64,000 nucleotides of DNA from Stenotrophomonas maltophilia R551-3 (GTDB lineage Bacteria > Pseudomonadota > Gammaproteobacteria > Xanthomonadales > Xanthomonadaceae): positions 3,586,501 to 3,650,500 of the forward strand of contig NC_011071.1 of the NCBI RefSeq assembly GCF_000020665.1. The letters run 5' to 3'. Of the stretch, positions 1-64,000 are shown one piece after another (within the stretch, counting starts at the first letter, position 1; every line of letters begins with the position of its first letter). The notes beneath the pieces were generated by a model. The model saw only the letters and a program-made list of their open reading frames with translations. It was not told where the DNA came from and did no database searches. Both the position numbers and the translations under genes were made by a program.

Positions 1-1649
1 GACGGCAGCAGCTTGAGCAGACCCCAGCTGGCGGCCAGCGCGGCCACCATCACCAGCAGGTAGATCCAGGTGCGATCGACATGGTGATCGAGCACCCGCC
101 CATAGGCGCCGGCCAGGCGCTCCAGGTTGCGGTTGATGAAACCATGCAGGCCACGCGGCGCCTGCCCGGTATGCGGCTTGAGCAGCTTGGAGGCCATCAT
201 CGGCGTCAGCGTCAGCGCCACGAACGCGGACAACGCCACCGCCGCGGCCAGCGCCACTGCCAGTTCGCGGAACAGCCGTCCCGTGTTGCCCTCCAGGAAA
301 CCCACCGGCAGGAACACCGCCACCAGCACGGCCGTGGTGGCGATCACTGCGAACGCCACCTGCGCGGTACCGCGTTTGGACGCCACCAACGGCGGTTCAC
401 CCAGATCGATGCGGCGCTGCACGTTCTCCACCACCACGATCGCGTCGTCCACCACCAGGCCGATGCACAGCACCAGGGCAAGCAGGGTCAGCAGGTTGAT
501 CGAGAAGTCGAACGCATACAGCGCGATGAACGCGGCGACCAGGCACACCGGCACCGTCACTGCCGGAATCAGTGCAGCGCGGAAGCTGCCGAGGAACAGC
601 CAGATCACCGCCAGCACCAGGATCATCGCTTCCACCAGCGTGGCGTAGACACGGTCCACTGCGGCTTCGATGAAGGTGGTGTTGTCGAAGGCAACGAAAA
701 TCTGCGTGCCCTTGGGCAGGGTCAGCGCGACCCGCTCCGCCTCAGCGCGCGCGGTGCGTGCCACGTCCAGCGAGTTGGCGGTGGAGGTCTTGACGATGCC
801 CAGGCCGATGCCCGGTTCACCGTTGCTGCGGTAGTAGGCGCGACGCTCGGCCGAAGCCAGCTCGATCTTCGCCACGTCGCCCATGCGCACCACGTAGCCG
901 TCGCGGCCCTTGCCCAGCGGGATGGTCGCGAAGTCTTCGGGCTTGATGTAGTTGCGCTCCACGCGCAGGGTGAAATCGCGGTCGGTCGATTCGATGCGAC
1001 CGGCCGGCAGTTCCACGTTTTCGTTGCGCAGCGCGGTTTCCACATCGCCGGTGGTCAGCCCGCGCGCCGCCAGCTGATCGCGGTCCAACCAGATGCGCAT
1101 CGCATAGCGCTGGCGGCCACCGATGCGGACCTGGGCCACGCCATCGAGGCTGGAGAAACGATCGACCACATAGCGGTCGGCGTAGTCGCTCAGCTCCAGC
1201 GTGTCCATGGTCGAGGAGACCATGTTGAACCAGATGATCGGGTCGGCATCGCTTTCGACCTTGGCGATTTCCGGCGGACGTGCTTCTTCCGGCATGCGGT
1301 CGGCAACGCGGCTGACCGCATCACGCACGTCGTTGGCCGCGGCCTCGATATCGCGGTTGGAGGTGAATTCGATGCTGACCTGCGAACGGCCGTTGTTGCT
1401 GCGCGCGTTGATGGTATCGATGCCTTCGATACCGGCCAGCGCGTCTTCCAGCACCTGGGTGATGCGGCTTTCGATGACCGCCGCCGATGCACCGGTGTAG
1501 TCGACCGACACCGAGACGATGGGCGGATCGATGGCTGGTAGTTCGCGCAGGGTCAGGCGGGTGAAGGACATCACGCCCAGCACCAGCAGCAGCAGGCTCA
1601 TCACCACGGCGAACACCGGCCGCTGGATGGAGGTGTCGGACAGCTTCAT
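1..1649 (-). CDS. RND efflux pump permease subunit (3' end beyond window)
   Basis: Inner-membrane drug/proton antiporter of the HAE1 (AcrB/MexB) type; 549 N-terminal residues are present, about half of a normal pump of roughly 1,030 residues. Translation from ATG at 1649 starts MKLSDTSIQRPVFAVVM, the usual cytoplasmic leader and TM1. A porter domain follows, with ELPAIDPPIVSVSVDYTGAS and a region ending in IEFTSNRDIEAA. After that comes the TM2-TM4 block, including a stretch with LVVDDAIVVVEN near residue 405, the conserved TM4 Asp pair used in proton relay. Its start overlaps the adaptor stop by 4 bp (ATGA), so the two are translationally coupled. No outer-membrane channel gene is visible, so the pump may use a distant TolC-like partner or one beyond the left edge. 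From remembered K279a gene order this could be the SmeMN system; that is a guess. Confidence 0.93.
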   Translation of the reverse strand, partial: MKLSDTSIQRPVFAVVMSLLLLVLGVMSFTRLTLRELPAIDPPIVSVSVDYTGASAAVIESRITQVLEDALAGIEGIDTINARSNNGRSQVSIEFTSNRDIEAAANDVRDAVSRVADRMPEEARPPEIAKVESDADPIIWFNMVSSTMDTLELSDYADRYVVDRFSSLDGVAQVRIGGRQRYAMRIWLDRDQLAARGLTTGDVETALRNENVELPAGRIESTDRDFTLRVERNYIKPEDFATIPLGKGRDGYVVRMGDVAKIELASAERRAYYRSNGEPGIGLGIVKTSTANSLDVARTARAEAERVALTLPKGTQIFVAFDNTTFIEAAVDRVYATLVEAMILVLAVIWLFLGSFRAALIPAVTVPVCLVAAFIALYAFDFSINLLTLLALVLCIGLVVDDAIVVVENVQRRIDLGEPPLVASKRGTAQVAFAVIATTAVLVAVFLPVGFLEGNTGRLFRELAVALAAAVALSAFVALTLTPMMASKLLKPHTGQAPRGLHGFINRNLERLAGAYGRVLDHHVDRTWIYLLVMVAALAASWGLLKLLP

Positions 1650-2752
1650 CCGCCGTGGCCCTCGGCCGCGACCGGCACCGGTGCATCAGCCGGTTTGGCA
1701 CCCTTGGCCGGTGCCGCGTCCTTGGCGGCTACCTTCAGGCCCGGGCGCAACTTGCCGGTGCCATCGACCACGATGCGCTGGCCCGCTTCCAGGCCCTGCC
1801 TGATCTCGACCACGCCGGCACGACGCGCGCCGGTGACCACGTCCACGCGCTCGACACTGTCGTCGCTTTTGATGCGGTACACGAAGGTATCGCGGCCGAC
1901 CTGCACCACCGCGATTTCCGGCACCACCAGCGCCGGCCGTTCGGGATGGAACAGGCGCACGTCCAGCAGCATGCCCGGACGCAGTGCGTGGTCGCTGTTG
2001 GCGAAGTCGGCGCGCACGGTCACTGCACGGGTCGCCGGATCGATGCGCGCATCGATGGTGCTGACCACGCCTTCGAAGGTGCGGCCTGGCCAGGCCACGC
2101 TGGACGCACTGACCTTGTCGCCGACGCCGAGCGCGGCCAGTTCCACTTCCGGCACCTGGAAATCGATGTGCATGTGCTCGATGTCGTCGAGCGTGGCGAT
2201 CACCGTGGTCGGCGTCAGCAGCGTGCCCGGGCTGACCTGGCGGATGCCGAGCACGCCGGCAAACGGCGCACGCACACGACGGTCACCGATGTCCGACTGC
2301 ATCTGTGCCACGCGCGCTTCGGCGGCATCGCGGATCGACTTCTGCGTATCCAGCGTGGCACTGGACACCAGCCGCTGCGTGGCCAGCTCGCGCTGGCGCT
2401 TGTACAGCTGGTCGGCCTCGTGGAAGGTGGCCTGCGCCTGCACCAGCGCGGCCTCCTGGGCCTGCCCGCGCAAGGTCACGATCGGCGCACCGGCGACGAT
2501 GTGCTGGCCGCTCTCGAAGTGCACCTTCTCGACGATTTCGCTGACCTTGGCGGTGACACTGATCGATTCGCGCGCCTTGGCCGTGCCCAGCGCCTGCAGG
2601 GTGTCGCTCCACTGCGTGGGCTGCACGACCTGCGCGGTGACCGGCACTGCTTCGCCCTGCCGACGTGCGGCAGCCTCCTGTTTGCCTGCGCACCCGGCCA
2701 GCACGGCCAGGCTGAGGCCGAAGGCCAGGGTCGAAGCGATACGAGCCAACAT
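1646..2752 (-). CDS. RND periplasmic adaptor (membrane fusion) lipoprotein
   Basis: 368-residue HlyD/AcrA-family adaptor that bridges an RND pump and an outer-membrane channel. The ATG at 2752 gives a lipoprotein signal (MLARIASTLAFGLSLAVLAGC, lipobox LAGC), which is why it is preferred to longer in-frame starts upstream. The lipoyl half motif (SVTAKVSEIVEKVHFESGQHIVAGAPIVTL) is followed by an alpha-helical hairpin of about 70 residues (AALVQAQATFHEADQLYKRQ...), the second lipoyl half (VRAPFAGVLGIRQVSPGTLL) and a beta-barrel domain. The tail is Ala/Pro/Lys-rich. First gene of a two-gene operon with the pump. No local regulator gene is adjacent. Confidence 0.93.
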   Translation of the reverse strand: MLARIASTLAFGLSLAVLAGCAGKQEAAARRQGEAVPVTAQVVQPTQWSDTLQALGTAKARESISVTAKVSEIVEKVHFESGQHIVAGAPIVTLRGQAQEAALVQAQATFHEADQLYKRQRELATQRLVSSATLDTQKSIRDAAEARVAQMQSDIGDRRVRAPFAGVLGIRQVSPGTLLTPTTVIATLDDIEHMHIDFQVPEVELAALGVGDKVSASSVAWPGRTFEGVVSTIDARIDPATRAVTVRADFANSDHALRPGMLLDVRLFHPERPALVVPEIAVVQVGRDTFVYRIKSDDSVERVDVVTGARRAGVVEIRQGLEAGQRIVVDGTGKLRPGLKVAAKDAAPAKGAKPADAPVPVAAEGHGG

Positions 2753-3024
2753 GAACGGTCCTGATTGATCCACGGCCGCCGAGTGTAGGCAAGGGCCTGC
2801 ATAAGCGATATGTGCCAAGCGTTTACCGGCGTGGAACCGGCACCGCGCTAGCGCCTTCAACCGGTTCCGTGCAAGGCTGGTGCTGGCGGTGTCGACTTGT
2901 GTCGGGGTGTATCCAGCGACCCATTGCCGACGTTGCCATCGTAGAGTCGAAGCTGCCCGACAGAGGGCGTCGGGCGGGGACGGATCCTGGCGGGGATCCG
3001 GCCCCGTTTTTTTTGCCCGGCGGA
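2753..3024. other. Intergenic region with a plus-strand transcript candidate
   Basis: Lies between the promoter side of the efflux operon and the 3' end of the copper receptor gene, both on the minus strand. No convincing ORF. It holds a hairpin built on GCCCGAC/GTCGGGC (about 2955-2975) and, just after it, a strong terminator whose T-run is on the plus strand although no plus-strand gene precedes it. That makes a small RNA conceivable. Confidence 0.4.
2976..3014 (+). terminator. Rho-independent terminator, plus orientation, orphan
   Basis: Stem GGGGaCGGATCC / GGATCCGgCCCC (arms 2976-2987 and 2994-3005, one mismatch) followed by eight T at 3007-3014. The U-tract is correct only for plus-strand transcription, yet the flanking genes are both on the minus strand. 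It could still act weakly on the receptor transcript, but the minus orientation has no U-tract. Confidence 0.75.
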
Positions 3025-5088
3025 TCAATACCGGTAGTTCACCTTCATCCACACGCTGCGGCCCGGCTCATTGATGCGTACCGGGTCGGCCGGGAAACCG
3101 AAATCGGCACTGCCGGCCAGGTTCAGGTGCTCGCTGTAGGCGCGGTCAAACAGGTTGTCGACACCCGCGCTGAGCTGCAGTTGCGAACTGAAGCGGTAGG
3201 CGGTGTTGAGCGCAAAGGTGGCGAAGCCGGCGCTCGGTCCCAGGTCCTGCGCGACCACGTTGCCCTGGCCATCGGCGACACGGTGCTGGTGGGTCACCGC
3301 CCGCAGCAGGGCGCCAGCACTCCAGCGCTGGCCTTCCCAGTTCGCACTCAGGCGCGCTTCCAGCGGCGGCATCTGCGGCAACGGTCGCTGCTGGTCGCGG
3401 TTCTCGCCCCAGGCATAGGCCAGCGTGCCGCCCAGTTTCCACTGTTCGGCCAGCGCCACTTCCACGCCCGCCTCGGCACCGGCAATGCGGGCATCGACGT
3501 TGCGGGCCTGGCTCATGCCCATCATCCCGCTGCCGTGGTAGGTGAACAGGATGTAGTCCTGGATCTGCCCGGCGTACGCCGAGACCCAAGCGTGCACGCG
3601 CGGACCCTTGTACTGCATGCCCACATCAAGCTGGGTGGTGCGCTCGGGCTGCACGCCGCTGAATGCATTCACCGCGCCGGCCGGTCCCTGGTTGGGCGAG
3701 AACAGCTCCCAGTAGTCGGGCATGCGCTCGCTGTGGCCGAGGCCGGCGTACCAGGTCAGGCCGTCGGCCAGATCCTGCTCGTAGCGCAGGAAACCACTGC
3801 CCAGCCATTCCTTGCGCTGCAGGCCAGCGGTCGGGTTCGGCCGGTTGCCCATCATCCCGCGCACCGACTGCCGCTCATCGCGGACGCTGGCGCGATCGAT
3901 GCGCAGCCCGCTGATCCAGCGCTGGTCGGTGCCGGCGCCGAGGGTGAGTTCGGTGAAGGCACCGTAGCGGCGGAAGTTGGCATCGGTCTCCCACGCCGCC
4001 TGCCGGTAGGTGTCGCGGCCCATGCCCATGCGGCCGCGGTGACGACTGCCCTCTCCATCCACACCGGCCACCAGCTGCACATCCTGCCAGCGCCACTCGG
4101 AACTGACCCGCCCGCCCTGGGTGCGGCGGTCCACGTTAGAGGCCATCGGCATCGGCATCATGCTGTGCGGGTTCGGCGTGCGCAGCGTGTAGTTGTCCAT
4201 CACGTGATCGGCCTCGTTGTAGTACACATTGGCCTGCAGCGTGTCCCACGCACCCGGCAGGTTGCGCTTCTCGAAGCGCGCCGCGTAGCTGGTGCGCTCG
4301 AACGCGGCACCGTCCATGCCACGGCCCGCGTAGCGCGCGATCGCATCGCCGGCACCGGCGGAGATTTCCAGCAGCGTGTCGGCATCCGGCGTCCAGCCGA
4401 TGGCCACGTCGCCGTTCCACTTGCGCCACTTCGACGGCACCACGTCGCCATTGCCGTCCTTGTAGTCATCGGCTTCGGAACGGTTGCCGCTTGCACGCAC
4501 GTAACCGGTCGGATTGCCCAGGGTCAGGTCCAGCACCTGGTCGTTGCGGTTGCGCGAACCGACCAGCGCACTGGCATCGGCACGCAGGCCCGGTTCCTCG
4601 AAGCGCGGCGTATCGCGCTCGAAACGCACGGTGCCGGCCGACGCGCCCGCGCCCCAGCGCACGCTCTGCGGCCCCTTGATGATGGTCAGCCGGTCGAAGC
4701 TTTCCGGCGCGATGTAGGACAGCGGATTGTCCATGCGCGACGGGCAGGCACCGATCAGGTTGCCATCGTTGCTGAGGATGTTCAGGCGCGAACCAAACAT
4801 GCCGCGCAGCACCGGGTCGCCATTGGTGCCACCGTTGCGGATGGCGGAGAAGCCGGGGACGGTTTTCAGGTAATCAGCACCGTCGCTGGCGGGCACCGGC
4901 TGCCGCGGCAGGCGCGGATCGGTCACCCAGTGCAGCGGCGAGGACGGTGCAGCGGCGGTCACCACCATCGTGTCGAGGGTGCGCGCCTCTTCGGCAGGCG
5001 CAGCGTGAGCCAGTGACGCGGTCACGGCCAGGCCAAGGGCAACCGGCAGGCGCGCGCAGGCGCCCGCGGGGCGGGAAGTCATTTTCAT
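3025..5088 (-). CDS. TonB-dependent copper receptor (OprC/NosA-like)
   Basis: 687-residue outer-membrane receptor importing copper with TonB-ExbB-ExbD energy. Signal peptide ends near AHA/APAEE (residues 28-31); a TonB box-like TMVVTA is at 40-45. The plug domain includes GADYLKTVPGFSAIRNGGTNGDPVLRGM. The 22-strand barrel ends in NYRY with a terminal aromatic. Two candidate copper motifs known from P. aeruginosa OprC are visible: CxxxM at C115-M119 (ACPSRMD) and HxM at H308-M310, followed by more Met (MPMPM). These metal motifs and the DUF2946 gene just upstream, in the same direction with a 72-bp gap, support copper over siderophores. Residue roles are inferred by analogy. Confidence 0.9.
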   Translation of the reverse strand: MKMTSRPAGACARLPVALGLAVTASLAHAAPAEEARTLDTMVVTAAAPSSPLHWVTDPRLPRQPVPASDGADYLKTVPGFSAIRNGGTNGDPVLRGMFGSRLNILSNDGNLIGACPSRMDNPLSYIAPESFDRLTIIKGPQSVRWGAGASAGTVRFERDTPRFEEPGLRADASALVGSRNRNDQVLDLTLGNPTGYVRASGNRSEADDYKDGNGDVVPSKWRKWNGDVAIGWTPDADTLLEISAGAGDAIARYAGRGMDGAAFERTSYAARFEKRNLPGAWDTLQANVYYNEADHVMDNYTLRTPNPHSMMPMPMASNVDRRTQGGRVSSEWRWQDVQLVAGVDGEGSRHRGRMGMGRDTYRQAAWETDANFRRYGAFTELTLGAGTDQRWISGLRIDRASVRDERQSVRGMMGNRPNPTAGLQRKEWLGSGFLRYEQDLADGLTWYAGLGHSERMPDYWELFSPNQGPAGAVNAFSGVQPERTTQLDVGMQYKGPRVHAWVSAYAGQIQDYILFTYHGSGMMGMSQARNVDARIAGAEAGVEVALAEQWKLGGTLAYAWGENRDQQRPLPQMPPLEARLSANWEGQRWSAGALLRAVTHQHRVADGQGNVVAQDLGPSAGFATFALNTAYRFSSQLQLSAGVDNLFDRAYSEHLNLAGSADFGFPADPVRINEPGRSVWMKVNYRY

Positions 5089-5160
5089 CGGAACAGCTCC
5101 AAAGTACGCACGCGCGCACGGCGCCCGGTCAGGCGTCGTGCGGCAGATTCGATAGGGACA

Positions 5161-5592
5161 TCAGCGAACGATGGAGAAGCGCGGCGGCCCACGCGCGGCA
5201 TGTGCCGGCCACCGCAGTGCCGGCAGCACCTGCTGCGACCATGGGAACGCCAGCTGCGGCCGCCACAACAGAGGCAACAGCAGCACCAGCACGGCCAGCC
5301 ACGGCAGCAGGCGCATGGCCAGCACGCAGTATTCGCAGGCTTCGCCATGCATGGCGTGGGGGTCGGCCGGACGGCTGGGCGCTGCCGGCGCGGCGCCGTG
5401 TTGATCGTGCCCAGGCATGGCCATGTCGTGCATGTCATGGCCCATGGCGGCGTGGTCCATGCCTGCCATCGCGGCATGCTCCATCGGCTGCGCCTGCAGC
5501 GAGCGGCTGACCAGTGGCGCAAGCACCATCAACAGCGTCGCCAGGACGGCGAGCTGGAGCAGAAGGCGCTGCGGGCGGGACAGGCGGGTCAC
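5161..5592 (-). CDS. DUF2946 family small membrane protein (copper-linked)
   Basis: 143 residues. The start is GTG at 5592, since no ATG fits better. Two hydrophobic segments (about 10-28 and 92-112) flank a His/Met-rich loop (MEHAAMAGMDHAAMGHDMHDMAMPGHDQHG) and a CxxC-type motif, GEACEYCVLA, typical of DUF2946 proteins. The family often neighbours OprC-like receptors, and this gene is first in a probable two-gene operon with one. The His/Met loop suggests binding of Cu(I)/Cu(II) at the periplasmic face; the molecular role of the family is not established. Confidence 0.8.
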   Translation of the reverse strand: MTRLSRPQRLLLQLAVLATLLMVLAPLVSRSLQAQPMEHAAMAGMDHAAMGHDMHDMAMPGHDQHGAAPAAPSRPADPHAMHGEACEYCVLAMRLLPWLAVLVLLLPLLWRPQLAFPWSQQVLPALRWPAHAARGPPRFSIVR

Positions 5593-5626
5593 CCCGCTAG
5601 TGTAGAGCCGGGTCCAGGGTTACCCG

Positions 5627-5643
5627 TGCGACGAACCGTCGCA
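5627..5643. promoter_or_regulatory. Perfect palindrome upstream of the copper operon
   Basis: TGCGACG-aac-CGTCGCA, 7-bp arms and 3-bp spacer, centred about 43 bp upstream of the DUF2946 start. Position fits an operator, possibly for a metal-responsive regulator, but I do not recognise the motif. It could also be a decayed REP hairpin, since a GTAG occurs nearby at 5601. Confidence 0.3.
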
Positions 5644-5739
5644 GGAGGGGGTTTATCGGCAGGGCTGCGCCCTGCACCCGCTGCGAGCTGGAGCAACAGC
5701 AACAGCAACAGCCGAAGCAGAAGCGGAATTCCTGTGGGT

Positions 5740-5783
5740 AGGCGGGGTGGGTCCGGTTGCGGGAGACGCCGTAAACCCGTCCC
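5740..5783. repeat. Large palindromic repeat, copy 1, left half (split by IS3 element)
   Basis: Left arm (26 bp from 5740, starting AGGCGGGGTGGG) plus the core box ACGCCGTAAAC. It pairs perfectly with the arm at about 7249-7274 on the other side of the insertion sequence. Preceded by a purine-rich AGCAAC hexamer run (5693-5728), as in other copies. Confidence 0.85.
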
Positions 5784-5831
5784 TGAAGTGACCCCCGGGA
5801 ATTGGACACCAGATCCAACCCCGAGGGATAC

Positions 5832-6353
5832 ATGAACAGATACGACGCGCGTTTCAAACTGCAGGTCGCCAAAGAGGCCTGCAAGACCTCCACATCGGTC
5901 AAAGCCATTGCCCGTCGCCACGGCCTGGAGTTCTCCACGGTCAGGCGCTGGGTGGCGACCTATCGGCTGCATGGTTGGCGAGGATTTCATCGCCAGGCCC
6001 GGTTCTATGACCTCCCGTTCAAGCTGGCTGTCCTGGAGAAAATGAGCCAGGACGGCATGTCCGGGCGGGAGGCCACCACCTACTTTCAAATTGGCGATGC
6101 CGGCGCGGTGGGGCGATGGCGGCGCCTGTATGCTCAAGGCGGTGCCCAAGCGTTGGCACCCCCTCCGCCGCCGCCCCGAAAGCCGATGAAAAAGACCCGT
6201 TCGTCCAAGCCACCTGAAGATATGAGCCGCGATGAGCTGCTCAAGGAAGTCGCCTATCTGCGTGCGGAGACCGACTACCTAAAAAAACTCGATGCCTTGA
6301 TCCGGGAAGAGCAGGCGGCGCAGGACGCAAAGCGCAAGCCGTCCAAGGATTGA
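5832..6353 (+). CDS. IS3-family transposase OrfA
   Basis: 173 residues, start ATG at 5832 with a GAGGGA ribosome site 4 bp upstream. N-terminal helix-turn-helix (RFKLQVAKEACKTSTSVKAIARRHGLEFSTVRRWVATY) and a second one for the IS150 type (FKLAVLEKMSQDGMSGREATTYFQI). The C-terminal leucine-zipper-like helix (DELLKEVAYLRAETDYLKKLDAL) carries the frameshift window. OrfA alone normally binds the terminal repeats and modulates transposition. Confidence 0.93.
   Translation: MNRYDARFKLQVAKEACKTSTSVKAIARRHGLEFSTVRRWVATYRLHGWRGFHRQARFYDLPFKLAVLEKMSQDGMSGREATTYFQIGDAGAVGRWRRLYAQGGAQALAPPPPPPRKPMKKTRSSKPPEDMSRDELLKEVAYLRAETDYLKKLDALIREEQAAQDAKRKPSKD
6281..6287 (+). promoter_or_regulatory. Programmed -1 frameshift site (A7 slippery run)
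   Basis: Seven A residues read in the OrfA frame as A_AAA_AAA, the canonical -1 slippery heptamer. After slipping one base back, the frame stays open through the OrfA stop into OrfB, so ribosomes can make the OrfAB transposase. This is the standard IS3-family strategy; the reading frames were checked by hand. Confidence 0.8.
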
Positions 6354-7183
6354 GGCAGGTTCATACGCTGTCGCTTCTGCTCGAAGCAGCTGAGCTGTCA
6401 CGCAGTACGTTCTATTACCAGAACCATGTCCTGGCCCATCCGGATCAGGACGAGGCACAGCTGTGCGAGCGCATCCGTGCAATCTACGATCAAAGCCAAG
6501 GGCGCTATGGCTATCGCACGGTGACGCTGGAATTAGCCAATCAGGGCCATCGGACCAATCACAAGCGGGTTCAGCGCCTGATGGGGGAGATGGGGCTGAA
6601 ATCGCGGGTGCGTGTGAAGCGCTACCAGGCCTTCAAGGGGGCGGCCAACGTTGTGGTTGGCAATGACCTCAATCGCCAGTTCCATGCCGAGCGCCCCAAC
6701 CAGAAATGGGTGACTGACGTGACCGAGTTCAAGGTGCAGGGCATGAAGCTGTACCTGTCGCCGATCATGGACCTCTACAACGGCGAAATCGTGGCTTATC
6801 AGATCAAGCGTCGGCCCGTATTTGATCTGGTGGGCCAAATGCTGGAGGAGGCCATCAAGAAGCTTCCCCCGGATGAGCGCCCCATGATCCACTCCGACCA
6901 GGGCTGGCAGTACCAGCATGAAAACTACCGGCACATGCTGGAAAAGCACTCGTTGAAACAAAGCATGTCCCGGCGCGGCAACTGCCTGGACAATGCGGCG
7001 ATGGAGAGCTTCTTTGGGACGCTGAAGTCGGAATTCTTCTACCTGAACAGCTTTGACAGCATCGAGAGTCTGGAAGCTGGGCTGGTGGAATACATCCAGT
7101 ACTACAACGAAGAGCGCATCAAACTGAAACTGAAAGGTCTCAGCCCGATAAAGTACCGGGAGCAGGCCCAATCGGCCGCCTGA
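6350..7183 (+). CDS. IS3-family transposase OrfB (DDE integrase domain)
   Basis: 277 residues; overlaps OrfA by 4 bp and probably made only as the OrfAB frameshift fusion, as the nominal start at 6350 is TTG. HTH_21 region with YGYRTVTLELANQGHRTNHKRVQRLMGEMGL, then the rve core. DDE residues appear in KWVTDVTEF (D), IHSDQGWQY (D) and NAAMESFFGTLKSE (E), followed by YIQYYNEERIKLKLKGLSPIKY. Length and motifs are complete. Confidence 0.95.
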   Translation: MRQVHTLSLLLEAAELSRSTFYYQNHVLAHPDQDEAQLCERIRAIYDQSQGRYGYRTVTLELANQGHRTNHKRVQRLMGEMGLKSRVRVKRYQAFKGAANVVVGNDLNRQFHAERPNQKWVTDVTEFKVQGMKLYLSPIMDLYNGEIVAYQIKRRPVFDLVGQMLEEAIKKLPPDERPMIHSDQGWQYQHENYRHMLEKHSLKQSMSRRGNCLDNAAMESFFGTLKSEFFYLNSFDSIESLEAGLVEYIQYYNEERIKLKLKGLSPIKYREQAQSAA

Positions 7184-7211
7184 CCCCGTCCAAGTCTCGG
7201 GGGTCACTTCA

Positions 7212-7274
7212 CCCTGGGGGCTTGGCCGCGGCATCCATGCCGCGGACACTCCCGCAACCGGACCCACCCCGCCT
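7212..7274. repeat. Large palindromic repeat, copy 1, right half
   Basis: Begins with the IS3 target duplication CCC, then the hairpin GCCGCGGCATCCATGCCGCG and the 26-bp right arm (CTCCCGCAACCGG...CCGCCT), fully complementary to the arm at 5740-5765. The flank CGACAG matches the flank seen at other copies. Confidence 0.85.
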
Positions 7275-7309
7275 TCGACAGTTTTCCGCGATCTGTCGGA
7301 ACGACTCTC

Positions 7310-7350
7310 GGGGTCAGATCCGTTTTCCTTCGGAAAACGGATCTGACCCC
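7310..7350. repeat. GGGGTCAGATCC palindrome, copy A
   Basis: Perfect hairpin of 41 bp: GGGGTCAGATCCGTTTTCC, loop ttc, then the exact reverse complement. A near-identical copy lies at 17130-17170 and a diverged pair at 13198-13258. No U-tract, so not a classical terminator. Confidence 0.8.
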
Positions 7351-7450
7351 AGATGTATTTCGATATCTGACAGCTTTCATCCACGCATGGCGTGGATCTA
7401 CCGTGTCGACCAAGGTCGACACCTACCAATAGCCGCCAGAATCTGTCAGA

Positions 7451-7554
7451 GGTGGGGCGGTGTGGGCAGGCAGGACCGTTGGCGCCATGGATGGCGCCAT
7501 CGAGCCCCCATGGATGGGTTTACGGCGTGTCCTGCCTGCCCACACCGCCCCGCC
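7451..7554. repeat. Large palindromic repeat, copy 2
   Basis: Arms of 26 bp at 7451-7476 and 7529-7554, complementary except one G-T. Core holds two hairpins, GGCGCCATGGATGGCGCC and CCCATGGATGGG, and the box TTTACGGCGT. Opposite orientation to copies 1 and 3. Flanked by CTGTCAGA on the left and an AGCAAC-type run (on the minus strand) on the right. Confidence 0.85.
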
Positions 7555-7599
7555 ATCCCACAGGAAACCCGCATTTGATGTTGCTGTTGCTTCTGAGGT

Positions 7600-7622
7600 T
7601 GCCGGCCAGCGGCCGGCACTAC
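7600..7622 (-). repeat. SMAG/REP hairpin
   Basis: GCCGGCCAGCGGCCGGC stem ending in CACTAC, that is GTAG at its 5' end on the minus strand. Same sequence type as the elements at 32802-32880. Confidence 0.75.
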
Positions 7623-7658
7623 CGCGGGTGCAGGGCGGCACGCCCTGCTCGACCAACC

Positions 7659-8642
7659 TCACACCGTGATGGTCTGGGTCAGTGACTCCCACGTCGGTGG
7701 TACCGGCCACGCCGCCGCCTGGTTGCCATCCAGCACCCTGCGCAGGTCGCGCGGATCGATCTGCGGCGCCAGCACGTGCACCAGCTCCAGCGCGTAGTCG
7801 CGCAGCACGCGGTCGCGCGGCAGCACCGCCCAGGCGATGCACTCGGCAATCGGTGCCGGCGCCGGCCATGCCTTCAAGTCCTCGTCGTTGGAACTGACCG
7901 CCATCTCGGCCAGCAGACCCACGCCCAGACCGGTGCGCACATAGGTCTTGATCAGATCGGCATCCAGCGCGGTCAGCGCCAGATCCGGCACCAGGCCGTT
8001 GGCGGCAAAGGCACGCTGCAGCGATGAATTCGGCCGGGTCGAGGATTCGTAGCTGATCAGCGGCTGCCGGGCCAGCGCGGCGAGGTCCGGGGTGCGGCCT
8101 GCGCGGTCCAGCGGGTGGCCCTTGGGCACCACCACCAGGCGCCGCCAGCGGAACAGCGGCACCGCAATGCCATCGGTAGGCTCGCTGCCAGCGGTGCTGA
8201 TGATCGCAATGTCGGCATCGCCCTGGTTCAAGCGATCCAGTGCATCGGCTTCACCGGCCTGCTGCAGATGCACGCTCACCTGCGGATACGCCTGCTTGAT
8301 CGCTGCCACCGCCGGCGGCAGCACGAAGCGCGCCTGGGTGTGGGTGGTGGTCAGGATCAGCTGGCCCTGGCTCTCGCGGCGCTGGTTGGCCGCGTAGGTG
8401 CGGATGTTGTTGGCCTCCGCCAGCACCGAGCGGGCGCGGGCGATGACCTCGGTACCGGCCGGTGTGACCGACTCCAGGCTGCGGCCCTTGCGAACGAACA
8501 GCAGGAAACCGAGCTCGTCCTCCAGCTGCTTGAGCTGCTTGGACAGGCCGGGCTGGGTGGCATGCACGCGCGAGGCGGCGAGCGTGATGTTCAGCTCGGC
8601 GTCGGCGATGGCAACCAGATAGCGCAGCTGGGTCAGCGTCAT
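7659..8642 (-). CDS. cysB: CysB-like LysR-type transcriptional regulator
   Basis: 327 residues. N-terminal winged HTH (LRYLVAIADAELNITLAASRVHATQPGLSKQLKQLEDELG, residues about 5-45) and a periplasmic-binding-like effector domain. The TTHTQARF motif near residue 100 is characteristic of the CysB/Cbl branch, where it binds sulfate or N-acetylserine. Divergent from cysK with a 207-bp gap, the classic regulator-target layout, so it probably activates cysteine biosynthesis genes. Cbl is a possible alternative, but proximity to cysK favours CysB. Confidence 0.88.
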   Translation of the reverse strand: MTLTQLRYLVAIADAELNITLAASRVHATQPGLSKQLKQLEDELGFLLFVRKGRSLESVTPAGTEVIARARSVLAEANNIRTYAANQRRESQGQLILTTTHTQARFVLPPAVAAIKQAYPQVSVHLQQAGEADALDRLNQGDADIAIISTAGSEPTDGIAVPLFRWRRLVVVPKGHPLDRAGRTPDLAALARQPLISYESSTRPNSSLQRAFAANGLVPDLALTALDADLIKTYVRTGLGVGLLAEMAVSSNDEDLKAWPAPAPIAECIAWAVLPRDRVLRDYALELVHVLAPQIDPRDLRRVLDGNQAAAWPVPPTWESLTQTITV

Positions 8643-8701
8643 GGCAGGCGGGCGATGTGGGGGCGGAGGTCCACTCTAGGGTCAATTGCCGTCACCAGCT
8701 T

Positions 8702-8716
8702 ATAACCAAAGGTTGT
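8702..8716. promoter_or_regulatory. Possible CysB binding region
   Basis: ATAACC-AAA-GGTTGT, an AT-rich dyad in the cysB-cysK divergent gap, about 135 bp upstream of cysK. LysR sites are AT-rich dyads and E. coli CysB sites resemble TTATAN-type sequence; assignment rests on position and symmetry only. Confidence 0.3.
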
Positions 8717-8849
8717 TTAAGAAAGGTATCTGGTCATTTCCGGGCGTCATATGCCGGCGCTACGGTCAGCCGGCAGCCGCTGGCCTGAACAGCCAGCCCT
8801 CCCCCTTCGCCCGCCGCAGCCCGGCGCGGCCCCTCTCCGGAGCGCTTCC

Positions 8850-9809
8850 ATGGCCCTGTACGACTCCATCCTCGACACCGTCGGCAACACCCCAATCGTC
8901 AAGCTGCAGCGCCTGGCGCCGCCACAGGTCAGCCTCTACGCCAAGGTCGAGTCGTTCAACCCGGGCGGCTCTGTGAAGGATCGCCTGGCGCTGGCGATCA
9001 TCCTCGACGCCGAAGCGCGTGGCCTGCTCAAGCCGGGCGACACCATCGTCGAGGCCACCTCGGGCAACACCGGCGTGGCACTGGCGATGGTCGCCGCCGC
9101 GCGCGGCTACAAGTTCGTGGCGACCATGGTCGAAACCTTCTCGGTGGAACGGCGCAAGCTGATGCGCGCGTATGGCGCCAAAGTGATCCTGACCCCGGCC
9201 GCCGAGCGCGGTAGCGGCATGGTACGCAAGGCCGCCGAACTGGCCGAGCAGCACGGCTGGTTCCTGGCCAGCCAGTTCGCCAACCCGGCCAACCCGGCGT
9301 ACCACCGCAACACCACCGCCGCCGAGATCCTGCGCGACTTCGCCGGCAAGCGACTGGACTACTTCGTCAGTGGCTGGGGCACCGGCGGCACCCTCACCGG
9401 CGTCGGTGAAGTGCTGAAGGTCGCGCGCCCGCAGACGCGCATCATCGCCACCGAACCGGCCGGCGCCGCGCTGCTGAAGGGCGATGACTGGAAGCCGCAC
9501 AAGATCCAGGGCTGGACCCCGGACTTCGTGCCGGACGTGCTCAACCGCGATGTGGTGGATGAACTGGTGACGGTGGAAGATGACCGCGCGATCGCCACCG
9601 CCCGCCGCCTGGCGGCGGAGGAAGGCATCTTCGTCGGCATCTCCGCTGGCGCCACTGTTGCCAGCGCACTGGATGTGGCCGCGCGCGCCGAACCGGGCTC
9701 GGTGATCCTGGCGATGCTGCCGGACACCGGTGAACGCTACTTCTCCACGCCGCTGTTCGCCGATGTGAATGAAGGTTCCGACGACGACTGGTTGGCCGGC
9801 CTGCCGTGA
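8850..9809 (+). CDS. cysK: Cysteine synthase A (O-acetylserine sulfhydrylase)
   Basis: 319 residues, fold-type II PLP enzyme making L-cysteine from O-acetylserine and sulfide. The Schiff-base lysine is K43 in NPGGSVKDR; TSGNTG at 70-75 binds the substrate carboxylate; GTGGTLTG is the phosphate-binding loop; GISAGA is near the C-terminus. The start at 8850 is chosen because the family begins MALYDSILDTVGNTP; longer in-frame starts add unrelated sequence. Divergent from the CysB-like gene, which probably controls it. Confidence 0.93.
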   Translation: MALYDSILDTVGNTPIVKLQRLAPPQVSLYAKVESFNPGGSVKDRLALAIILDAEARGLLKPGDTIVEATSGNTGVALAMVAAARGYKFVATMVETFSVERRKLMRAYGAKVILTPAAERGSGMVRKAAELAEQHGWFLASQFANPANPAYHRNTTAAEILRDFAGKRLDYFVSGWGTGGTLTGVGEVLKVARPQTRIIATEPAGAALLKGDDWKPHKIQGWTPDFVPDVLNRDVVDELVTVEDDRAIATARRLAAEEGIFVGISAGATVASALDVAARAEPGSVILAMLPDTGERYFSTPLFADVNEGSDDDWLAGLP

Positions 9810-9838
9810 GCCCAGGGTCGAATCCCGTTTTCGTTCAA

Positions 9839-9919
9839 GGTAGCGCCGGGCCATGCCCGGCGTTGCTGTTTCCGGCATTCGCTTCGTCCACCATCCGCCG
9901 GGCATGGCCCGGCGCTACC
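9839..9919. repeat. SMAG inverted pair
   Basis: GTAGCGCCGGGCCATGCCCGGCG at 9840-9862 and its inverted copy ending in CTACC at 9897-9919, 34 bp apart. Together they could fold into a larger structure. They sit in the 292-bp gap after cysK; the rest of that gap shows no gene. Confidence 0.85.
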
Positions 9920-10101
9920 GTTTCGCCACCTCCCCCTTTCTGCTTCAGCCTGCGTGAAGGCGCCGCCAGCCATCGTGCGTGAAGGCCGCCGGATCGCAGC
10001 GCGTGAGACGGTCATGACGCAGTATCAATGCCCTGTCCCCTACCTTGGGAACAGCCGGCGCAGATGCTGCGCGGAACACCTCACAGGCAGGAGACGGACG
10101 C

Positions 10102-10701
10102 ATGAAGATCGAAGTTTGGCAGGGCGACATCACGACCCTGGCGGTGGATGCGATCGTCAACGCGGCCAATGAAACACTGCTCGGTGGTGGCGGTGTCGAC
10201 GGTGCGATCCATCGCGCTGCTGGCCCAGCGCTGCTGGCCGAATGCGAGCAGCTGCCGGAACTGCGCCCCGGTGTGCGCTGCCCGACCGGCGAAGTGCGTG
10301 CCACCGACGCCCATGCGTTGCCGGCGCGGCATGTGCTGCATACGGTCGGCCCGGTGTGGCACGACGGTCAACGCGACGAACCGGCGCTGCTGGCCAACTG
10401 CTACTGGAAGTCCCTGCAGCTGGCAGAATCGCTGGGCGTGACATCGATCGCTTTCCCCGCGATCAGCTGCGGCGTGTACGGCTACCCGCTGTACCAAGCC
10501 GCGCAGATCGCAGTGACCGAAACGCTGGCATGGCAGCGCAGCCATGCACAACCGATGCGCATCGTGCTGGTGGCGTTCAATACCGCTACCGCCAAGGCGT
10601 ACCAGCAGGCACTGACCGCTGCCGGCCAGAACGCGGACAACGAGCCACGCAGCTCGATGCTGCCACCATTGGGCGATACCGGATTTGCAGCCGCGCATTG
10701 A
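10102..10701 (+). CDS. Macro domain protein (O-acetyl-ADP-ribose deacetylase type)
   Basis: 199 residues. A single macro domain fills residues 1-170: [22 protein letters not shown] (ADP-ribose loop 1) and [13 protein letters not shown] (loop 2). This matches the YmdB/MacroD class that hydrolyses O-acetyl-ADP-ribose and can remove mono-ADP-ribose from proteins. Residues 171-199 are a short non-conserved tail. Start ATG at 10102 follows GGCAGGAGACGG, a good ribosome site. Single-gene unit ending in the terminator at 10724. Confidence 0.9.
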
Positions 10702-10723
10702 ACGGCTGAAGGGGTTGGAACAG

Positions 10724-10750
10724 AAAAGGCCGGGCAATGCCCGGCCTTTT
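10724..10750. terminator. Bidirectional rho-independent terminator
   Basis: AAAAGGCCGGGCA-at-GCCCGGCCTTTT. A/T tracts on both sides suit convergent transcripts from the macro-domain gene (plus) and the lipoprotein gene (minus). Confidence 0.85.
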
Positions 10751-10792
10751 CTGTTGCGGCCTTGAGGTCATCCACGCTGCGCTTGGATCACC

Positions 10793-11941
10793 TCAACGGC
10801 TGGCAGCTTCCACCGCAGCAGCGGCATCATCGGCCACTGCGGCAGCAGCGTCTGCAGCCGCGCGCGCGGCTGAGGCTGCGGCACCGTCGGCGCTGGCACC
10901 CTCCACCTGCACGCGCACTTCCACCATGCCCGCGCCATTGTTCAGGCTGGACACGTCAATGGTGTAGTGACCGGCCGGCAAGGTCTCCTCCAGGCGCGCA
11001 TTGGTACCGTTGCCACCGTCGTCGTCGGTCAGCTCGACATCACCGCCGACCACGCGCAGCACGGTGTCGACCTGGCTGGAGATCGCATCCAGGCGCACGT
11101 CGGCCGGGCGATCCAGGGTCAGCAGGAAACGACGGCGGCCATCGTTGTCGAGCATGGTGTACACGCTGCCCGACTTCGGCAGGGCGGTGCCATCGCGTTC
11201 AACCAGATTGCCCGGCAGTTCGATGCGATTGGCGGACAGGGTAAACATGCCATTGACACCGTCGCCCAGACCGCGCGCGGTCAAGGTGTACTTGCCCGGC
11301 TTCAGCGACAGGGTCAGGCGCGAGTTGGTGCTGTCGTTGCCATCATCGTTTTCGGCCTCAACGCCCTGGCCCGACAGCTTCAGCACCGGGTCGAACACAT
11401 CCGACACCAGGCGGATCTCGTACAGGCCAGCCTTGTCCACCTGCAGGGTGTAGTCCTGCGAGCTGCCGGCCAGCATGTCGGCGATCTCACCGCTGCCCAA
11501 CAGCGGCTTGCCGTCATACGGCTTCAGCTTCTCGGCGCGCAGGCGATACGGACCGAAGGCGCTCGGGCCATCGGCGTTGACCGCCACCTGGTAGGTGCCG
11601 CCACCGTTGGCACGGAAGGCCAGCGAGACGTCGCCTTCGCGTTCGTAGCCGGTATTGCTGGTGGATACCAGGCTGCCGTTGTTGAACACGGCGATCGAAC
11701 CGGTCAGTGCACCGGTCAGCTTCAGGCCGACCAGGTCCTTGTCTTCCAGCTTGATCTGGTACAGCTGGTGGTGACTGCCGTCGTTGAAGTTGATGCCGCT
11801 GCGCGAGGTGATTTCGCCGGACACCGGCTTGTCGAAATCGAGCGACGCGGCCTTGCCTGCGTCACCACCGCCACCGATGCGGTTGCAACCGCCGGCGATC
11901 AGGACCGTGGCAACGGCCACTGTGATTGCTGCCAAACGCAT
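10793..11941 (-). CDS. Lipoprotein with repeated beta-sandwich (PPC-like) domains
   Basis: 382 residues. ATG at 11941 follows AGGAGAAAAAAC, and the signal MRLAAITVAVATVLIAGGC has a lipobox, so a longer start is rejected. About three tandem domains of some 95-110 residues recur, each with a pattern like YTLQVDKAGLYEIRLVS.DVFDPVLKL...ENDDG.DSTNSRLTLSLKPGKYTLTARG, resembling bacterial pre-peptidase C-terminal (PPC) beta-sandwiches. The last 30 residues are Ala-rich (ASADGAAASAARAAADAAAAV...). Function unknown; probably an outer-membrane-anchored binding or structural protein. No enzyme motif seen. Confidence 0.7.
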   Translation of the reverse strand: MRLAAITVAVATVLIAGGCNRIGGGGDAGKAASLDFDKPVSGEITSRSGINFNDGSHHQLYQIKLEDKDLVGLKLTGALTGSIAVFNNGSLVSTSNTGYEREGDVSLAFRANGGGTYQVAVNADGPSAFGPYRLRAEKLKPYDGKPLLGSGEIADMLAGSSQDYTLQVDKAGLYEIRLVSDVFDPVLKLSGQGVEAENDDGNDSTNSRLTLSLKPGKYTLTARGLGDGVNGMFTLSANRIELPGNLVERDGTALPKSGSVYTMLDNDGRRRFLLTLDRPADVRLDAISSQVDTVLRVVGGDVELTDDDGGNGTNARLEETLPAGHYTIDVSSLNNGAGMVEVRVQVEGASADGAAASAARAAADAAAAVADDAAAAVEAASR

Positions 11942-12020
11942 GTTTTTTCTCCTTGGCCTTCCATGTATGTCCCGCACACCGGCCCGGTGCGTGGGGGCGG
12001 AAACGATACCCGCAAAAGCA

Positions 12021-12043
12021 AACGCCGGCGTGATGCCGGCGTT
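12021..12043 (-). terminator. Terminator downstream of fba
   Basis: AACGCCGGC-gtgat-GCCGGCGTT; on the minus strand the stem is followed by TGCTTTT. 28 bp past the fba stop. Confidence 0.75.
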
Positions 12044-12070
12044 GCCCTGTTCATCCTGCGATGGGACGGA

Positions 12071-13075
12071 TCAACCGTTCCACTTGCCCAGCGCGGCCAG
12101 GCCATTGTCCTTGGCGCGCTCGTACACGGTCTTCTGGGCAGCAGCGTAGTTGCCCTTCATGTCCTTGGCCCACAGCTTCAGCGCAGCCTGCTGCATCGCG
12201 CGGCCGTAGGAGAAGCTCAGCGGCCACGGCAGGTTGCCCATCTGGTTCATGGCGTTGAGGTGAGCGGTGGACTGCTCGTCGCTCTGGCCGCCGGACAGGA
12301 ACACCACACCCGGCAGGATCGCCGGCACGGTGCTCTTCAGGCACATCACGGTCGACTCGGCCACTTCCTCGACGTCGGCCTGCTCATCGCAGTTCTTGCC
12401 GGAGATGACCATCGAGGCCTTCAGGATGGTGCCTTCCAGCAGCACGTTCTGCTGGTACAGCGCATCGAACAGCGAACGCAGGGTCGCTTCGGTGACTTCA
12501 TAGCAGGTCTCGATGTCGTGGTCGCCGTCCATGATCACTTCCGGCTCGACCATCGGCACCAGGCCGCATTCCTGGCACAGCGCTGCGTAGCGGGCCAGCG
12601 CGTGGGCGTTGGACTCGATGCAGGTGCCCGACGGAATGCTCTCGCCGATGTTGATCACCGCACGCCACTTGGCGAAGCGCGCGCCCAGCTTGTAGTACTC
12701 CTGCAGGCGCTCGCGCAGGCCGTCCAGGCCTTCGGTCACCAGCTCGCCCGGGCAGCCGGCCAGCGGGTGCGCACCCTTGTCCACCTTGATGCCCGGAATC
12801 ATGCCGTGGTCGGCCATGTACTTGGCGAACGGCACGCCGTCCTTGGTCGACTGACGGATGGTTTCGTCGTACAGGATGGCGCCGGAAATATGCTCGTTGA
12901 GCTTGGGCGTGGTCAGCAGCAGTTCGCGGTAGGCACGACGGTTCTCCTCGGTGTTCTCGATACCGACGCCGGCGAAACGCTTGGCGATGGTAGCGGTGGA
13001 TTCGTCGATCGCGATGATGCCCTTGCCCGGGGCAACCATGGCCTGGGCGGTTTCAGCCAGCTGTTCGATGCTCAT
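12071..13075 (-). CDS. fbaB: Class I fructose-bisphosphate aldolase
   Basis: 334 residues; cleaves fructose 1,6-bisphosphate to DHAP and glyceraldehyde 3-phosphate by a Schiff base. Eukaryote-type class I motifs are present: GKGIIAIDEST near the N-terminus, VEPEVIMDGDHDIETC, the Schiff-base lysine in LEGTILKASMVISG, and FLSGGQSDEQSTAHLNAMN. The start at 13075 (MSIEQLAETAQAM) fits the family; a 35-residue upstream extension is not conserved-looking. Terminal gene of the leftward glycolytic series after pyk (196-bp gap). Confidence 0.93.
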   Translation of the reverse strand: MSIEQLAETAQAMVAPGKGIIAIDESTATIAKRFAGVGIENTEENRRAYRELLLTTPKLNEHISGAILYDETIRQSTKDGVPFAKYMADHGMIPGIKVDKGAHPLAGCPGELVTEGLDGLRERLQEYYKLGARFAKWRAVINIGESIPSGTCIESNAHALARYAALCQECGLVPMVEPEVIMDGDHDIETCYEVTEATLRSLFDALYQQNVLLEGTILKASMVISGKNCDEQADVEEVAESTVMCLKSTVPAILPGVVFLSGGQSDEQSTAHLNAMNQMGNLPWPLSFSYGRAMQQAALKLWAKDMKGNYAAAQKTVYERAKDNGLAALGKWNG

Positions 13076-13197
13076 GTACTTCCTGTGGCGGGTGCGGGAA
13101 AAACGTAAGTATAGCCCCGCTACCCGTTGCCTCGCCGTAGAGGCCAGGCTGGAAACGATTCCAATGTCCGCACTGGACAAGGGATGTCCTGTGGCAT

Positions 13198-13258
13198 GGG
13201 GTCAGAGCCCCTTCGGGGATCTGACCCGGGGTCGGATCCGCAACGCGGCTCGGACCCC
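13198..13258. repeat. GGGGTCAGATCC-type palindromes, diverged pair
   Basis: Two adjacent hairpins: GGGGTCAGAGCCCC-ttc-GGGGATCTGACCC and GGGGTCGGATCCGC...GCGGCTCGGACCCC, between pyk and fba. Related to copies at 7310 and 17130. They may attenuate or process the pyk-fba transcript; no U-tract. Confidence 0.65.
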
Positions 13259-13271
13259 AGGCCAACAATAC

Positions 13272-14738
13272 TTACAGGTCGCCCAGACCGCTGGCGCGGC
13301 CGTCTTCGCCCACTTCCAGCAGGCGCAGGGTGTTGGTCGCACCCAGGGTTTCCATGTGCTCGCCGCTGGTGAACACCACGCGGTCGCCGGCCTGCAGCAG
13401 ATCGGCTTCAACCAGCAGGCGGATGCTGCCGCGCGCGGCTTCGCGCGGGGTCAGGCCACGGCTGTCGAAGTTGATCGGATACACGTCGCGCATCAGCGCC
13501 ATCTGCCGACGGGCGCCGTCATGGCGGGTGACCGCGAACACCGGCGCCTTGGCGCGGAAGCGCGACAGGTAGCGGGCGGTGCCACCGGACTCGGTCATCG
13601 CCACGATCGCGCGCACGCCCACGTGCTGCGACAGGAACATGGTGGCCATGGCAATGGCCTGGTCGGCACGTTCCAGGTTGCGCGGCGAGGCGTTGAAGTC
13701 GGTCTCGGTCTGGAACTGGCGCTCGGCACCCAGGCAGATCCGCGCCATCGCTTCCACGGCCTTGACCGGGTAGGCACCGGCAGCAGTTTCGGCCGACAGC
13801 ATGACCGCATCGGTGCCGTCGATGACCGAGTTGGCCACGTCCAGCACTTCGGCGCGGGTCGGGATCGGGCTTTCGACCATCGACTGCAGCATCTGCGTAG
13901 CGGTGATGACCACCTTGTTCTGCGCCAGCGAGGCCTTGATGATCTTCTTCTGCAGGCCCGGCAGTTCGGCATCGCCGATTTCCACGCCGAGGTCACCGCG
14001 CGCAACCATCACCACGTCACTGGCCTCGACGATCTCTTCGAGGTTTTCGATGGCCTCGGTGCGCTCGATCTTCGACACCAGCGCGGCGTAGCAGCCGTGC
14101 GATTCAGCGATCTCGCGCGCGTCATTCATGTCCTGCGCATTGCGGCAGAACGACACGGCGATGAAGTCGACGCCGATCTTGGCGACGATGCCGATCAGTT
14201 CCTTGTCGCGCTCGGTCAGCGCGCCCAGCGACAGGCCACCGCCCTGCTTGTTCAGCCCCTTGCGGTCAGACAGCGCGCCGTCGTTGAGCACGGTGTTGAT
14301 GATGCGCTCGCCTTCCACTTCGACCACCTGCAGCTGCATCAGGCCATCGTCGAGCAGCAGGACATCACCCGGGCCGACGTCCTGCGGCAGGCCGAGGTAG
14401 CTCACGCCGACCTGGGTCGCATCACCGGGGCCGGCATTGGTGCTGGCGATCAGGTCGAAACGGTCGCCCGCCTTCAACTGCACCTTGCCTTCGGCGAAGC
14501 GCTCGATGCGGATCTTCGGGCCCGGCAGGTCGGCCAGGATGCCCACTTCCACGCCGACGCGGGCCGCAGCCGCACGCACTTCGGCGGCGCGCTTGGCCTG
14601 GCCGGACGGATCACCGTGGCTGAAGTTCAGCCGCACCACGTTGACGCCGGCGCGGAACAGATCCTCCAGCACGCCCGGCGGATCAGTGGCCGGGCCGAGG
14701 GTGGCAAGGATCTTGGTGCGACGCTGACGCTCGAACAT
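13272..14738 (-). CDS. pyk: Pyruvate kinase
   Basis: 488 residues; transfers phosphate from PEP to ADP. N-terminal RRTKILATLGPATD and NVVRLNFSHGDP, the ADLPGPKIRIERF segment, the catalytic-lysine region ISFC/AVSFCRN...VSKIERTEAIENLEEI, the metal site ARGDLGVEIG, and VMLSAETAAGAYPVKAVEAMARIC are all in order. Beta-barrel B domain and C-terminal regulatory domain are complete. Followed by fba and preceded by the HAD gene across a 214-bp gap with a SMAG pair, so probably its own promoter. Confidence 0.95.
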   Translation of the reverse strand: MFERQRRTKILATLGPATDPPGVLEDLFRAGVNVVRLNFSHGDPSGQAKRAAEVRAAAARVGVEVGILADLPGPKIRIERFAEGKVQLKAGDRFDLIASTNAGPGDATQVGVSYLGLPQDVGPGDVLLLDDGLMQLQVVEVEGERIINTVLNDGALSDRKGLNKQGGGLSLGALTERDKELIGIVAKIGVDFIAVSFCRNAQDMNDAREIAESHGCYAALVSKIERTEAIENLEEIVEASDVVMVARGDLGVEIGDAELPGLQKKIIKASLAQNKVVITATQMLQSMVESPIPTRAEVLDVANSVIDGTDAVMLSAETAAGAYPVKAVEAMARICLGAERQFQTETDFNASPRNLERADQAIAMATMFLSQHVGVRAIVAMTESGGTARYLSRFRAKAPVFAVTRHDGARRQMALMRDVYPINFDSRGLTPREAARGSIRLLVEADLLQAGDRVVFTSGEHMETLGATNTLRLLEVGEDGRASGLGDL

Positions 14739-14876
14739 GGTGAATGGGCCTCTCCCGATAAAGAACGGAAATTAGCACATCCTTCACGCCGCATGTATAC
14801 GGTTACAGCCTTGCGCTGCCTGACTTCGCGGGTCATCGAACGGACATCGGCCGGACATACGCTGGCGCAGGGTCGT

Positions 14877-14939
14877 GGTAGCGCTGGGCCATGCCCGGCG
14901 GGTGCTGGGCAAAGCCGCCGGGCATGGCCCGGCGCTACC
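14877..14939. repeat. SMAG inverted pair
   Basis: GTAGCGCTGGGCCATGCCCGGCG and inverted partner CGCCGGGCATGGCCCGGCGCTAC, 18 bp apart, directly after the HAD phosphatase gene. Confidence 0.85.
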
Positions 14940-14952
14940 GATCAAAGGCGCA

Positions 14953-15606
14953 TCACGCCAGCAGCGTTTCCAGCTGCGCCGGTTCGCGTGCCAGTTGCCC
15001 GGCGCCGGCCTCGGTCAGCTCCTGCTCGCCACCGAAGCCCCACAGCACACCGATGCTGCGCAGGCCGTGGTGACGCGCGCCTTCGATGTCCATGCGGCGG
15101 TCGCCGATCATCCAGCAGTGCGCCGGCTGCACCTGCAGCCGGCGCAGCGCTTCACCGACCAGTTCCGGCTTGTGGCTGCGCGAGCCATCCAGGGTCGAGC
15201 CGACGATCTCCTCGAACAGCCCGCCGAACGGCAGGTGGGCAAGGATGCGGCGCGCATGCGGCTCGTTCTTGGCGGTGACCACCGCCAGGCGGTGACCACG
15301 ACCGTGCAGCGTGCGCAGCGTGTCTTCCACCTGCGGATACACCGTGTGCTCGCGCCAGCCTTCGGCATCGAAACGTTCACGGTAGTAGCCGACGGCCTGT
15401 TCCACCCGCGCCGGTTCGACGAACAGCGGCGCGAAGGTGGTCCGCAACGACGGACCGATCCAGCCCAGCAGGGTGTCCTGCGGCGGCACCGGATGGTCCA
15501 TCTTCTGCAGCGCGTAGGCGATGCAGGCGGTGATGCCCACCTGCGAATCGATCAGCGTGCCGTCGAGGTCGAAGAACAGCACATCCCTGCCGTGGTCGGC
15601 ATTCAT
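14953..15606 (-). CDS. HAD-family phosphatase (phosphoglycolate phosphatase-like)
   Basis: 217 residues, HAD subfamily IA. Motif [14 protein letters not shown] (nucleophile Asp and acid Asp), motif II VVTAKN, motif III K in SHKPELV, motif [18 protein letters not shown]. The alpha-helical cap is between motifs I and II. Gph-like sequences dephosphorylate 2-phosphoglycolate, but substrate cannot be read from sequence. Its ATG overlaps the pgk stop by 4 bp (ATGA), so it is translated with phosphoglycerate kinase; a role in repairing toxic glycolytic side products would fit. Confidence 0.85.
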
Positions 15607-16778
15607 GCGCCGCGCGCGTCGAGTGCGGCCACGGCCGGCAGGGTCTTGCCTTCCAGGAACTCCAGGAACGCACCACCGCCGGTGGAGATGTAGCTGACCT
15701 GCGCGGCGATATCGAACTTGTCGACCGCAGCCAGGGTGTCGCCACCGCCGGCGATGGAGAACGCGTTGGAGCTGGCGATGGCGCGCGCCAGCGCTTCGGT
15801 GCCCTTGCTGAAGGCCTCGAACTCGAACACGCCGACCGGACCGTTCCAGACCACGGTGCCGGCGTTTTCGATCAGCTGCGCGTACTGCGCGGCGGTCTGC
15901 GGGCCGATGTCCAGGATCAGGTCGTCTTCGGCGACGGCATCGACCGCCTTCACTTCAGCCACGGCATCGGGCAGGAACTGCTTGGCGGTGACCACGTCGA
16001 CCGGCAGCGGGATGTCCGCGCCACGGGCCTTGGCATCGGCGACGATCTTCTTCGCGGTGTCCAGCAGGTCCGGCTCATACAGCGACTTGCCGACGTTGTA
16101 GCCAGCGGCGGCGATGAAGGTATTGGCGATGCCGCCACCGACGATCAGCTGGTCGACCTTGCCAACCAGGCTGGCAAGCAGTTCCAGCTTGGTGCTGACC
16201 TTGCTGCCGGCGACGATCGCCAGCAGCGGCTTGGCCGGGGCATCCAGCGCCTGGGCCAGCGCATCCAGCTCGGCCATCAGCAGCGGGCCACCGGCCGCGA
16301 CCGGTGCGAAGCGGATGACGCCGTGGGTGGAGGCCTGGGCGCGGTGCGCAGTACCGAAGGCATCCATCACGAACACGTCGCACAGCGCGGCGTACTTCTT
16401 CGACAGGGCTTCATCGTCCTTGCCCTCGCCGACATTCATGCGGCAGTTTTCCAGCAGCACCAGCTGCCCCGGCTGCACGTCGACGCCGTCGACCCAGTCG
16501 CGCACCAGCGGAACCTCGCGGCCGAGCAGCTCGGACAGGCGCTGGGCCACCGGCGCCAGCGAATCGGCTTCGCTCCACACGCCTTCCTTCGGGCGCCCCA
16601 GGTGCGAGGTGACCATCACCGCCGCGCCCTGCTCCAGCGCGCGCTTGAGCGTCGGCAGCGAAGCGGTGATGCGCTGTTCGGAGGTGATGCGGCCATTCTC
16701 GATCGGCACGTTCAGATCCTGGCGGATCAGCACGCGCTTGCCGGAGAGGTCGAGGTCGGTCATGCGGACGATGGACAT
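15603..16778 (-). CDS. pgk: Phosphoglycerate kinase
   Basis: 391 residues from ATG at 16778 ([25 protein letters not shown]), preceded by AAAGAG six bases upstream. Conserved segments: VRQDLNVP-type N-terminus, [52 protein letters not shown], and the nucleotide loop [17 protein letters not shown] with [17 protein letters not shown]. Reaction: 1,3-bisphosphoglycerate plus ADP to 3-phosphoglycerate plus ATP. Coupled to the downstream HAD phosphatase by overlap. Confidence 0.96.
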
Positions 16779-16954
16779 GGGCAACTCTTTGGCTCAGGGA
16801 CGGGATGCCGGGCTACGGCAGACGGCCATTGTATCGGGTGCGGGTGGTGGGAGGGCCGATGCCTGCGGCAGGCAGAAGCGCAGGGCGACAGCAACGGCAA
16901 CAGCAACAGCAACGGCCGAAGCCAAAGCGCTGGCGCTTCGTGGTGCTGTGGATG

Positions 16955-17060
16955 GGCCGGGGTGGTGTGGGCTGGCAGGGGACGCCGTAAACCCATCCAT
17001 GGGGGCTTGGTCGCGGCATCCATGCCGCTCACCCCCCTGCCAGCCCACACCACCCCGGCC
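16955..17060. repeat. Large palindromic repeat, copy 3
   Basis: Outer arms 16955-16981 and 17033-17060 (GGCCGGGGTGGTGTGGG... against its complement), core box ACGCCGTAAACCC, hairpins CCCATCCATGGGGG and GCGGCATCCATGCCGC. Stem sequence differs from all other copies while pairing is kept. Confidence 0.85.
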
Positions 17061-17129
17061 TCGACAGGTTCATGTGGCGGAGCGGATGGCAAAAGCAGAA
17101 GCGGTTTCTGATGTCGGTTGGAAAATGAA

Positions 17130-17170
17130 GGGGTCAGATCCGTTTTCCTGCGGAAAACGGATCTGACCCC
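17130..17170. repeat. GGGGTCAGATCC palindrome, copy B
   Basis: Same 41-bp hairpin as at 7310, differing only in the loop (tgc instead of ttc): two near-identical palindromes about 10 kb apart. Confidence 0.8.
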
Positions 17171-17187
17171 GATGGCATCGTTGTTCT

Positions 17188-17253
17188 GTGGAGCCGAGCG
17201 TGGGCTCGGCTGGATCTATCGCGAACAGCAGCCGAGCGTCGGCTCGGCTCTAC
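17188..17253. repeat. Two SMAG hairpins (GCCGAGC type)
   Basis: GAGCCGAGCGTGGGCTCGGCT at about 17190-17211 and GCCGAGCGTCGGCTCGGCTCTAC at 17231-17253. The second ends in CTCGGCTCTAC, identical to the half-sites used by the IS110 element at 50420, so it is an unoccupied target. Confidence 0.8.
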
Positions 17254-17334
17254 AAGAAGCGCGCAGCCAAGCTGCTTTGCTTTTGCTCTTCTTTTTTCTC
17301 TTCCATGGGTGGACGCACACGGAAACTGTCAGAG

Positions 17335-17437
17335 GTCGGGCGGGTGGGCTGGGCAGGGGTATCCGCGCCATGGATGGCGCGGCTAAGCCTCCAGGGACGG
17401 ATTCACGGCGTCCCCTGCCCAGCCCACCCGCCCGGCC
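17335..17437. repeat. Large palindromic repeat, copy 4
   Basis: Arms 17335-17359 and 17412-17437 (GTCGGGCGGGTGGGCTGGGCAGGGG against its complement), core with GCGCCATGGATGGCGC and TCACGGCGT. The second core hairpin is of the CCGTCCCTGG subtype shared with copies 1 and 5. Preceded by CTGTCAGAG as in copy 2. Confidence 0.85.
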
Positions 17438-17503
17438 AAGCGCGGCTTTTCGCTCTACGCGACCAACCGCCCACCCACGAGGGGCTGCGCCGTTCGCCGG
17501 AAC

Positions 17504-18880
17504 CTACGCCGAAGGCGCAGGCTTCTGCCGAAGCAGGCTGACCGCCAGGCCGCCCACCACCAGCACGCCCAACCCCAACAACGCCCACAGCAGCCACGCC
17601 TTCCAATCGCGCTGCGGCTTCAGCGCCGCGTCGCCGGCCAGCGGTTCCGGGCTGCCTTCCAGGCGCGCCAGCGTCGGCTGCCAGGAGGGGTCATTGCGCT
17701 GCCGCAGTTCCTCGATCAGCACCCCCACCGGTGCCTCCGCCCGGCGTGCGGTCGAACTGCCTACCGCCAACGCATACGGTGCCGCGCCCTGGCTCAGGAA
17801 CACCAGCACTTCCGGCTGATAGCCCAGGCGCAGGGTCGGCGCCGTCGCCGTTTCAGCCGGGTTCGCCACCAGCTTCCAGTAACGGTCGCGGTGGATGCCG
17901 CCCAGCGGTTGCGCGGCAGACTGCTGGCGCTGGCCCTGGGCGCCCTGCTGCAGCTGGTAGGCAATCCACGGTGCGCTGCGGCGCTGCCATTCCGCGCTCT
18001 CGTCATCGCGGCTGAACAACGTCCACTGCACCAGGCTGTTGTCGGTGCTGGCCACGTCGGCGCGCGCCACCGGGAAGCGGCCGTCCAGCTCGAAGGTGTA
18101 CTCGCCCTTGCCCTTCGACGTCGGCTCCAGCGACAGCCATTCCCACGGCAGCGTGGCCGGTGCAGGCGGCAGCTCGGCCAGCACACTGCGCAGGGTCGGC
18201 AGGCGTGCTTCGCCCTGTGCCAACACGCGCACGTAGCGAGCGCTGCTATCCACCTGCAGCCGGCGCTGCAACAGGCGCTTGCCGGCGCGCTGCAGGTCCA
18301 CCAGCGGCACGTCCCGCGCGATCGGGCGCCAGTTCTGCAGATCGTCGCTGGCGTCCAGCTGCACCTGTGCCTGCAGCGGCTGGCCGCTGTCGGCCCAGTC
18401 CAGCACCAGCGCTGCCAACGGCTGCTGGCCAAGCACGCTGGCGTCGATCAGCCAACCGCCCTGCCCGTTCGTCACCGCGCCGCCGCCCACACGCGCTTCA
18501 ACCCGGCGCACGCGGCCGTCGGTATCGCGTTCGGTCAGCAGCTGCAGGTCATTGCGCTGCGCTTCGGCCAGCGGCGGCAGCACGAACCATGGCAGCTCGC
18601 GCTGCACCGGCGGCTGTGCCAACGGCTGGTCCGGTGCCAGCAGCGCCGATGGCAGCGATTGGCCCGCCGCGTTGAACACCTGCAGATCGCCCAGGTCGGC
18701 GGCACCGGCACGGCGGTAGATCGCCGGTTCCAGCACGACGCGATACGCGCCGGACTGCACACTGGACAACGTCAACGGCCATTGTTCGGCGTACTGGGTG
18801 CGGTACTCGGCGGCCTGTGCCGCGACGGCGGCCAGCATGCCGAACATCACCGGCAGCAGCGCCCTGCTCCACTTCCTCAT
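17504..18880 (-). CDS. DUF3999 family membrane-anchored periplasmic protein
   Basis: 458 residues. Signal peptide to about AQA/AEYRTQYAEQWPL (residue 24); a long periplasmic region rich in beta structure; one C-terminal TM helix (WLLWALLGLGVLVVGGLAVSLL, residues about 430-451) with a short basic tail. Matches the DUF3999 family by layout and by its partner: the upstream DUF2339 gene overlaps it by 4 bp, a frequent pairing. No catalytic motif. Function unknown; probably an envelope complex with the DUF2339 protein. Confidence 0.8.
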   Translation of the reverse strand: MRKWSRALLPVMFGMLAAVAAQAAEYRTQYAEQWPLTLSSVQSGAYRVVLEPAIYRRAGAADLGDLQVFNAAGQSLPSALLAPDQPLAQPPVQRELPWFVLPPLAEAQRNDLQLLTERDTDGRVRRVEARVGGGAVTNGQGGWLIDASVLGQQPLAALVLDWADSGQPLQAQVQLDASDDLQNWRPIARDVPLVDLQRAGKRLLQRRLQVDSSARYVRVLAQGEARLPTLRSVLAELPPAPATLPWEWLSLEPTSKGKGEYTFELDGRFPVARADVASTDNSLVQWTLFSRDDESAEWQRRSAPWIAYQLQQGAQGQRQQSAAQPLGGIHRDRYWKLVANPAETATAPTLRLGYQPEVLVFLSQGAAPYALAVGSSTARRAEAPVGVLIEELRQRNDPSWQPTLARLEGSPEPLAGDAALKPQRDWKAWLLWALLGLGVLVVGGLAVSLLRQKPAPSA

Positions 18881-21552
18881 TGTTTTTCCTCCACGGACGG
18901 CGCCGCGCTGGGCGGTGCCGGTGCCAGATACCCCACGACCGTGCACAGCAGGCCGTAGGCGATGAACGATGCGATGCCGAGCAGGTTGCCCAGGTGCTGG
19001 CGATCGATGAGTACCAGCTTGGCCAGCACCACGCCCATCAGCACGGCACCCACCATCCACAACACGCGCTGGCCGCGACGCGAGCCCCATACCCAGGCGA
19101 TCACGCCAAGCACGCTCCACAGCACGGTCAAGCTGGTCTGGGCCAGGCTGAAGCGCATCATCGAGGCACTCCAGGAGAGGCCGCCCCACTGGTGCACGCC
19201 ATGCAGCACCAGGCTGGTCAGCGCAATGAAGGCCGCCAGCGCCAGCACGGGCAGGCGGACCTTCAGCAGTGCCTGCGGCGCCTGATCGCTGTACAGCCAG
19301 CGCGCCAGCAACAGCAGGCTCAGCCACTGCCCGATCTCGGCCGGGTTCAATACCGGCAGCCACAGCAGTGGCGCGGCATCACCCGGCAGCAGCTGGCCGA
19401 ACAACCAGCCGATCGACAGCAGGCCGAACAGCACGCACTGCAGCGGCAGGCGCACGCTGTCGAAGGCCACGCCCAGCGGCCAGCGCAGGACGTTCCAGCG
19501 CCACAGCGACAGCGCCGCCATCAGCAGCCACGGCAGCGTGACCAGCAGGGTCGTCCAGCCCTGCGCCAAGTTGGCCTCGCCACCGCCCCACAGGGCCAGC
19601 AGCGAAAGCAGCGACGGCCACAGCAGCCACCACAGGAACTGCGCGATGCGTGCCACGGTGTCGCCGCCCTGGCGCAGGCACAGCAGCGTGCGCACACCCA
19701 GTACCGCGAACACCGCCCAGGCCAGCGCACCGTAGCCGGCGAACGGTTGCTGGTGCGCATCGCTCTGCATCAGCGCCAGCGGGAAGCCCAGCGCCAGCAT
19801 CGCTAGTGCAGTCACGCCCAGCGCGCGCGCCGGCTGGCGACGCTGCATTTCCGCGGCCAACCATGCGGTAACCGCGGCCAGCACCAGCAGTGCATCCACT
19901 TCGATGCGGTAGGGGAAGAACCGGGTGATCTCGTGCACCAGGCCACCCAGCCACCACAGCAGTCCCCACAGGTAGTAGACCAGCGCGATCTCGTGACGCT
20001 CCCTGCGCTGGTAACTCCACGCCGACGCGAAGCCGGCCACGGCCAGCAGCAGCGCACCAATCGCCGTCGGGTTGAGCAGGAAACGCAGGTCCTCATGCCA
20101 GTGATCGCCACCGGCAACGAAGGCGAACGCGGCACCCATCTGCAGCAATGCACCGGACACCTGCGGCAGCCAGCGCTTCTGGCGCAGCCCCAGCCAGGCC
20201 AGGCCGGCACCTTCCAGTGCGAACACCGCACCGGTTGCACGCGCCGACAGCGCCAACGGCACCGCCAGCGTGGCGAAGCCCACCGCCAGCACCGCATGCG
20301 ACTGCGCCAGCACGGTGTACGACGCACGCGCGATCAGCGCCCGCGCCAGCACCGCGTAGATCGCAGCCAGGCCCAGTGCACACAGTGCCAGCGTCATCGG
20401 CTGCTCATGCAGCATGCCGGCCTGCAGCGAGAACGCGACCAGCGGCGTGCCGAACACCAGGCTACCGTCGACCAGATCGCGCCGACCCGCCGGCTGACGG
20501 CGTGCATACAGCAGCGGGATCAACAGATAGAAGGCGAAGAACAGCAACAGGAACGGCTCGGTGCTGCTGAACTTCTCAGGCGCGTACTGCAGCACGCCCC
20601 AGAAGGTACCGATGCCGAACGTAAAAGCGAAGCCGAGCAGATTCAGCGCACGCCATGGACGGAACCAGGCGATGGCGAAAATGCCTGCGTTGAGCACCGC
20701 GTAATAGCTGAACAACCCCACGTGGTTGCCGCTGCCCGTGGACAGCCACAACGGCGCCATGAAGCCGGCGAGGATGCCCAGCACCGCCAGCGTGCGCGAG
20801 TTCTGTACCACCGCCAGCACGCACAGCCCGGCCACCAGTGCGATCGAACTGGCAAAGGCAAAGCCTGGGTTGAGCAGTTCAAAGCGTTTGAACGCGGCGA
20901 AGATGGTCAGCAGCAGCACGCCGATGGCACCGCCCTGCAGGGCCAGCGCAAACAGGCGCCGACGTTCGCGCTGGTGCCAGCCGAAGGCCAGCAGGCCCAG
21001 TGCACCCACGGTGACGCCGGCCAGGCGCAGTTCGATCGGCAGCACCAGCCAGCCCTGGTCGCTGACGTACTTCAGCAGTGCGGCGACACCGGCCAGCAGC
21101 ACCAGCATGCCGATCTTGACCGGCACGTTGCCTTCGGTGAACCAGCGTTTGACCGCACCGACGCCACGCTCGATGAAATTCGGCAGCGCCGGCTCGGCCG
21201 GCAACGGCGGCTGTACTGGTGACGGTGGCACCGGAGGCGGCGTGAGCGGTCGCGGCGCGGGCACTTCGGCCGAGGCCTGTTCGCGCAGCGGCGGCGGTGG
21301 TGGCAGCGGCGGGGTGGCCAGCACCGGCCGCAGGAACGGCGGATCGGCACTGGTGGAAGCCGCGGCGGCAGGCCGTGCAGGCGCGGCCTCGGTGGTGGTT
21401 GAGGCCGCTGCGCGGGGGGCCGGCGCGCCGTCCAGGGCGCTCTCCAGCGCGGCGACGCGACGGCGCAGGCCGGCAATCATCACCAGCGCCACCACCAGCA
21501 GCAGCGGAATGGCCAGCAGGACGAGTACGACCAGGGCTATCAATGCTTCCAT
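18877..21552 (-). CDS. DUF2339 family polytopic membrane protein
   Basis: 891 residues. N-terminal TM (MEALIALVVLVLLAIPLLLVVALVMIAGL), a short coiled segment (LRRRVAALESALDG), a Pro/Ala-rich linker to about residue 135, then NFIERGVGAVKRWFTEGNVPVKIGMLVLLAGVAALLKY, the signature start of the DUF2339 core, followed by over 20 predicted membrane helices to the C-terminus. Operon with DUF3999 (ATGA overlap). It separates gapA from pgk in the glycolytic series. Role unknown. Confidence 0.82.
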   Translation of the reverse strand: MEALIALVVLVLLAIPLLLVVALVMIAGLRRRVAALESALDGAPAPRAAASTTTEAAPARPAAAASTSADPPFLRPVLATPPLPPPPPLREQASAEVPAPRPLTPPPVPPSPVQPPLPAEPALPNFIERGVGAVKRWFTEGNVPVKIGMLVLLAGVAALLKYVSDQGWLVLPIELRLAGVTVGALGLLAFGWHQRERRRLFALALQGGAIGVLLLTIFAAFKRFELLNPGFAFASSIALVAGLCVLAVVQNSRTLAVLGILAGFMAPLWLSTGSGNHVGLFSYYAVLNAGIFAIAWFRPWRALNLLGFAFTFGIGTFWGVLQYAPEKFSSTEPFLLLFFAFYLLIPLLYARRQPAGRRDLVDGSLVFGTPLVAFSLQAGMLHEQPMTLALCALGLAAIYAVLARALIARASYTVLAQSHAVLAVGFATLAVPLALSARATGAVFALEGAGLAWLGLRQKRWLPQVSGALLQMGAAFAFVAGGDHWHEDLRFLLNPTAIGALLLAVAGFASAWSYQRRERHEIALVYYLWGLLWWLGGLVHEITRFFPYRIEVDALLVLAAVTAWLAAEMQRRQPARALGVTALAMLALGFPLALMQSDAHQQPFAGYGALAWAVFAVLGVRTLLCLRQGGDTVARIAQFLWWLLWPSLLSLLALWGGGEANLAQGWTTLLVTLPWLLMAALSLWRWNVLRWPLGVAFDSVRLPLQCVLFGLLSIGWLFGQLLPGDAAPLLWLPVLNPAEIGQWLSLLLLARWLYSDQAPQALLKVRLPVLALAAFIALTSLVLHGVHQWGGLSWSASMMRFSLAQTSLTVLWSVLGVIAWVWGSRRGQRVLWMVGAVLMGVVLAKLVLIDRQHLGNLLGIASFIAYGLLCTVVGYLAPAPPSAAPSVEEKQ

Positions 21553-21636
21553 TGCGTGCTTCCATTGCGATCCCGCGCCCCAGCGGCAGCGGTCGACCGG
21601 CCCATGCTACGACAGTGCCGGCCCCATAAACGACGA

Positions 21637-21655
21637 ACCCCGGCCAGGCCGGGGT
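21637..21655 (-). terminator. Terminator downstream of gapA
   Basis: ACCCCGGCC-tGGCCGGGGT stem; on the minus strand it is followed by TCGTCGTTTATGG, a weak U-tract. Located 22 bp after the gapA stop. Confidence 0.65.
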
Positions 21656-21677
21656 CCGCGTGCGATCTTTGCTGGCC

Positions 21678-22815
<1,138 letters not shown>

Positions 22816-22875
22816 AGCGTTAGCGCGACGTGAGGCCGAGACTGGCCGCATCCACCCAGCAACGAGATCACCCCC

Positions 22876-23505
22876 ATGCGCAAGACCTCCCCCCTGATCG
22901 TGGCCAGCCTGGCCGCCGCCCTGTCCCTCGCCGCCGCCCCGGCCATGGCCCAGTCCAAGGGCGACTGGACCGTTTCGGCCGGTATCCACCAGGTGGCACC
23001 GAAGTCGAACAACGGCTGGCTGGCCAACGGCACCCTGAAGGTCGATGTCGACAACGACGTCAAGCCGACCATTACCGGTGAATACTTCATCGCCGACAAT
23101 CTGGGCATCGAAGTGCTGGCCGCGCTGCCGTTCAAGCACGACATCAACATCAACGGGCTCGGCCGCGTGGGCAGCACCAAGCAGCTGCCGCCGGTGGTGA
23201 CCGTGCAGTACCACTTCAACAGCAGGGGCAAGGTGTCGCCGTTCATCGGTGCGGGCGTGAACTACACGACCTTCTTCAGCGAAGACACCACCGGTGCGCT
23301 GAAGGACAGCCGCCTGAAGCTGCAGGATTCGTGGGGCCTGGCCGCGCATGCGGGCGTGGACTTCGCGATCGGCGAGAAGGGCGCGCTGCGCGTGGACATG
23401 CGCTGGATCGACATCGACAGCAAGGTGAAGTTGAACGGCGAGAAGATCGGCACGGTCAACATCGATCCGCTGGTCTACGGCGCTTCGTACGTCTTCAAGT
23501 TCTAA
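22876..23505 (+). CDS. ompW: OmpW family outer-membrane beta-barrel protein
   Basis: 209 residues. Signal peptide MRKTSPLIVASLAAALSLAAAPAMAQ (cleavage AMA/Q). Eight-stranded barrel pattern with family motifs KPTITGEYFIADNLGIEVLAALPFKHDI, LPPVVTVQYHF, SPFIGAGVNYTTFF, WGLAAHAGVDFAI, and a C-terminal YVFKF with terminal Phe for BAM recognition. The channel is thought to pass small hydrophobic compounds. Monocistronic: FNR box upstream, strong terminator 69 bp downstream. Confidence 0.93.
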   Translation: MRKTSPLIVASLAAALSLAAAPAMAQSKGDWTVSAGIHQVAPKSNNGWLANGTLKVDVDNDVKPTITGEYFIADNLGIEVLAALPFKHDININGLGRVGSTKQLPPVVTVQYHFNSRGKVSPFIGAGVNYTTFFSEDTTGALKDSRLKLQDSWGLAAHAGVDFAIGEKGALRVDMRWIDIDSKVKLNGEKIGTVNIDPLVYGASYVFKF

Positions 23506-23573
23506 AGCGGTGTGTTGAGCGCGGGGGCTTCGCCCCCGCTCCCCCGCTACACGCAAAACCCTCGCAGCATGTT

Positions 23574-23600
23574 GCCCCGGTGATTGCCGGGGCTTTTTTT
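23574..23600 (+). terminator. Rho-independent terminator of ompW
   Basis: GCCCCGG-tgatt-GCCGGGGC followed by seven T. Confidence 0.9.
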
Positions 23601-23635
23601 GTTTGCGCGAAAAGCACCGGCATCTGGAATTGGGC

Positions 23636-23733
23636 GGAGAGGGTGGGGTGATCGGGACACGCCGTAAATACGTCCCTGTAGGCTCGATCGCCGCATCCAT
23701 GCGGCGAACGGTCCCGATCACCCCACCCTCTCC
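23636..23733. repeat. Large palindromic repeat, copy 5
   Basis: Arms 23636-23658 and 23711-23733 (GGAGAGGGTGGGGTGATCGGGAC and its exact complement), core ACGCCGTAAA and hairpin CGCCGCATCCATGCGGCG. The second core hairpin is of the CGTCCCTG subtype. Confidence 0.85.
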
Positions 23734-23907
23734 ACCCTTCCCATCTGCGCGCGCGTGCCAGCTCAAGCAAAGGCAAGAGCAGAAGCAGAACCTGAACATC
23801 CGAGGCGTAGTGGTTGCCTGTAATTGCAGGAGGCCGATTTTGATCCTGCATTTGTTTTTGATGTTGCCTTTGACGTTTGCATCCGCCTCCGCGGCCATGT
23901 TTGGAGG

Positions 23908-24013
23908 GGAGCGCAGCGGGAGGGGCGGCGGGACCGTTGGTGCCATGGATGGCGCCATCGAGCCCCCATGGATGGGTTTACGGCGTGTCCCGCCGCCCCT
24001 CCCGCTGCGCTCC
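23908..24013. repeat. Large palindromic repeat, copy 6
   Basis: Arms 23908-23934 and 23987-24013 (GGAGCGCAGCGGGAGGGGCGG... with exact complement), core GCCATGGATGGC, CCCATGGATGGG and TTTACGGCGT. Inverted relative to copy 5, 174 bp away. Confidence 0.85.
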
Positions 24014-24071
24014 CACTTCGGAACAGGAACGCGCCGCTCTTCAATCCACCTACCCCCGCTAGAATGTGCAC

Positions 24072-24890
24072 ATGAAAGCCCTGCACTCCTTCTTCCTCGC
24101 CGCCGCCCTGGCGCCGGCCCTGCTGTCCGTCTCCGCCCCTGCCCATGCCTGGGGCGCGCAAGGCCACCGCCTTGTCGCCGAAGTCGCCGACGCCCGCCTC
24201 AACCCCACCGCCCGCGCCGAAGTGGACCGCCTGCTGGCCACCGAACCGGACGCCACGCTGGCCAGCATCGCGCCGTGGGCCGATCAGCTGCGTGCCAAGG
24301 ATCCGGGCCTGGGCCGTCGCTCGGCCGGCTGGCACTACGTCAACATCGCCGAAGACAACTGCCATTACGAAGCACCGAAGCACTGCAAGAACGGCAACTG
24401 CATCGTCGAGGCCCTGAAGGCGCAGAGCACCATCCTCGGCGACCGCAGCCTGACCGACGGCGAGCGCCTGCAGGCGCTGAAGTTCGTCGTGCACCTGGTC
24501 GGCGACATCCACCAGCCGATGCACGCTGGCTACGCCCACGACAAGGGCGGCAACGACTTCCAGCTTCAGTTCGGCAACCGCGGTACCAACCTGCACTCGC
24601 TGTGGGACAGCGGCATGCTCAACACCCGCAAGCTGGACGACGCCGGCTATCTGCCGCTGCTGCAGGGCCAGCGCGCGCCGAAGCTGGCGCGCCAGTCCAA
24701 CCCCCAACGTGACCCGCAGACGTGGGCCGAGGCCAGCTGCCGCATTTCCATGCAAGCTGGCGTTTATCCGGCCACGCGTAAAATCGGTGATGAATACACC
24801 GAGCGCTACCGGCCGCTGGCCGAAGCGCAGCTGCGACTGGCCGGTGAGAACCTGGCGCAGTTGCTGAACCGCGTGCTGGGCACGCGCTGA
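24072..24890 (+). CDS. S1/P1-family zinc nuclease, secreted
   Basis: 272 residues. Signal peptide ends AHA-26; the mature protein begins W27-GAQGHR, and in S1/P1 nucleases the mature N-terminal Trp is itself a zinc ligand. Other trinuclear zinc ligands: H32 in GHR, D in APWAD, H in WHYVNI, the HLVGDIHQPMHAG stretch, and H/D in NLHSLWDSG. It degrades single-stranded nucleic acid and removes 3' phosphates in the periplasm or outside. Two Cys pairs are visible (NCHY...HCKNGNC). The stop is 11 bp before the next gene, so probably co-transcribed with the MBL hydrolase. Confidence 0.92.
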   Translation: MKALHSFFLAAALAPALLSVSAPAHAWGAQGHRLVAEVADARLNPTARAEVDRLLATEPDATLASIAPWADQLRAKDPGLGRRSAGWHYVNIAEDNCHYEAPKHCKNGNCIVEALKAQSTILGDRSLTDGERLQALKFVVHLVGDIHQPMHAGYAHDKGGNDFQLQFGNRGTNLHSLWDSGMLNTRKLDDAGYLPLLQGQRAPKLARQSNPQRDPQTWAEASCRISMQAGVYPATRKIGDEYTERYRPLAEAQLRLAGENLAQLLNRVLGTR

Positions 24891-24901
24891 GGAGCGTTCC
24901 A

Positions 24902-25702
24902 ATGTCAGTCCAGGTGCAGTCGTTCTTCCACCGTGACAGCAATACCTTCAGCTATCTGGTCAGTGATCCGGCCAGCGGCGAAGCGGCGCTGATCGACCCG
25001 GTCCTGGACTACGACCCGGATACCGACGCCAGCAGTGAAGCGCCGCTGCATGCCGCGTTGCAGGCCATCGAACAACAGGGCCTGCAGCTGCGCTGGCTGC
25101 TGGAGACACACGCTCACGCCGACCACGTATCGGGTGGGCGCCGGCTCAAGCAACGCTTCCCGCAGGCCACGCTGGCCATCGGCGAAGGCATCCGTGCGGT
25201 GCAGGCCACCTTCGCGCCGCGCTACGGCCTGCAGCTTCCTGCAGCGGATGAAATCTTCGATCACCTGTTCGGCGATGGCGAAACCTTCGCTCTTGGCGAA
25301 CTGCGCTGCCAGGTGATCGCCGTGCCCGGCCATACCAGCGACAGCATCGCCTACCTGATCGACGATGCGCTGTTCACCGGTGACTCGCTGTTCATGCCCG
25401 ACGGCGGTACCGCCCGCTGCGATTTCCCGGGTGGCGATGCCGCGCAGCTGTACCGTTCAATCCAGCGCCTGCTGGCGCTGCCCGATGCGACCCGCGTGTT
25501 CGTCTGCCACGACTACGGTCCGGGTGGTCGTGCATTCGCCAACGAAACCACCATCGGCGAACAGCGCGCACACAACATCCACGTGCATGACGGCGTGGCC
25601 GAGGCGGAATTCGTCAGCGTGCGCCAAGCACGCGATGCAACGCTGGAAGAACCCAAGCTGATGCAGCCCGCGGTGAAGGCCAACATCCAGGGCGGGGCCT
25701 GA
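24902..25702 (+). CDS. MBL-fold metallo-hydrolase (persulfide dioxygenase/glyoxalase II-like)
   Basis: 266 residues. Metal motif THAHADH (HxHxDH) near residue 72, then VPGHTSDSIAY, GDSLFMPDGGTARCDFPGGDA and CHDYGPGG. The GTARCDFPGGDA and CHDYGP segments are typical of the rhodanese-linked, ETHE1-like branch that oxidises glutathione persulfide with one iron, rather than true glyoxalase II. No rhodanese domain is fused here. Likely in sulfide or persulfide detoxification; substrate unproven. Confidence 0.82.
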   Translation: MSVQVQSFFHRDSNTFSYLVSDPASGEAALIDPVLDYDPDTDASSEAPLHAALQAIEQQGLQLRWLLETHAHADHVSGGRRLKQRFPQATLAIGEGIRAVQATFAPRYGLQLPAADEIFDHLFGDGETFALGELRCQVIAVPGHTSDSIAYLIDDALFTGDSLFMPDGGTARCDFPGGDAAQLYRSIQRLLALPDATRVFVCHDYGPGGRAFANETTIGEQRAHNIHVHDGVAEAEFVSVRQARDATLEEPKLMQPAVKANIQGGA

Positions 25703-25718
25703 TCCACGCCGCTGCGCT

Positions 25719-25742
25719 CGCCGGGCATGGCCCGGCGTTACC
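25719..25742 (-). repeat. SMAG/REP hairpin, single
   Basis: CGCCGGGCATGGCCCGGCG followed by TTACC, a slightly decayed GTAG end. Lies between convergent genes. Confidence 0.75.
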
Positions 25743-25767
25743 GTTTTCGGTCAGGCATCGCGGGCGT

Positions 25768-26331
25768 TCATTTCCCCTGTGTGCGCACCACATGCTGACC
25801 CTTCACGATTTCGAACGTAAAGGCGTACTGCAGGGTGACCGCCACCGGCTCGATGCGCTCGGCGCCGCGACAGTCGCCGCGGTCGGCAGGCACCTTGCCA
25901 GCCGCAAAGTGGCAGACCGCTGCGGACGAGTACTTCCACATGGCCACCGCTTCCTGTGCGGCCTGCAGAAGGGGCGCATTCTCGCGTGCGGCACCTGCCG
26001 CGCACCCGGAGCGATCAGTCAATGGCAGGCTGCGCTCGACTGCGCCATTGGCATCAACCACCACCTGCAGGCAGATGGTGGTCGGTGCCAGCTCCGCACG
26101 CGGGTCACGATCACCGACCTCCGGATCCGGCGCCGCGTACAACTGCGGCATCCGGTAGCCCTCGCTCGCGCCCAGCGAATAGGCCTGCAGCTGCCCACTG
26201 CCGCCACCGGTCTGCGGCTGCAGGCGCTGATGGCCGACATTCTCGCTGCGGGTATCAACGGTGGTCAGGCGATCCTGGGTCGCGCACCCTGCCAACAGCG
26301 CCGCCATCATCAACAGTGGCGCGGACTTCAC
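25768..26331 (-). CDS. Lipoprotein with TonB C-terminal-like domain
   Basis: 187 residues. Start is GTG at 26331, overlapping the M56 peptidase stop (GTGA). Signal MKSAPLLMMAALLAGC has a lipobox. Residues about 80-185 resemble a TonB C-terminal fold: TICLQVVVDANGAVERSLPL...WKYSSAAVC...PVAVTLQYAFTFEIV follows the beta-alpha-beta-beta order of the TonB domain in the adjacent gene. Three Cys could form disulfides. It probably works with the M56 protein; function unknown. Confidence 0.7.
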   Translation of the reverse strand: MKSAPLLMMAALLAGCATQDRLTTVDTRSENVGHQRLQPQTGGGSGQLQAYSLGASEGYRMPQLYAAPDPEVGDRDPRAELAPTTICLQVVVDANGAVERSLPLTDRSGCAAGAARENAPLLQAAQEAVAMWKYSSAAVCHFAAGKVPADRGDCRGAERIEPVAVTLQYAFTFEIVKGQHVVRTQGK

Positions 26332-27569
26332 TGGGAGTCCTCGGTGTTGTCCATGGCATAGGTGATCGGAATCTTCACAGCCCCTGCAACGGGCTTTCCG
26401 TTCTTCATCGCCGGACGATAGGTCCAGCTCCGCGCAGCGGCGATCGACACCGCATCGAACACACCCGGATTGGTTGCACTGAGCACCTGGAAGTCAGTCG
26501 GATGGCCGTTGGCATCCACGTCCACGCGCAGGTTCACCACGCCCACCTGGCGCTGTTCGATGGCGGACTTCGGATAGGACGGTGGCGGCATCTTGTCGAC
26601 CTGGATCGGACGGTCCAGCCCCGCCTTGGCCGCATCTTCTTCAGCATGTTCGAACGGCTCGACGCTGATCGACGGCACGCCCGTCGCGCCACCCTGGCTG
26701 GCCCACGCCACCGCTCCCATTCCCAGGCACAACCCGACCACCAGCACCTGCCCCGACACCCACGGCAATGCCTTCCGCTTGGACTGCTTCAACATGGCGA
26801 TACGCTCCTTCAACACGGGTTGGCTGCGCCAATGGCAGACCGCTGGCGCAACCGGATGGACCAGCTGCGCCTTCAGCAGCGTGCTGGCGTAGAGACCACG
26901 CAGTGCAGGCTGCGGGGCAATGGTGCGGGCATCGCAGGCCAGCTCCTGGTCACGCAGGAATCGGCGGGCGGCCCACGGCAGAAGCGGATGGAACCAGAAC
27001 ACCGCGCGTGCCATCAGCAGCGCCCCATTGGCCCAGTGATCGCCATTGCGACGGTGGCTGCGCTCGTGCTGCAGGATCAGGCCCTGTTCCTGTGCGGTGA
27101 ACTGCTGGTCGAAGTCCGGGCCTACCACGATGCGTGGACGCCACAGGCCGACCAGCGCCGGCAGCCCGGGATCAACGCTGGCCTGCCAGCTGCCATCGGC
27201 GCGTGCGCACAGTTGGCCCATGCCGCGTTCAAAGCGCCACTGCGCACGTAGATCGCGTAGCAGACAGAGGACCGCCCCCAGCGTCCATGCCAGCAGCAAC
27301 AGCCCGGCCCACGGCAACGACTGCCCTGTCATGCCTTCGACGGCGCCGGGTACCACTTTCAACGGCAGCGTTGGCACATGCTCCAGCAGTGCCACCTGCG
27401 GCAACGGCAGCAGCAACGATGCCCCCAGCAACGGCAGCAGCCACCAGCTGCGGTAGGCCAACGCCACGCCCCCCAGGCGCACCAGCAAGGGACGCAGCAC
27501 CGCCAGCACGACCACACCCAGTGCCAGCCACAGGCTGGCCTGCCACAGTCCATCGAGCAGCTCAGTCAT
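26328..27569 (-). CDS. M56 (BlaR1/MecR1-type) membrane peptidase fused to a TonB domain
   Basis: 413 residues. Four N-terminal helices, then a cytoplasmic zinc protease with H168-E-R-S-H172 (HExxH) and the third-ligand segment DQELACDA. A further TM (VLVVGLCLGMGAVAWA) precedes a periplasmic TonB C-terminal domain (PPPSYPKSAIEQRQVGVVNLRVDVDANGHPTDFQVLSA...SWTYRPAMKNGKPVAGAVKIPITYA). BlaR1 has a penicillin-binding sensor in that place; here a TonB domain replaces it, so beta-lactams are not the obvious signal. Overlaps blaI-like by 8 bp. Confidence 0.88.
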   Translation of the reverse strand: MTELLDGLWQASLWLALGVVVLAVLRPLLVRLGGVALAYRSWWLLPLLGASLLLPLPQVALLEHVPTLPLKVVPGAVEGMTGQSLPWAGLLLLAWTLGAVLCLLRDLRAQWRFERGMGQLCARADGSWQASVDPGLPALVGLWRPRIVVGPDFDQQFTAQEQGLILQHERSHRRNGDHWANGALLMARAVFWFHPLLPWAARRFLRDQELACDARTIAPQPALRGLYASTLLKAQLVHPVAPAVCHWRSQPVLKERIAMLKQSKRKALPWVSGQVLVVGLCLGMGAVAWASQGGATGVPSISVEPFEHAEEDAAKAGLDRPIQVDKMPPPSYPKSAIEQRQVGVVNLRVDVDANGHPTDFQVLSATNPGVFDAVSIAAARSWTYRPAMKNGKPVAGAVKIPITYAMDNTEDSQ

Positions 27570-27927
27570 GGTCCAGCTCCTGGATCAGCTTCTTCAGTTC
27601 GGCGATGTCCTGCGCACTCAACTGGCCGCGTTCGCTGAAGTGCGCGACCAGCGGTGCCACCCGCCCTTCGAAGACGCGGCCGATGAAGTCCTGGCTCTGC
27701 GCCTCCACCCACGCCTGGCGCTGCAGCAGCGGCCGGTACAGGTAGCGCCGGCCATCGCGCTCGGCGGCGATCGCGCCCTTGGTCAGCAGGCGGTTGAGCA
27801 GGGTCTTGATGGTCGGCTCGGCCCAGTCGCGGTGGGCCAGCGCGGCCACCACCTCGTCGGCGCTACGCGGTGCCTGCTGCCACAGCACCTCCATCACAAC
27901 GGCTTCGGCTTCGCTGATCGGGGTCAT
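27562..27927 (-). CDS. BlaI/MecI-family winged-helix repressor
   Basis: 121 residues, usual length. The wHTH covers 1-75 (SEAEAVVMEVLWQQAPRSADEVVAAL...TIKTLLNRLLTKGAIAAERDGRRYLYRP), with a C-terminal dimerisation and cleavage helix region. First gene of a three-gene operon with the M56 peptidase and the lipoprotein. By family analogy the peptidase cleaves this repressor on receiving a signal. The palindromes just upstream suggest autoregulation. Confidence 0.9.
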   Translation of the reverse strand: MTPISEAEAVVMEVLWQQAPRSADEVVAALAHRDWAEPTIKTLLNRLLTKGAIAAERDGRRYLYRPLLQRQAWVEAQSQDFIGRVFEGRVAPLVAHFSERGQLSAQDIAELKKLIQELDHD

Positions 27928-27931
27928 GGTT

Positions 27932-27969
27932 TACATCCGTAATCGACAACCCGATTACGCGCGTAATCG
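27932..27969. promoter_or_regulatory. Probable BlaI-type operators
   Basis: Immediately upstream of the repressor gene: a perfect 18-bp palindrome CGATTACGCGCGTAATCG (27952-27969) and a related site TACATCCGTAATCG (27932-27945) containing the TACA/TGTA-like halves of BlaI/MecI sites. CGTAATCG occurs in both. Two spaced dyads over a promoter are typical for this family. The plus-strand flavin reductase gene starts 76 bp to the right and could also be affected. Confidence 0.7.
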
Positions 27970-28045
27970 AATCGCCTGTCAAGCCCCTCGACTCCAGGTT
28001 CATCGCACCTGCGCCAGCATCGATACCTCCCGCCCCAGGCCCCGG

Positions 28046-28603
28046 ATGAAAGCGCTGCCCAAGAAGGATTTCCCGGTCGAGCAGGCGCGCCGCTTCCTCG
28101 AACCCGGCCCGATCGTGCTGCTCAGCACCGCCTGGCGTGGCCAGCGCAACCTGATGACGATGGGCTGGCACATGGTGATGGGCTTTTCGCCCTCGCTGGT
28201 CGCCACCTACCTGTGGGACGCGAACCACAGCCACGCGCTGGCCCATGGCAGCGGCGAGTGCGTGATCAACGTGCCCGGCGTGGAGCTGCTCGATACCGTG
28301 GTGGACATCGGCAACTGCAGCGGCCGCGAGGTCGACAAGTTCGCCCACTTCGGGCTCGATGCACAGCCCGCGTGCGAGGTCGGTGCACCTCTGGTCGGGC
28401 AATGTCATTCGTGCTTCGAATGCCGCCTCTACGACGACAGCCAAGTGGAATCGAGCAACCTGTTCATCTGGGAAATCGTGCGCGCCCATGTTGCACCACG
28501 CCCAAAGCTGCCGCGCACGGTGCATTACCGGGGCGATGGGCAGTTCATGGTGTCTGGCGCCGAAGTCTCGCGTCGACGGCGGTTCAAGCCCGACATGCTG
28601 TAA
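28046..28603 (+). CDS. Flavin reductase-like FMN-binding protein
   Basis: 185 residues of the flavin-reductase-like (split-barrel) family: PIVLLSTAWRGQRNLMTMGWHMVMGFSPSLVATYLW and GECVINVPGVELLDTVVDIG cover the FMN site. Such proteins reduce or hold FMN; targets vary. Start at 28046 (MKALPKKDFPVEQARRFLEPGP) chosen by conserved N-terminus. Four Cys and two His lie in residues 90-130. The next gene follows after 34 bp, so the two may be co-transcribed. Confidence 0.78.
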   Translation: MKALPKKDFPVEQARRFLEPGPIVLLSTAWRGQRNLMTMGWHMVMGFSPSLVATYLWDANHSHALAHGSGECVINVPGVELLDTVVDIGNCSGREVDKFAHFGLDAQPACEVGAPLVGQCHSCFECRLYDDSQVESSNLFIWEIVRAHVAPRPKLPRTVHYRGDGQFMVSGAEVSRRRRFKPDML

Positions 28604-28637
28604 TGCCAGCACTCCCCCACTCGCAGGACCACCGCGC

Positions 28638-30590
28638 ATGACCGAACACCTCACCGACCTGGACGCCGCCGTCGACTGGTTGTTTGCGCGCGTGGACGGG
28701 CCGCTGCGGATCGGGGCACCGCTGGCACTGGGCAAGCCGCATCGGCTGCTCAATGCCCTTTACGCACGCGTCGAGCACGATCCGTCGCGGCCGCTGCAGC
28801 TGTATACCGCGCTCTCGCTGAACCCGCCGAAGGCACGCGGCAATGGCCTGGAAGCGCGCTTCATGGCACCGTTCGCGCAGCGCCATTTCGGCGACGATTT
28901 CCCGCGCCTGGCCTATGCCGATGCGATCGCGCGCGACGCGTTGCCGGCACATGTGCAGGTGGAAGAGTTCTACATGCAGTCCGGCGCCCTGCTCGGTTCG
29001 CGGCAGGCGCAGTCCAGCTATACCAGCCTGAACTACACCCACGCCGCAGACGCGGTGGCGCAGCGCGCGCCGCAGGTGATCGTGCAGAAAGTGGCGATGC
29101 GGCCGGATGACCGCCGGCTCTCGCTGTCGTGCAACAACGACATTACCCAGGACACGCTGGATGCGATCGCCGCGCGCGGCCTGCCGCGGCCGCTGCTGGT
29201 CGCCGAGATTGATCCGCAGCTACCCTACCTGGGTGGCTCGGCCACGGTCGATGTGTCGTTCTTCGATCTGGTGATCACCCCACCGCCGCCGTACCCGGCG
29301 CTGTTCGGCCTGCCGCGGCAGCCGGTCGGTGATGCCGACTACGCCATTGGCCTGTATGCCAGCACGCTGGTGCGCGACGGCGGCACCCTGCAGATCGGCA
29401 TCGGCACGCTGGCCGACGCGCTCAGCCATGCGCTGGTGCTTCGCCACACCGACAACGCGCGCTACCGCCGCGTGCTGCATGCGCTGGATCCGCAGCTGGC
29501 CAGCCACCCGCTGGTGCAGGAAATCGGCGGACTGGAACCGTTCGAAGTCGGCCTGTACGGCTGCAGCGAAATGCTCAACGAGGGCTTCCGCCGCCTGGTG
29601 CAGACCGGCGTGATCAAGCGCAAGGTGCACGACGACCTGGCGCTGATGCAACGCATCGAAAACGGCAGCACCCTGTCCATCGACCACGCCACCCTGGCCG
29701 CCGAAGGTGAGTACCTGCACGGTGCGTTCTACCTGGGTTCGCCGGAGTTCTACGAATGGTTGCGCACGCTGCCGGAAGACGAGTGCCGCGCGATCGGCAT
29801 GCGCCGTATCAGCGAGATCAACCAGCTGTACGGTGGCAACGAGACACTGGAACGCCTGCAGCGCCGGCACGCGCGCTTCTTCAACTCCTGCATGATGGCC
29901 ACCGCGCTGGGTGCGGCGGTGTCGGATGCGCTGGACGATGGCCGTGTGGTGTCCGGCGTGGGCGGCCAGTACAACTTCGTGGCGATGGCACATGCGCTGC
30001 CGGAAGCGCGCAGCGTGCTGATGTTCCGCGCCGCGCGCGATGACAAGGGCCAGCGGGAATCCAACGTGCGCTGGAACTACGGACACACCACCATCCCGCG
30101 CCATCTACGCGACATCTACCTCAACGAATACGGCATCGCCGATCTGCGCGGCTTGACCGACGAGGACTGCGTGCATGCGATGACCGCAATCACCGAGGCC
30201 CCGTTCCAGGGCGGCCTGCTGCAGCAGGCACACACTTCGCGCAAGCTGCTGGCCGCCAAGCAACCGGATCCCGAGCGCCAGCAACGCAACACACCGCAGG
30301 CATTGACGGCGGCGCTGGCAGCGTTCCGCGCCGATGGCACGCTGCCGGACTATCCGCTGGGCAGCGACTTCAACGAGATCGAGCAGGTGCTGGTGAAGGC
30401 GCTGGGCTGGCTGAAGGCCAACACGCAGACCCGTGGCGACAAGCTGCGCACGGTCTGGGCGGCGCTGCGGCAACCGGCCGGTGATGGCGATGCGGTGTAC
30501 CTGCAGCGCATGGGCCTGCAGGCACCGAAGGATTTCGCCGAACGCCTGGACGCGCGACTGCTGCGCCTGGCGCTGGCGCGTACCGCCTGA
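28638..30590 (+). CDS. Acetyl-CoA hydrolase/CoA-transferase family protein
   Basis: 650 residues, longer than the usual 500-residue enzymes. Family hallmarks are in the C-terminal half: GTLQIGIGTLADAL, GLYGCSEMLNEGFRRLV, VVSGVGGQYNFVAMAHALPEARSVL, RWNYGHTTIPRHLRDIYLNEYGIADLRG. The glutamate forming the CoA thioester would be in GCSEMLNEGF or nearby. The N-terminal about 200 residues and the C-terminal about 90 form extra sequence. Substrate (acetyl, propionyl or other acyl group) not predictable. Confidence 0.8.
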   Translation: MTEHLTDLDAAVDWLFARVDGPLRIGAPLALGKPHRLLNALYARVEHDPSRPLQLYTALSLNPPKARGNGLEARFMAPFAQRHFGDDFPRLAYADAIARDALPAHVQVEEFYMQSGALLGSRQAQSSYTSLNYTHAADAVAQRAPQVIVQKVAMRPDDRRLSLSCNNDITQDTLDAIAARGLPRPLLVAEIDPQLPYLGGSATVDVSFFDLVITPPPPYPALFGLPRQPVGDADYAIGLYASTLVRDGGTLQIGIGTLADALSHALVLRHTDNARYRRVLHALDPQLASHPLVQEIGGLEPFEVGLYGCSEMLNEGFRRLVQTGVIKRKVHDDLALMQRIENGSTLSIDHATLAAEGEYLHGAFYLGSPEFYEWLRTLPEDECRAIGMRRISEINQLYGGNETLERLQRRHARFFNSCMMATALGAAVSDALDDGRVVSGVGGQYNFVAMAHALPEARSVLMFRAARDDKGQRESNVRWNYGHTTIPRHLRDIYLNEYGIADLRGLTDEDCVHAMTAITEAPFQGGLLQQAHTSRKLLAAKQPDPERQQRNTPQALTAALAAFRADGTLPDYPLGSDFNEIEQVLVKALGWLKANTQTRGDKLRTVWAALRQPAGDGDAVYLQRMGLQAPKDFAERLDARLLRLALARTA

Positions 30591-30601
30591 GAAAAGTTTC
30601 C

Positions 30602-30660
30602 GGTAGCGCCGGGCCATGCCCGGCGAGCATCTGATCCGCCGGGCATGGCCCGGCGCTACC
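30602..30660. repeat. SMAG inverted pair
   Basis: GTAGCGCCGGGCCATGCCCGGCG and its inverted copy, 11 bp apart, just before the shared terminator. Confidence 0.85.
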
Positions 30661-30667
30661 CAATAGA

Positions 30668-30693
30668 GAAAGGCCGGCTTGCGCCGGCCTTTC
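30668..30693. terminator. Bidirectional terminator between convergent genes
   Basis: GAAAGGCCGGC-ttgc-GCCGGCCTTTC; flanking A and T tracts serve both the acetyl-CoA hydrolase gene (plus) and tkt (minus). Confidence 0.8.
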
Positions 30694-30715
30694 CTTCATC
30701 TCACTGCCGGGCTGC

Positions 30716-32713
30716 TTACAGCGCCTTGGCGGCTTCCACCACGTGGGCGGTGGTGATGCCGAAGTGCTTGTACAGCTGGTCGGCGGGGGCCGAAGCGCCG
30801 AAGGTGTCGATGCCGATCACTGCACCGTCCAGGCCAACGAACTGGCGCCAGAAACCGGTGACGCCGGCTTCCACGGCCACGCGCTTGCGCACGGCGTTCG
30901 GCAGCACCGATTCACGGTAGGCCGCATCCTGGCGCAGGAACACGTCGGTGGACGGCATCGAGACCACGCGGGTCTTGAGGCCAGCCGCGTCCAGCTGGGC
31001 CTTGGCTTCAGTCGCCAGCGAAACTTCCGAACCGGTGGCGATCAGGATAACGTCCGGGGTACCAGCAGCATCGGCCAGCACGTAACCACCGCGCTCGATC
31101 TGGGCGATCTGCTCGGCGTCGCGCGGCTGGTGCGGCAGGTTCTGGCGGCTGAACACCAGGCAGCTCGGACCATCCTGACGGGTGATCGCAGCCTTCCAGC
31201 TCACCGCCGACTCGACCGCATCGCACGGACGCCACACGTCGTTGTTCGGGATGTAACGCAGCGAAGCCAGGTGCTCCACCGGCTGGTGGGTCGGGCCGTC
31301 TTCGCCCAGGCCGATCGAGTCGTGGGTGTAAACGTGGATGGCGTGTGCCGGGATCAGCGCGCTCATGCGCACGCCGTTGCGGGCGTAGTCGCTGAACACC
31401 AGGAAGGTGGCGTCGAACGGAATGAAACCACCGTGCAGGGCCAGGCCGTTGGCGATGGCGGTCATGCCGAACTCGCGCACGCCGTAGTACACGTAGTTGG
31501 CGTTGGCGTCGTCGCTGGCGACCGACTTGCTGCCCTTCCACAGGGTCAGGTTGGAGTGCGCCAGATCAGCCGAGCCACCGACGATTTCCGGCAGCAGCGG
31601 CGCGTAGGCTTCGATGGCCAGCTGCGAGGCCTTGCGCGAGGCGATCGTCGGGCCTTCAGCGGCCACCTGGGCGATGTACGCATCGGCCTTGGCAACGAAG
31701 TCGGCCGGCAGGTCGCCGTGCGAACGGCGGGTCAGTTCGGCCGCTTCGGCCGGGTACTGCGCGGCGTACTTGTCGAACTGCTGTTCCCATTCGGCCTGGC
31801 GCAGGGTGCCGGCACCATTGGCGCGCCAGCCGTCGTAGATCGCCTGCGGGATCTCGAACGGGCCGTATTCCCAGCCCAGCTTCTTGCGGGTGGCTTCCAG
31901 CTCGTCCTTGCCCAGCGGTGCGCCGTGGCTGGATTCCTTGCCCGCCTTGTTCGGCGAACCAAAACCAATGGTGGTGCGGCAGCAGATCAGGGTCGGCTTG
32001 TCGCTCTGCGACAGCGCGGCCTCGATGCCGGCCTTGATGCTTTCCGGGTCGTGGCCATCGACATCGCGGACCACGTTCCAGCCATAGGCCTCGAAACGCT
32101 CCGGGGTGTTGTCGGTGAACCAACCCTCGACGTTGCCGTCGATGGAGATGTGGTTGTTGTCCCAGAAGCAGACCAGCTTGTGCAGGCCCCAGGTGCCGGC
32201 CAGCGAAGCGGCTTCATGCGACACGCCTTCCATCAGGCAGCCATCGCCCATGAACACCCAGGTACGGTGGTCGACCACTTCCAGCTCCGGGCGGTTGAAG
32301 CGCTGTGCCAGCAGCTTCTCGGCCAGGGCGAAGCCCACGGCATTGGCGAAACCCTGGCCCAGCGGGCCGGTGGTGGTTTCCACGCCCGGGGTCTCGTGGC
32401 GTTCCGGGTGACCGGCGGTGTGGCTGCCCAGCTGGCGGAACAGCTTGAGCTGCTCGATCGGCAGGTCGTAACCGCTCAGGTGCAGCAGCGCGTACTGCAG
32501 CATCGAACCGTGGCCGTTGGACAGCACGAAACGGTCGCGGTTGAACCAGTGCGGATTGCTCGGGTTATGGCGGAGATAGTCGTTCCAGAGGACTTCGGCG
32601 ATGTCGGCCATGCCCATGGGCATGCCGGGGTGGCCGGACTTTGCGGTTTCAACCGCATCGGCGGCAAGGAAGCGGATGGCGTTGGCCAACTGGCGACGGG
32701 TAGGCTGCGTCAT
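30716..32713 (-). CDS. tkt: Transketolase
   Basis: 665 residues; TPP- and Mg-dependent two-carbon transfer in the pentose phosphate pathway. N-terminal [39 protein letters not shown] and the TPP motif [39 protein letters not shown]; then the Pyr domain with [23 protein letters not shown] and C-terminal [14 protein letters not shown]. Complete, with ATG at 32713. Upstream member of the leftward carbon-metabolism series, with its own unit. Confidence 0.96.
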
Positions 32714-33050
32714 GGTTCTGTCGGAATCGGGAGGCGGCCGCGGACGTGCGGGCGGCCTATTGTCCCATAGTCGCCGGGCGGGGGGTCAGTTCACCTTGCC
32801 CGGTAGTGCCGGCCGCTGGCCGGCAGTTGCGCAGAATTCAATGAAGATCATGAAGTTGCCGGCCAGCGGCCGGCACTACCCGCCCCCGGAGTTCGGGGGC
32901 TGCGCCATAGGCGCCGGGGTGTGGAGGCCGGTAAGGGGGGCCCGCGATTCGCATCGCGAAACGTGGGAGCGGCAGCGCGCATGCGATGACGCGTACCCGG
33001 CCAGCGGCCGGCACTACCGCCCCCGGAGTCCGGGGGACGGGAATCCGATC
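32714..33050. other. 337-bp gap with SMAG repeats
   Basis: No gene. Contains an SMAG inverted pair (32802-32880), CCCCCGGAG-type hairpins at 32881-32898 and 33020-33036, and another CGGCCAGCGGCCGGCACTAC element (32998-33018). The last hairpin lies 15 bp after the symporter stop but lacks a U-tract. Confidence 0.7.
32802..32880. repeat. SMAG inverted pair (GCCGGCCGCTGGCCGGC type)
   Basis: GTAGTGCCGGCCGCTGGCCGGC and inverted GCCGGCCAGCGGCCGGCACTAC, 33 bp apart; a third copy lies at 32998-33018. Confidence 0.8.
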
Positions 33051-34370
33051 TCAGTCCTTGTGCGGGGTCAGCGCCGGGCCGTCGTGGCCCTCACCCTTGG
33101 CCACCAGGGTGGTCAGGGCCAGGTCACCGGTGACGTTCAGCGCGGTACGGCACATGTCCAGGAAGTGGTTCACGCCCAGGATCAGGCCGATGCCCAGCGG
33201 GTTCACGCCCACCATCGCGCAGATCATCGCCACCACCGGCAGCGAGCCGGACGGTACGCCGGCGGTACCGATGCCACCGAGGATGCAGACCGCCATCACC
33301 ATGATCTGCTGGCCGATGCTCAGATCCACGCCGAAGAACTGGGCCAGGAAGATCACCGTCACGCCCTCGAACAACGCGGTGCCGTTCTGGTTGGCGGTGG
33401 CACCCACGGTCAGCACGAAGCGCGAAACCCGCTGCGGCAGGCCCATCTGGTCGGCCACGCGCAGCGCGGTCGGCAGGGTGGCATTACTGGACGCGGTGGA
33501 GAACGCCATCACTGTCGCCTCCTGGGTATCGCGGAAGAACGACAGCGGCGAACGGCCGGACAGCCACACGGCCGTACCGTAGGTCACCACCATGTGCAGG
33601 CCCAGTGCCAGCACCACCACGCCCACGTAGGCGCCCAGGCGGATGATCAGCTCGAAGCCGAACAGTGCGGCCAGGTTGAACATGAAGCAGGCCACCGCGT
33701 ACGGCGCCAGGCGGATGACCAGGTTGATCAGGGTCATCGAGATTTCGAACACGCCTTCGATGGCGCGGCGCAGCGGGGCGACCTTCTCGTTGTCGGTCAG
33801 CACCATGCCGATGCCGAACATCAGCGCGAAGAACATCAGCGACAGGATCGCGCCGTTGTCAGACGCGGCCTGCAGCACGTTGCTCGGCACGATCGACAGC
33901 AGCATGTCCATGCCCTTCGGCGTGCCATGGATGCCAGCAACGATCTCCTTGCTGCGCTCGGCGTTCTCCGACAGCATCATCGCCGCGACCTGCGGGTCGA
34001 CGCCCACGCCCGGCTTGAGCAGATTGACCAGCACCAGGCCGATGCCGACGGCGATGCCGGACAGCAGCACGGTATAGGCCAGGGTCTTCCAGCCGATGCG
34101 ACCGAGGGCGCGGATATCGCCCATCTCCGACACGCCCATGATCAGCGCCGAGAAGATCAGCGGCACGATCAGCATGAAGATCAGGTTGAGGAACAGGCCC
34201 GAAGCCGGGGTGGTGATGTAGTCCATTACCCACTTGGCACCGGCCTGCAGACCATCGACGCTGCCACCCAGGGCGTGCACGATCAGTCCCAGGACCAGGC
34301 CGATCGCGAAGCCGATGCCCATCTTCCAATGCAGGGGCAACTTCTTCTTGTCGGCAGCAGCTGCTGTCAT
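33051..34370 (-). CDS. Dicarboxylate/amino acid:cation symporter (DAACS)
   Basis: 439 residues with eight helices and two re-entrant hairpins of the GltPh fold. Serine-rich hairpin 1 FSTASSNATLPTALRVADQMGLP; TM7 motif VGATANQNGTALFEGV (NMDGT-like); hairpin 2 GIGTAGVPSGSLPVVAM; TM8 LGVNHFLDMCRTALNVTGDLALTTLVAK with substrate-binding D, R and N. TM7 reads NQNGT, not NMDGT, which may alter cation or substrate use. GltP/DctA-like; glutamate/aspartate or C4-dicarboxylates are the likely cargo. Confidence 0.88.
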   Translation of the reverse strand: MTAAAADKKKLPLHWKMGIGFAIGLVLGLIVHALGGSVDGLQAGAKWVMDYITTPASGLFLNLIFMLIVPLIFSALIMGVSEMGDIRALGRIGWKTLAYTVLLSGIAVGIGLVLVNLLKPGVGVDPQVAAMMLSENAERSKEIVAGIHGTPKGMDMLLSIVPSNVLQAASDNGAILSLMFFALMFGIGMVLTDNEKVAPLRRAIEGVFEISMTLINLVIRLAPYAVACFMFNLAALFGFELIIRLGAYVGVVVLALGLHMVVTYGTAVWLSGRSPLSFFRDTQEATVMAFSTASSNATLPTALRVADQMGLPQRVSRFVLTVGATANQNGTALFEGVTVIFLAQFFGVDLSIGQQIMVMAVCILGGIGTAGVPSGSLPVVAMICAMVGVNPLGIGLILGVNHFLDMCRTALNVTGDLALTTLVAKGEGHDGPALTPHKD

Positions 34371-34427
34371 ACGCGGGTTTCCTCGAAAAATGAATGCACT
34401 CTAACAAAGCGCGCAAGCGGCGCCGGT

Positions 34428-36143
34428 TCAGGTTCGCCGTGGCGGATACAGCGGCGCCAGACCAGTGTCAGCGGTGCCCGCAGCCGCCGACCAGTGCGGT
34501 CCGTCACGGAAGGCCTCGCGCAGGCGCGCACGCAGCGACGCCAAGTCGCCCTGCCCACCCCAGCGCGCCTGCTGCAGGTCCTGCAGCACTTGTCGCTGTC
34601 CGGGGTCAGCCAGGCGGTCGATGACCTGCTCGATACGTTCGACACCGGCCATCGCACACAGCTGCGCTTCGACCTGCTCAAAACCTTCGCCATCCAGCAC
34701 ACGGCGCAGTTCGGCCAGACCGGCACGCCCGCTCGCCACAACCGGCACAGCCGAGCGACCCGCCACCGGCGCCGCCGCACGCGGGCGACGGCCACGTTGC
34801 CAACCCCACAGCAGGGTCAGCAGCCACAGCAACGCCAGGCCGATGGCCGCTCCCATCCACGGCCATGGCCGTTCGGACAGGCCACTGGCGCGCGGATCGG
34901 TCGCCGCGATACGGCTGTCCTGGCCATCGGCACCCGGCAGCGCCGCATCGGTGTCGATCGGCGGCAAGGGTGCCGGCGGCGCGTTGCTTGCGCCGTTGCC
35001 CGCTGCAACGGCCAGCGTCAGGTCTGGCAGGCGCGCTTCCTGTGCCTTGCCGCTGCGAACATCCCACCATGGCAGCTGCGGCCCCGGCACCACCAGCGAA
35101 CCGGGCTGGCGCGGCACGATCGAATAGCGGCGGGTGATCTTCAGCCGCGGCGTGCTGCCGTTGAAGGTCTCCTCGTACTGTGCCGGCTCGGCAAACACCT
35201 GCGCATTGCTGCCGACCTCGGGCACCGGCAGATCGGTGAACTGCGCGCGGGTCGCGCCTTCGGCAATCGCCTCGACCACGATGTTGGCGGCTTCCCCGCT
35301 GCGCGCACTGGTCGGCGCGCTGGTGTAGCGCAGTTGCAGGCTCTGCAGCGGCAGCCACGGCTGCGGTGCCTGCGCCGGCTGTGCCTGCACCTGCAGGGTG
35401 CGGTCGGCGCCGGTGGCATTCATGCGGCCATCGCCGCCGCCAAAGAAATCATCGAAGAACCCACCGGCACTACGACCGTTGAAGCGTGCACCGGCCAGCC
35501 GCAGTGCACCGCTGCGCTCGGGGATCAGCAGGAAGCGGCGCTCGACCACGTTGTAACGGCGGCCATTGACCTGGCGCACGTCGGTGCGGTCGTCGCCCAC
35601 CCGCTGCAACGACGCGCCGGCCGGTGTATCCAGCACCAGTTCGCCGGACGCCAGCTGCGAGGCGAAGTACAGCCGCACCACCACGCCTACGCTCTGCTGC
35701 ACGTACGGCGTCTGATCATCGACAACGGTTTCGATGAAGGCCATCGCGTTGCTGTCCGGACCGGCGACGGTGGCGGCGTCCACCTGCAGGGTCAGCGGCG
35801 CGGTCCGCGTGCTGCCCACCTGCAGGCCGGGAATGACCAGCGCACCACTGCGACGCGGCGTCAGCGCCACACCGTACAGATTGCGCTGCTGCATGGCGCC
35901 GTTGCTCCACTCCACCTGGCGGCTGCTGGTCTGCCCACTGAGGTCGAAGTCGGTACGCAACGGGTTGAAGTCGGGTGCGCCCTGGTCACTCTCGACGTTG
36001 AGGGTGACCGTATCGCCCATCGCAACACGGTCGCGGTCGAGCCAGGCGCGCGGCTGCGCCCACGCCAGCAGCGGCAGCCACAGCAGTAGTGCCGCCAGTA
36101 CCTGCAGCGGCCAGCGCCCATGCATGTTCGTCGCCCGCGTCAT
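34428..36143 (-). CDS. batD: BatD family protein
   Basis: 571 residues. Signal peptide to LAWA/QPRAWLDRDRVAMGDTVTLNVES, then several Ig-like beta domains of the BatD family across residues 25-420, and one TM (PWMGAAIGLALLWLLTLLWGW, about 455-475) with a cytoplasmic tail of about 95 residues. Last gene of the moxR-bat operon, overlapping batB by 4 bp. Bat proteins are linked to aerotolerance and envelope stress; mechanism unknown. Confidence 0.87.
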   Translation of the reverse strand: MTRATNMHGRWPLQVLAALLLWLPLLAWAQPRAWLDRDRVAMGDTVTLNVESDQGAPDFNPLRTDFDLSGQTSSRQVEWSNGAMQQRNLYGVALTPRRSGALVIPGLQVGSTRTAPLTLQVDAATVAGPDSNAMAFIETVVDDQTPYVQQSVGVVVRLYFASQLASGELVLDTPAGASLQRVGDDRTDVRQVNGRRYNVVERRFLLIPERSGALRLAGARFNGRSAGGFFDDFFGGGDGRMNATGADRTLQVQAQPAQAPQPWLPLQSLQLRYTSAPTSARSGEAANIVVEAIAEGATRAQFTDLPVPEVGSNAQVFAEPAQYEETFNGSTPRLKITRRYSIVPRQPGSLVVPGPQLPWWDVRSGKAQEARLPDLTLAVAAGNGASNAPPAPLPPIDTDAALPGADGQDSRIAATDPRASGLSERPWPWMGAAIGLALLWLLTLLWGWQRGRRPRAAAPVAGRSAVPVVASGRAGLAELRRVLDGEGFEQVEAQLCAMAGVERIEQVIDRLADPGQRQVLQDLQQARWGGQGDLASLRARLREAFRDGPHWSAAAGTADTGLAPLYPPRRT

Positions 36144-37978
36144 CGCCCTTCCCTCTTCCTGCGTTCGTTTTCCAGCTGGAACTTGGCCCGCAGCAACGCG
36201 CCCGGATCATCCGGCACACGCCGCATCCACGCCTCCACCGCCTGCTGCTCCTCGCGCTGGCGTGGCGTGGCGCCATCGCTGCCTGGTACCGGCTTGCCGT
36301 CCTTGTCGGCCTGATCCTCGCGCGCCTGCTGCATCGCCTGCTGCATGCGCTGGCGCTGCTGTTCATCGGCCTGCGCCTGCGCCTTGGCGTCTTCCACCTG
36401 TGGTGGTGCCTGCTGGCCGTCGCGGCCACGCTCGCCGGGCTGCGGGTTCGACTGCGTTTTGTCGTCGCCCGGCTTGGGCTGGCCCTGCTGGCCAGACTGC
36501 GGCTGGCCCTGGCCGGAATCCTTCCTGCCCTGCTGCGGCTGCTGGCCCTGCGGATTCTGCTGGCCCTGACCATTCTGCGGTTGTTTCTGCTGCCCGTTCT
36601 GCGGCGGCTTCTGCTGATCCTGGCCCTGGCCACCGGATGACTTGCGCTTGCGCGCGGCATCGACCACCGCACGGTTGGCCACCGCGTCGGCCATGCCCGG
36701 ATGCAGCGCCAATGCGCGATCGTAGGCAGCAATGGCTTCGTCGTAGTTGCCCTGGCGTGCCAGTGCGTTGGCCAGGTTGTACCAACCGGCATCGTTGTCG
36801 ATGCCCTCGAACTGCTTGCGCGCACTGGCGAAGTCGCCATTGCGGTATGCCTGCACGCCGTCGGCCAGGCGCTGATGCTGCAGCTGGTCGCTGCGCTTCC
36901 ACAGTGTGCCCTGCACCGGCTGCGGCGCAGCGGCCGACGGCGCCTGCGCCTGCACCTCGCCCATCCATGGCAGCAGGCCCACTGCCAGTACGGCAGCCAG
37001 CAATGCGCGGCGACGGAACGCCAACAGCGCCAGCAGCATCAGGGGCGGCAGCAGCCAGAAACCTTCATCGCGCCATTGCCTGCCCTCGCCCGGTCGCTCC
37101 GCCGTCGTGCCCTCACGCACATCGAGCACGCCCAACGCACGCAGATCGCTGTCATCGGCGGCAATGCGCGCATAGCGTCCGCCGCCGGCCGTGACCACCG
37201 CGCGCAGGCTGGCTTCATCCAGTGCGGCCTGGCGGATCTGCCCGCTGCCATCGCGATAGGCCGCACCGGCTGGCGTACCCAGCCCCAGCACCGACACCTG
37301 CAGGCCCAGGCTGCGTGCCTGAGCTGCGGCCAGTCCGGCTTCGCCGTCGGCCTGGTCGGTCACCAGCAGGATCTGCCCGCGCAATGCACCGATCTGCCGC
37401 ATCAGCCGGGTCGCCCAGTCGATGCCACGGTCGGCGCGCTGGCCGTCGCGCGGCATCACTTCAGGTGACAGCGCATCCAGATACAGCGCGACATTGCTGC
37501 CGTCATCGGTCAGCGGCGCGACGGTGTAGGCATCGTCGGCGTACACCACCAGACCGACCTGTCCGCCCTGACGCGCGCGCAACAGCTCACCTACCTTTGC
37601 ACGCACCTGCAGCAGGCGCGAGGGCGGCAGGTCGGTGGCGGTGATCCGGCTGGACAGGTCCAGCACCACCAGCAACGGTGCGCTGGCCTGGAACATCGGT
37701 TGCGCCTGCTGGCGCCAGCTTGGCCCGGCCATCGCCAGCGATGCCAGCGTCCAGCCCAGCAGCAGCGCCCACGGCAGGCGCGCACGACGGCGCGTGCCAG
37801 CCGCCAGCAGATGCGGCAGCAGGTGCGCATCCACCGCCTGCCGCCACACATCGCTGCGCCGCTGCCGGTACAACGCCACCGCGATGATCAGCGGCAGCGC
37901 CAGCAACGCCCACAGCCATTCCGGGCGCAGGAAGTGCAGCGCGTTCCAGTCGGGAAGATTCGAAACCAACGCGATCAT
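36140..37978 (-). CDS. batB: BatB/BatC fusion: VWA domain plus TPR
   Basis: 612 residues. Two N-terminal helices, a VWA domain (about 100-300), two helices near 310-350, a TPR segment (GVQAYRNGDFASARKQFEGIDNDAGWYNLANALARQGNYDEAIAAYDRALALHPGM) and a Gln/Pro/Gly-rich low-complexity tail (about 470-560) that ends in a charged stretch. So BatB and BatC functions are fused. Oddity: the MIDAS reads D107-L-S-S-R111, where D-x-S-x-S is expected, so the second metal-binding Ser is Arg. The neighbouring BatA keeps the canonical motif. ATGA overlaps on both sides. Confidence 0.88.
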   Translation of the reverse strand: MIALVSNLPDWNALHFLRPEWLWALLALPLIIAVALYRQRRSDVWRQAVDAHLLPHLLAAGTRRRARLPWALLLGWTLASLAMAGPSWRQQAQPMFQASAPLLVVLDLSSRITATDLPPSRLLQVRAKVGELLRARQGGQVGLVVYADDAYTVAPLTDDGSNVALYLDALSPEVMPRDGQRADRGIDWATRLMRQIGALRGQILLVTDQADGEAGLAAAQARSLGLQVSVLGLGTPAGAAYRDGSGQIRQAALDEASLRAVVTAGGGRYARIAADDSDLRALGVLDVREGTTAERPGEGRQWRDEGFWLLPPLMLLALLAFRRRALLAAVLAVGLLPWMGEVQAQAPSAAAPQPVQGTLWKRSDQLQHQRLADGVQAYRNGDFASARKQFEGIDNDAGWYNLANALARQGNYDEAIAAYDRALALHPGMADAVANRAVVDAARKRKSSGGQGQDQQKPPQNGQQKQPQNGQGQQNPQGQQPQQGRKDSGQGQPQSGQQGQPKPGDDKTQSNPQPGERGRDGQQAPPQVEDAKAQAQADEQQRQRMQQAMQQAREDQADKDGKPVPGSDGATPRQREEQQAVEAWMRRVPDDPGALLRAKFQLENERRKREGR

Positions 37979-38979
37979 CGGCGACGCTCCGGCCACAGCC
38001 AGGCCAATGCGCCCAGCAACAAGGCCAGGCCCAGCGCCCATGCGTAGCGTTCCTCGCGCGGGCGCAGGCTCGGACCCTTCGCCGCGATCGGCTCCAGCCG
38101 GTCCAGCTCGGCATAGATGCCGGCCAGCTGTGCGGTGTCACGTGCGCGGAAGAACTGGCCGCCGGTCATGGTGGCGATCTTCTTCAACGTCGCTTCGTCG
38201 ACCGGATCCTGGTCGGCAGAGATCGGAATACCAAACAGGCGCATGCTGCCGTCACCGCCAAAGGCCACGGTGTGGATGCGTACGCCTTCGGCGCGCGCCA
38301 CCTCGGCCGCACGCAACGGTTCCAGCACGCCGGCATTGCTCACGCCATCGGTCAGCAGGATCAGCACGCGCTGGCCCTCGGGTTGGCTGCGCAGCCGCTT
38401 CACCGCCAGGCCGATGGCATCGCCAATGGCCGTCTCGCGGCCGGCCAGGCCGACCACGCTGTCGCGCAGCTGATCGCGCACGCTGGCCAGGTCGGCGGTC
38501 AGTGGCGTCAGCGTGTAAGCACGGTCACCGAACACCAGCAGGCCGATGCGATCCCCGGCACGACGATCAAGAAAATCGGCCAGCACGGCCTTGGCTGCGG
38601 TGAGGCGATCAACCGCCTGCCCGCCCAGCACCATGTCGCCCTCGCCCATGCTGCCGGACACGTCCATCGCCAGCATCATCTGCCGGCCTTCCTGCGGCGG
38701 CGTGATCGCCTCACCCAATTGCTGCGGACGCGCCAGCGCCACGCACAGCGCGCACCAGCCCAGCCACAGCAGCAGCGTGCGCAGCCACGACACATCGACG
38801 CGGCCGCCACCGGCCAGCGCTTCCAGTTCGGTGGCCGCATACGGCACGCGCAGCGCAGCGCCCGGATCGGCACGGCGTTTCCACCAATGCATCAACAACG
38901 GCAGCGGCAGCGCCAGCAGGGCCAGCGGCCATGCCAGCTGCAGGTCCGGCCACGGCCAGTAACTCGCCAGCACGTTCAT
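37975..38979 (-). CDS. batA: BatA, VWA-domain membrane protein
   Basis: 334 residues. Two N-terminal TM segments (about 14-32 and 66-84), VWA domain with intact MIDAS D106-V-S108-G-S110 and the downstream Thr/Asp (LLTDGVSNAG), and a C-terminal TM (AWALGLALLLGALAWLWP). Binds a divalent cation to mediate protein contacts, probably with BatB and the MoxR ATPase. Overlaps DUF4381 and batB by 4 bp each. Confidence 0.9.
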   Translation of the reverse strand: MNVLASYWPWPDLQLAWPLALLALPLPLLMHWWKRRADPGAALRVPYAATELEALAGGGRVDVSWLRTLLLWLGWCALCVALARPQQLGEAITPPQEGRQMMLAMDVSGSMGEGDMVLGGQAVDRLTAAKAVLADFLDRRAGDRIGLLVFGDRAYTLTPLTADLASVRDQLRDSVVGLAGRETAIGDAIGLAVKRLRSQPEGQRVLILLTDGVSNAGVLEPLRAAEVARAEGVRIHTVAFGGDGSMRLFGIPISADQDPVDEATLKKIATMTGGQFFRARDTAQLAGIYAELDRLEPIAAKGPSLRPREERYAWALGLALLLGALAWLWPERRR

Positions 38980-39425
38980 CGGCGGCGCTCCAGCAGCAGC
39001 GCCAGGTAGCGCTCGCGCGCCCAGCGGCGTACTGCGGCCACCTCGTTGACGTCCACGCGTGGGCGATAGGCACCTTCGGCCAACAGGCTACGGCGTGCTT
39101 CCGGCAATGTGCCCTGCGGATCCACGCGCTGCCACCAGGCCTCATCGCGCAGCGACTCGCTGCCCGGACGCGCATGGCGGGCGGCACGACGCAGCAGTCC
39201 CGCAATGGCCGCCAGTTCCGCAACGGCGTCGTGGCTGGCAGCCAACTCCTGGTCGAACAGCTGCAACCAGCGCTGGTGACGACGGCGGCGGCGCCACCAC
39301 AGCACAGCCACCACCAGCAGCACCAGCAGCAACACGCCACCGATCATCAGGTAGCCCGGTGCCGGCGGCCACCAGGATGGTGGCGGCGGCAGCTGCACAT
39401 CACGCAGCGGCAGGTTGGCGCTCAT
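38976..39425 (-). CDS. DUF4381 family single-pass membrane protein
   Basis: 149 residues. N-terminal LPLRDVQLPPPPSWWPPAPGYLMIGGVLLLVLLVVAVLWWRRRRRHQ: a proline-rich periplasmic start, one TM (about 24-43), then a basic cytoplasmic helical domain with WWQRVDP. Matches DUF4381, which regularly sits between DUF58 and batA genes. No catalytic motif. Probable scaffold of the Bat complex. Confidence 0.85.
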   Translation of the reverse strand: MSANLPLRDVQLPPPPSWWPPAPGYLMIGGVLLLVLLVVAVLWWRRRRRHQRWLQLFDQELAASHDAVAELAAIAGLLRRAARHARPGSESLRDEAWWQRVDPQGTLPEARRSLLAEGAYRPRVDVNEVAAVRRWARERYLALLLERRR

Positions 39426-40351
39426 GCCGGCACCTCGGTCGGCGACGGTGCCAGCCAGGCATCGCTGGGCGCGTCGGTGGACAGCACCTGCACGTCGACA
39501 CGGCGCGCACCGAGCTGACGCCGCAGCTCCTGCAGCGGTTCAACGAAATGCGCCTGCCAATGGGCCTGCACCTCGCTGCGGCGCAGGTCGAGGCCAATGA
39601 GCTGCTGCAGGGTCTGGAACTGCAGCGCGGCCGACGGCGGCTGCAGTTCCAGCGGATCGACCAGCAGCACCAGGCTGAGGTCGTGATGCTGGGCCAGCGC
39701 GCTCCAGCGTGCCGGCGGAATGCGGATGGCCTGCTGCGGATCGGCCAGCACCAGCATGCGCGCACCCGGGCGCAGCACGCGGCCGGCGTGGTCCAGCGCG
39801 CGCTCCAGGCCCAGATCATCGGCAGGCGGCTGCGCATACCAGCGGGTCAGTGCGTCGAGCACGCGCAGCACGCCGCGCGGACCGCCTGCGGGGGCAATCG
39901 GTGGTTCACGGTCGCTGCCACGCAAGGCGCCGATGCGATCGCCACGGCGCTGCGCCGACCACGCGGCGACGGCGCCGGCGCGTGCGGCCTGCACCGACTT
40001 GAAGCGCACGCGGGTGCCGAAGTACAGCGACGGTGAAGTATCGGCCACGATCAGGCTGACCCGCTCGCGCTCGGCCTGGAACAACTTGGTATGGGCACGA
40101 CCGGTCCGTGCGGTCACCCGCCAGTCGATATGGCGTGCATCGTCGCCGGCCACGTACTCGCGCGACTCGGCATATTCCATGCCGCGCCCACGCAGCGGCG
40201 ACGGCGCCTGCCCGGCATTGCCGGCACGGCCACGGCGCGGCGGTGGCGGACGCTGCGCCAGCCGCCGCAGTGCCACCAGTTCGGCCAGCTGTGGGCGCAG
40301 CCCGTCACCGTCACTGACGCTGGGTACGTGTTCCAGGGATCGATCGGTCAT
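39422..40351 (-). CDS. DUF58 domain protein
   Basis: 309 residues. The family motif GRGMEYAESREYVAGDDARHIDWRVTARTGRAHTKLFQAERERVSLIVADTSPSLYFG is intact around residues 55-110; the remaining half folds like a VWA domain. ATG at 40351 chosen because the protein then begins MTDRSLEHVPS. It is 8 bp after moxR and overlaps DUF4381. Co-occurrence with MoxR ATPases suggests it is a client or adaptor. Confidence 0.9.
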   Translation of the reverse strand: MTDRSLEHVPSVSDGDGLRPQLAELVALRRLAQRPPPPRRGRAGNAGQAPSPLRGRGMEYAESREYVAGDDARHIDWRVTARTGRAHTKLFQAERERVSLIVADTSPSLYFGTRVRFKSVQAARAGAVAAWSAQRRGDRIGALRGSDREPPIAPAGGPRGVLRVLDALTRWYAQPPADDLGLERALDHAGRVLRPGARMLVLADPQQAIRIPPARWSALAQHHDLSLVLLVDPLELQPPSAALQFQTLQQLIGLDLRRSEVQAHWQAHFVEPLQELRRQLGARRVDVQVLSTDAPSDAWLAPSPTEVPA

Positions 40352-40359
40352 GCGCAGGC

Positions 40360-41385
40360 TCAGGGTGCCGGCACCCGGGCCAGCAGTTCCTGCACCAGGC
40401 GCTCGCCGTCCCAACCCTCGGCGGTGGCTTCGTAGCTGGGCAGCACGCGATGGCGCAGCACGTCGGCAGCGACCGCGCGCACGTCATCGGGGGTGACGAA
40501 GTCGCGATCCGCCAGCCAGGCGCGTGCGCGCGCACAACGCTCCAGCGCGATCGAGCCGCGCGGGCTGGCGCCCCAGGCGATGCGGCGGCCGAGGCCGGCG
40601 TCATAGCGCGACGGGTCACGCGAGGCCAGCACCAGCTCGATCAGGTAGCGCTCCAGCGCCGGCGCCATGTGCAGGTCCAGCACTTCGCGGCGGGCATCGA
40701 ACACATCCTGCATCGGCATCTTTTCCGGTACCGGTGCCGACTCGCCCAACGCACCACGGGCGCGCTCGCGGGCCAGGCGCAGGATTTCCGATTCGGCCGC
40801 CTGGTCCGGGTAACCAATGCGCACGTGCATCAGGAAGCGATCCAGCTGTGCTTCCGGCAGCGGGAAGGTGCCTTCCTGCTCGATCGGGTTCTGCGTGGCC
40901 ATCACCAGGAACAGTGGCGGCAACGCGTAGGTGTGGCGGCCCACGGTGACCTGGCGCTCGCCCATCGCTTCCAGCAGCGCTGACTGCACCTTTGCCGGGG
41001 CGCGGTTGATTTCGTCGGCCAGCAGGATCGGGTGGAAAATCGGGCCGGGCACGAATTCGAAGCGGCCTTCCTGCGGGCGCCAGATCTCGGTGCCGGTCAG
41101 GTCGGCCGGCAACAGGTCCGGGGTGAACTGCACGCGTGCGAAGTCGGCTTCCAGGCGCGCGGCCAGCGCGCGGATGGCGGTGGTCTTGGCCAGGCCGGGG
41201 GCACCTTCCACCAGCAGGTGGCCGTCGGCCAGCAGGGCGATCAGCAGGCGTTCGACCAGCGCGGCCTGGCCCACGATCTCGGCCGACAATGCGTCGCGCA
41301 GCTGGCTGAAAGCGGCATGCAGGCGGGAGGTAGCCGGCGCGGGCGGCGGCGAAACGGTTTCGGGCATCGGCGGTGGCAGGTTCAT
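40360..41385 (-). CDS. MoxR-family AAA+ ATPase
   Basis: 341 residues. Walker A GAPGLAKT at 61-68, Walker B LLADEINRAPAKVQSALLEAMGERQVTV, sensor 1 FLVMATQNPIEQEGTFPLPEAQLDRFLM, sensor 2 near the GASPRGSIALERCARARA segment. First gene of the six-gene bat operon; chaperone-like remodelling of the VWA proteins is the accepted model for the family. The start at 41385 (MNLPPPMPETV) follows a plausible GGCCCC region with no strong ribosome site. Confidence 0.9.
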   Translation of the reverse strand: MNLPPPMPETVSPPPAPATSRLHAAFSQLRDALSAEIVGQAALVERLLIALLADGHLLVEGAPGLAKTTAIRALAARLEADFARVQFTPDLLPADLTGTEIWRPQEGRFEFVPGPIFHPILLADEINRAPAKVQSALLEAMGERQVTVGRHTYALPPLFLVMATQNPIEQEGTFPLPEAQLDRFLMHVRIGYPDQAAESEILRLARERARGALGESAPVPEKMPMQDVFDARREVLDLHMAPALERYLIELVLASRDPSRYDAGLGRRIAWGASPRGSIALERCARARAWLADRDFVTPDDVRAVAADVLRHRVLPSYEATAEGWDGERLVQELLARVPAP

Positions 41386-41525
41386 GGGGGCCTTTGACCG
41401 GCGCAGGACGGCACGGGTTCCCGACATCATCGCAGGGTGCCCTGCGATTGGCATCAAGAACGGCTGAACAGCATCCACGCATGACCTGGATCTACCGGGC
41501 CGTAGGCGTGGAAGGGGGCCCAAAC

Positions 41526-41555
41526 GAAGAAGGGCCGCACAGGGCGGCCCTCTTC
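41526..41555 (-). terminator. Terminator downstream of pilQ
   Basis: GAAGAAGGGCCGC-acag-GGCGGCCCTCTTC stem, 20 bp past the pilQ stop on the minus strand, followed by GTTTGGGC. A REP-like CATCCACGCATGACCTGGATC lies just beyond (41470-41490). Confidence 0.7.
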
Positions 41556-41575
41556 GTGTTGCGGGGTGCGATGGC

Positions 41576-43549
41576 TCAGTTCTGCTTGGCCACGCGCAGC
41601 ACCTTCGGGGTCACGAACACCAGCAGTTCGGCCTTGTCCTTGTTGCGGCCACGCTTCTTGAACAGGTTGCCGAGGAACGGCACGTCGCCCAGGAACGGCA
41701 CCTTGCTGATGCTGCTGCGGTCGGTGAACTCGTACACGCCACCGATGACCACGGTCTGGCCGTCCTCGACCAGCACCGCGGTGTTGACTTCGCGGCGGTT
41801 GATCGACGGCACGGTGCCGTAACCGTCCAGCTGGATGAGCTGGTCCACTTCGTCCTTCTTCACCTGCATGTTGAGGAACACGCGGTTGTCGTTGGTGATG
41901 GTCGGCGTGACCTTCAGTTCCAGCACCACTTCCTTGAACTGCACGTTCGGCGTTGCAACGCCACCGGTGCCGCCACCACTGATGGTGACATAGCCGATTT
42001 CCTTGCCCTGCTTGATCGTTGCCTCGCGCTGGTTGGTGGTGACCACACGCGGGTTGGAGATCACTTCGCCACGCGACTCTTCCTGCATGGCCGAAAGCTC
42101 CACATCCAGCAGGTAGCCGGCGTTGAGGATCGACAGGGCCAGCGAACCCGGATTGCTGGCCGTAGCAACCGGCAGGCTCCAGTTCAGGCCGCGGGTGATG
42201 GTCGAGCCCGTCGCCACCGGCGGCGGACCGACGCGGCCGCCGGCAATCCAGTCACGCTCGGCCTTGGCATTGTCCTGCGCCGTCTTGACCTGCGATTCGC
42301 GGGTCAGGCGATTGGCTTCCAGATTGCCACTGAAGTAGACGTTGTCACGGCTGCCACTGATGCCGAACTTCGCACCCAGCTCGCGGGCGAAGGTGTCGGT
42401 CGCAATGACGATACGGCTTTCGATCAGCACCTGGTCGACCGGGCGGTCGATCACGTTGATCAGCTCGCGCATGCGCGCGATCTTCTTCGGAATGTCGCTG
42501 ATCATCAGCGTGTTGGTGCGCTCGTCGGCCACGATGCGGCCGCGACCGGACAGGAAGCCACTGTCCTCCTGCGAGGATGAGCCACCACCGCCGCCGCCAG
42601 CGCCACCACCGCCACCGCCACCGATGCCCTTGGCTTCAGTCAGTGCTTTGAAGATCTGGGTGGCGCTGTGGTAGTTGATCTGGACGTAATCGGTGACCAG
42701 GTCCTCGCGGTTCTCGATGGCGATGCGCGCGTCTTCCTTCTCCTGCTCGAACTTGGCCAGTTCGGCCTGCGGAGCGACCCAGATCACGCTGCCGTCGCGA
42801 CGCTTGTCCAGGCCCTTGGCGCGCAGCACGATGTCCAGCGCCTGGTCCCACGGCACATTCACCAGGCGCAGGGTCACGTTGCCCTGCACCGAGTCGGATG
42901 CCACCACGTTGAGATTGGACTCTTCGGCAATCAACTGCAGCACGGTGCGCACCGGCACGTCCTGGAAGTTGAAGGTCACCGGCTTGCCGGTGAAGCCGCG
43001 CTGCGGCAACGCCTTGGCTGCCTGGGTGACGCTGCCGGCGGTGACCGCGCCTACAGCGGCCGGGGCCTGCCGCGGGCTGATCTCGACCACGTACTCGTTG
43101 CCGCTCTGGTAGGCGAGCGATTCGACCGCACCGCCGGTGCTCAGCACCAGCTGGGTACCGGCACCGGACGGCTTGGCGTCGATGCGCTGCACCGGCGTGG
43201 CGAAGTCGACGACATTCATCGGCTTCTGCAGGTTGGCCGGCAGACGGGCATTGCCGACGTCCACGACCACGCTGTTGCCCTGCGTACGCAGGTCCGGGAT
43301 CGCGCCCTGGCCGTCGAACTGGACGATCAGGCGCCCGGCGCCATCATCGCCCCGCTTGAAATCGATCTTGGCCACCGACAGGCCGGCCGGTGCTGCAGCC
43401 GCTGCCACGGTGGTGCCCACCGGCTTTTCCGCCGGTGCGGCAGCCAGCGCCGGAGCGCAGGCCAGCATCAGCGCGACTCCCAGCGCGCTGACACGGTTCA
43501 AGGTAGAGCGCCGGACGGGACGCAGCCCCTTGGCTTGGTGAAAGGTCAT
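41576..43549 (-). CDS. pilQ: Type IV pilus secretin PilQ
   Basis: 657 residues forming the outer-membrane pilus channel. Signal peptide to ALAA/APAEK (about 38), one AMIN peptidoglycan-binding domain (KIDFKRGDDGAGRLIVQFDGQGAIPDLRTQGNSVVVDVGNARLP), STN/N0 (VTFNFQDVPVRTVLQLIAEESNLNVVASDSVQGNVTLRLVNVPWDQALDIVL), N1, and a secretin domain with VPFLGDVPFLGNLFKKR near the end. A 20-residue Gly/Ser loop (GIGGGGGGGAGG...) lies in N1. Last gene of pilMNOPQ, 21 bp after pilP. Confidence 0.95.
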   Translation of the reverse strand: MTFHQAKGLRPVRRSTLNRVSALGVALMLACAPALAAAPAEKPVGTTVAAAAAPAGLSVAKIDFKRGDDGAGRLIVQFDGQGAIPDLRTQGNSVVVDVGNARLPANLQKPMNVVDFATPVQRIDAKPSGAGTQLVLSTGGAVESLAYQSGNEYVVEISPRQAPAAVGAVTAGSVTQAAKALPQRGFTGKPVTFNFQDVPVRTVLQLIAEESNLNVVASDSVQGNVTLRLVNVPWDQALDIVLRAKGLDKRRDGSVIWVAPQAELAKFEQEKEDARIAIENREDLVTDYVQINYHSATQIFKALTEAKGIGGGGGGGAGGGGGGSSSQEDSGFLSGRGRIVADERTNTLMISDIPKKIARMRELINVIDRPVDQVLIESRIVIATDTFARELGAKFGISGSRDNVYFSGNLEANRLTRESQVKTAQDNAKAERDWIAGGRVGPPPVATGSTITRGLNWSLPVATASNPGSLALSILNAGYLLDVELSAMQEESRGEVISNPRVVTTNQREATIKQGKEIGYVTISGGGTGGVATPNVQFKEVVLELKVTPTITNDNRVFLNMQVKKDEVDQLIQLDGYGTVPSINRREVNTAVLVEDGQTVVIGGVYEFTDRSSISKVPFLGDVPFLGNLFKKRGRNKDKAELLVFVTPKVLRVAKQN

Positions 43550-43570
43550 CGTGCTATCCCCAGTAAACGA

Positions 43571-44104
43571 TCATTGATCTTCAAGCGAGAGCGTTGCCGG
43601 CCGTTCCAGCCAGCCACCCGCGCCATCCGGCACCAGTTCGATCAGCTCCACGCGGTCCTCGAAGACCGCCGTGGCCCGTCCGTCGCTCTGCCCCAGGTAA
43701 CCGCCCGGGCGCACCCGGTAGGTCACCTTGTCCGGTCCCATCACCAGCGCGACAGTGCCTGCGCCGGTGCCGATGGTGCCGACCATGTCCAGTGCGTCCA
43801 GCGGGAAGCCTTCCAGCGGCTCCTTGCGCCGGTTCGGATCCGGCCGCAACCCACCGCTCCCCTGCGGATTGGTCCAGGCATCGGTGAACGGATCACGCAT
43901 GCCCTGCGCGGAGTATTCGAAGGTCTCGAACTGCTGCATCACCGGCAGCGGCTCCAGTGGCTGCGCCGGTCGTGCACGCTCACCCTCCACCCACTTTTCC
44001 AGGTTCGGTGCATCGCCGGGCGTGCTGGTCACGCCACGGCCGCACGCAGCCAGCAACAGCACTGCAGCAGCCATTCCACAACGTGCGAAGAAGGAACGGA
44101 TCAC
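43571..44104 (-). CDS. pilP: Type IV pilus lipoprotein PilP
   Basis: 177 residues. Start is GTG at 44104, overlapping the pilO stop (GTGA). Signal with lipobox LAACGRG. The C-terminal beta domain (EGFPLDALDMVGTIGTGAGTVALVMGPDKVTYRVRPGGYLGQSDGRATAVFEDRVELIEL) is the HR domain that binds PilQ N0; the N-terminal tail binds PilN/PilO. Confidence 0.93.
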   Translation of the reverse strand: MIRSFFARCGMAAAVLLLAACGRGVTSTPGDAPNLEKWVEGERARPAQPLEPLPVMQQFETFEYSAQGMRDPFTDAWTNPQGSGGLRPDPNRRKEPLEGFPLDALDMVGTIGTGAGTVALVMGPDKVTYRVRPGGYLGQSDGRATAVFEDRVELIELVPDGAGGWLERPATLSLEDQ

Positions 44105-44757
44105 TTCTTGTCCTCCTTGCCGGCTTCAGCCTTCTGCTGTTCCTGCACCTCGGTCTCGTCCAGGTAGCGATAGGTCTTGACCGTGCCGGACAGTTCCAGC
44201 GCACCACTGCGGACGTTGCCGCCGGTCTTGTCCTTGGGCTTGAGGTTGATGTCGTGCATGGTCAGGATCACCACCCGCGGCAGCGAGGCGACGCCACTGA
44301 CGAACGCGCCGAACTGGTGGTAACTGCCCACCATGCGCAGCTTGATCGGCTTCTCGGCGTAGAACTCCTTCACCTGCTCCTGCTCCGGCTCGAACAGCTC
44401 GTTGGTCAGGCCGCTGGACAGCGCCGTCTGCGAGATGTCGATGATCAGATCGGGCATTTCGGTCTTGCTGGGCAGCTGCCGCAGCATCTGCTGCAGCACC
44501 TGTTCCATCTGTGCCAGCTGCTGCTTCAGCGGCGCCAGGTTCACCGCGCGTTCCTGCTGCTTGGTGAACTCGGTGCGCAGCTCGACTTCCTTCGATTCCA
44601 GGCCGGCCAGTTCCTCGCGCTTGCCGCTGATCAGCAGCATCCACGCCACGAACATGATCACCAGCGCCAGCAGCGAGCAGAAGACGATCTTGGCCTTCTG
44701 CGGCCAGTTGCCGATGTCGTTGAAATCAAGGTTCTTCAGATCGATCTTCTGGCTCAT
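44101..44757 (-). CDS. pilO: Type IV pilus alignment protein PilO
   Basis: 218 residues. Short cytoplasmic N-terminus (MSQKIDLKNLDFNDIGNWPQKAK), one TM (IVFCSLLALVIMFVAWMLLI), coiled coil (about 50-95) and a ferredoxin-like periplasmic domain (AEKPIKLRMVGSYHQFGAFVSGVASLPRVVIL). Pairs with PilN in the inner-membrane alignment complex. Overlaps pilN and pilP. Confidence 0.94.
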   Translation of the reverse strand: MSQKIDLKNLDFNDIGNWPQKAKIVFCSLLALVIMFVAWMLLISGKREELAGLESKEVELRTEFTKQQERAVNLAPLKQQLAQMEQVLQQMLRQLPSKTEMPDLIIDISQTALSSGLTNELFEPEQEQVKEFYAEKPIKLRMVGSYHQFGAFVSGVASLPRVVILTMHDINLKPKDKTGGNVRSGALELSGTVKTYRYLDETEVQEQQKAEAGKEDKK

Positions 44758-45625
44758 GCGCGGTCCCCCTGCAGCGGGGCATGGAAGGCCTGCGGCGGCT
44801 GCGCCAGGCGGCTGCCCTCAGGCTTCGGGGCGGGCTTGGCAGCCGGCTGGTTCGGCGCGGCCGGTGGATTGGCCGGTACTGCTGCAGGTGCCGCCGGAGC
44901 CGCCGGAGCCGCCGCTGGCTGGCCTGCGGCCGGTGCCGCCGGCGTGGCAGCATCCGGACCCGCGGCAAGCGGAGCCACGGGTGCCGGCGCTGCCGGCGCA
45001 ACCGTGCCGTCTGCGTTCAGGCCCGGCGTCGCCGCCACCTCTTCACTCTGTGCCGGCAGCTTCACCTTGACCACGAACACGTACGGCAGCGCCTTCATGT
45101 CCGCAACCGGACCCGCCTTGCCGTCCTTGTCCTTCTCCGGATCACGCGCCTCGATGATCGACAGCTCCGGGTTGGTCATCCAGCCGGAGGTATCCAGGTT
45201 GCGCATGTAGGCCGAAACACGGGCATTGGACTGGGTACGGCCTTCCAGGGTCAGTACATCGCCTTCCTGCTTCAGCGCGGTCAGTACCACGCCGTCAGGA
45301 ATGGTGCGCACCAGCGCATCGAACAGGTGGACCATCTGCGAGCGCTTGGCCTGCAGTTCCTCGATCACCTTCTTGCGGGCCAGCAGGCGTTCCTTCTGGG
45401 CGTCGAGGCGGTCGATCTCCTTGTTCTGTTCCTTGACCTTCTCGATCTCGGCTTCCAGATAGGCGTTGCGGTCCATCTGGCCGCTCACCTGGCGGTCGTA
45501 GTAGAACCAGATCACCAGCGACAGCAGCAGGCCACCGATCGCGGCCATGCCCAGCATTGCGTAGAACTCACGCTGGCGTTGCTTGCGCCGCTCGGCGCGC
45601 CAGGGCAATAGATTGATGCGCGCCA

Positions 45626-45626
<1 letters not shown>
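44754..45626 (-). CDS. pilN: Type IV pilus alignment protein PilN, with long Pro/Ala tail
   Basis: 290 residues. The N-terminal MARINLLPWRAERR motif binds PilM; TM at about 24-43; coiled coil (about 50-95) then the ferredoxin-like domain to about 210. PilN proteins are usually near 180-220 residues; here residues about 222-290 form a Pro/Ala-rich tail (APAPVAPLAAGPDAATPAAPAAGQ...), low complexity and probably disordered in the periplasm. Start codon overlaps the pilM stop by one base (TGATG). Confidence 0.93.
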
Positions 45627-49327
<3,701 letters not shown>

Positions 49328-49349
49328 GGAAGGGTGCGGTGGGTGCCGC

Positions 49350-49540
49350 TCTGGTAGATGCCAACCTTGGTTGGCGCCGATGCCGCCCCGGTAGTTGCCA
49401 ACCTTGGTTGGCGCCCTGTGCCGACCAAGGTCGGCACCTACCAAAGCCTTGGTGGGTGCCAACCTCGGTTGGCACCGATGCCGCCCTGGCAGATGCCAAC
49501 CTCGGTTGGCGCCCCGTGCCGACCAAGGTCGGCACCCACC
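49350..49540. repeat. Cluster of SMAG-like hairpins (GCCAACCTTGGTTGGC and GCCGACCAAGGTCGGC types)
   Basis: Six hairpins in about 190 bp, arranged as two tandem blocks of about 95 bp (GCCAACC...GGTTGGC twice, then CCGACCAAGGTCGGCACC). GTAG or decayed GTAG/GGTGG ends are visible. Fills most of the 295-bp gap after the PBP gene; nothing else seen there. Confidence 0.8.
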
Positions 49541-49622
49541 AAAGCGGTTGCATCCGCCATACCCACGCAGATGTCACATCCGTGCGCTAGTCTGTAGCCA
49601 GGTCGCAACAGGGAGTCATCGC

Positions 49623-50267
49623 ATGCATCGCGCCCGTCAGCATGCTGCCAGCCAGACCCGCGAGCGGCGCCACCGCCTCGCCCACGAAGCCGCCCGCCTG
49701 ATGGCCGAAGGCGGCATCCGCGACTACCACCAGGCCAAGTTGAAGGCCGCCAGCCGGCTCGGCATCCACGACGATGCCTCCCTGCCCCGCAATACCGAGA
49801 TCGAGGACGCCCTGCGCGAGTACCAGCGGCTGTTCTCCGGGCCGCAGCACGGCAACGAACTGCAGCGCCGCCGCGAAGCCGCGATGCGCGCCCTGGAGTT
49901 CCTGCACGGCTTCGCCCCGCGCCTGGCCGGCCCGGTGCTGGATGGCACCGCCGACGCCAACAGCCCCGTGCAGCTGCACCTGCACAGCGACGACCCGGAA
50001 GCCGTGCACCGCTTCCTGGACGAACACGGCATCCCCGCCGAATCGCGGACGCGTCGCCTGCGCATGGACCGCGAGCGCTGCCTGGACGTGCCGGTGTGGG
50101 TGTTCAGTGCCGAAGAGCTGACCTTCGACCTGGCGGTGTTGCCGTATGACGCCCTGCGTCAGGCACCGCTGTCACCGGTGGATGAGAAGCCGATGCGGCG
50201 CGCGTCCGTGGCGCAGTTGCGGCAGGTGCTGGCTGAGGCGGAGATCACCGCGTATATCGGCGGGTGA
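49623..50267 (+). CDS. Conserved-looking protein of unknown function
   Basis: 214 residues, soluble, no signal peptide or TM. N-terminal half is charged and helical (RHRLAHEAARLMAEGGIRDYHQAKLKAASRLGIHDDASLPRNTEIEDALREYQRLF), then a compact alpha/beta region (SPVQLHLHSDDPEAVHRFLDEHGIPAESRTRRLRMDRERCLDVPVWVFSAEELTFDLAVLP). The second half could be a small nucleotidyltransferase-like fold (the pattern of D-E pairs and FDLAVLP is suggestive), but I cannot assign it. Start ATG at 49623 follows CAACAGGGAGTC, a fair ribosome site. Standard codon use, so resident. Confidence 0.75.
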   Translation: MHRARQHAASQTRERRHRLAHEAARLMAEGGIRDYHQAKLKAASRLGIHDDASLPRNTEIEDALREYQRLFSGPQHGNELQRRREAAMRALEFLHGFAPRLAGPVLDGTADANSPVQLHLHSDDPEAVHRFLDEHGIPAESRTRRLRMDRERCLDVPVWVFSAEELTFDLAVLPYDALRQAPLSPVDEKPMRRASVAQLRQVLAEAEITAYIGG

Positions 50268-50270
50268 CGG

Positions 50271-50421
50271 TAGCGCCGGCCCATGGCCGGCGAGCGCAGC
50301 AGTGTGGGACGGGCGTGGTGGGGGGCCGTGCCGGTCTTTGTAGGTGCGGACCGTTGGTCCGCACGGTGTTTCGGACATTCGGATACCTGACCAAAGAGCA
50401 GCCGAGCGTGGGCTCGGCTCT
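50271..50421. repeat. SMAG hairpin series left of the IS110 element
   Basis: GTAGCGCCGGCCCATGGCCGGCG (50273-50295), GTAGGTGCGGACCGTTGGTCCGCAC (50340-50364) and GCCGAGCGTGGGCTCGGC (50401-50418). The last is interrupted by IS110 at its GTAG end. A second copy of the last two hairpins, with the same spacer apart from a few substitutions, follows the element at 51672-51756. Confidence 0.8.
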
Positions 50422-50454
50422 TGTGTCTTGGATCGTGCCCTGATCAGGCACAAT

Positions 50455-50650
50455 CCCCCGGTGACCCGGGAGGCTCCGATGACGCTGCCTCGGCTCTTAA
50501 GCCTTCGAGCTTGCAAAGTAGATTCAGCGCGTCGGCGGCCTGACACCGCCATGGAACTTGAACGGTATCTTAGGCCCGCCATCGGGTGAGAGCCTGTACT
50601 CACAAGGGCAAGTCTGGCGGCTTCCGATCACGATCGTAAGTTCAAGCTGG
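50455..50650 (+). ncRNA. Predicted bridge RNA of the IS110 element
   Basis: The 5' noncoding region contains the four guides expected of an IS110 bridge RNA. Target loop: CTCGGCTCT (50489-50497), identical to the left target flank plus core, then GTAG (50518-50521), complementary to the CTAC on the right. Donor loop: ACGGTATCT (50562-50570), identical to the element's right end with core (51637-51645), then CACAAG (50601-50606), complementary to the left end CTTGTG. Target loop before donor loop is the IS621 order. A short GTGCC/GGCAC hairpin lies upstream (50435-50451). RNA ends are estimates. Confidence 0.75.
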
Positions 50651-50659
50651 AGCGAAATC

Positions 50660-51625
50660 ATGCAATTTATCGGCATCGACGCAGCCAAGGCAACTTTTGA
50701 CATCGCCCTGCCTCTATCTCACGGCAAGTATCGAACCAAGGCCAAACTCCCCAATACGCCAAAGGGTTTTGATGAGCTTCTGGCCTGGCGCGCCAAACAT
50801 GCGCCGAACGCGGCGGTAGGTATGGAGGCTACAGGCATCTATCACGAGGCCTTGGCTCAAGCACTGGTGGAAGCGGGGGTAGTGGTTCATGTGGCCAATC
50901 CCGCCCGAGTAAAGGCGTTTGGGCAGGCGGAGGGGATGCGGACCAAGACTGACCGCAGCGACGCCAAGCTGATTGCCCGGTTTTTTGAGGCACAACGCTC
51001 GGAAAAGCTGTATCCCTACGTTCCACCGACGCCCTCGGAGGTGAAGCTGCGCGCCTTGGTACGGCGTCGAGATGATCTCCAGGAAATGCTGCAGATGGAG
51101 CACAACCGCCTGGACGTTGCCGATATCTCGGTCCAGCAAGGGATCAAGGATGTGATCCGGACGTTGGAAGAGCAGATCAAGCAGGTCCAGAAGGCGATTG
51201 AGGACCATATCGATAACGATCCGGACCTGCGCCGGCGTCATCAACTGCTTACCAGCATCCCCGGTGTAGGCAACACCAGCAGTGCCCAGCTGTTGGCCAT
51301 GCTGGGGGATCTAAGCAAATACAGCGACGTGCGCCAGGTGGTTGCCCACGCGGGCCTGAATCCGGCCCAGCGTCAATCAGGAAACTACGAAGGCAAATGC
51401 CGGATATCACGCGTCGGCGACGCCAATTTCCGCAAAAAGCTGTACATGCCGGCGCTGACCGGGAAGACCCACAACCCCACACTGAAGTCCTTTGCAGACC
51501 GGCTCAGCGCGAAAGGCAAGCCCTTCAAGGTCGTCATGTGTGCAGTGATGCGCAAGCTCATCCATCTGATTTGGGGCGTACTGAGAAGTGGCCGACCCTT
51601 TGAGCCTGACGTCGCCCTTGCCTAG
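50660..51625 (+). CDS. IS110-family transposase (DEDD recombinase)
   Basis: 321 residues. The N-terminal RuvC-like domain has D in FIGIDAAKATFDIAL, E in VGMEATGIYHEAL and the D-D pair in MRTKTDRSDAKLIARF; a coiled coil (about 135-190) links it to the C-terminal Tnp domain, LLTSIPGVGNTSSAQLLAMLGDLSKY...VVAHAGLNPAQRQSG, whose serine in QSG is the catalytic candidate. Complete. ATG at 50660 preceded by TGGAGCGAAATC. Acts on DNA guided by the upstream RNA by family analogy. Confidence 0.95.
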   Translation: MQFIGIDAAKATFDIALPLSHGKYRTKAKLPNTPKGFDELLAWRAKHAPNAAVGMEATGIYHEALAQALVEAGVVVHVANPARVKAFGQAEGMRTKTDRSDAKLIARFFEAQRSEKLYPYVPPTPSEVKLRALVRRRDDLQEMLQMEHNRLDVADISVQQGIKDVIRTLEEQIKQVQKAIEDHIDNDPDLRRRHQLLTSIPGVGNTSSAQLLAMLGDLSKYSDVRQVVAHAGLNPAQRQSGNYEGKCRISRVGDANFRKKLYMPALTGKTHNPTLKSFADRLSAKGKPFKVVMCAVMRKLIHLIWGVLRSGRPFEPDVALA

Positions 51626-51663
51626 GCGAGGGCGACACGGTATCTACAAGGAGCGCGGTCCCC

Positions 51664-51756
51664 GCCTTTGGTGGGTGCGGACCGTTGGTCCGCACGGTGT
51701 TTCAGACATCCGGATGCCTGACCAAAGAGCAGCCGAGCGTGGGCTCGGCTCTACAG
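51664..51756. repeat. SMAG hairpin pair right of the IS110 element
   Basis: GTGCGGACCGTTGGTCCGCAC and GCCGAGCGTGGGCTCGGCTCTAC, a near-copy of 50340-50421. Shows that the IS110 sits in one unit of a tandem duplication; this unit is unoccupied. Confidence 0.8.
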
Positions 51757-51772
51757 GGGGCCGGTTGCGGTG

Positions 51773-52522
51773 TTACAACGGCATTCCGTTTCGAGACTCC
51801 GGCGTCGATCCCGTCATCCACTTCGGCAACCACGACACTGGTGCGCGCCGTGGGTACTCCGCCATCATCCGGGCATGCATTCTCTGCAGATCGTTCAGCA
51901 GCCATGTCTGGTGATAGATGTCGTCGAACGAGTCCGACCAGCCACTCTTCACCCGCTGGCGCTCGTTGTCTTCCAGATTGGGCAGCAGATCCATCGGCTC
52001 GTCCAGAATCGCCTGCAGCGCCCGGTTGACGCCCGCGTTCTCCTCCGCCGCCTCGCGCAGGAACGCGATGCGCTCCTGCACGCGCTCGCAGCGGTAAGGC
52101 ACGCATCCATCGGTCGCGTCGATGTACTCGGCGATATCCGTCAGCAGGCTGGCCTTCAACCGCCAGGCGACCTCACCGTCCAGCACCTGCCGCACCCGCA
52201 TCGTGCGTACCGTGCTGGCCCGGATCTCCTCCGGCGTAGTGAACGCCTTGCCGGGCGTGGTACCGCCATGGCGCACCAGCACGATGCGGCGGATGGCCTC
52301 GTTGGTGATGCCCTCCACCCGCAGCGCAGCCGCCTGCGGATGCATGCGCGGCGGCGGCGCGCTGGTGAACTGCCAGTAGTACCAGAGCAGCGCCACCACT
52401 CCCATGAGGCACAGTGTGCTGGCCAGCATCCAGGCATCCAGATGCCGGGTGTAGTAACGATACCGGGCACGCCACACGTAGAAGCTGCGGTAGCTCATGA
52501 ACCAGCTTACCCATCGATACAT
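51773..52522 (-). CDS. Single-pass membrane protein of unknown function, linked to the adhesin gene
   Basis: 249 residues from ATG at 52522, chosen because AGGAG lies six bases upstream; an in-frame ATG at 52588 would add 22 residues. Basic, aromatic N-terminus (MYRWVSWFMSYRSFYVWRARYRYYTRHLD), one TM (AWMLASTLCLMGVVALLWYYWQF) and a periplasmic domain of about 195 residues with two Cys (GCVPYRC) likely disulfide-bonded. Same strand as and 69 bp after the trimeric autotransporter. I recognise no family. Could assist export or trimer assembly, as SadB does for SadA, but there is no sequence support. Confidence 0.7.
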   Translation of the reverse strand: MYRWVSWFMSYRSFYVWRARYRYYTRHLDAWMLASTLCLMGVVALLWYYWQFTSAPPPRMHPQAAALRVEGITNEAIRRIVLVRHGGTTPGKAFTTPEEIRASTVRTMRVRQVLDGEVAWRLKASLLTDIAEYIDATDGCVPYRCERVQERIAFLREAAEENAGVNRALQAILDEPMDLLPNLEDNERQRVKSGWSDSFDDIYHQTWLLNDLQRMHARMMAEYPRRAPVSWLPKWMTGSTPESRNGMPL

Positions 52523-52591
52523 CGCCATCTCCTGGGCGAGGACCCCGGCGCGACGGGGTGGATTACGCGCGTCACGCCGGGGCTCCATGGC

Positions 52592-55500
52592 TTACCAGCC
52601 GATGCCTACGCCGACGCCCATGCTGCGCTCACCGCTGTTGGTGAACGCACCATTGAGGCTGAAGGTGGCCGAGCCCTTCTCGTTGAGCACGCGCTGGTAA
52701 CCCACCGCCATGGCCGACTCGCCTTCGGCGTAGCCGACGCCCGCACCGAGACGGTTGTAGGTGGCCAGGCCGGCCGTGTTCATTGCCATCGCCGTCTGAG
52801 CGCTGCTCATCGCCGCCATGCGGTTGAAGCGCTTGTCCATCTTGTCCAGGCGGCGTTCGACGTTGCTGATCGCGCCATCGGTGTACTCGTTGGCGCGGGC
52901 CAGCATCTTCTCCAGCTCGGCGGTGTCGACCTGCGGCTTCGGCGACTCGTCCTTGTTGGCCTTCGGCTGCGGCGTGGGCTTGTCACCCTCGCCCAGCGAA
53001 GCGACCTGCTGGGAATCCTTGCCTTCCGGTACCACAGGAGTTTCCTCGGCCTGCGGCTTGGGCACCGAGGACGACGCCAGTGCACGCGGTGCTGGGGCAT
53101 CGTCGATGCGCTGCTCCAGCCCATCCATGCGGCCGTTGAGCTGCTGCTGCATCGAATGCAGCTGGCCACCGTTGACCGCATCGCGACTGCCGGCCGCGAT
53201 CAGGCCGTTGGCCACATTGGAGATGACCATGCCGTTGGCACCCGCGAGGGTGAGCTGGTTGACGCCGTCGGCGCGGACCGAGGGGGTGTCCTGGAAGACG
53301 GAGCGGAGCTGGGTTTCGACCTTGTCCACGCGCGAGGTTGTGGTGACGACCGCGCCATCGAGCGCCTGCAGTGCACCGTTCAAGGTGGACTGTGCCTGGC
53401 CCTGGACGTTGAAGCTCGGGCCGACGATGTTGCCGTTTGTATCCACCTCGCCGCCGAGGGCGGAAAGCGCACCGCGCAGCTGGCCGACGGTGGCGGCATT
53501 GTGATTGGCGGTGCCGTTGGCGACATTCACCAAGCGCCGCCCTGCGGCCAGACTACCGAACGATACAGTGTTCGCCTCGGTTGCCTCAGAACCTGCACCC
53601 ACTGCCACTGACCAAACCGCGCCAGCACCCACCTTGGCACCGGAGCCCATAGCGATTCCGTGCTGTGCGCTCACTTGAGATCCCGCGCCCACGGCAAAGC
53701 CGCCAACTGCTCGCTCCTCAACATATGAACCTCTTCCCAGCGCCACAGAATTAACGCCAAGCGCCGCTGCATAGGCTCCAAGCGCCGTACCACCGTCAGC
53801 CCCAGTCCTTGCAGAATCGCCGATTGCCACGCCCAAGAAGCCAGCGAAGGCATCTTCGCTCAACTCATCTGTATTGATCTTCAGGAAGCGTCCTTGATGC
53901 TCAATCTTGGATACCCGATCACTGACGCCAAACAACTGGCGACCGGTAACCACGTCGTGACTATCCCCAGAGACTGAACCATCGCCCACACCAGTCAAAC
54001 GCGCACCACCGAAGTCGATCGGGCCGTTTGCATCCATCTCTCGCATTGCCTGCTGCCCCATCTCCCGCTTCTTGCGCATTGCCTCCAGATCATTCCGATT
54101 CTGCGAGATCTTCTGCTCTGCGGCGTACAGCTGGTTGCCCGTTACGGCATCACGGCTTCCTTGGGCCACTCGGCCATCGGCAAGATTGGTCAACACCATG
54201 CCATTCACGCCATTCAGCGCGATCTGCCTCGTGCCGTCGGCGCGGGCCGAGGGTGAATCCTGGAAGATCGAGCTGAGCTGACCTTCCACCTTGTCCGCGC
54301 GACGGCCGGCGGTGATGACAGCGCCATCGAGTGCCGTCAGCGCATCCTCGACGGTGTTCTGCGTTCCGCCTTGCAGCGTGTAGGTCGGAGCGATGATATT
54401 TCCGTTGCCGTCCATGCCTGCGCCGCCGCCGAGAGTGGCGAGGGAATCATTGAGCTGAGAAACGGTGGTGGCGTTGTGGCCAGCTGTACCGCGGGCGATG
54501 TTTACAAGGCGGCGCTGGATGCCGACACTCCCGAATGACACAACCCCAACTTCATCAGCTTGGGAACCCATTCCAAGTGCCAACGAGCCGTGAGCTCCGC
54601 CTTCAACGCTTGCGCCAGCACCGATCGCTACACCTCCACGTGCACCGCCAGCGTCTCCGCCGACCTGTGCACCGACTCCCATTGCGAACCCATTCTCGGA
54701 ATCCACAGAGACACTCGCCGCTCTACCGATTGCGGTGGAGTTCCTTCCCATCGCCTCCGCAAACGTGCCCACCGCGGTCCCTCCTTCTAGTCCAGTCTTT
54801 GCTGAATTTCCGACCGCAACACCTGCCACACCGGCTGCTGCGCGCTCACTGATTGGCGCTGAGCCTATACTCACAAACTGCGCGACATCCTCAAGATCTG
54901 AGACGCGTGAATTGGTTGAATGCAGCTGCTTACCAGACACAGCCTCGGCACTACTTGCGCTCAAGAGCCCATCTGCAACGCCACTGATTCTCCGATTGGC
55001 ATTGGTACTGTTACGCACATCCAACGTCGTACCGCTGTTCTTCTCACCCAGGCGCACATTGCCGGACGCGGAAACCTGCGCCACCAGCCCGCCCAGCGCC
55101 GCTGTCTCGGTCAGTGCCTTGGCTGCATCCGTCTTCGCCACGGCAGCTTCCGTGCCCGCAGACCTGGCTATACCCTCCACCGTCGCCACCTTGTCATTGG
55201 TGGTATTGAGCTGCCTACCATTGACGGCCTCATAGCTGCTGGCGCCGACTACACCATCGGCCACTCCGGTCAGCTTCCGATTCGCGTTCGCACTGTTGCG
55301 CACATCGAGCACGGTGCCGCTGTTCTTCTCGCCAACACGAACGTTGCCGTTGACAGCGACTTGACCGACAAGCCCATTCAGCACTCCGGTGTCAGCCAGC
55401 GCCTTGTCCGCGCTGACCTTCGCTGCGCTGGCTGTCGCCTGTGCCGAATTCACGTTCGCGTTGGTTTCATGGAGCTGCTTGCCGGTCACGGCCTCATTGC

Positions 55501-58036
55501 TGGTCGCGCTGATGGCCCCTTCGGCGACGCCCACGATCTTGCGATTCGCATTGGCGCTGTTGCGCACATCCAACTGCGTGCCACTGTTCTTCTGGCCCAG
55601 ACGAACACTGCCATTGGCAGCGGTCTGGTTGACCAGGCCACCCAGCACCACCGTCTCGGCCAGTGCCTTGCCCGATTCCACCTTTGCGGCATTGGCGATG
55701 GTCGTCGCTCCGTCAGCTGCTGTCTGGGCCTTGGTCACGGCCTGGTTGGTGACATGAAGCTGGTTGCCGGTGATGGCATCGGTGCTACCGGCCCCCACCA
55801 CACCATCGGCGATGTACTGGATCTTCCGCTTCCTGCTGGCGCTGCCGACCGATACCGAATTGGCCGAAGCGGTCACTGCACCTGCGCCCAGCGCAACGGC
55901 ATTCTCATGTGAGGCCTGAGCGCGGTCACCCAGCGCCACGGAGCTGGTGTTCGTAGCCTTGGCCAGATTGCCCAGTGCGCTGGCGAATTGCGCCGTCGCC
56001 TCACTGCCACGCCCCAGCGCGGTGGCCTGGCTGGCGCCTGCCTTGCTCAGATAGCCAACCGCCGTAGCGTGCTCTGCCTCGGCCTTGGCGTCGCCACCTA
56101 CGGCAATAGAGAAGTTGCCGCTTGCGTTTGCACGGAAGCCGGTTGCAACGGCGCCGTTGGCGCTACGGGTTCCGGCGCCAACCGAGACACCCGCGTTCTG
56201 GTTGGCCACCTTGTTACCGTCCGCATCCACACCAGCGCGCGCGTCGTCGCCCAGCGCTACGCTGCGGCCGTTGTACGCCTTTGCGTTGTTGCCGAGTGCG
56301 GTGCTGATGCCGTAGCTGCCGCTCTCTGCGGTGGCACCGTTGCCCAAAGCCAAGGTCGTTGCATCGATGCGGTTCGTGGCGGCCTGTGCGATTGACTTCA
56401 CTGCGGCCAGCTCACCCGTCACATCGCCTGCGGTCTTCTCCACGGCCGCGAGCCGGGTATTGGTCTGGAACAACTGGTTGCCAGTGATGGCATCGGTGCT
56501 GCCGGCACCCACCACACCATCGGCGACGTATTGGATCTTCCGCTTCCTGCTGGCGCTGCCTACCGAAACGGAGCTTGCCGAAGCGGTTACCGATCCGGCG
56601 CCAATCGCAACAGAGTCCTCGTGCCCTGCGTGTGCACTGTTTCCAAGTGCCAGCGAATTGATGCCCGTTGCCCTGGCAAGATTGCCGACAGCGGTGGCGA
56701 ACTTCGCCGTTGCCTGTGTCCCTCGCCCCAAGGCCGTCGTCTGCTGGGCACCTGCGATACTGGTTTTTCCGAAGGCGGTACTCAACTCCTCATTGGCGAC
56801 GGCATCGGAGCCGATCGCAACGGAGAAATTGCCACCCGCAACTGCCTTGTGACCCATGGCAACGGCGCCGTGCGCACTGCGGGTGCCGGACCCGACCGAG
56901 ACTCCTCCCGTCCTGCCATTGACCTTGTTTCCTGCCACATCTACGCCTGCGCGAGCGTCGTCGCCGAGCGCAACGCTCGCTCCGTTATAGCCCTTGGCAT
57001 TATTACCCAGCGCAGTACTTGCGCCACGGGAAGTATCCGACTCAGCGACGGCCCCGTTGCCGAGCGCCAGCGCCGTCGCATCCACCCGATTGTTGACCGA
57101 TTGCGCAAGGGCTTGGGTCGCAAACAGCTGCTTGCCGCTGACGGCGTCCGTGCTTGTTGCATTCAAGCGCGCATCGGCCACGTTGACGATTCGTCGCTTG
57201 GTCGACGCGTTGCCGACGGAGACCGAGTTCGCCTCGGTCGCTTCAGAGTTGGCGCCGATGGCGACCGAGCCATTAGCCAGTGCCTTCGCATGGTGACCGA
57301 GCGCAACGCCGCTGAACTCTGCACGCGCGTTGCCACCCACTGCAATGGCTCCTGAGTAGCCAGCGGTTCCCGCAAATGCATTTCCTCCAATCGAGATGCG
57401 GGATACACCCGCCGTGCTTTCAACTGTGCGGGCGCCACTACCTACTGCTATTGAGTTCTGAGAATAAGCACGAGCATCGTGACCGACAGCAGTGGTACCA
57501 ACACCCGACGCAACCGAACTCGCACCGAGCACTGTGGAGTAGCCGCCCGTGGCTTCCGCCTTGTACCCAACCGCCACAGCCCGGTCCCCCTTTGCAATCG
57601 CCTCATTTCCGACAAGCACGCTTCCCCTCCCTGCCAGCGCCGACGCGGTGCCGACGACCACGGAACCCCAACCGTTGATGCTGGATCTGGAGCCCAGAAT
57701 CATCTGCATGTCACCATTGAGGGTTGAGTCTTTGTAGTAGGCATCGTTCACGATGGCGCCTTGCACCACGATCTTGCGTGGTTGCGCAGCGAACAGCGAA
57801 GAGATCATTGGAGAGCTGGACAGGAACCTAGCCACCTCTTCCTGAGGCTCTCCGTTCTCATACTCATCCTTCGGGCGCTCTTGTGCTGATGCAGACATCC
57901 CGACCGATGCAACAGCCGCCAGTACCAGCAACCGCGGCTTGGTCCGAGAGGATTTTCTGCGCGGACTACTCAACTCACTGCCCACCACCCAGCATTGCTT
58001 GGCCACACTCCAGATACGTCGATAGATTCGATTCAT
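52592..58036 (-). CDS. Trimeric autotransporter adhesin (YadA-like, type Vc)
   Basis: 1,814 residues. ATG at 58036 follows AAGGAGAGCAAGC; it gives an extended signal peptide (ESPR) MNRIYRRIWSVAKQCWVVGSEL before the hydrophobic core ending near residue 51. Head: repeated YadA-type collagen-like beta-roll repeats (VALGDDAR, TALGRG, SLALGNSAHAG), in two closely similar blocks, each closing with SVSVGSASRKRKIQYVADGVVGAGSTDAITGNQL. Stalk: three modules of GNVRLGEKNSGTTLDVRNSANANRKI plus neck ATSNEAVTGKQLHETN. Two more head segments follow. The last 90 residues are the beta-barrel anchor, ending MGVGVGIGW. Mediates adhesion or autoaggregation. Confidence 0.93.
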   Translation of the reverse strand: MNRIYRRIWSVAKQCWVVGSELSSPRRKSSRTKPRLLVLAAVASVGMSASAQERPKDEYENGEPQEEVARFLSSSPMISSLFAAQPRKIVVQGAIVNDAYYKDSTLNGDMQMILGSRSSINGWGSVVVGTASALAGRGSVLVGNEAIAKGDRAVAVGYKAEATGGYSTVLGASSVASGVGTTAVGHDARAYSQNSIAVGSGARTVESTAGVSRISIGGNAFAGTAGYSGAIAVGGNARAEFSGVALGHHAKALANGSVAIGANSEATEANSVSVGNASTKRRIVNVADARLNATSTDAVSGKQLFATQALAQSVNNRVDATALALGNGAVAESDTSRGASTALGNNAKGYNGASVALGDDARAGVDVAGNKVNGRTGGVSVGSGTRSAHGAVAMGHKAVAGGNFSVAIGSDAVANEELSTAFGKTSIAGAQQTTALGRGTQATAKFATAVGNLARATGINSLALGNSAHAGHEDSVAIGAGSVTASASSVSVGSASRKRKIQYVADGVVGAGSTDAITGNQLFQTNTRLAAVEKTAGDVTGELAAVKSIAQAATNRIDATTLALGNGATAESGSYGISTALGNNAKAYNGRSVALGDDARAGVDADGNKVANQNAGVSVGAGTRSANGAVATGFRANASGNFSIAVGGDAKAEAEHATAVGYLSKAGASQATALGRGSEATAQFASALGNLAKATNTSSVALGDRAQASHENAVALGAGAVTASANSVSVGSASRKRKIQYIADGVVGAGSTDAITGNQLHVTNQAVTKAQTAADGATTIANAAKVESGKALAETVVLGGLVNQTAANGSVRLGQKNSGTQLDVRNSANANRKIVGVAEGAISATSNEAVTGKQLHETNANVNSAQATASAAKVSADKALADTGVLNGLVGQVAVNGNVRVGEKNSGTVLDVRNSANANRKLTGVADGVVGASSYEAVNGRQLNTTNDKVATVEGIARSAGTEAAVAKTDAAKALTETAALGGLVAQVSASGNVRLGEKNSGTTLDVRNSTNANRRISGVADGLLSASSAEAVSGKQLHSTNSRVSDLEDVAQFVSIGSAPISERAAAGVAGVAVGNSAKTGLEGGTAVGTFAEAMGRNSTAIGRAASVSVDSENGFAMGVGAQVGGDAGGARGGVAIGAGASVEGGAHGSLALGMGSQADEVGVVSFGSVGIQRRLVNIARGTAGHNATTVSQLNDSLATLGGGAGMDGNGNIIAPTYTLQGGTQNTVEDALTALDGAVITAGRRADKVEGQLSSIFQDSPSARADGTRQIALNGVNGMVLTNLADGRVAQGSRDAVTGNQLYAAEQKISQNRNDLEAMRKKREMGQQAMREMDANGPIDFGGARLTGVGDGSVSGDSHDVVTGRQLFGVSDRVSKIEHQGRFLKINTDELSEDAFAGFLGVAIGDSARTGADGGTALGAYAAALGVNSVALGRGSYVEERAVGGFAVGAGSQVSAQHGIAMGSGAKVGAGAVWSVAVGAGSEATEANTVSFGSLAAGRRLVNVANGTANHNAATVGQLRGALSALGGEVDTNGNIVGPSFNVQGQAQSTLNGALQALDGAVVTTTSRVDKVETQLRSVFQDTPSVRADGVNQLTLAGANGMVISNVANGLIAAGSRDAVNGGQLHSMQQQLNGRMDGLEQRIDDAPAPRALASSSVPKPQAEETPVVPEGKDSQQVASLGEGDKPTPQPKANKDESPKPQVDTAELEKMLARANEYTDGAISNVERRLDKMDKRFNRMAAMSSAQTAMAMNTAGLATYNRLGAGVGYAEGESAMAVGYQRVLNEKGSATFSLNGAFTNSGERSMGVGVGIGW

Positions 58037-58069
58037 GCTTGCTCTCCTTAACACCAAAGGGATATGAAG

Positions 58070-58087
58070 CCCCGCGCTTGCGCGGGG
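58070..58087 (-). promoter_or_regulatory. Hairpin between chaperone and autotransporter genes
   Basis: CCCCGCG-cttg-CGCGGGG in the 61-bp gap, 34 bp before the adhesin start. On the minus strand it is followed by CTTCATATCCCTTTGG, too poor in T for a full terminator; it could attenuate read-through from the pilus operon or stabilise its 3' end. Confidence 0.45.
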
Positions 58088-58097
58088 TGATAGAGGG

Positions 58098-58805
58098 TCA
58101 GGCGCTTGGCGACAGGGTCGCTATGTGATCGCGATAGCCGTCGTTCGACAGGCGGTACTGCAACTGCAGGGCGCTGCCCGGCTGGAGCTGGAACGGCAAG
58201 GTCAGCGCAGCATCGGGGTAGAGGCTTTTCGACAGCTCGTGCGGTGCACATACGCCAGCGGCATTGCACTCGGACGCACCGGTGATACCCACACGCAACG
58301 TGCCGGTATTGCGCAGGGTGTTGCCCTGCAGTTGCAGATCCACGGTGCCCTTGGCAGGCACCACGTTCACCAGCGCGCCCCAGACCAGGCTGACGCCGAC
58401 GTTGGCCTGCGCCGCCTGCTCGTCGCCCTCCAGGATCGTGCCGTCGGGACCATTCACGCCCTCGAAGTAGATGCGATAGGCCGCTTCTTTTTCGACGGTC
58501 TGCAGCGGAATCACCCGGATCAGGCGATTGCCACCACCGCTGAGTGCGAACTTGCCAGGCGTGATGGCAATCGCCGCATCGGCAGCTTCCACTTCGATCT
58601 CTTGCTCCCCCACCTGCGCCGGGTTGTTGATGCGCAGCAGCCGCGCCTGCACGTACTGCGGCTGGGTGGATTGCGAGTACACGCGGATCTTCGTGCCATG
58701 CTTGGCGTCCACCGCCGCACGCATCGGATGAATGGACAGATTGGCCTGTGCCGGTGGGGCCAGCAGTGCACTCAACGGCAACAGGCAGAACAGCAGCTTC
58801 TTCAT
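58098..58805 (-). CDS. Periplasmic pilus chaperone (alternate/CFA-I class)
   Basis: 235 residues. Signal peptide to AQA/NLSIHPMRAAVDA (about 21). Two Ig-like domains; the G1-strand pattern (TQPQYVQARLLRINNPAQ; GKFALSGGGNRLIRVIPLQTVEKEAAYRIYFEGV) holds the basic residue in the cleft that anchors pilin termini. Two Cys in domain 2 (CNAAGVC). It lacks FGS/FGL hallmarks in a standard form, consistent with the alpha (CfaA/CblB) class. Last pilus gene in the operon, 18 bp after the tip gene. Confidence 0.85.
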   Translation of the reverse strand: MKKLLFCLLPLSALLAPPAQANLSIHPMRAAVDAKHGTKIRVYSQSTQPQYVQARLLRINNPAQVGEQEIEVEAADAAIAITPGKFALSGGGNRLIRVIPLQTVEKEAAYRIYFEGVNGPDGTILEGDEQAAQANVGVSLVWGALVNVVPAKGTVDLQLQGNTLRNTGTLRVGITGASECNAAGVCAPHELSKSLYPDAALTLPFQLQPGSALQLQYRLSNDGYRDHIATLSPSA

Positions 58806-58823
58806 GATGAGCCTCCGTGGGGA

Positions 58824-59975
58824 TCAGGGTTTGGCGGTCGGCACGCGCAGCTCTACCGTCAGCTCGCCGTCGTAGAGACCGGGGCGCTTGCCGGCGATGG
58901 GCGTAGGCGGTGTCTCCAGCGTCAGTGGCGTAGGCACGCAGTACACGGGTTGGCTGATGCCCGGCAGCAGCACCATGCGCAGTTGCGCGCTGTCGATACC
59001 GCGCAGCAGCTGTTCCTCACCATGCTTCATCGCCAGCAGATTGCCGCCATAGCTCAGGCCGACCTGGTAGTCGAGGCGCTGGGTATCGTCGCTACCGCCA
59101 TCCTGATGCCAGACAGCAAAGTCACGCCCTGGTGACGGTCGCGGCCCACTGTCGCGCACAGTGACGCCGAGGAATTCGCTCTGCGAACCCACGCCGTCGT
59201 AGAGGCACATGTCAACGTCCTTGCGCCCGGCGACGACCTTGCGGATGGGGTCGTAGCGCAGGTCCATGTTGACCAGCGGTGCAACACCGTCGAAGCCGGG
59301 GAAGTAGATCGAGATCGCGTCGTAGTCGGTGACGGTGAAGTCGAAGTTGAAGGTGGCCGTGGCGACCGGTGCTGCGGCCGGGTCAGCCTTGATGTTCAGG
59401 CGCATCGTGGCCTTCCAGTGGCCTGCGACGAGCCGCGAGATCTCGCGTTGAGGCAGAATCATCTCGACGCCGGTGCCGAGCGGCTGATCTGCCCCACTCC
59501 CTATGCCACATGTGTACCAGAATGCTGCATTCAGAACACGCGGTACTGAGTCCCAGTAATCTAAATTGCAGCGATATCCCGACATGACCCGCTGCAGGTT
59601 TCCTACTGCACGAATCTCGGTACGCAGGCCAGTCCTTAGTTCAACGAGACGTAACGCTATCTCTGTTGTTCCTGTTCCCCCTGACGAGGTCAGGTCACCT
59701 TCCGTCGGACACCGCCCAAACTCACTATCAGAAGCAGACCCACAAACCACATGGATCTGCCCATACTTCATCGCCAGGTCGTGGCTAAACCCCAGCACCG
59801 TCCGCGGCGCCCACAACTCCACATCACCCGGCACGGCCGAGCGATCCCAGGTCATCACGATGTCCCGGCTCTGATCCGTCGGGTGCGTCTCCGGCGGCCA
59901 CTGCGCCCACGCCCTCGGCGCCAGCACCACCAGCGCACACACCAGCATCAACACCAACAACACACGCCGGTTCAT
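58824..59975 (-). CDS. CfaE/CblD-family pilus tip adhesin
   Basis: 383 residues. Signal peptide to AWA/QWPPETHP (about 24). Two-domain layout as in CfaE: an N-terminal adhesin domain with Cys pairs (VVCGSASDSEFGRC; CNLDYW...WYTCG) and a C-terminal pilin domain (ATFNFDFTVTDYDAISIYFPGFDGVAPLVNMDLRYDPIRKVVAGRKDVDMCLYDGVG). Overlaps the usher stop (ATGA). Residues about 72-162 are coded by clearly less GC-rich DNA with unusual codons than the rest, suggesting allelic exchange in the receptor-binding part. Confidence 0.85.
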   Translation of the reverse strand: MNRRVLLVLMLVCALVVLAPRAWAQWPPETHPTDQSRDIVMTWDRSAVPGDVELWAPRTVLGFSHDLAMKYGQIHVVCGSASDSEFGRCPTEGDLTSSGGTGTTEIALRLVELRTGLRTEIRAVGNLQRVMSGYRCNLDYWDSVPRVLNAAFWYTCGIGSGADQPLGTGVEMILPQREISRLVAGHWKATMRLNIKADPAAAPVATATFNFDFTVTDYDAISIYFPGFDGVAPLVNMDLRYDPIRKVVAGRKDVDMCLYDGVGSQSEFLGVTVRDSGPRPSPGRDFAVWHQDGGSDDTQRLDYQVGLSYGGNLLAMKHGEEQLLRGIDSAQLRMVLLPGISQPVYCVPTPLTLETPPTPIAGKRPGLYDGELTVELRVPTAKP

Positions 59976-62704
59976 GGCGTTCCTCCTGCAGCAGCGGTCT
60001 GGGGCGTGGCGGCAATCAACGCGCGCTCCTGCAGCAGCCGGGTCACGCGGGCCTGCTGGCGGATCTCCGGCGGCAGCTGGGCCACGGCCAGCGGCTCGCA
60101 GTGCACGGCGCCGACCAGCAGCACCACCTGGCGGCGCTCGCGCACCTGCAGCGGGCAGTGCAGCAGGCGGTCGTCCTGCAGCAGGTACAGCGTTGTTTCG
60201 CGACGCGGGAAGTCGGCGACGAAGCCACCGTTGGCACTGGTGCCGGGCACCGGCGCGTTGAGGATGCGGGCGCCGCCCAGCGGTGCTCCGGCAAGATCCT
60301 TGGCGTTGCCGATGAAGGTGTAGGTCACCTCGATCGGCACCGGCATGCGCATCAGCCGCCCGGGGCTGAGGAACATCGGCCGTGCACCACCCACGCCGGT
60401 CACGCGGATGGCGGCGATGCTGTCCAGCGTGCTGGCGTCCTGCACTTCAGCGCGGTGCGACTGGTACGACGACAACGGCAGCAACCGGCGCTCGCCAATC
60501 TGCAGGCGTTGCCTGCGCAGGCCGCCCACCTGCAGTTCGGCCGCCACGCCACGCAGGTCGACGTCGTCGGTGTCGGCCACCTGTACGGCCAGGCCAGCAT
60601 CGGCACCGTTGCTGCCGCTCCAGTAGAAGCCGCGCTTGCCCAGTGCGAAGCCGGAGCTGTGCATGCCGCTGTAGGCGGTCTCGCTGCGGCCGCGCTGCTG
60701 GTAGTGCGCCAGCGTGGCACCGCTCTGGCCCAGGCTGTTCTGCAATTGGCCGCTGAGCGTGGCGCTGTAGCGGTCACTGTTGTTGGCGCGTAGTTCGGCC
60801 GACAGCTCGCGGTACTGCGCATCCACCTCCTGGCGCAGGCTATGGCCAACGCTGTAGTTGATGTCCGGGCGCTGATGCTGCGGCTGCCGCACGTCCACGC
60901 TGTAGCGGCGCTGGCCGCTGCTGGCGGTGCCACGCAGCAGGCGGGTCAGGCTCAGGTTGAAGTAGATGCCGCGGTCGCGTTGATCACTGCCGCGCAGGCT
61001 GTCGCTGGCACGCTGCTGCCACACACCCACGCGGGTGGAGACGCTGAAATCCTGCCAGCGATGGCTGCGGCTGAAGCTGGCCTGCCAGGTGCGGCTGAGC
61101 TGCGGCTCGCGGCGCGGTTGCCACGGCGGTGGCGGTGGCAGCAGCGGGTCCAGCCCGGCCAGCGGATCGTCTTCCGCACCCGGCAGGATGCGTCCCGCGC
61201 GCCAGGTCTGACGCCGCGTGTAGCCCACATAGGCACTGCCACCAGCCAGCGGCAGCGCCATCGAAGCGCTGAGCGAGTTGGTGCAGCCCAGCTGGTCGCG
61301 GGCGTCGGCCTCGAACTGGCAGGCCTTGCCGCGCATGCGCTGCTGGTAGATGTTCCAGGATGCGATGCGGCGGTACGACAGCTGGTGCTGCTGGCCGGTG
61401 CTGCCATCGTTGCCGCGCATGCCGCCGAAGCTGGCGCGCAGTTCCTGGGTGGCGTACAGGCGGCGAAGGTCCACACGCAGCTCGCCATAGCGGAAGCCGC
61501 CGAGGTCGGCGGCACCGGCCACCATCGCCACGTCGCGGCCCAGCGGGACGCGCATCCCGGCCACCGCCACGCGTTCGCCATCGAAGCGGTCACTGCGGCG
61601 CTCGTTGCGCCTGCCGCCCTGCACGAACCACTGCCACTGGCTGTTGGTCCAGTCGCCGCCCTTGTCGAACGGTGCGTCTTCGCTGCGCACCAGCACGCCA
61701 TCTTCGTAGATGCGCAGGGTGACGTTGTAGTTGCCGAACGGGAAGTTGCGGGTGTCGATCTGGTTGATGCCGGCCTGCAGGTAGGAGGTCTGCAGCAGGC
61801 GCGTGCCGTCGTAGGCATCCACGCGTGCGTCGCGTGCCAGCAGCACGGTCAGCGGCGTGGCCTGCACGGCGGCATCGGCGTCCACATAGGCCTGGGTGGT
61901 GCCCACGCGCAGGCCCTGCAGGCGGTCCAGCGGCAGCATGCTGAAACTGAAGGTGCCGCCCTGCGGGCTGGACAGGTTGCGGCGGTCCATGCGCCCGGCC
62001 TGCAGGTAGTGCGCCTGCCCCAGGTCGTGACGGTAGTAGACGTTGTCGAACTGGAACTCACTGTCACTGCCGCGGCTGCGGTAGCGCTGCTGGTTGAAGT
62101 TCCATTCGGCGGAGACATGTCCGCGATCGAACAGGCCCAGCACACCGGTGCCGCGCGCGGACAGCGTCTGGTAGTCACGGCTGCCACTCACATTGATCAC
62201 CTGCTGGTGCAGGAAGGCGTTTTCGGCGTTGGCGCTGACGGTGTGGAAGCGTTCGGCAGCCGGCTTGCCCGGAATCCACTGGCGGGCGACGAACAGGCGC
62301 ACCGCGCCCTCGCCTTCGTCGTACAGCGCGCGCACGGCGGCGGGGTCGTCCGGTGGATCGAGATAGCCGCAGCCGGCAGTAGCGCCACCGAAGCGGCAGG
62401 CCAGATGGCTGTTGCGCGGCATCGGCTGGGACAACGCGGGCAGCAGCGCGGCCTGCGCCTCGACGGGCAGATCCAGCGCCTGCAGCACGCCTGCCGGATC
62501 TTCCAGCTGCACGTGTTCAAGGGTCACGCGCACCGGCGACAGCCCGGCCGAGCGGCCGAACAGTTGGATGTCGAGTTGTTCGGTCTGGCCTTCGACCAGA
62601 TCCTCGAAGCCGGGCGGGACGCCGCGCGCCGCCGCCAGCGGCGTTGCCAGCACCAGGGCGAGCGCGACCGCCAGCCGGGTGATGGCGGGGGCGTGTGGGG
62701 TCAT
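59972..62704 (-). CDS. Outer-membrane pilus usher (CfaC/TcfC class)
   Basis: 910 residues. Signal peptide to LAAA/RGVPPGFEDL (about 26). N-terminal E-set-like region (FEDLVEGQTEQLDIQLFGRSAGLSPVRVTLEHVQLEDPAGVL), then a 24-strand barrel with plug, including QTSYLQAGINQIDTRNFPFGNYNVTLRIYEDGVLVRSED, and a C-terminal region (MRMPVPIEVTYTFIGNAKDLAGAPLGGARILNAPVPGTSANGGFVADFP). Secretes and assembles the pilus. 61 bp after the pilin gene. Confidence 0.9.
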   Translation of the reverse strand: MTPHAPAITRLAVALALVLATPLAAARGVPPGFEDLVEGQTEQLDIQLFGRSAGLSPVRVTLEHVQLEDPAGVLQALDLPVEAQAALLPALSQPMPRNSHLACRFGGATAGCGYLDPPDDPAAVRALYDEGEGAVRLFVARQWIPGKPAAERFHTVSANAENAFLHQQVINVSGSRDYQTLSARGTGVLGLFDRGHVSAEWNFNQQRYRSRGSDSEFQFDNVYYRHDLGQAHYLQAGRMDRRNLSSPQGGTFSFSMLPLDRLQGLRVGTTQAYVDADAAVQATPLTVLLARDARVDAYDGTRLLQTSYLQAGINQIDTRNFPFGNYNVTLRIYEDGVLVRSEDAPFDKGGDWTNSQWQWFVQGGRRNERRSDRFDGERVAVAGMRVPLGRDVAMVAGAADLGGFRYGELRVDLRRLYATQELRASFGGMRGNDGSTGQQHQLSYRRIASWNIYQQRMRGKACQFEADARDQLGCTNSLSASMALPLAGGSAYVGYTRRQTWRAGRILPGAEDDPLAGLDPLLPPPPPWQPRREPQLSRTWQASFSRSHRWQDFSVSTRVGVWQQRASDSLRGSDQRDRGIYFNLSLTRLLRGTASSGQRRYSVDVRQPQHQRPDINYSVGHSLRQEVDAQYRELSAELRANNSDRYSATLSGQLQNSLGQSGATLAHYQQRGRSETAYSGMHSSGFALGKRGFYWSGSNGADAGLAVQVADTDDVDLRGVAAELQVGGLRRQRLQIGERRLLPLSSYQSHRAEVQDASTLDSIAAIRVTGVGGARPMFLSPGRLMRMPVPIEVTYTFIGNAKDLAGAPLGGARILNAPVPGTSANGGFVADFPRRETTLYLLQDDRLLHCPLQVRERRQVVLLVGAVHCEPLAVAQLPPEIRQQARVTRLLQERALIAATPQTAAAGGTP

Positions 62705-62765
62705 GAGGGTACCGCTGGAGAAGCGGCCGGCCCGAGTCAGGGGCCGGCACAGGAACCGCGTTGAA

Positions 62766-63266
62766 TCAGGGCTTCTGGTTCAGCACGATGTTGACGACGC
62801 CCGAGTAGCGACCCTGGGTGGTCAGCGGTGCCGGAGCGGTCTGCGCGATGACCAGCGGCATCGAGATCGACGCGCCCGGGGTCGAGCCTGCACCGGTGAA
62901 CAGATCGGCCGCAGCGTATTCAATCGGGGTCAGGCCCAGATCGCGACCGTTGAGGCTGACCTTCATCGGCACGGTGACCGTACCGTCACCGTTGGCCAGC
63001 ACGAACGCACCACCGATCTTGGCTTCGATATCGGCGGTGTCATCGTTGGAGTGGATGCGCACGTGCTGGGTGTCCGGAATCAGGCCACGCAGCGGATCGT
63101 GGGTCAGGGTGACGGCGTCCGGCAATGCGCTGCCGTCGTCGCGCAGCAGGGCCAGGGTCGGGTCGACGTCGGCATAGACGGTGATCTTGGTTTCCACGGC
63201 GTGCGCGGACAGCGAAGCCGTGGCCAGCGCTGCAGCGAGCGCGGCCTTCTTGAGAATGGCGTGCAT
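62766..63266 (-). CDS. Major pilin, CFA/I (CblA) family
   Basis: 166 residues. Signal peptide MHAILKKAALAAALATASLSAHA; the mature protein starts VETKITVYADVDPTLALLRDDGSALPDAVTLTHDP, the donor strand plus conserved first segment of CfaB/CblA pilins. Ends GRYSGVVNIVLNQKP. No Cys, as usual for this class. First gene of pilin-usher-tip-chaperone. Start at 63266 preserves the signal peptide. Confidence 0.9.
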   Translation of the reverse strand: MHAILKKAALAAALATASLSAHAVETKITVYADVDPTLALLRDDGSALPDAVTLTHDPLRGLIPDTQHVRIHSNDDTADIEAKIGGAFVLANGDGTVTVPMKVSLNGRDLGLTPIEYAAADLFTGAGSTPGASISMPLVIAQTAPAPLTTQGRYSGVVNIVLNQKP

Positions 63267-63412
63267 GGGTTGTCTCTCTCGGACAAGGGGGAATGAGAAA
63301 GCCCCCCTCCCCAAAGGAGAAAGGGAGGGAGGCGCCGCCCGCAGAGGTGGTTGCGGGCGACGGAGAGAATGTTAGGAACCCATTGTCCTGCCGGCCATTC
63401 AAGCATTCCTAA

Positions 63413-63454
63413 AACGTTGAGCGTTAAGAAGAATCTTTGAATGAGTTCAACGTT
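63413..63454. promoter_or_regulatory. Widely spaced inverted repeat upstream of pilin operon
   Basis: AACGTTGA (63413-63420) and TCAACGTT (63447-63454), 26 bp between the arms, in AT-rich DNA about 150-190 bp upstream of the pilin start. Could be a two-site operator. Identity of the regulator unknown. Confidence 0.35.
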
Positions 63455-63511
63455 CCAGGCTTATGCAATTTCCCTCATTCGGTAAATGCAAAAAATCTCA
63501 TTGCTTCGCCT

Positions 63512-63705
63512 TTGTAGAGTCGAGCCATGCTCGACTGCTGTTCGCGCTATGCGTGCGAGTCGAGCATGGCTCGACTCTACAGTGGTTCATCCACGCATGG
63601 CGTGGATCTACAGACAAGGTTATGCAACTTCCCTCACGCGTTGAATACAACAAACCCCATTGCCTCGCCTTTGTAGAGTCGAGCCATGCTCGACTGCTGT
63701 TCGCG
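63512..63705. repeat. SMAG hairpins (GTCGAGCCATGCTCGAC and CCACGCATGGCGTGG types)
   Basis: GTAGAGTCGAGCCATGCTCGACT at 63513, its inverted copy ending in CTCTAC at about 63582, a CATCCACGCATGGCGTGGATCTAC element (63590-63613), and a further GTAGAGTCGAGCCATGCTCGACT at 63673. Confidence 0.8.
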
Positions 63706-63720
63706 CTGTGCGCGCGAGCC

Positions 63721-63819
63721 TCAGCCTGCGGGCACCACGGTCACGCGATCAACATCGATGTCGGTCGGCTTGAACCGATGCGTGTCGACCTCGCCATGCG
63801 GTTCCACCACCGTACCCAT
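63721..63819 (-). CDS. Small ORF, 32 residues, possible gene remnant
   Basis: MGTVVEPHGEVDTHRFKPTDIDVDRVTVVPAG, with GGAGG seven bases before the ATG and normal GC-rich codon choice. Downstream of the hydrolase gene, 43 bp after its stop. Too short to assign; may be the tail of a decayed gene cut by the SMAG duplication. Confidence 0.3.
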   Translation of the reverse strand: MGTVVEPHGEVDTHRFKPTDIDVDRVTVVPAG

Positions 63820-63862
63820 CCGATGGCCTCCGTCGGCAGATCGTCGTCGATCTCCTATTCGA

Positions 63863-64000
63863 TCAAGGCGATGACAACAGGAAGGACTCCATTGCCTCCA
63901 CCAGTACCAACGGTGTCTCATTCATCGGGTAGTGTCCTGCATCCTCCAGAACCTGCAGCGTGGCCTGCCGGTAGCGGCGCAGATAGGTGCGCTCCATCAG
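63863..64000 (-). CDS. Alpha/beta hydrolase, C-terminal fragment (5' end beyond window)
   Basis: 45 residues visible, LMERTYLRRYRQATLQVLEDAGHYPMNETPLVLVEAMESFLLSSP then stop. EDAGHYPMNETPLVLVEAMESFL is the typical C-terminal segment of alpha/beta hydrolases with the catalytic His in GHYP, followed by the last helix. The rest of the gene lies beyond the right edge. Confidence 0.75.
   Translation of the reverse strand: MMERTYLRRYRQATLQVLEDAGHYPMNETPLVLVEAMESFLLSSP

Follow-up and report, generated by a model that had tools for sequence, protein, structure and literature searches.

A 2003 paper on IS621 reportedly described the targeting of REP palindromes by an IS110 element. Both REP targeting (since 2003-2006) and the RNA-guide mechanism of such elements are already in print. 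Bridge RNAs and guide-target covariation over 5,511 pairs have been established, along with an 11-nt target that has CT as its core and the insertion of IS621 into REPs (PMC11208160); structures of the IS621 system have been reported (PMC11208158), and RNA guidance is described for IS1111 and IS110 elements (PMC11187229). REPs are reported as targets of insertion sequences in PMC1525189, by the description in which ISPpu9, ISPpu10, ISPa11, ISPsy8 and other insertion sequences enter host REP palindromes, as does the element analysed here; ISPa11 belongs to the IS1111 type and has its RNA downstream of tnp (PMC11187229), unlike the upstream leader of our element. SMAGs, which PMC3733652 assigns to GTAG families 6-9, and the other GTAG REPs with their RAYT transposases (PMC2817692, PMC3733652) are relevant as the landing site and are no kin of the element.

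The window, that is, the whole 64,000-nucleotide stretch of the Stenotrophomonas maltophilia R551-3 genome that was analysed, contains an intact IS110 element at positions 50422-51645, as read from the sequence with the right-hand core counted in; the core CT at 50420-50421 is followed by TGTGTC. The element consists of a left non-coding end (LE) of 238 nt (50422..50659, + strand) that houses the predicted bridge RNA, the 321-aa recombinase gene tnp (50660..51625, +), and a right non-coding end (RE) of 20 nt that includes the right-hand core CT (51626..51645, +). The long LE upstream of tnp and the short RE place it in the IS110 group and not in IS1111, in accord with the rule given in PMC11208160 (long non-coding left end, short right end). 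The recombinase carries both IS110 Pfam domains (PF01548 and PF02371), passes the cut-off of the NCBIfam model NF033542, “IS110 family RNA-guided transposase,” and at E 0.001 its sequence matches only two solved structures, those of the homologous recombinases of IS621 (8wt6, E 3.9e-69) and ISCro4 (9t56, E 3.4e-68). Residues D7, E56, D98 and D101, which we take to be the DEDD residues, are invariant among 6 proteins. As expected of an IS621-type enzyme, a DEDD (RuvC-like) domain is combined with a Transposase_20 domain that contains a conserved serine: by hand count, S240 is aligned with chain serine 243 of 8wt6, which we take to be S241 of the IS621 paper, assuming a tag offset. Searches of the element against plasmid and phage collections and against a defence library produced no match. 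By their Pfam domains, the neighboring genes encode a class A penicillin-binding protein (46904-49327, +) and an 1821-aa YadA-like trimeric autotransporter adhesin (52592-58057, -).

The original prediction placed four guide segments in the leader, and all of them are present in the sequence at the positions that it gave. The left target guide with the core, CTCGGCTCT (50489..50497, +), has the same letters as the left flank together with the core; the right target guide, GTAG (50518..50521, +), is the complement of CTAC; the left donor guide, ACGGTATCT (50562..50570, +), equals the right end of the element at 51637-51645; and the right donor guide, CACAAG (50601..50606, +), is by inspection complementary to the left-end sequence CTTGTG. 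Among relatives, an exact match of at least 7 nt between the left donor guide and the element's own right end was found in 60 of 62 leaders, and the position of the right donor guide in the aligned leaders is occupied by ACAAG or GCAAG. Thus, as in IS621-type elements, the target guides are complementary to the insertion site around the CT core and the donor guides to the element ends (for the right donor guide, by inspection only). The correspondence with IS621 of Escherichia coli, as described in PMC11208160, extends to the upstream location of the predicted bridge RNA, with the target loop preceding the donor loop, and to the 11-nt target (7 + CT + AC) with its CT core at the CTAC end of a REP. 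The two elements differ in the programme, CTCGGCT-CT in the window guide as opposed to ATCGGGC-CT in IS621 (PMC11208160), and in the host repeat, which for the window element is SMAG; the RNA of the latter is predicted from its sequence.

The insertion splits the target into a left part formed by the SMAG palindrome (50400..50421; AGCCGAGCGTGGGCTCGGCT plus the core CT, with the arms AGCCGAGC..GCTCGGCT at 50400-50419) and a right half, AC, at 51646..51647. The target belongs to a Smal1-like REP and takes up its GTAG end; this REP is listed as TGTAGAGCCGAGCCCATGCTCGGCT in the 2010 table (PMC2817692) and is recognizable as a SMAG from its short palindrome, GTAG end and many copies per genome. The repeat type GCTCGGCTCTAC is present in 138 exact sites in the host genome, and the reversed pattern in none. 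Two unoccupied exact targets, CTCGGCTCTAC, are found in the window, one at 17243..17253 (+), as originally stated, and the other in the next tandem SMAG unit, at 51744..51754 (+) and not at 51746-51756, as first given; with at most one mismatch, the window contains 8 such sites compared to 0.77 expected from shuffles.

A left-end pattern search identified 7 copies of the element in the host genome, all 7 inserted at CTCGGCT, with core CT and right flank AC, such that the target half-sites map, as anticipated, to the GTAG end of the SMAG palindrome. That other insertions would fall at CTCGGCT-CT-AC had been named beforehand as a test, and this holds for 13 of the 13 close copies with both ends readable, namely, the 7 in the host genome, 4 in the genome denoted G090 (at 95% identity) and 2 in G073, each of these last two containing a 10-N scaffold gap. 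Two further readable left ends, L003 (in G013) and L016 (in G073), also agree. Candidate internally deleted (MITE-like) copies in G073 (L005, L016, L021 and L025) were rejected, the apparent deletions being 10-N scaffold gaps.

Another CTAC-ended word, GCCGGCRCTACC, has the CTAC half in common with the target, fits other Stenotrophomonas REPs in the table of PMC2817692 and occurs at 316 sites in the host genome (reversed pattern, 23), but none of the 7 insertions is located there (binomial probability 3e-4 with the two classes as alternatives). Since both words fit the right guide GTAG, it is the left guide that explains the choice of site. These observations also bear on the notion that the SMAG association reflects survivorship, whereby insertions elsewhere were lost, SMAGs being intergenic and harmless. 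Genomes do show retained copies only, and REPs are mostly intergenic according to the literature; nevertheless, the retained copies occupy the same base of one SMAG type in 7 of 7 cases and none of the 316 other CTAC-ended sites, and selection against gene damage alone yields neither base precision nor guide matching, so that we find this explanation barely conceivable. The carrier genomes G000 (the host), G013, G038, G073 and G090 are all among the 30 of 90 genomes with at least 92 exact sites (hypergeometric probability 0.003, with G014 left out), a link between element presence and site number to which we attach little weight: the threshold is the lowest carrier's count, chosen post hoc, and kinship is ignored.

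When the window flanks are joined, they read GGGCTCGGCT-CT-ACAAGGAGCGCGG, and the orthologous locus in G090 (L172) is empty, with the sequence GGGCTCGGCTCTACAGGGAGCGTGG; L163 is empty too. The choice of the orthologous SMAG unit rests on a short stretch because the locus holds tandem SMAG units. This tandem array of SMAG-bearing units around the window insertion could be taken to indicate that the copies spread within SMAG BIME units that the REP transposase (RAYT) copied or relocated, the common flank being inherited. Such a scenario appears extremely unlikely given that the flanks of the 7 host copies differ beyond SMAG and to the right of AC, that orthologous SMAGs lacking the element exist at the one locus compared, that of the window insertion, and that the same split is found in unrelated palindromes of other genera.

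Two sources supplied the relatives for the family-wide comparison of guides and targets: 395 genomes of the host's family, 12 of which contained matches with an E-value no worse than 1e-60, and GTDB contigs, of which the best 80 among 150 were kept. Most of these contigs come from Pseudomonas and Stutzerimonas; Halomonas, Thioalkalivibrio, Zoogloea and others are also represented. Among the 160 loci examined, 8 were dropped for want of a tnp hit and 29 for want of a left end readable by pattern; 68 unique leaders were aligned blind to the targets, 3 of these had no left flank, and the 65 used comprised 47 distinct guide/target pairs. The left target guide co-varies with the target across the family: 31 of the 47 pairs match in 7 of 7 positions and 40 in at least 6, with a mean of 6.43 compared to 4.09 for permuted pairs (standard deviation 0.14; largest of 5000 permutations 4.66; kinship uncorrected), and for 38 of the 47, the own target is the best, or tied for the best, among 32 targets. 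Fewer than 6 of 7 positions match in the remaining 7 pairs (L013, L095, L117, L122, L136, L137 and L138). In L138, from Halomonas beimenensis, the left flank misfits the guide and looks like the beginning of the tnp gene of the element itself; this copy is perhaps a nested insertion. On the right side, guide and target are GTAG:CTAC at 94 of 109 loci (a few insertions having been fetched twice). Rarer targets match their own guides (ACAG:CTGT, CTAG:CTAG and TTAG:CTAA) or pair with them by wobble (GTAG:CTGC, TTAG:CTAG and TTAG:CTGA), and one of the two positions is unpaired in ATAG:CTAC (8 loci) and GTAG:CTAA (1 locus).

The insertion sites of the relatives are rich in palindromes. An inverted repeat of at least 6 nt ending near the core accompanies 78 of 101 unique insertions, compared to 14% of 2012 45-mers drawn at random from these loci. 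Accordingly, the hairpin could be read by the protein, and the recombinase itself might recognize SMAG DNA or the hairpin, the matching leader segments being incidental. In favor of such direct reading, target similarity retains a small partial correlation with protein identity when the guide is fixed (0.14, reached by 29 of 2000 permutations). However, guides and targets change together: at fixed protein identity, target similarity correlates with guide similarity with a partial r of 0.62 (0 of 2000 permutations; kinship uncorrected). Both coefficients come from 54 leaders, or 30 distinct pairs, kept after 14 of the 68 were dropped (3 with no left flank, 2 with no core CT in the guide segment and 9 with an incomplete protein); in one locus, L081, the guide is misplaced by the rule. 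Furthermore, 23 of the 101 insertions show no such inverted repeat, and closely related recombinases have unlike targets that are predicted by the guides: two elements from Zoogloea MAGs, L099 and L100, with recombinases 86% identical, have ACCCGAC and GCCGCCC as their guides, and in each element guide and target are identical. Direct reading by the recombinase is, in our estimate, very unlikely.

RNA guidance would also imply a two-loop RNA, as originally predicted. Plain folding of 50470-50660 was no more stable than that of shuffled sequences (z -0.72), and the target loop did not appear in free folding or in consensus folding alone: RNAalifold on 25 leaders recovered the donor stem-loop and not the target stem-loop. 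For this reason, a constrained fold was run against shuffles, with the guides held unpaired and outer and inner helices required around both guide pairs. This two-loop topology, target loop first and donor loop second as in IS621-type elements, was obtained for 63 of 67 leaders (L137 left out) compared to 2 of 201 shuffles and is thus conserved in the family. In the window leader, where the guides-unpaired fold is less stable than the free fold (-66.9 vs -74.7), the constrained fold delineates a predicted 5' stem-loop (50457..50470, +), a predicted target-binding stem-loop (50471..50541, +; missed by consensus folding) and a predicted donor-binding stem-loop (50546..50620, +), for which compensatory pairs are present in the consensus fold as well. 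The leader produced no Rfam hit at gathering thresholds, and a consensus scan found no sigma-70-like promoter; production of the bridge RNA is deduced from homology. The only terminator-like score in the consensus scan came from the SMAG hairpin combined with the T-rich left end, a combination (50400-50429) that exists after insertion. Throughout the family, the leader and tnp have the palindrome on their 5' side, so that, in the window element, the SMAG upstream might protect both from read-through. A tandem duplication of about 15 nt in the target loop, repeating the left guide, was noticed in L003/L063 of Stenotrophomonas cyclobalanopsidis TPQG1-4 (G013).

A case of apparent natural re-programming comes from a congener, G014. 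This genome contains no sites of GCTCGGCTCTAC, but GCCCCGCA-N(0-2)-CTAC is matched 202 times (5 times for the reversed pattern), with a gap of exactly one base in all 100 of the matches listed. Its element aligns with that of the window at 71-73% over the first 336-426 nt, has the guide CTCCGCACT instead of CTCGGCTCT, and all 4 readable left ends lie within GCCCCGCA-C/T-CT, the genome's own palindrome; the right ends, located on other contigs and fetched by a pattern that included CTAC, were not counted. The situation originally named as refuting, insertion at sites that do not match the window guide, thus does arise in this one congener, with 4 of 4 readable left ends in another palindrome, but the changed guide fits that palindrome with one base of slippage. 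The G014 copies favor RNA guidance because their altered guide fits their own palindrome. The fit of this guide (L006, L013, L017 and L022) is attained only with a one-base shift, the unmatched target base being either C or T; a bulge would account for the misfit, and so would a shifted register combined with wobble at the core.

Taken together, these results lead us to conclude, with a probability of about 0.93, that the window harbors an IS621-type IS110 element with a bridge RNA that directs it to one SMAG type, at the end of the repeat that carries GTAG. The observation behind the original prediction is confirmed and its interpretation supported by the agreement of the guides with the targets and donor ends, the coupling of guides and targets within the family and a two-loop fold that is conserved, all manifest at the sequence level. 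Transcription, RNA binding, circle formation and strand exchange are taken from the published IS621 system. By analogy with it, the leader would encode a bridge RNA with one loop for the target and another for the donor, and the recombinase would cut out the element as a circle. In the target loop, the left guide would pair with CTCGGCT-CT and the right guide with CTAC, where the Smal1-like REP has its GTAG end. Pairing of the donor loop would be with the joined element ends, and strand exchange would take place at the CT core.

A second IS110 lineage uses the same repeat family at another position. The locus of G025 orthologous to that in the window holds another IS110 element (L162:1990-3235, 1246 nt), and the orthologous locus of G034 holds the left end of this second lineage (L166). 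Its protein shares 30% identity with the window recombinase across 301 positions and likewise passes that NCBIfam model. The insertion is in the SMAG centre, GTCGAGCATGG-CT-CGACTCTAC, and the leader contains GAGTCGAGC, the reverse complement of GCTCGACTC. In a search of the genus, 17 of 91 genomes matched this lineage, although in 5 of these the matching pieces are no longer than about 50 nt, and there was no match in the host genome. A base of the right guide switches with the SMAG variant at all 12 loci with both ends read (GAGTCGAG with CGACT and GAGCCGAG with CGGCT; by eye, among L191-L220), guide and target agree over six right-hand bases at 11 of these 12 loci, and the left guide fits only partially.

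The exact 11-mer target recurs 42 times, compared to 0.4 expected, in the flanks of 59 loci, with the caveat that several loci are neighbors on one contig and a few sites may be counted twice; the recurrence is confined to 20 of the 59 flanks, the other 39 having no further exact site. Many of the recurring targets among the examples printed are palindromes ending in CTAC. Because inverted repeats adjoin the core and targets recur in the flanks, we favor a reading with a fixed GTAG and a moving stem. It appears reasonably probable that, in many Gammaproteobacteria and Betaproteobacteria, IS621-type IS110 elements share GTAG-headed REP palindromes as a docking code: the right guide would stay fixed on GTAG, the hallmark of these repeats, and the left guide would mutate after the host stem, allowing the lineage to outlast REP turnover, as in G014, and with the second Stenotrophomonas lineage programmed to the SMAG centre, one repeat family would serve two RNA-guided elements at different bases.

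Among the open-access papers searched, none was recognised as dealing with an IS110 element directed at SMAG. What is new here is the SMAG programme, the pattern of a right guide fixed on GTAG with a left guide that follows the host palindrome, and the second IS110 lineage at the SMAG centre. SMAGs and other GTAG repeats become predictable landing sites, the use of which can be read from the guide. The value of these findings lies in the two lineages on one repeat family and in the natural series of guide re-programming, which includes G014 with its switched target and the Zoogloea pair with unlike targets; such a series can show how the targets of bridge-RNA elements change in evolution and gives testable sets of recombinase, guide and target.
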